From Thermococcus sp. (GTDB taxonomy: Archaea; Methanobacteriota_B; Thermococci; Thermococcales; Thermococcaceae): a stretch of DNA of 12,473 nt. A program made the translations under genes and the position numbers. The notes under the pieces were generated by a model, which did no database searches, was not told the origin of the DNA, and saw nothing but the letters and a program-made list of their open reading frames with translations. The stretch covers positions 1-12,473 of the forward strand of contig JALTMZ010000167.1 of assembly GCA_027001105.1 (NCBI GenBank). Direction: 5' to 3'. Below are positions 1 through 12,473 of this stretch, one piece after another (positions within the stretch are counted from its first letter, which is position 1; every line of letters begins with the position of its first letter).

Positions 1-1
1 C

Positions 2-436
2 CCATACGATCAGATTGCCCAGACGGTCTACTCAGGCCTGCTTGAGAGGAACTGGGGTCCAATTCCAAAGCCGTGGCCAGGCTATACAGAGCAGGGAATA
101 ATCAAATATGACTACAACTTGGCAAAGGCACAGCAGCTCCTGAAGGAATCTGGCATTGATCCAACCAAATACAAGATTGAACTCATCTACAACGCTGGAA
201 ACTCAGCACGTGAAAAGATAATGACCCTCCTCCAGAACGTCTGGAGCCAGCTTGGCTTCCAAGTTACAGTGGCAAGCTATGAGTGGCCAGTCTACTTAGG
301 AAAGGTCAGCAAGGGCGACTTTGATGTCTACGTCGTCGGTTGGGTGCCAGACTACCTTGACTCAGACAACTGGGTTGGACCATTCCTCTACGGTGCAACC
401 AAGTTCAAAGAGCTTAATGTTGAAGTTTCAGGCTGA
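2..436 (+). CDS. Opp/Dpp-type ABC importer solute-binding protein, C-terminal part (5' end outside window, 3' end apparently short)
   Basis: The reading frame is open from base 2 and gives 144 residues of a family 5 extracellular solute-binding protein (SBP_bac_5), which captures oligopeptides or oligosaccharides outside the cell for the permeases encoded downstream. Seen: the YDYNLAKAQQLLKESG segment typical after the 'iP' loop, then LLQNVWSQLGFQVTV, then GDFDVYVVGWVPDYLDSDNW, which matches the conserved 'gdfD...gw.aDy.Dpdnf' strand. Oddity: the frame ends with TGA at 434-436 only about 20 residues after that strand. Family members such as E. coli DppA usually run on for about 90 or more residues, including an 'R..ly..aq.i....P' segment that is absent here. 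The next 72 bases are T-rich and non-coding, so this looks like a real truncation or an atypical lineage-specific C-terminus. Substrate cannot be read from the sequence; T. maritima and P. furiosus use this family for beta-gluco-oligosaccharides as well as peptides. Confidence 0.85.
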   Translation, partial: PYDQIAQTVYSGLLERNWGPIPKPWPGYTEQGIIKYDYNLAKAQQLLKESGIDPTKYKIELIYNAGNSAREKIMTLLQNVWSQLGFQVTVASYEWPVYLGKVSKGDFDVYVVGWVPDYLDSDNWVGPFLYGATKFKELNVEVSG

Positions 437-437
437 G

Positions 438-451
438 TCTTTCTTTTCTTT
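438..451 (+). terminator. T-rich tract between binding-protein and permease genes
   Basis: Immediately after the binding-protein stop codon lies a pyrimidine tract with T runs of 3, 4 and 3 separated by single C residues. Oligo-T stretches on the coding strand are the usual archaeal intrinsic termination signal. Here it would act inside the operon and could keep the permease and ATPase transcripts below the level of the binding protein. The runs are short, so only partial termination is plausible. The rest of the 72-base gap (437-508) holds an AT-rich TTTTAAATTT at 454-463 that could serve as a weak internal TATA box, and the GGAGGG ribosome-binding site of the permease at 497-502. Confidence 0.35.
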
Positions 452-508
452 AATTTTAAATTTCAGCTATCCCAATAAACTACAAAAAGCTTAAGTGGAG
501 GGACGGAA

Positions 509-1510
509 ATGGCTGACCTCAAGAAGTTCTTAATCAGAAGGATTCTAACGTTCATTCCGACAATAGTTGGGGTCACAATAATTGTATTTTTAATAGCCTA
601 CGTAATTCCAGCAGATCCGGCTAAAGCTTGGGCTGGAGGTGAAAAAGCATCCCCAGAGGCTGTTGAAAGAATCAAGGAAAGGTATCACTTAAATGAGCCG
701 TGGTATGATCAGTACTGGTTTTTGATAAAAGGTTTGGCAACAAATACCTTAATTGACCCAAGAACATCAAATCCCGTGTTTGATGATATTAAAGACCGTT
801 TTCCCGTGACATTTCAGCTGGCTATCATTGCGTTCACATTCACGATATTAATTGGAATTCCCCTTGGTTTGATATCTGCATTGAAGCGTAACACATGGAT
901 AGATACACTTGTTAGGATTTTTGCCCTCATTGGAGTTTCGACACCAGTTTTCTGGTTGGGCTATCTACTTCTGTTTGTGTTCTTTGTGAAGTTTAGGATA
1001 ACGAATTTAGCTGGAGTTCCCCCAGCGCCGCCAGTTCAAATTACCCACATACCTATAATTGATTCCCTCCTTACTGGAAACTTCACCCTTTTCAAGCAAC
1101 ATTTGGCAAGATTTTGGCTTCCAGGATTTGTGCTTGGATTTATGGGTACGGGTGTGCTGGCAAGGTTTGTCAGAAACTCCTTCCTTGAAGCCCTTAGCGG
1201 TGATTATATTCAATTCCTAAAAGCTAAGGGAGTTCCAAAGCTGAGAATGTACAGACATGCCCTCAAGAACGCCTTAGTCCCAATCGTTACAGTTCTTGGT
1301 CTTCAATTTGGAGGCTTATTGGCTGGAACACCAATCACTGAGACTGTCTTTGCCCTACCGGGAATGGGTAGATATGCTATACTCTCAATTCAGAACCTTG
1401 ACTTTCCAGCGGTTGTGGCAATAACGTTCATTTACGCAATAATTTACGTTACCGCAAATTTGGTGGTTGATATACTCTATGCAGTAATCGATCCAAGGGT
1501 TAGATACTGA
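509..1510 (+). CDS. Opp/Dpp-type ABC importer permease, DppB/OppB subunit
   Basis: First of the two membrane subunits of a peptide/oligosaccharide ABC importer; it pairs with the next gene product to form the channel through the cytoplasmic membrane. The 333-residue length is normal. Seen: the N-terminal signature FLIRRILTFIPTIVGVTIIVF (first membrane segment, residues 7-31) followed by the external segment with YHLNEPWYDQYW; further membrane segments near 100-126, 134-161, 203-220, 254-274 and 298-326; and the EAA coupling loop near 226-252 (FLEALSGDYIQFLKAKGV), which contacts the ATPases. The C-terminus AVIDPRVRY is typical of the family. The ATG at 509 is preceded by GGAGGG at 497-502. The next gene begins 10 bases after the stop codon, which is part of that gene's ribosome-binding site, so the two are probably translated in a coupled way. 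Known substrates of the family include di/oligopeptides and cello-oligosaccharides; the substrate here is undetermined. Confidence 0.95.
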   Translation: MADLKKFLIRRILTFIPTIVGVTIIVFLIAYVIPADPAKAWAGGEKASPEAVERIKERYHLNEPWYDQYWFLIKGLATNTLIDPRTSNPVFDDIKDRFPVTFQLAIIAFTFTILIGIPLGLISALKRNTWIDTLVRIFALIGVSTPVFWLGYLLLFVFFVKFRITNLAGVPPAPPVQITHIPIIDSLLTGNFTLFKQHLARFWLPGFVLGFMGTGVLARFVRNSFLEALSGDYIQFLKAKGVPKLRMYRHALKNALVPIVTVLGLQFGGLLAGTPITETVFALPGMGRYAILSIQNLDFPAVVAITFIYAIIYVTANLVVDILYAVIDPRVRY

Positions 1511-1520
1511 GGTGGTCAAG

Positions 1521-2678
1521 ATGCAAGAGGAATACAAAAAGAGCATTTTGGATAAGCTTGCAGACAAAATTGTTTATGGATTGGGCTCATTCATAAGCTT
1601 ATTCAAGAAAGGCTGGAAAGAAAAGAACAAATCAAAGATGGAAGAATGGCGATTAATGCTTTACGCTCTTAATAGATCTCCACCTGCCCTGATTGGGCTG
1701 TTCCTTGTGATCCTGTTCATCTTAGTGGGAATCTTTGGACCAAGGTTAGCACACTGGAGGTACAACTTCTTCCCGATGCTCTATACAAAGAGCTATGATA
1801 AAATCATCTTAGCGCCACCAGGAAGCAAATTTGTCCTTGACTACTACAATAATACTGTAATAACCTTCCCCCTTGGTTCGGATCACTATGGTAGAGATCT
1901 GCTGAGTTTAATCCTAAGCGGTGCCAGGACAAGCTTTGTAATTTCAATAATAGTCATATCCCTTGGAGTACCTCTTGGGATACTCCTTGGCCTCATAGCA
2001 GGTTATTACGGGGGAAAAGTTGACGAGCTGATAATGCGTATAACAGATATGTTTCTTGCATTTCCAGCATTGATCCTGGCAATTGCACTGTCTGCAGTGC
2101 TCCCTGAGAGAATCCAGAATTTTATTTCCACACACGAGGCTGTGCAGAAGTTCGTGTTGTGGCTATTTGCCTTAGATGTTAGAGAAGCTGGGAACCTTGG
2201 AAGGCTTTTAGCTGTCATATTGGCAATGATTATCGTTTGGTGGCCAGCTTATGCGAGAATAACAAGGGGTTCAACTCTAACAGAAAAGGAGAAGCTGTAC
2301 ATAGAAGCGGCAAGAGCTATAGGACTGCCAGCGAGAACAATAATGTTCAAACATATACTGCCAAATATAATTGGACCCATACTGGTGTACATAACACTTG
2401 ATTTCGGTGGAGTAATCCTTATGGAAGCTGGATTGAGCTTTCTTGGATTAGGTGCAACACCCCCAATAGCTGATTGGGGTAGAATAGTCTATGACGGAGC
2501 TCAGTACTTCCCGAAGGCATGGTGGCTGGTGTTCTATCCAGGATTAGTTGTCATGCTTGTGGCATTGGGCTGGAACCTGCTGGGTGATGGTCTCAGAGAC
2601 ATACTTGATCCAAAGACAAGAAGGAGCATTGAGTTCAAAGTGAAGAAGAGCAAGAAGGAGGGTGAGGCAAATGCCTGA
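1521..2678 (+). CDS. Opp/Dpp-type ABC importer permease, DppC/OppC subunit
   Basis: Second membrane subunit of the importer, 385 residues from the chosen start. A GTG nine bases upstream (1512) is in frame, but GAGGTG at 1509-1514 sits six bases before ATG 1521 and makes ATG the better start; this ribosome-binding site overlaps the stop codon of the preceding permease. Seen: a cytoplasmic N-terminus of about 45 residues with a basic stretch (KKGWKEKNKSK), longer than in bacterial DppC; a first membrane segment in PPALIGLFLVILFILVGIFG; the family motif PLGSDHYGRDLLSLILSGARTS, the start of the transmembrane domain; and the EAA loop YIEAARAIGLPARTIMFKHILPN. Near the end are GLSFLGLGATPPIADWG and NLLGDGLRDILDPK, both diagnostic for OppC/DppC. 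The C-terminus is lysine-rich. The last eight bases overlap the start of the first ATPase gene. Confidence 0.95.
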   Translation: MQEEYKKSILDKLADKIVYGLGSFISLFKKGWKEKNKSKMEEWRLMLYALNRSPPALIGLFLVILFILVGIFGPRLAHWRYNFFPMLYTKSYDKIILAPPGSKFVLDYYNNTVITFPLGSDHYGRDLLSLILSGARTSFVISIIVISLGVPLGILLGLIAGYYGGKVDELIMRITDMFLAFPALILAIALSAVLPERIQNFISTHEAVQKFVLWLFALDVREAGNLGRLLAVILAMIIVWWPAYARITRGSTLTEKEKLYIEAARAIGLPARTIMFKHILPNIIGPILVYITLDFGGVILMEAGLSFLGLGATPPIADWGRIVYDGAQYFPKAWWLVFYPGLVVMLVALGWNLLGDGLRDILDPKTRRSIEFKVKKSKKEGEANA

Positions 2679-3651
2679 ACCAATTTTGCAAGTTAGAAAC
2701 CTAACCGTTCACTTTTACACTTACGCCGGAATAGTTAAGGCAATAGAAAGAGTTTCCTTTGATGTGTACAGGGGTGAAACTTTCGCATTGGTTGGAGAAA
2801 CAGGCTGTGGAAAGAGCGTGACCTCAAGGGCATTAACTCAGCTGATTGAGAGTCCAGGAAGGATCGTTGAGGGTGAGGTACTGTATCATAAGGAAGATGG
2901 TACAGTCGTTGATCTCCTTAAACTTAATGAAGAACAGATTAGAGAAATTAGGGGCAATGAAATAGCTTACATCTTCCAAGATCCTCATGCTTCACTTGAC
3001 CCCCTTTACACAGTAGGTTATCAGATAGGAGAGGCAATGGAAGTCCATGGAAAGGTTGAGAGCATAAAAGAGGGAATTAAAAAAGCTGTTGACATTTTAA
3101 GATCCGTCCTTATCCCCGATCCAGAAAATAGGGTCAAAAATTATCCTCATGAGCTGAGCGGTGGAATGAAGCAGAGAGTGGTTATTGGAATTGGAATTGC
3201 AAACAATCCAAAGATTCTCATTGCTGATGAGCCTACAACAGCTTTGGATGTTACAGTCCAAGCCCAGATCCTTGACTTGATTAACCAGCTTAAGGAAAAA
3301 TACAAAGCAACGGTCATTTTGATCACGCACAACTTAGGTGTTGTTGCCGAAACTGCCGACAGAGTAGCTGTGATGTACGCCGGAAAGATAGTTGAGATCG
3401 GTTCAGTGGAGCAGATCTTCAAGAATCCTTTACATCCATACACCAAGGGTCTTCTCAAGGCTGTGCCAAATCCAATGACAAAGATTGAGCGCTTAGAGGC
3501 TATTCCCGGAACAGTGCCTAATCTGATAACACCGCCAAGCGGCTGCAGATTCCATCCAAGATGTCCATTTGCAACAGAGGTGTGCAAGCGTAAAGTACCT
3601 GAGCTGAAAGAAATGGAAGATGGACATTTTGTAGCATGTCACCTTTACTGA
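2671..3651 (+). CDS. Opp/Dpp-type ABC importer ATPase, DppD/OppD subunit
   Basis: One of two cytoplasmic ATPases that power the importer; it forms a heterodimer with the next gene product. 326 residues from ATG 2671. GTG 2662 is in frame but lies inside the GGAGGGTGAG ribosome-binding site (2657-2666), so ATG is preferred; it overlaps the preceding stop by eight bases (ATGCCTGA). Seen: Walker A GETGCGKS (42-49), Q-loop Q103, signature LSGGMKQ (162-168), Walker B ILIADEP (182-188), D-loop ALD, and switch histidine H220. The C-terminal oligopeptide/dipeptide extension (about 250-326) has LHPYTKGLL and four cysteines, C292, C298, C305 and C323, spaced CX5C-X6-C-X17-C. In the mycobacterial OppABCD importer this region of OppD was reported to bind a [4Fe-4S] cluster; that this protein also does is inference. 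Confidence 0.95.
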   Translation: MPEPILQVRNLTVHFYTYAGIVKAIERVSFDVYRGETFALVGETGCGKSVTSRALTQLIESPGRIVEGEVLYHKEDGTVVDLLKLNEEQIREIRGNEIAYIFQDPHASLDPLYTVGYQIGEAMEVHGKVESIKEGIKKAVDILRSVLIPDPENRVKNYPHELSGGMKQRVVIGIGIANNPKILIADEPTTALDVTVQAQILDLINQLKEKYKATVILITHNLGVVAETADRVAVMYAGKIVEIGSVEQIFKNPLHPYTKGLLKAVPNPMTKIERLEAIPGTVPNLITPPSGCRFHPRCPFATEVCKRKVPELKEMEDGHFVACHLY

Positions 3652-3660
3652 GGTGAGAGC

Positions 3661-4635
3661 ATGGAGAAAGTGTTGGAAGTTAAACATCTCAAAAAGTACT
3701 TCCCCGTGAAAGGCTTATTTTTCACAAAGGGCTGGGTTAAGGCAGTTGATGACATAAGCTTTGAGATATACAAGGGTGAAACCTTTGGCTTAGTAGGCGA
3801 GAGTGGCTGTGGTAAGACAACGACAGGAAGAACAATCCTTCGTTTGATAGAGCCAACTGCTGGTGAAATCCTCTTTGAAGGCAAGAATGTTATGGAGCTT
3901 AAAGGTGATGAGCTCAAATGGTTCAGGAGGAAAGCCCAAATAATGTTTCAGGATCCGTACTCATCCCTGAATCCAAGGCAGACAGTATTTGAAATAATCA
4001 TGGAGCCTGTGAGATTTCATGGCATTGAAGTCGATGATCCTGAAGAATTTGTAGTAAACCTCCTGAAAAGCGTTGGACTCAACGAGATGCACCTCTACAG
4101 GTATCCCCACGAGTTCAGCGGTGGTCAGAGGCAGAGAATTGCCTTAGCGAGAATAATGGCTCTTAAGCCAGAGTTCATAGTACTTGATGAGCCAACGTCT
4201 GCTTTGGATGTTTCAGTCCAGGCGAACATCCTGAACACTCTCAAGGACTTGCAGGAAAAGCATGGGTTCACTTATCTCTTCATCTCCCACGATTTGGGTG
4301 TCGTCAAGTACATGAGCCACAGGATGGGGGTCATGTACCTTGGAAAGCTTGTCGAGGTAGGTCCAGCTGATAAAATCTTTGAGAATCCGCTTCATCCTTA
4401 CACTCAAATGCTCCTCTCAGCTATTCCAGTTCCAGATCCCGAGATGGCTAAAGAGCTTAAAGCAAAACGCAAGATTGTTAGGGGTGAACCTCCAAGCCCA
4501 ATAAACCCACCGGCTGGATGCAGGTTCCACCCAAGATGTCCGTTTGCAAAAGATGTGTGCAGAAAAGAAGAACCCCCAATGGTTGAGGTAGAAAAGGACC
4601 ACCATGTTGCCTGCTGGCTTTATGCTAAATCATAG
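3661..4635 (+). CDS. Opp/Dpp-type ABC importer ATPase, DppF/OppF subunit
   Basis: Second ATPase of the importer, 324 residues. It starts at ATG 3661, nine bases after the previous stop, with GAGGTGA at 3650-3656 overlapping that stop codon. Seen: Walker A GESGCGKT (46-53), Q-loop Q97, signature FSGGQRQ (152-158), Walker B FIVLDEP (172-178), D-loop ALD and switch histidine H210. The N-terminal KKYFPVKG and the C-terminal extension with LHPYTQMLLSAIPVPDP mark the F rather than the D subunit. Like its partner it carries four cysteines at C287, C293, C300 and C318 with exactly the same spacing, CX5C-X6-C-X17-C. The last 11 bases overlap, tail to tail, the 3' end of the unrecognised gene on the minus strand. 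It is the last gene of the operon. Confidence 0.95.
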   Translation: MEKVLEVKHLKKYFPVKGLFFTKGWVKAVDDISFEIYKGETFGLVGESGCGKTTTGRTILRLIEPTAGEILFEGKNVMELKGDELKWFRRKAQIMFQDPYSSLNPRQTVFEIIMEPVRFHGIEVDDPEEFVVNLLKSVGLNEMHLYRYPHEFSGGQRQRIALARIMALKPEFIVLDEPTSALDVSVQANILNTLKDLQEKHGFTYLFISHDLGVVKYMSHRMGVMYLGKLVEVGPADKIFENPLHPYTQMLLSAIPVPDPEMAKELKAKRKIVRGEPPSPINPPAGCRFHPRCPFAKDVCRKEEPPMVEVEKDHHVACWLYAKS

Positions 4636-5194
4636 AAAGCAGAGCATCCCTAAAACCTTCATCAATCTCTAAGAGCTGTGTATATATGCCATCTTTTTCT
4701 CCTTTTTCGTTGAAAATTTCTCTATTTTTGAGTTCAATCCGGTAGTAGATGTATTCTTTTGGAATTATCTTGATCTTATCAAGTTCTGTGGGGGTTTTAA
4801 CTCCAAGGATTTTTCTTAATATAGCCAGAGATAACATGGCCTCTCTATTTTCTTTTGCAAGCTGTTCGTCTTTCTCTACATGCCTTGAAAAACCAGTTGG
4901 AATTCCAATGAGCCTGAGGATATTCCATTTTCTCATATGCCTTAGTCGTTTGTTCAGCTTCTCTCCAGAGCTTTCATAAACCTCAACAAACAGGTTTTTT
5001 AAGAACTCCTCAATTTTATTCTTCTGTAAGAGTATTGGGAGAGGCTTTTCTGCAGTTTTTGATAGAGTTCTATCTATTGGTCGAATTAGAGTGCTGACTC
5101 TCTCAATCCGCTCAAGCTTCTTTGAAAAGTGAGCATCAATCATATATTCCTTTCCATTCACTTCAAATACCAGATAGGGTACTTCAACTTTCAT
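4625..5194 (-). CDS. unrecognised protein, divergent from hel308
   Basis: I do not recognise this 189-residue protein. It begins MKVEVPYLVFEVNGKEYMIDAHF, a short beta-rich stretch that could form an OB- or SH3-like strand pair. It continues with charged, predicted helical segments (residues 52-76, and about 105-132 with many K, E and R), a basic patch KLNKRLRHMRKW near 79-90, and a mixed strand/helix end. No membrane segment, signal peptide, cysteine cluster or catalytic motif is visible, so a cytoplasmic protein is likely. The ATG at 5194 lies about 23 bases from the TATA element it shares with hel308 and has no clear ribosome-binding site, which suggests a leaderless mRNA. Its 3' end overlaps the importer operon by 11 bases. 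Sharing a promoter with Hel308 hints at a link to DNA repair, but that is inference only. Confidence 0.75.
   Translation of the reverse strand: MKVEVPYLVFEVNGKEYMIDAHFSKKLERIERVSTLIRPIDRTLSKTAEKPLPILLQKNKIEEFLKNLFVEVYESSGEKLNKRLRHMRKWNILRLIGIPTGFSRHVEKDEQLAKENREAMLSLAILRKILGVKTPTELDKIKIIPKEYIYYRIELKNREIFNEKGEKDGIYTQLLEIDEGFRDALLSMI
4692..4708 (+). terminator. T-tract terminator candidate for the importer operon, inside the opposing gene
   Basis: About 60 bases after the last ATPase stop codon the plus strand carries two runs of five T separated by CTCC. The archaeal termination signal is usually such a T-tract without a required hairpin. Because the convergent genes overlap, it lies inside the 3' part of the minus-strand gene, where it encodes the NEKGEKDG stretch. 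No termination data can be read from sequence, so this is a candidate. Confidence 0.4.
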
Positions 5195-5209
5195 GCCATT
5201 ATCTAAACC

Positions 5210-5229
5210 AAAAGCCTATAAACGCTTTT
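5210..5229. promoter_or_regulatory. symmetric divergent promoter (BRE-TATA-BRE) for hel308 and the 189-residue protein
   Basis: The 52 bases between the two start codons contain an inverted repeat with arms AAAAGC (5210-5215) and GCTTTT (5224-5229) around CTATAAAC (5216-5223). Read on the plus strand it is AAAAGC-CTATAAAC; on the minus strand AAAAGC-GTTTATAG. Each fits the Thermococcales pattern of a purine-rich BRE followed by a TATA box. The distances from the TATA element to ATG 5247 (about 25) and to ATG 5194 (about 23) are both those expected for a leaderless transcript. One TATA box therefore seems to serve both directions, each with an identical BRE, and the element supports both start choices. 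Confidence 0.65.
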
Positions 5230-5246
5230 CCCTTAGTGGATATGCA

Positions 5247-7469
5247 ATGCAGGTTGATGAGCTTTCAAAATTTGGTGTGGATGAGAGGATAATCAGGAAG
5301 GTTAAAGAGCGCGGCATTAGCGAGTTTTATCCTCCTCAAGCTGAGGCTCTGAAAAGCGGTGTTCTCAATGGAGAGAATTTGCTTTTGGCAATTCCAACAG
5401 CGAGCGGGAAAACACTTGTTGCTGAAATTGTGATGCTCCACAAGCTCTTTACTGAAGGAGGAAAGGCAGTTTATTTAGTCCCTCTTAAGGCTCTGGCTGA
5501 AGAAAAATACAGAGAATTCAAAACATGGGAGGACTTGGGGGTTAGAGTTGCTGTAACGACTGGAGATTATGACAGCAGTGAAGAATGGCTTGGAAGGTAT
5601 GACATAATCATAGCAACGTCAGAGAAGTTTGACTCCCTCCTGAGGCATAAATCGAGATGGATTAAAGATGTAAAGCTCATCGTTGCGGATGAAATTCACC
5701 TCCTCGGCTCTTATGATAGAGGTGCAACTTTAGAGATGATATTATCGCATATGCTCGGCAAAGCCCAGATTTTGGGATTGAGTGCAACCGTTGGAAATGC
5801 TGAGGAGCTGGCTGAATGGCTGAACGCAAAGCTTGTGGTCAGTGATTGGCGTCCAGTAAAGCTAAGGAAAGGCGTCTTTGCTCACGGTCAGCTAATTTGG
5901 GAAGATGGCAAAGTTGATAAGTTTCCAGCTCAGTGGGATTCTCTTGTAATTGATGCTGTCAAACGGGGCAAACAAGCTCTGGTTTTTGTGAATACGAGAA
6001 GATCAGCGGAAAAAGAAGCGGCAATGCTTGGCAAGAAAGTTAGACGGCTTTTAACAAAGCCCGAAGCAAGGAGATTAAAAGAGCTGGCTGAGTCATTGGA
6101 GAGCAATCCAACCAATGATAAACTTAAGGAGGTTTTAGTTAACGGTGCTGCTTTTCATCATGCTGGATTAGGAAGAGCAGAGAGAACTTTGATTGAAGAT
6201 GCATTTAGGGAAGGGCTGATAAAAGTCTTAACTGCGACGCCGACATTAGCTATGGGTGTAAATCTTCCCTCCTTTAGAATTATAATCCGCGATACAAAGA
6301 GGTACTCAACTTTTGGCTGGTCTGATATCCCTGTTCTTGAAATCCAGCAGATGATGGGGAGGGCTGGAAGGCCAAAATACGACAAAGAAGGCGAGGCTAT
6401 TATAGTTGCAAAAACGGAAAAGCCGGAGGAACTCATGGAGAAATACATATTTGGAAAGCCCGAAAAGCTGTTCTCAATGCTCTCCAACGACGCTGCATTT
6501 AGAAGCCAAGTTTTAGCCTTGATTACAAACTTTGGAGTCGAGAGCTTCCGCGAATTAATAGGATTTTTGGAGAAGACCTTCTATTATTATCAGAGAAAAG
6601 ACTTAGAGATTCTCGAAAGCAAAGCGAAGAGCATAGTTTACTTCCTCCTTGAGAACGAGTTCATAGATATTGGCCTAAACGACCGCTTTATAGCGTTGCC
6701 CTTTGGGATAAGGACTTCCCAGCTCTATCTTGATCCTCTCACAGCTAAAAAATTCAAAGATGCTCTGCCTCAAGTAGAGGAAAATCCAAATCCTCTCGGC
6801 ATCTTTCAGCTTTTGGCATCAACTCCAGATATGGGAACGCTCAGCATAAAAAGAAAGGAACGGGAAAGTTCTTTCGATTTTGGTTATGAGATGGAGGACT
6901 ATCTGTACCGTTCAATTCCTTACTGGGAGGACTACGAGTTTCAGAAGTTTTTGAGTGAAATCAAGACGGCAAAACTGCTCTTGGATTGGATTAATGAAGT
7001 AAGTGAAGCAAAGCTGATTGAGGTTTATGGAATTGATACTGGGGACTTGTATAGGATTATTGAGCTTGCAGACTGGTTGATGTACTCTCTAATTGAGCTT
7101 GCGAAGGTTCTCAATGCAAGGGGTGAGACGATTAAATACCTTAGAAGGCTTCACCTGAGGCTTAAGCATGGCGTTAGAGAAGAGCTGTTGGAACTGGTGG
7201 AGCTTCCAATGATTGGAAGGAAGAGGGCAAGAGCCTTGTACAATGCGGGCTTTAAAACTGTTGGTGACATTGTAAAGGCTAAGCCGAGTGAGCTTTTAGC
7301 CGTTGAAGGTATTGGTGTTAAAGTTCTGGAGAGAATCTACAGGCATTTTGGGGTTGAGCTTCCATTGTTGAAAAATATCAAAGATTCTGACAAGCCAGAG
7401 GAGAAGCCTAAGGAAAAACCCAAACCAAAGAAAGGAACTTTGGATTACTATTTTGGGAAAGGTTTATAA
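5247..7469 (+). CDS. hel308: Hel308/Hjm superfamily 2 DNA helicase
   Basis: ATP-dependent 3'-5' DNA helicase that acts on forked and Holliday-like DNA at stalled replication forks. 740 residues from ATG 5247; P. furiosus Hjm, from memory, is about 720 with start MRVDELRVDERI, matching MQVDELSKFGVDERI here. The frame extends upstream to an ATG at 5193, but that would translate through the promoter. Seen: Q-motif YPPQ (28-31), Walker A PTASGKT (50-56), Walker B DEIH (148-151), motif III SAT (179-181), motif V ATPTLAMGVNLP (330-341), motif VI QQMMGRAGRP (367-376), the ratchet-helix region, and a helix-hairpin-helix module (653-702, LPMIGRKRARALYNAG and VEGIGVKVLERI). The end is a Lys/Pro/Glu-rich linker and KGTLDYYF (729-736), which resembles a PCNA-interacting (PIP) box; P. 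furiosus Hjm is known to bind PCNA. No intein. The final codons overlap the TATA box of the next gene. Confidence 0.97.
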   Translation: MQVDELSKFGVDERIIRKVKERGISEFYPPQAEALKSGVLNGENLLLAIPTASGKTLVAEIVMLHKLFTEGGKAVYLVPLKALAEEKYREFKTWEDLGVRVAVTTGDYDSSEEWLGRYDIIIATSEKFDSLLRHKSRWIKDVKLIVADEIHLLGSYDRGATLEMILSHMLGKAQILGLSATVGNAEELAEWLNAKLVVSDWRPVKLRKGVFAHGQLIWEDGKVDKFPAQWDSLVIDAVKRGKQALVFVNTRRSAEKEAAMLGKKVRRLLTKPEARRLKELAESLESNPTNDKLKEVLVNGAAFHHAGLGRAERTLIEDAFREGLIKVLTATPTLAMGVNLPSFRIIIRDTKRYSTFGWSDIPVLEIQQMMGRAGRPKYDKEGEAIIVAKTEKPEELMEKYIFGKPEKLFSMLSNDAAFRSQVLALITNFGVESFRELIGFLEKTFYYYQRKDLEILESKAKSIVYFLLENEFIDIGLNDRFIALPFGIRTSQLYLDPLTAKKFKDALPQVEENPNPLGIFQLLASTPDMGTLSIKRKERESSFDFGYEMEDYLYRSIPYWEDYEFQKFLSEIKTAKLLLDWINEVSEAKLIEVYGIDTGDLYRIIELADWLMYSLIELAKVLNARGETIKYLRRLHLRLKHGVREELLELVELPMIGRKRARALYNAGFKTVGDIVKAKPSELLAVEGIGVKVLERIYRHFGVELPLLKNIKDSDKPEEKPKEKPKPKKGTLDYYFGKGL
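7458..7469 (+). promoter_or_regulatory. BRE/TATA promoter of the AAA ATPase gene, inside the end of hel308
   Basis: AAAGG followed by TTTATAA is a near-perfect Thermococcales BRE/TATA element. It covers the last codons and stop codon of hel308. A transcription start about 24 bases downstream would fall near 7488-7495, inside the second of two dyad repeats and just ahead of the ATPase start codon. This indicates that the ATPase has its own promoter and is not only read through from hel308. Confidence 0.6.
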
Positions 7470-7506
7470 CTACCGGGGTGGTAGCATACTACCGGGGTGG
7501 TAGCTT
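7469..7506 (+). repeat. two tandem 19-bp dyad repeats, likely operator of the AAA ATPase gene
   Basis: The 17-base unit ACTACCGGGGTGGTAGC occurs twice (7469-7485 and 7488-7504) with a 19-base period and no mismatch; the following two bases are AT and TT. Each unit contains the inverted arms CTACC and GGTAG around GGGGT. The pair fills the space between the TATA box and the TTG start, covering the expected transcription start, so a bound protein would block transcription. The GGGGTGGT of the second copy is also the only ribosome-binding site for the ATPase. The five-base-pair stem is too weak to act as an RNA switch at very high growth temperature, so a DNA operator is the more likely reading. 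The binding protein is unknown; autoregulation by the ATPase's own winged helix is possible. Confidence 0.6.
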
Positions 7507-8594
7507 TGTACTTTGACGAGAGGCCAAAGGAAAGGCGAGAAGATTTGTATGATAGGGAAAAGGAGCTTAACGAACTTTTAGATTTAGTCTCACAGAGAAA
7601 GCCGCTTACAGTTATAAAGGGCATAAGAAGGCTTGGGAAGACATCTCTCCTAAGGGTCGCTTTGAATGAAAGCGAGTTTCCATTTATAATAGTTGATTTG
7701 AGAGAGGTAAATCCAAACTCAAGAAAAGAACTTTACGAAAGAATTCAGCATGCTCTAAACAGATATTTCCAAGAAAACAAGGGGCTGTTTGAGAAGATAA
7801 AGGACAAGCTCAAGCTCATTGATGGAGTTGAGCTTTTTGGTATGAAAATCTCACTTTCATGGAAAACTCCAGACACCCTTTATTCGCTGTTTTCACTCTT
7901 GGACGATGAAGGCTTTGTTGTTGCCTTTGATGAGGTGCAGGAAATTAGAGGACCAGCCGGCAAAGAGCTCTCTCAGCTGATAGCTCACTTCTATGATTAC
8001 GGAAGCCTATGCTTTATTTTAAGCGGAAGTGAAATCGGCTTTCTTTATGACTTCATAGGTGCAGAAAATCCAAATGCTCCATTATATGGCAGGGTGTTCT
8101 ATGAAATTGAACTCACACGGTTCAGCAGGGAGCAGAGTTTGGACTTTCTGAAGAAGGGATTTGAGCAGCTTGACCTTTATCCCGACGAGCACATCCTTGA
8201 GCTTGCCGTAGACAAGCTTGACGGGATTGTTGGCTGGCTGGTTAAATTCGGTCTACTAAGCTGGAGGAAAGGAATAAGCAAAGAGATTGTAAATGAAGTA
8301 CTTGAAGAAGCAAGCAAGCTTGCATTTTCCGAATTTAAGCGCTTCTTGGAGAAAAGGCCCCTCGCCAAGAGGAGATACATTGTGGTTATGAAAAGCATAG
8401 CCTCTGGAAAAAACACGTGGAGTGAAATAAAGGAGGAGCTTGAAAAAGCTGAGAAAAAGCACATTACGGATTCAACACTCGCAAGGCTGTTGAATGCTCT
8501 GCTTGATTCGTCGTTCATTGAAAAGGTTGTGGAAGGGAGGAACGTTTATTACAAAATTGCTGACCCAGTTTTGGAATACGCATTTGTTAAATAG
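7506..8594 (+). CDS. archaeal AAA/STAND-type ATPase (ATPase_2 family) with C-terminal winged helix
   Basis: Member of the archaeal ATPase_2 family (COG1672-like), which is strongly expanded in Thermococcales; no member here has an assigned biochemical role that I know of. Seen: the family's start pattern YFDERPKERREDLYDREKEL, Walker A GIRRLGKTS (39-47, K45), Walker B VVAFDEVQ (138-145), a sensor-like ILSGSEIGFL (171-180), an arm-like helical region, then a winged helix-turn-helix (about 290-350, TWSEIKEELEKAEK and TLARLLNALLDSSFIEKV), ending in IADPVLEYAF, also a family hallmark. I chose TTG 7506 (362 residues) because relatives start just before the RPK.REDL motif and GGGGTGGT lies four bases ahead; GTG 7497 would add three residues. 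It is convergent with the VapC gene, four bases apart. A regulatory or stress/defence function is plausible but not shown. Confidence 0.88.
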   Translation: MYFDERPKERREDLYDREKELNELLDLVSQRKPLTVIKGIRRLGKTSLLRVALNESEFPFIIVDLREVNPNSRKELYERIQHALNRYFQENKGLFEKIKDKLKLIDGVELFGMKISLSWKTPDTLYSLFSLLDDEGFVVAFDEVQEIRGPAGKELSQLIAHFYDYGSLCFILSGSEIGFLYDFIGAENPNAPLYGRVFYEIELTRFSREQSLDFLKKGFEQLDLYPDEHILELAVDKLDGIVGWLVKFGLLSWRKGISKEIVNEVLEEASKLAFSEFKRFLEKRPLAKRRYIVVMKSIASGKNTWSEIKEELEKAEKKHITDSTLARLLNALLDSSFIEKVVEGRNVYYKIADPVLEYAFVK

Positions 8595-8598
8595 CAAT

Positions 8599-9254
<656 letters not shown>

Positions 9255-9255
9255 C

Positions 9256-9270
9256 TAATATACTATATTA
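9256..9270 (-). promoter_or_regulatory. vapBC promoter and probable operator palindrome
   Basis: TAATATA and TATATTA form a perfect 7-1-7 inverted repeat about 30 bases before the vapB start codon. Read on the minus strand it contains the AT-rich element expected for the vapB TATA box, placing transcription start near 9240 with a leader of about 13 bases that holds GGTGA. AbrB-type antitoxins bind palindromes that overlap their own promoter, so this is the best candidate for the autoregulatory site. TAGTAG also occurs twice nearby (9227-9232 and 9244-9249); its meaning is unclear. Confidence 0.5.
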
Positions 9271-9285
9271 ATCTAACGGATAATC

Positions 9286-9315
9286 TTTTAAACCCTCCAC
9301 ATTTACCTGAGGATG
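9286..9315 (+). promoter_or_regulatory. promoter and ribosome-binding site of the UPF0200 kinase gene
   Basis: TTTTAAA at 9286-9292 is the best TATA candidate on the plus strand of the 92-base gap between vapB and the kinase gene. TGAGGATG at 9308-9315 is the ribosome-binding site, four bases before ATG 9320. The distance would place transcription start at about 9312-9314, inside the ribosome-binding site, so the alternative AT-rich element near 9264-9273 could instead be the TATA box. Confidence 0.35.
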
Positions 9316-9319
9316 GGCA

Positions 9320-9880
9320 ATGATAATCTGTGTAGTAGGCATGCCTGGTTCTGGTAAAGGTGAAGTTGTGAGGATTTTCTCAAAATATGGCGTTCCTCAC
9401 GTTTCAATGGGGGATATTGTGAGGGAAGAGGCAGATAAGAGAGGAATTCCAAGGACGCCAGATGGAATGAATAAAATCAGCATTCAGCTGAGGCAAGAGC
9501 TGGGAGATAATGCTGTTGCAAAGCTGACGGTTCCGAGGGTTAAAGAGCTTCTAAAGAAGCATAGGGCAGTTATTGTTGATGGTGTCCGTTCTTTGGATGA
9601 AATCCAGACGTTCAAAGATGCCTTTCCAGACCAAGAGATTATAATAATAGCTGTCCATTCATCTCCGAAAAAGAGGTTTGAGCGCTTAAAGAAGAGGGGC
9701 AGGAGCGATGACCCAAAAACATGGGCAGACTTCGAGGCAAGGGACTGGAAGGAGCTTAAATTCGGCATCGGGAACGTTATAGCTCTTGCAGATTACATGA
9801 TAGTGAACGACAACCACATTGATGATTACAGAAAGGAGATTGAGGAATTGGCAAAGAAGCTTGGATTAGCCAAGCATTGA
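9320..9880 (+). CDS. UPF0200-family P-loop nucleotide kinase (adenylate kinase / dephospho-CoA kinase-like)
   Basis: 186-residue P-loop kinase of the archaeal UPF0200 family. Seen: Walker A GMPGSGKGE (residues 7-15), the nucleotide-kinase type SMGDIVREEADKRG (29-42) that normally lines the acceptor site, VIVDGVRSLDEI (Walker B-like strand and DGVRS, about 85-96), and the LID-like KKRGRSDDPKTWADFEARD (about 124-142). The fold is that of adenylate or dephospho-CoA kinases, and automatic annotation often says dephospho-CoA kinase. In Thermococcus the final step of CoA synthesis has been assigned to an unrelated GTP-dependent DUF359 enzyme, so that label is unsafe and the true substrate is open. 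The start at ATG 9320 is set by TGAGGATG just upstream. The last 15 bases overlap the ZIP transporter gene tail to tail. Confidence 0.88.
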   Translation: MIICVVGMPGSGKGEVVRIFSKYGVPHVSMGDIVREEADKRGIPRTPDGMNKISIQLRQELGDNAVAKLTVPRVKELLKKHRAVIVDGVRSLDEIQTFKDAFPDQEIIIIAVHSSPKKRFERLKKRGRSDDPKTWADFEARDWKELKFGIGNVIALADYMIVNDNHIDDYRKEIEELAKKLGLAKH

Positions 9881-10675
9881 ATCCAGAAACAGCATCACGT
9901 AAAAGCCCAAGAAGAAGCCAATTGTTATGAGAGTTTCATTTTCCTCTTTTTTGTAAATTTCAGGAATCATCTCCTTAACCGTTATGTACAGCATTGCTCC
10001 TCCAGCTAAGCCCAGACCATAGGGGAGAAGCCAGCTTAGTTTGACAAACAGTAGTGCCCCGAGAACTGCCATAACCATTTCAGCGACTCCGCTCAGAACT
10101 CCAATAAGTATTGGTTGCAATCTTCTCTTCTGGAGCACAGCCAGAGGTAGTGCAACGACGATACCCTCTGGAAAATCCTGAATTCCTATTGCTAAAGCTG
10201 TAACAAGTCCAGTTTCAAGATTGTAAACTATCGAGGTTCCAACGGCCAGTCCTTCTGGGAGGTTGTGAATTACCATTGCAAAAATGATTAACCAGACAAC
10301 TTTTAGCTTATCCTTCAGCTCTTTTGGACCCTCATAACCTTTAATGATGTGTTCATGTGGGAGAAGCTTGTCTATTCCAAAGATCAAAACAACGCCCAAA
10401 AATACTCCAATTCCAGCTGGGGAAAAGCTATTGGTTGATTCTATCGCTGGCAGAATCAAGCTTGTAAAGCTTGCAACAATCATAACTCCAGCGGCAAAGC
10501 TTAGGCTGAACTCAACACTCCATTCTGGAAGGCTTTTAGCAAATATCGCAACTAACGAGCCGAGAGATGTCATTAAAGCAACGAACACTCCAGCATAAAA
10601 GGCAATGGTAATAATGTTTCCGTTTGATGCTGAGAGTATATAGCCTGCCATATTCTGGATGAAGTTTTCCAGCAT
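9866..10675 (-). CDS. ZIP-family divalent metal transporter (GufA-like subfamily)
   Basis: Membrane protein that moves Zn2+, Fe2+ or similar ions into the cytoplasm. 269 residues, eight predicted membrane segments. Seen in TM4: VIHNLPEGLAVG with H137, N138 and E141; in TM5: IGIQDFPEGIVVALP with Q166, D167 and E170; in TM6: E199. In the crystallised BbZIP the same H-N-E and Q-D-E set forms a two-metal site, so this belongs to that subfamily and looks functional. A short loop LLPHEHI (about 104-110) before TM4 offers two more histidines. The ATG at 10675 is preceded by AGGTG six bases upstream; the promoter region holds an array of CCTAAA/TTTAGG half-sites that resembles a DtxR-family operator, which fits control by metal level. 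It is divergent from UPF0201 and convergent, with 15 bases overlap, with the kinase. Metal specificity cannot be read from sequence. Confidence 0.93.
   Translation of the reverse strand: MLENFIQNMAGYILSASNGNIITIAFYAGVFVALMTSLGSLVAIFAKSLPEWSVEFSLSFAAGVMIVASFTSLILPAIESTNSFSPAGIGVFLGVVLIFGIDKLLPHEHIIKGYEGPKELKDKLKVVWLIIFAMVIHNLPEGLAVGTSIVYNLETGLVTALAIGIQDFPEGIVVALPLAVLQKRRLQPILIGVLSGVAEMVMAVLGALLFVKLSWLLPYGLGLAGGAMLYITVKEMIPEIYKKEENETLITIGFFLGFYVMLFLDSMLG
9939..9952 (+). terminator. T-tract terminator candidate for the kinase gene, inside the ZIP gene
   Basis: TTTTCCTC followed by six T lies 59-72 bases after the kinase stop codon, on the plus strand. It is inside the 3' part of the opposing ZIP gene, where it encodes the KKEENE stretch between the last two membrane segments. 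It is the longest T run close to this gene end. Confidence 0.4.
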
Positions 10676-10682
10676 GCATTAC

Positions 10683-10708
10683 ACCTAAATATTTTAGGTT
10701 CTCCTAAA
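10683..10708. promoter_or_regulatory. DtxR-like metalloregulator operator, three alternating half-sites
   Basis: CCTAAA (10684-10689), TTTAGG (10693-10698) and CCTAAA (10703-10708) alternate in orientation. The first two form a perfect 7-3-7 inverted repeat, ACCTAAA-TAT-TTTAGGT. The last two form a 6-4-6 repeat, TTTAGG-TTCT-CCTAAA, close to the TTAGG-N4-CCTAA core of bacterial DtxR/IdeR boxes. The array lies directly downstream of the ZIP gene's TATA box (minus strand) and across its expected transcription start, so a bound repressor would shut off ZIP. Identity of the regulator is inferred from motif similarity and from the metal transporter next to it. Confidence 0.6.
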
Positions 10709-10717
10709 CTTATAAAC
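10709..10717. promoter_or_regulatory. shared TATA element of the ZIP and UPF0201 genes
   Basis: CTTATAAAC reads as GTTTATAAG on the minus strand. For ZIP it lies 34 bases before the start codon, with AATG ahead of it as a weak BRE. For UPF0201 it is preceded by AAA two bases upstream and would give a start of transcription near 10737, with a leader of about 20 bases that contains GGGGGAG. An alternative plus-strand TATA is CTTTAAAA at 10730-10737, which would give an almost leaderless UPF0201 mRNA. Confidence 0.5.
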
Positions 10718-10757
10718 ATTGCCCAAAACTTTAAAACCGCCATGGGGGAGAGCAGCA

Positions 10758-11177
10758 ATGGTGAGAGATATGTTTGAAGAAGTTGAAGTTGAGGCTTACG
10801 TTTATCCCACTGAGGATATTGAGAAGGTAAAGAAGGCTATGCTTAATTTAGTTCCGAGTTTGGAGTTCGAAGCGTTTGATAAGGGAGACTACATAATTTT
10901 AGTTGGCAAAACAAGGGATAAAAAAGCTTTACAAAGGCTGTATGAGCTTTTTAGGGGGCAGGCTATTCTCGACACGGCGAGGGCTTTTCTTGAGGATGGT
11001 TACTTTGGTGAGGAAATTATAATCAAAGTCCACAAGCAGGTAGCTTATGCTGGGAAGGTTAACTTCAATGAGGAATCCCCTCTGGGGCCAATAACAATTA
11101 CAATAAGGACTAAAGATCCTCAAAGGTTAATGAGATGGCTGGCTCCAAGAACAAAGGATGGGGTTCCGATAGAGTAA
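10758..11177 (+). CDS. UPF0201 protein (COG1325-type, predicted RNA-binding)
   Basis: 139 residues from ATG 10758. The sequence [20 protein letters not shown], the central RALQ-like [14 protein letters not shown] helix and the end [13 protein letters not shown] are typical of the archaeal UPF0201 family, which has a double-stranded-RNA-binding-like fold and has been predicted to be linked to RNA processing (COG1325, predicted exosome-associated). The molecular role is not established. Start choice: ATG 10758 has GGGGGAG seven bases upstream; ATG 10770 (four residues later) has an even better GGTGAG four to five bases ahead, and many relatives start at MFEE, so 135 residues is equally possible. 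TTG 10719 is too far upstream. The stop codon abuts, without a gap, the stop codon of the minus-strand gene. Confidence 0.9.
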
Positions 11178-11982
11178 TCAGCTTTTCTCGCATCTAATTT
11201 TTACCAATTCTGGAGTAAATACGCATTCTCCCCTCTTAGATTCACCTCTTTCGTTTGCAAAGCTGTATGAGACATGGATTAGATTGTTCTCAATTATAAT
11301 CCGCATTCTCGCTCCGAGTATAATTCCATCTATCTTATCCACAAAAGTCTGTTTGACACCTTCGTTGTGGATCCATATCAGAAAACCATCGGAAGTTGTG
11401 AGGTAAATTCCTTTATTTGTAAGCTTCACATCAAGAATGTCGCTTGGAAACTCATGGCAGAGCTTCCTCTCAATTTTTCCGCTTTCAAAGTCAAGCCATA
11501 TTAAGCAAGGCTTGACATTTTTCTCCATATCCCCATGCTTGATGAGAATGAGTGTTCCGTTGATGTGGAGTTTTGGTAATGTAAAGCTTGGAAATTCCTT
11601 CTCCCATTTGACACTCATGTTTTCCAGAAGCATATATCTACTGACTCCCAATGCATCACTGGAATAATATGTGTAGAGCAAAATTTTATTGTCCTTGCAC
11701 AGATATTCGCCATTTATGCCTTTCATGATGATGCTTTTGACAAGTGTGCCGTTTGCAAAGATTTTAAAGCTCACGTTGTTAAGACCGTTTTTCCCAGAAC
11801 AAACCCTTTGCTTCAATAGTGTATGAGCAGTATTTTGGAAGGGGAGCTTTTATAATTGTAAGATTCGCTATAGTGATGTTTACGTCTCTCTTTCTTTGTT
11901 CTGGTGTATTAGTTGAAAGAGCAGAAAATAAAAGGAGTGCTAAAAGCAAAAGAAGTAGAACAAATTCACTTCTCAGCTCCAC
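11178..11982 (-). pseudogene. exported, probably beta-propeller-like protein, split by an apparent one-base frameshift
   Basis: Two overlapping frames seem to be one gene. The first (GTG 11982 to 11779) encodes MELRSEFVLLLLLLALLLFS, a signal peptide or membrane anchor without a lipobox cysteine, followed by a Thr/Asn-rich stretch and LPKYCSYTIEA. The second (11816 to 11178) has only a TTG without a convincing ribosome-binding site and begins mid-domain. Removing one base from the T5 run at 11788-11792 (A5 in the mRNA) joins them as ...GLFWE-NGLNNVSFKIF..., giving 267 residues. The body has repeated strand-turn units such as CLIWLDFESGKIERKL and GIYLTTSDGFLIWIH, which look like PQQ/WD-type propeller blades; the length suits only part of a propeller. 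Function unknown. The first frame overlaps the permease gene upstream by 17 bases, so the gene is probably cotranscribed with an exporter. A sequencing error or programmed slippage cannot be excluded. Confidence 0.65.
11198..11202 (+). terminator. T5 terminator candidate after UPF0201
   Basis: A run of five T lies 20 bases after the UPF0201 stop codon, preceded by TTTTCTC. It is inside the 3' end of the opposing gene, because the two stop codons touch. A short run, so a weak candidate. Confidence 0.3.
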
Positions 11983-12473
11983 GCCTCTTACCCCACTTCA
12001 GCTTTGCTGTAAGCACTTTTTCCGTTGAGAAGAACTTTGCAGTTATATAGAGCATTGCTCCGCTGATGAAGAGAAGATAGGCTATTCCGGCGTAAACTAC
12101 ACCGTACTGCTTCAAAAGAACTGCCCTTGAAGCTATCACCGGATGGCTGAATGGAATTGCATAGAGGAAGTATTTGACAGCTAGCGGGAGAGTTGAAACG
12201 TCCTTGAACATCAAAATCCAAATTGGGAAGAGGAGAGGCATCATAATCATGCTGACCATCGTGCTTGCGCTTCTTATATCCTCTGCAAACACTGAGATGA
12301 GCATTGCCAAGCTTAAGGCGAAAACTATGCTCAGGAACAGCGAAATGCCGAAGAGCAGAGCTCCTTTTGGTGTCATCTCAAGTCCAAGGTCTTTCAGGGT
12401 AATCCCGATTTGAGTCATGTTTTCGAGAGTAAACGAGTTTATGTAGTATTTCAGACCAATCATGTAAGCAATT
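11966..12473 (-). CDS. ABC-2 type export permease, C-terminal part (5' end outside window)
   Basis: The frame is open to the window edge; an ATG at 12463 exists, but codons continue upstream of it, so the real start lies outside. The 168 or so visible residues match the C-terminal half of an ABC-2 membrane subunit (NatB/YhaP-like): a first long segment GALLFGISLFLSIVFALSLAMLISVFA, then the conserved cytoplasmic/interfacial stretch EDIRSASTMVSMIMMPLLFPIWILMF, KYFLYAIPFSHPVIASRAVLL (the family's 'yliPfthp' motif), and a last membrane segment GVVYAGIAYLLFISGAMLYITAKFF. It ends in a basic tail KLKWGKRRGAEK. Such permeases work with a separate ATPase, expected upstream outside the window, to export drugs, lipids, ions or peptides; substrate unknown. 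The stop codon lies 17 bases inside the following gene, pointing to an operon. Confidence 0.88.
   Translation of the reverse strand, partial: IAYMIGLKYYINSFTLENMTQIGITLKDLGLEMTPKGALLFGISLFLSIVFALSLAMLISVFAEDIRSASTMVSMIMMPLLFPIWILMFKDVSTLPLAVKYFLYAIPFSHPVIASRAVLLKQYGVVYAGIAYLLFISGAMLYITAKFFSTEKVLTAKLKWGKRRGAEK

Follow-up and report, generated by a model that had tools for sequence, protein, structure and literature searches.

Tandem dyads on the promoters of archaeal winged-helix ATPase genes as putative private operators

The promoter of a winged-helix ATPase gene of Thermococcus sp. carries two exact copies of a short dyad, placed between the TATA box and the start codon, and many homologous genes carry the same arrangement with other half-sites. 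We consider it quite probable that each of these ATPases represses its own gene through its own private tandem operator, and this is the reading that the sequence comparisons support best. We infer the binding protein from the covariation between half-sites and winged-helix residues described below, and repression from the position of the dyads on the promoter.

The features found in the window, that is, the whole stretch of 12,473 nucleotides that was analysed, are listed in Table 1. The TAA that ends the TATA box doubles as the stop codon of hel308, the gene lying upstream, and the last A of the box is also the first base of dyad 1. The sequence ACTACCGGGGTGGTAGC, in which the arms CTACC/GGTAG are inverted around GGGGT, is repeated exactly with a period of 19 bp. 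The original observation of tandem dyads that follow the TATA box and reach the ATPase start was confirmed in the sequence with minor corrections, among them that the dyad is 17 bp long and that 19 bp is the repeat period. Dyad 2 ends 1 nt upstream of the TTG start, and the alternative GTG, which is in frame, lies inside this dyad. It had also been proposed that dyad 2 supplies the ribosome-binding site, which agrees with the presence in it of GGTGGT, a match to the consensus GGDGRD reported for T. kodakarensis (PMC4247193). According to the same source, the median spacing between the TATA box and the transcription start in T. kodakarensis is 23 bp, so that transcription of the ATPase gene would be expected to start inside dyad 2.

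Table 1. Features of the ATPase gene and its promoter (positions in the window).
Feature	Position	Strand	Basis or remark
BRE-like element GAAAGG	7457..7462	+	Lies where the family has its consensus GAAACC (7-12 nt ahead of dyad 1; alignment of 106 promoters)
TATA box TTTATAA	7463..7469	+	In 92 of 106 genes a TATA-like sequence stands at most 14 nt ahead of dyad 1
Putative operator dyad 1, ACTACCGGGGTGGTAGC, half-sites ACTACC and GCTACC	7469..7485	.	Sequence and tandem score
Putative operator dyad 2, identical to dyad 1 and 19 bp further downstream	7488..7504	.	Sequence and tandem score
Predicted transcription start, within the left arm of dyad 2	~7490-7493		From the 23-bp median reported for T. 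kodakarensis
Putative ribosome-binding site GGTGGT, in dyad 2	7496..7501	+	Fits the reported GGDGRD
Likely TTG start (MYFDERPK...); alternative GTG at 7497	7506..7508	+	Placement of the dyad 2 end across the family
ATPase gene (ATPase_2, PF01637, C-terminal winged helix), proposed autorepressor	7497..8594	+	
Winged-helix domain, residues 290-351	8364..8549	+	PF21100 (MCM_C) match
K305 codon	8409..8411	+	Best predictor among the columns for half-site base 4
Probable recognition helix ITDSTLARLL, residues 323-332	8463..8492	+	Assigned from sequence pattern; D325, its third residue, goes with half-site base 2 and T327 with base 5

Homologues of the ATPase are present in 33 of 61 related genomes, and in many of their upstream regions tandem dyads stand straight after the TATA box, with arms differing from those in the window. 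A first, laxer tandem score separated these regions poorly from shuffles and was set aside; we used instead the agreement of four 6-base half-sites (maximum 24), with a threshold of at least 21 that was chosen after viewing the shuffles. With this score, 67 of the 103 homologues of a first set passed, compared with 5 of 1030 dinucleotide shuffles, and none of the 103 control regions, which covered positions −110 to −49 of each gene, reached 21. All 67 passing genes have a period of 19, although 18-20 was allowed. A second archaeal class contains homologues in 15 of 61 genomes (E ≤ 0.001) and in 21 of 400 (E ≤ 1e-15), the two samples being overlapping draws, and many of these homologues have the same tandem architecture. 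After both classes were merged (E ≤ 1e-15, a minimum of 75 nt upstream and of 290 aa, one gene per distinct protein), 106 of 167 homologues scored at least 21 with the period fixed at 19. The expectation that similar repeats precede the paralogues was therefore borne out for most of them, with half-sites that differ.

The remaining 61 homologues fall below the threshold, and 31 of them have an inverted repeat scoring at least 8, compared with 10 of 610 shuffles. When the PF01637 loci of two genomes (G000 and G003) were scored, 5 of 30 reached 21, four of them of the window ATPase type and the fifth one of the 20 loci with large frames (at least 440 aa). Two known members of the window ATPase type stayed below 21 in these genomes, L331 with 20 and L334 with 15; the latter score reflects a wrong start, and under its other label, L097, this gene reaches 24. 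Within the window itself, a score of at least 21 is reached only at 7469-7504. Elsewhere, in a set of 56 loci (172,472 bases) of which half had been chosen for carrying the CTACC motif, three places reach it, one of them the promoter of a decayed ATPase. Other arrangements were also observed. One homologue (L195) carries the dyad in three tandem copies, with ACTGGT half-sites, before its start, and in a more distant subgroup (L040, L156-L162, L164 and L165) a single palindrome of ~30 bp near the start, for example GATACCCCCCGAAC...GTTCGGGGGGTATC, replaces the two dyads.

When the 106 promoters were aligned on dyad 1, the elements appeared in the order GAAACC, TTWTA and first A of the half-site, and in 104 of them the end of dyad 2 fell within −2 to +3 nt of the residue 4 codon. 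On the coding strand, the centre of dyad 2 is GGG in 88 of these genes and CCC in none, while the centre of dyad 1 is GGG in 45, CCC in 37 and palindromic in 21 of 106 genes (overlapping classes). Similarly, GGDGRD was found within dyad 2 in 58 of 106 genes and within dyad 1 in 20. Dyad 2 appears to be under an orientation constraint that is absent from dyad 1, most simply that of ribosome binding; its centre would double as the ribosome-binding site, and this would fix its orientation. The absence of the same constraint from dyad 1 suggests that dyad 1 acts as DNA.

The half-sites follow the pattern A-(C/G)-T-NNN, with a version of its own in each paralogue group. Among the 106 of 167 genes scoring at least 21, from which the following rule was derived after it had first been spotted by eye, C is present at half-site base 2 in all 73 genes with D or E at residue 325 of the protein, and G in all 28 genes with N, K or Q. 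In the five genes with P or S at this residue, for which the rule gives no clear prediction, base 2 is C in four and A in one. Column 325 was the sole zero-error separator of C and G among 331 protein columns (105 genes), and the next column made two errors. Base 4 was best predicted by column 305, with 5 errors in 106 genes (next best, 13), and base 5 by column 327, weakly separated with 18 errors from the next column with 19; the columns that best predict base 6 fall outside the winged helix. N327 and G at base 5 were found exclusively together (16 of 16).

Since the genes are related, the raw counts overstate their independence. Changes were counted on a tree built from residues 4-280 only, leaving out the winged helix; it is a quick tree in which the placement of long branches is unsure. 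For base 2 and residue 325 it gave 6 base, 6 residue and 6 joint changes (101 genes with D, E, N, K or Q), each switch between C and G thus falling together with a switch of the residue. The corresponding numbers for base 5 and residue 327 were 9, 13 and 16, and because the joint count exceeds both single counts, this base and residue 327 do not always switch together. Well-supported branches provided three independent pairs, none of which contradicts the rule, and some pairings leave one of them not differing; a sign test on the independent pairs gave p 0.25 at best, the pairs being too few for significance. Among 23 genes fetched later, which include close relatives of the earlier ones, the rule holds for each of the 20 that have D, E or N at residue 325. 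These results show two features proper to an autoregulatory operator, namely that dyad 1 begins, by sequence, on the gene's own TATA box and that half-site base 2 tracks the specificity residue 325 of the adjacent gene's product.

We propose that the ATPase occupies the four half-sites through its C-terminal winged helix, probably in the form of two dimers placed 19 bp apart. Since the TATA box is overlapped by dyad 1 and the transcription start would be covered by dyad 2, the bound ATPase would repress its own gene. D325, at the beginning of the recognition helix, would specify the C at base 2 of the half-site; residue 305 may contribute to the recognition of base 4, and residue 327 to that of base 5. 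The paralogues would have changed their specificity residues and their operators together, and as a consequence several self-regulated ATPases could coexist in one cell with operators that are mostly different. We further infer the dimeric state, repression in preference to activation, and a control of binding by the nucleotide state of the ATPase.

The operator had been suggested to be autoregulatory and, at the same time, to define one shared regulon with the paralogues. The covariation between helix and operator strongly favours the former proposal, and the latter was abandoned, since the half-sites of the paralogues differ by subfamily. The genome scan for CTACC-N5-GGTAG that had been recommended points in the same direction. 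In the genome of origin (1.5 Mb, 80% complete), the exact motif is present only at the two dyads; with one mismatch it was found in 11 places, including the two dyads, compared with 30 for the reversed control. Exact sites were detected in 31 of 61 genomes, with a total of 43 compared with 164 for the reversed control, and pairs with the 19-bp period in only two genomes (G000 and G012), in both cases preceding the orthologue of the window ATPase. Two outside sites were inspected, one located in a coding region (G032) and the other before a decayed ATPase (G016). A regulon defined by the literal motif was rejected, given that its sites are scattered and rarer than those of the reversed control.

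Each of three related operator patterns was sought in 61 genomes, with a full tally for GTATCG-N4-CGATAC only. The sites of this pattern were matched by eye to the ATPase hits; among the 30 genomes that have one, the site neighbours an ATPase in 24 and a decayed ATPase in 2, and has no ATPase next to it in 4. Among the operator-pattern sites inspected, which were a subset, none clearly controlled an unrelated gene. The operators of paralogues in the same genome tend to differ: consensus bases 2-6 are the same in 4 of 95 pairs, compared with 10.6 on average upon random reassignment, which gave a number as low as 4 in 28 of 2000 draws. The four sharing pairs are all between the same two subfamilies, in which the seventh base mostly differs. 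At least one single half-site is common to 9 of the 95 pairs, indicating that the separation of the operators is incomplete.

Other explanations of the dyads were weighed against these data. The position of an operator does not by itself identify the protein that binds it, and a different, unlinked regulator could occupy the dyads; we regard this as quite improbable, given that the half-sites track the winged-helix residues encoded by the adjacent gene in genomes with one to six tandem operators in the set analysed. The repeats could also act at the RNA level, by folding the mRNA leader into a hairpin that masks the ribosome-binding site, which is located inside dyad 2, a sequence that could fold and that was listed as a terminator-like stem. 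Such a hairpin seems highly improbable: with the 23-bp spacing reported for T. kodakarensis, dyad 1 should precede the transcription start, yet it keeps the same arms; the predicted folding barely exceeds that of shuffled sequences (z −0.95 for both dyads and −0.35 for the leader as predicted); and the arms covary with residues of a winged helix. Rfam returned no match at the gathering score, and on this result and the folding z values a structured RNA leader was rejected, both as a known family and as an unusually stable fold. Many of the genes are closely related, and in principle chance or the shared ancestry of functionless promoter DNA might account for the likeness of their promoters; we give this next to no credence, for the half-site 6-mer changed 25 times on the tree and yet the dyad symmetry and the 19-bp period persist.

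The dyads might instead be chiefly the ends of a gene unit that moves or recombines, with a secondary role as an operator. In agreement with this, a dyad with the same arms is present near the stop codon in 13 of the 66 genes with enough sequence (one of them, L242, weak), compared with 0 of 66 for reversed half-sites; orphan pairs occur at some loci where relatives have the gene; and the segment with the ATPase and VapBC is missing between hel308 and the next gene in four relatives. However, the window gene lacks a downstream dyad, as do the other 52 of the 66 genes, no recombinase match was found among the five window proteins searched in Pfam, the ATPase included, and the placement of the dyads on the TATA box, the expected start and the ribosome-binding site suits an operator. 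This explanation is, in our judgement, very improbable, and autorepression through private operators remains the preferred one. A mobile carrier was rejected: the upstream DNA gave no match to plasmids, and the ATPase protein gave none to phages and one weak hit, in Haloferax, to plasmids.

The loci concerned differ in their organization. In the window, hel308 and a kinase-like gene are separated by a segment of ~1.8 kb (7470-9280) that holds the ATPase together with a convergent VapBC-like pair; this segment is present at this site in G003 and absent in G002, G004, G005 and G006. The convergent pair (8599-9227, minus strand) encodes PIN-domain and AbrB/MazE-like proteins and is probably a VapBC toxin-antitoxin pair. 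On the other side of hel308, a divergent ORF of 189 aa (4625-5194, minus strand) had no Pfam or NCBIfam match. The genes with a dyad near the stop codon belong to two subfamilies in 11 of 13 cases, and the gene is bracketed by operator-like dyads, with the same arms near the stop codon, at L172-L175 and L177-L184. Orphan operator pairs were observed at L190, L191, L298, L299, L302, L305 and L306, several of them after a TATA-like sequence, and tblastn detected no ATPase in the 3 kb surrounding these pairs. They are unexplained by plain autoregulation. In G015 (L190) and G019 (L191), a single pair stands beside a gene read as valS from its translation, and its second dyad has the GGTACC of the downstream pair at the occupied locus of G068 (L183), as expected from recombination between two dyad pairs. 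G010 (L188) appears to retain the promoter, the dyads and only a short C-terminal end of the gene, and L057 has, at 1470-1790 and directly after an apparent tRNA gene, a decayed ATPase with its operator pair retained.

A broader and more speculative proposal, which we hold to be unlikely, is that these ATPases are archaeal selfish or dispensable gene units for which the private operator would serve as an identity tag, silencing each copy of the unit and limiting cross-repression, with some units bracketed for excision. If so, limited cross-repression would let several units coexist in a genome. In some subfamilies the dyad pairs on either side of the gene would recombine, removing the gene and leaving a promoter-operator scar without it.

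The product of the window gene belongs to the ATPase_2 family (PF01637; 71.2 bits, cut-off 33.2) and is an archaeal AAA+ ATPase of the SSO1545 type, its residues 4-362 and 5-359 aligning with PDB entries 2fna and 2qen (E 3.7e-59 and 5.6e-51, respectively). The likeness to these proteins is full-length and includes the winged-helix segment. Related ATPases are known as STAND NTPases. The searches of NCBIfam and PHROGs gave no match for the ATPase, and the PADLOC matches, the best being PDC-S27 (E 1.3e-13), were to candidate models without a described function; identity with a defence family was rejected on these results.

The literature searched, whose coverage excluded most subscription papers, contained no description of private self-operators for these ATPases. 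The analysis provides a testable prediction for a numerous and little-characterised archaeal family, namely that the direct DNA target of each ATPase is its own promoter. One winged-helix residue would state one base of this target and two more would partly state others, and the family could yield heat-stable repressor-promoter pairs with mostly different specificities.

Among known systems, Stf76 of pSSVx is a winged-helix factor reported to recognise two sites in its own promoter (PMC4027180). The window ATPase would resemble it as an archaeal autorepressor acting on its own promoter, and differs in size, Stf76 being described as a far shorter protein of 76 aa. We know of no series of paralogues with private operators for Stf76. 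The ATPase domain of IniR, a regulator that controls iniBAC, has been predicted to be similar to SSO1545 (PMC5760070); for the family of the window ATPase, in contrast, only self-control has been seen, and this from sequence. As described in that source, IniR also has an additional MalT-like domain and a different DNA-binding domain. The window ATPase nevertheless shares with MalT and IniR, both signal-transduction ATPases that regulate transcription, the joining of a P-loop ATPase to a DNA-binding domain.
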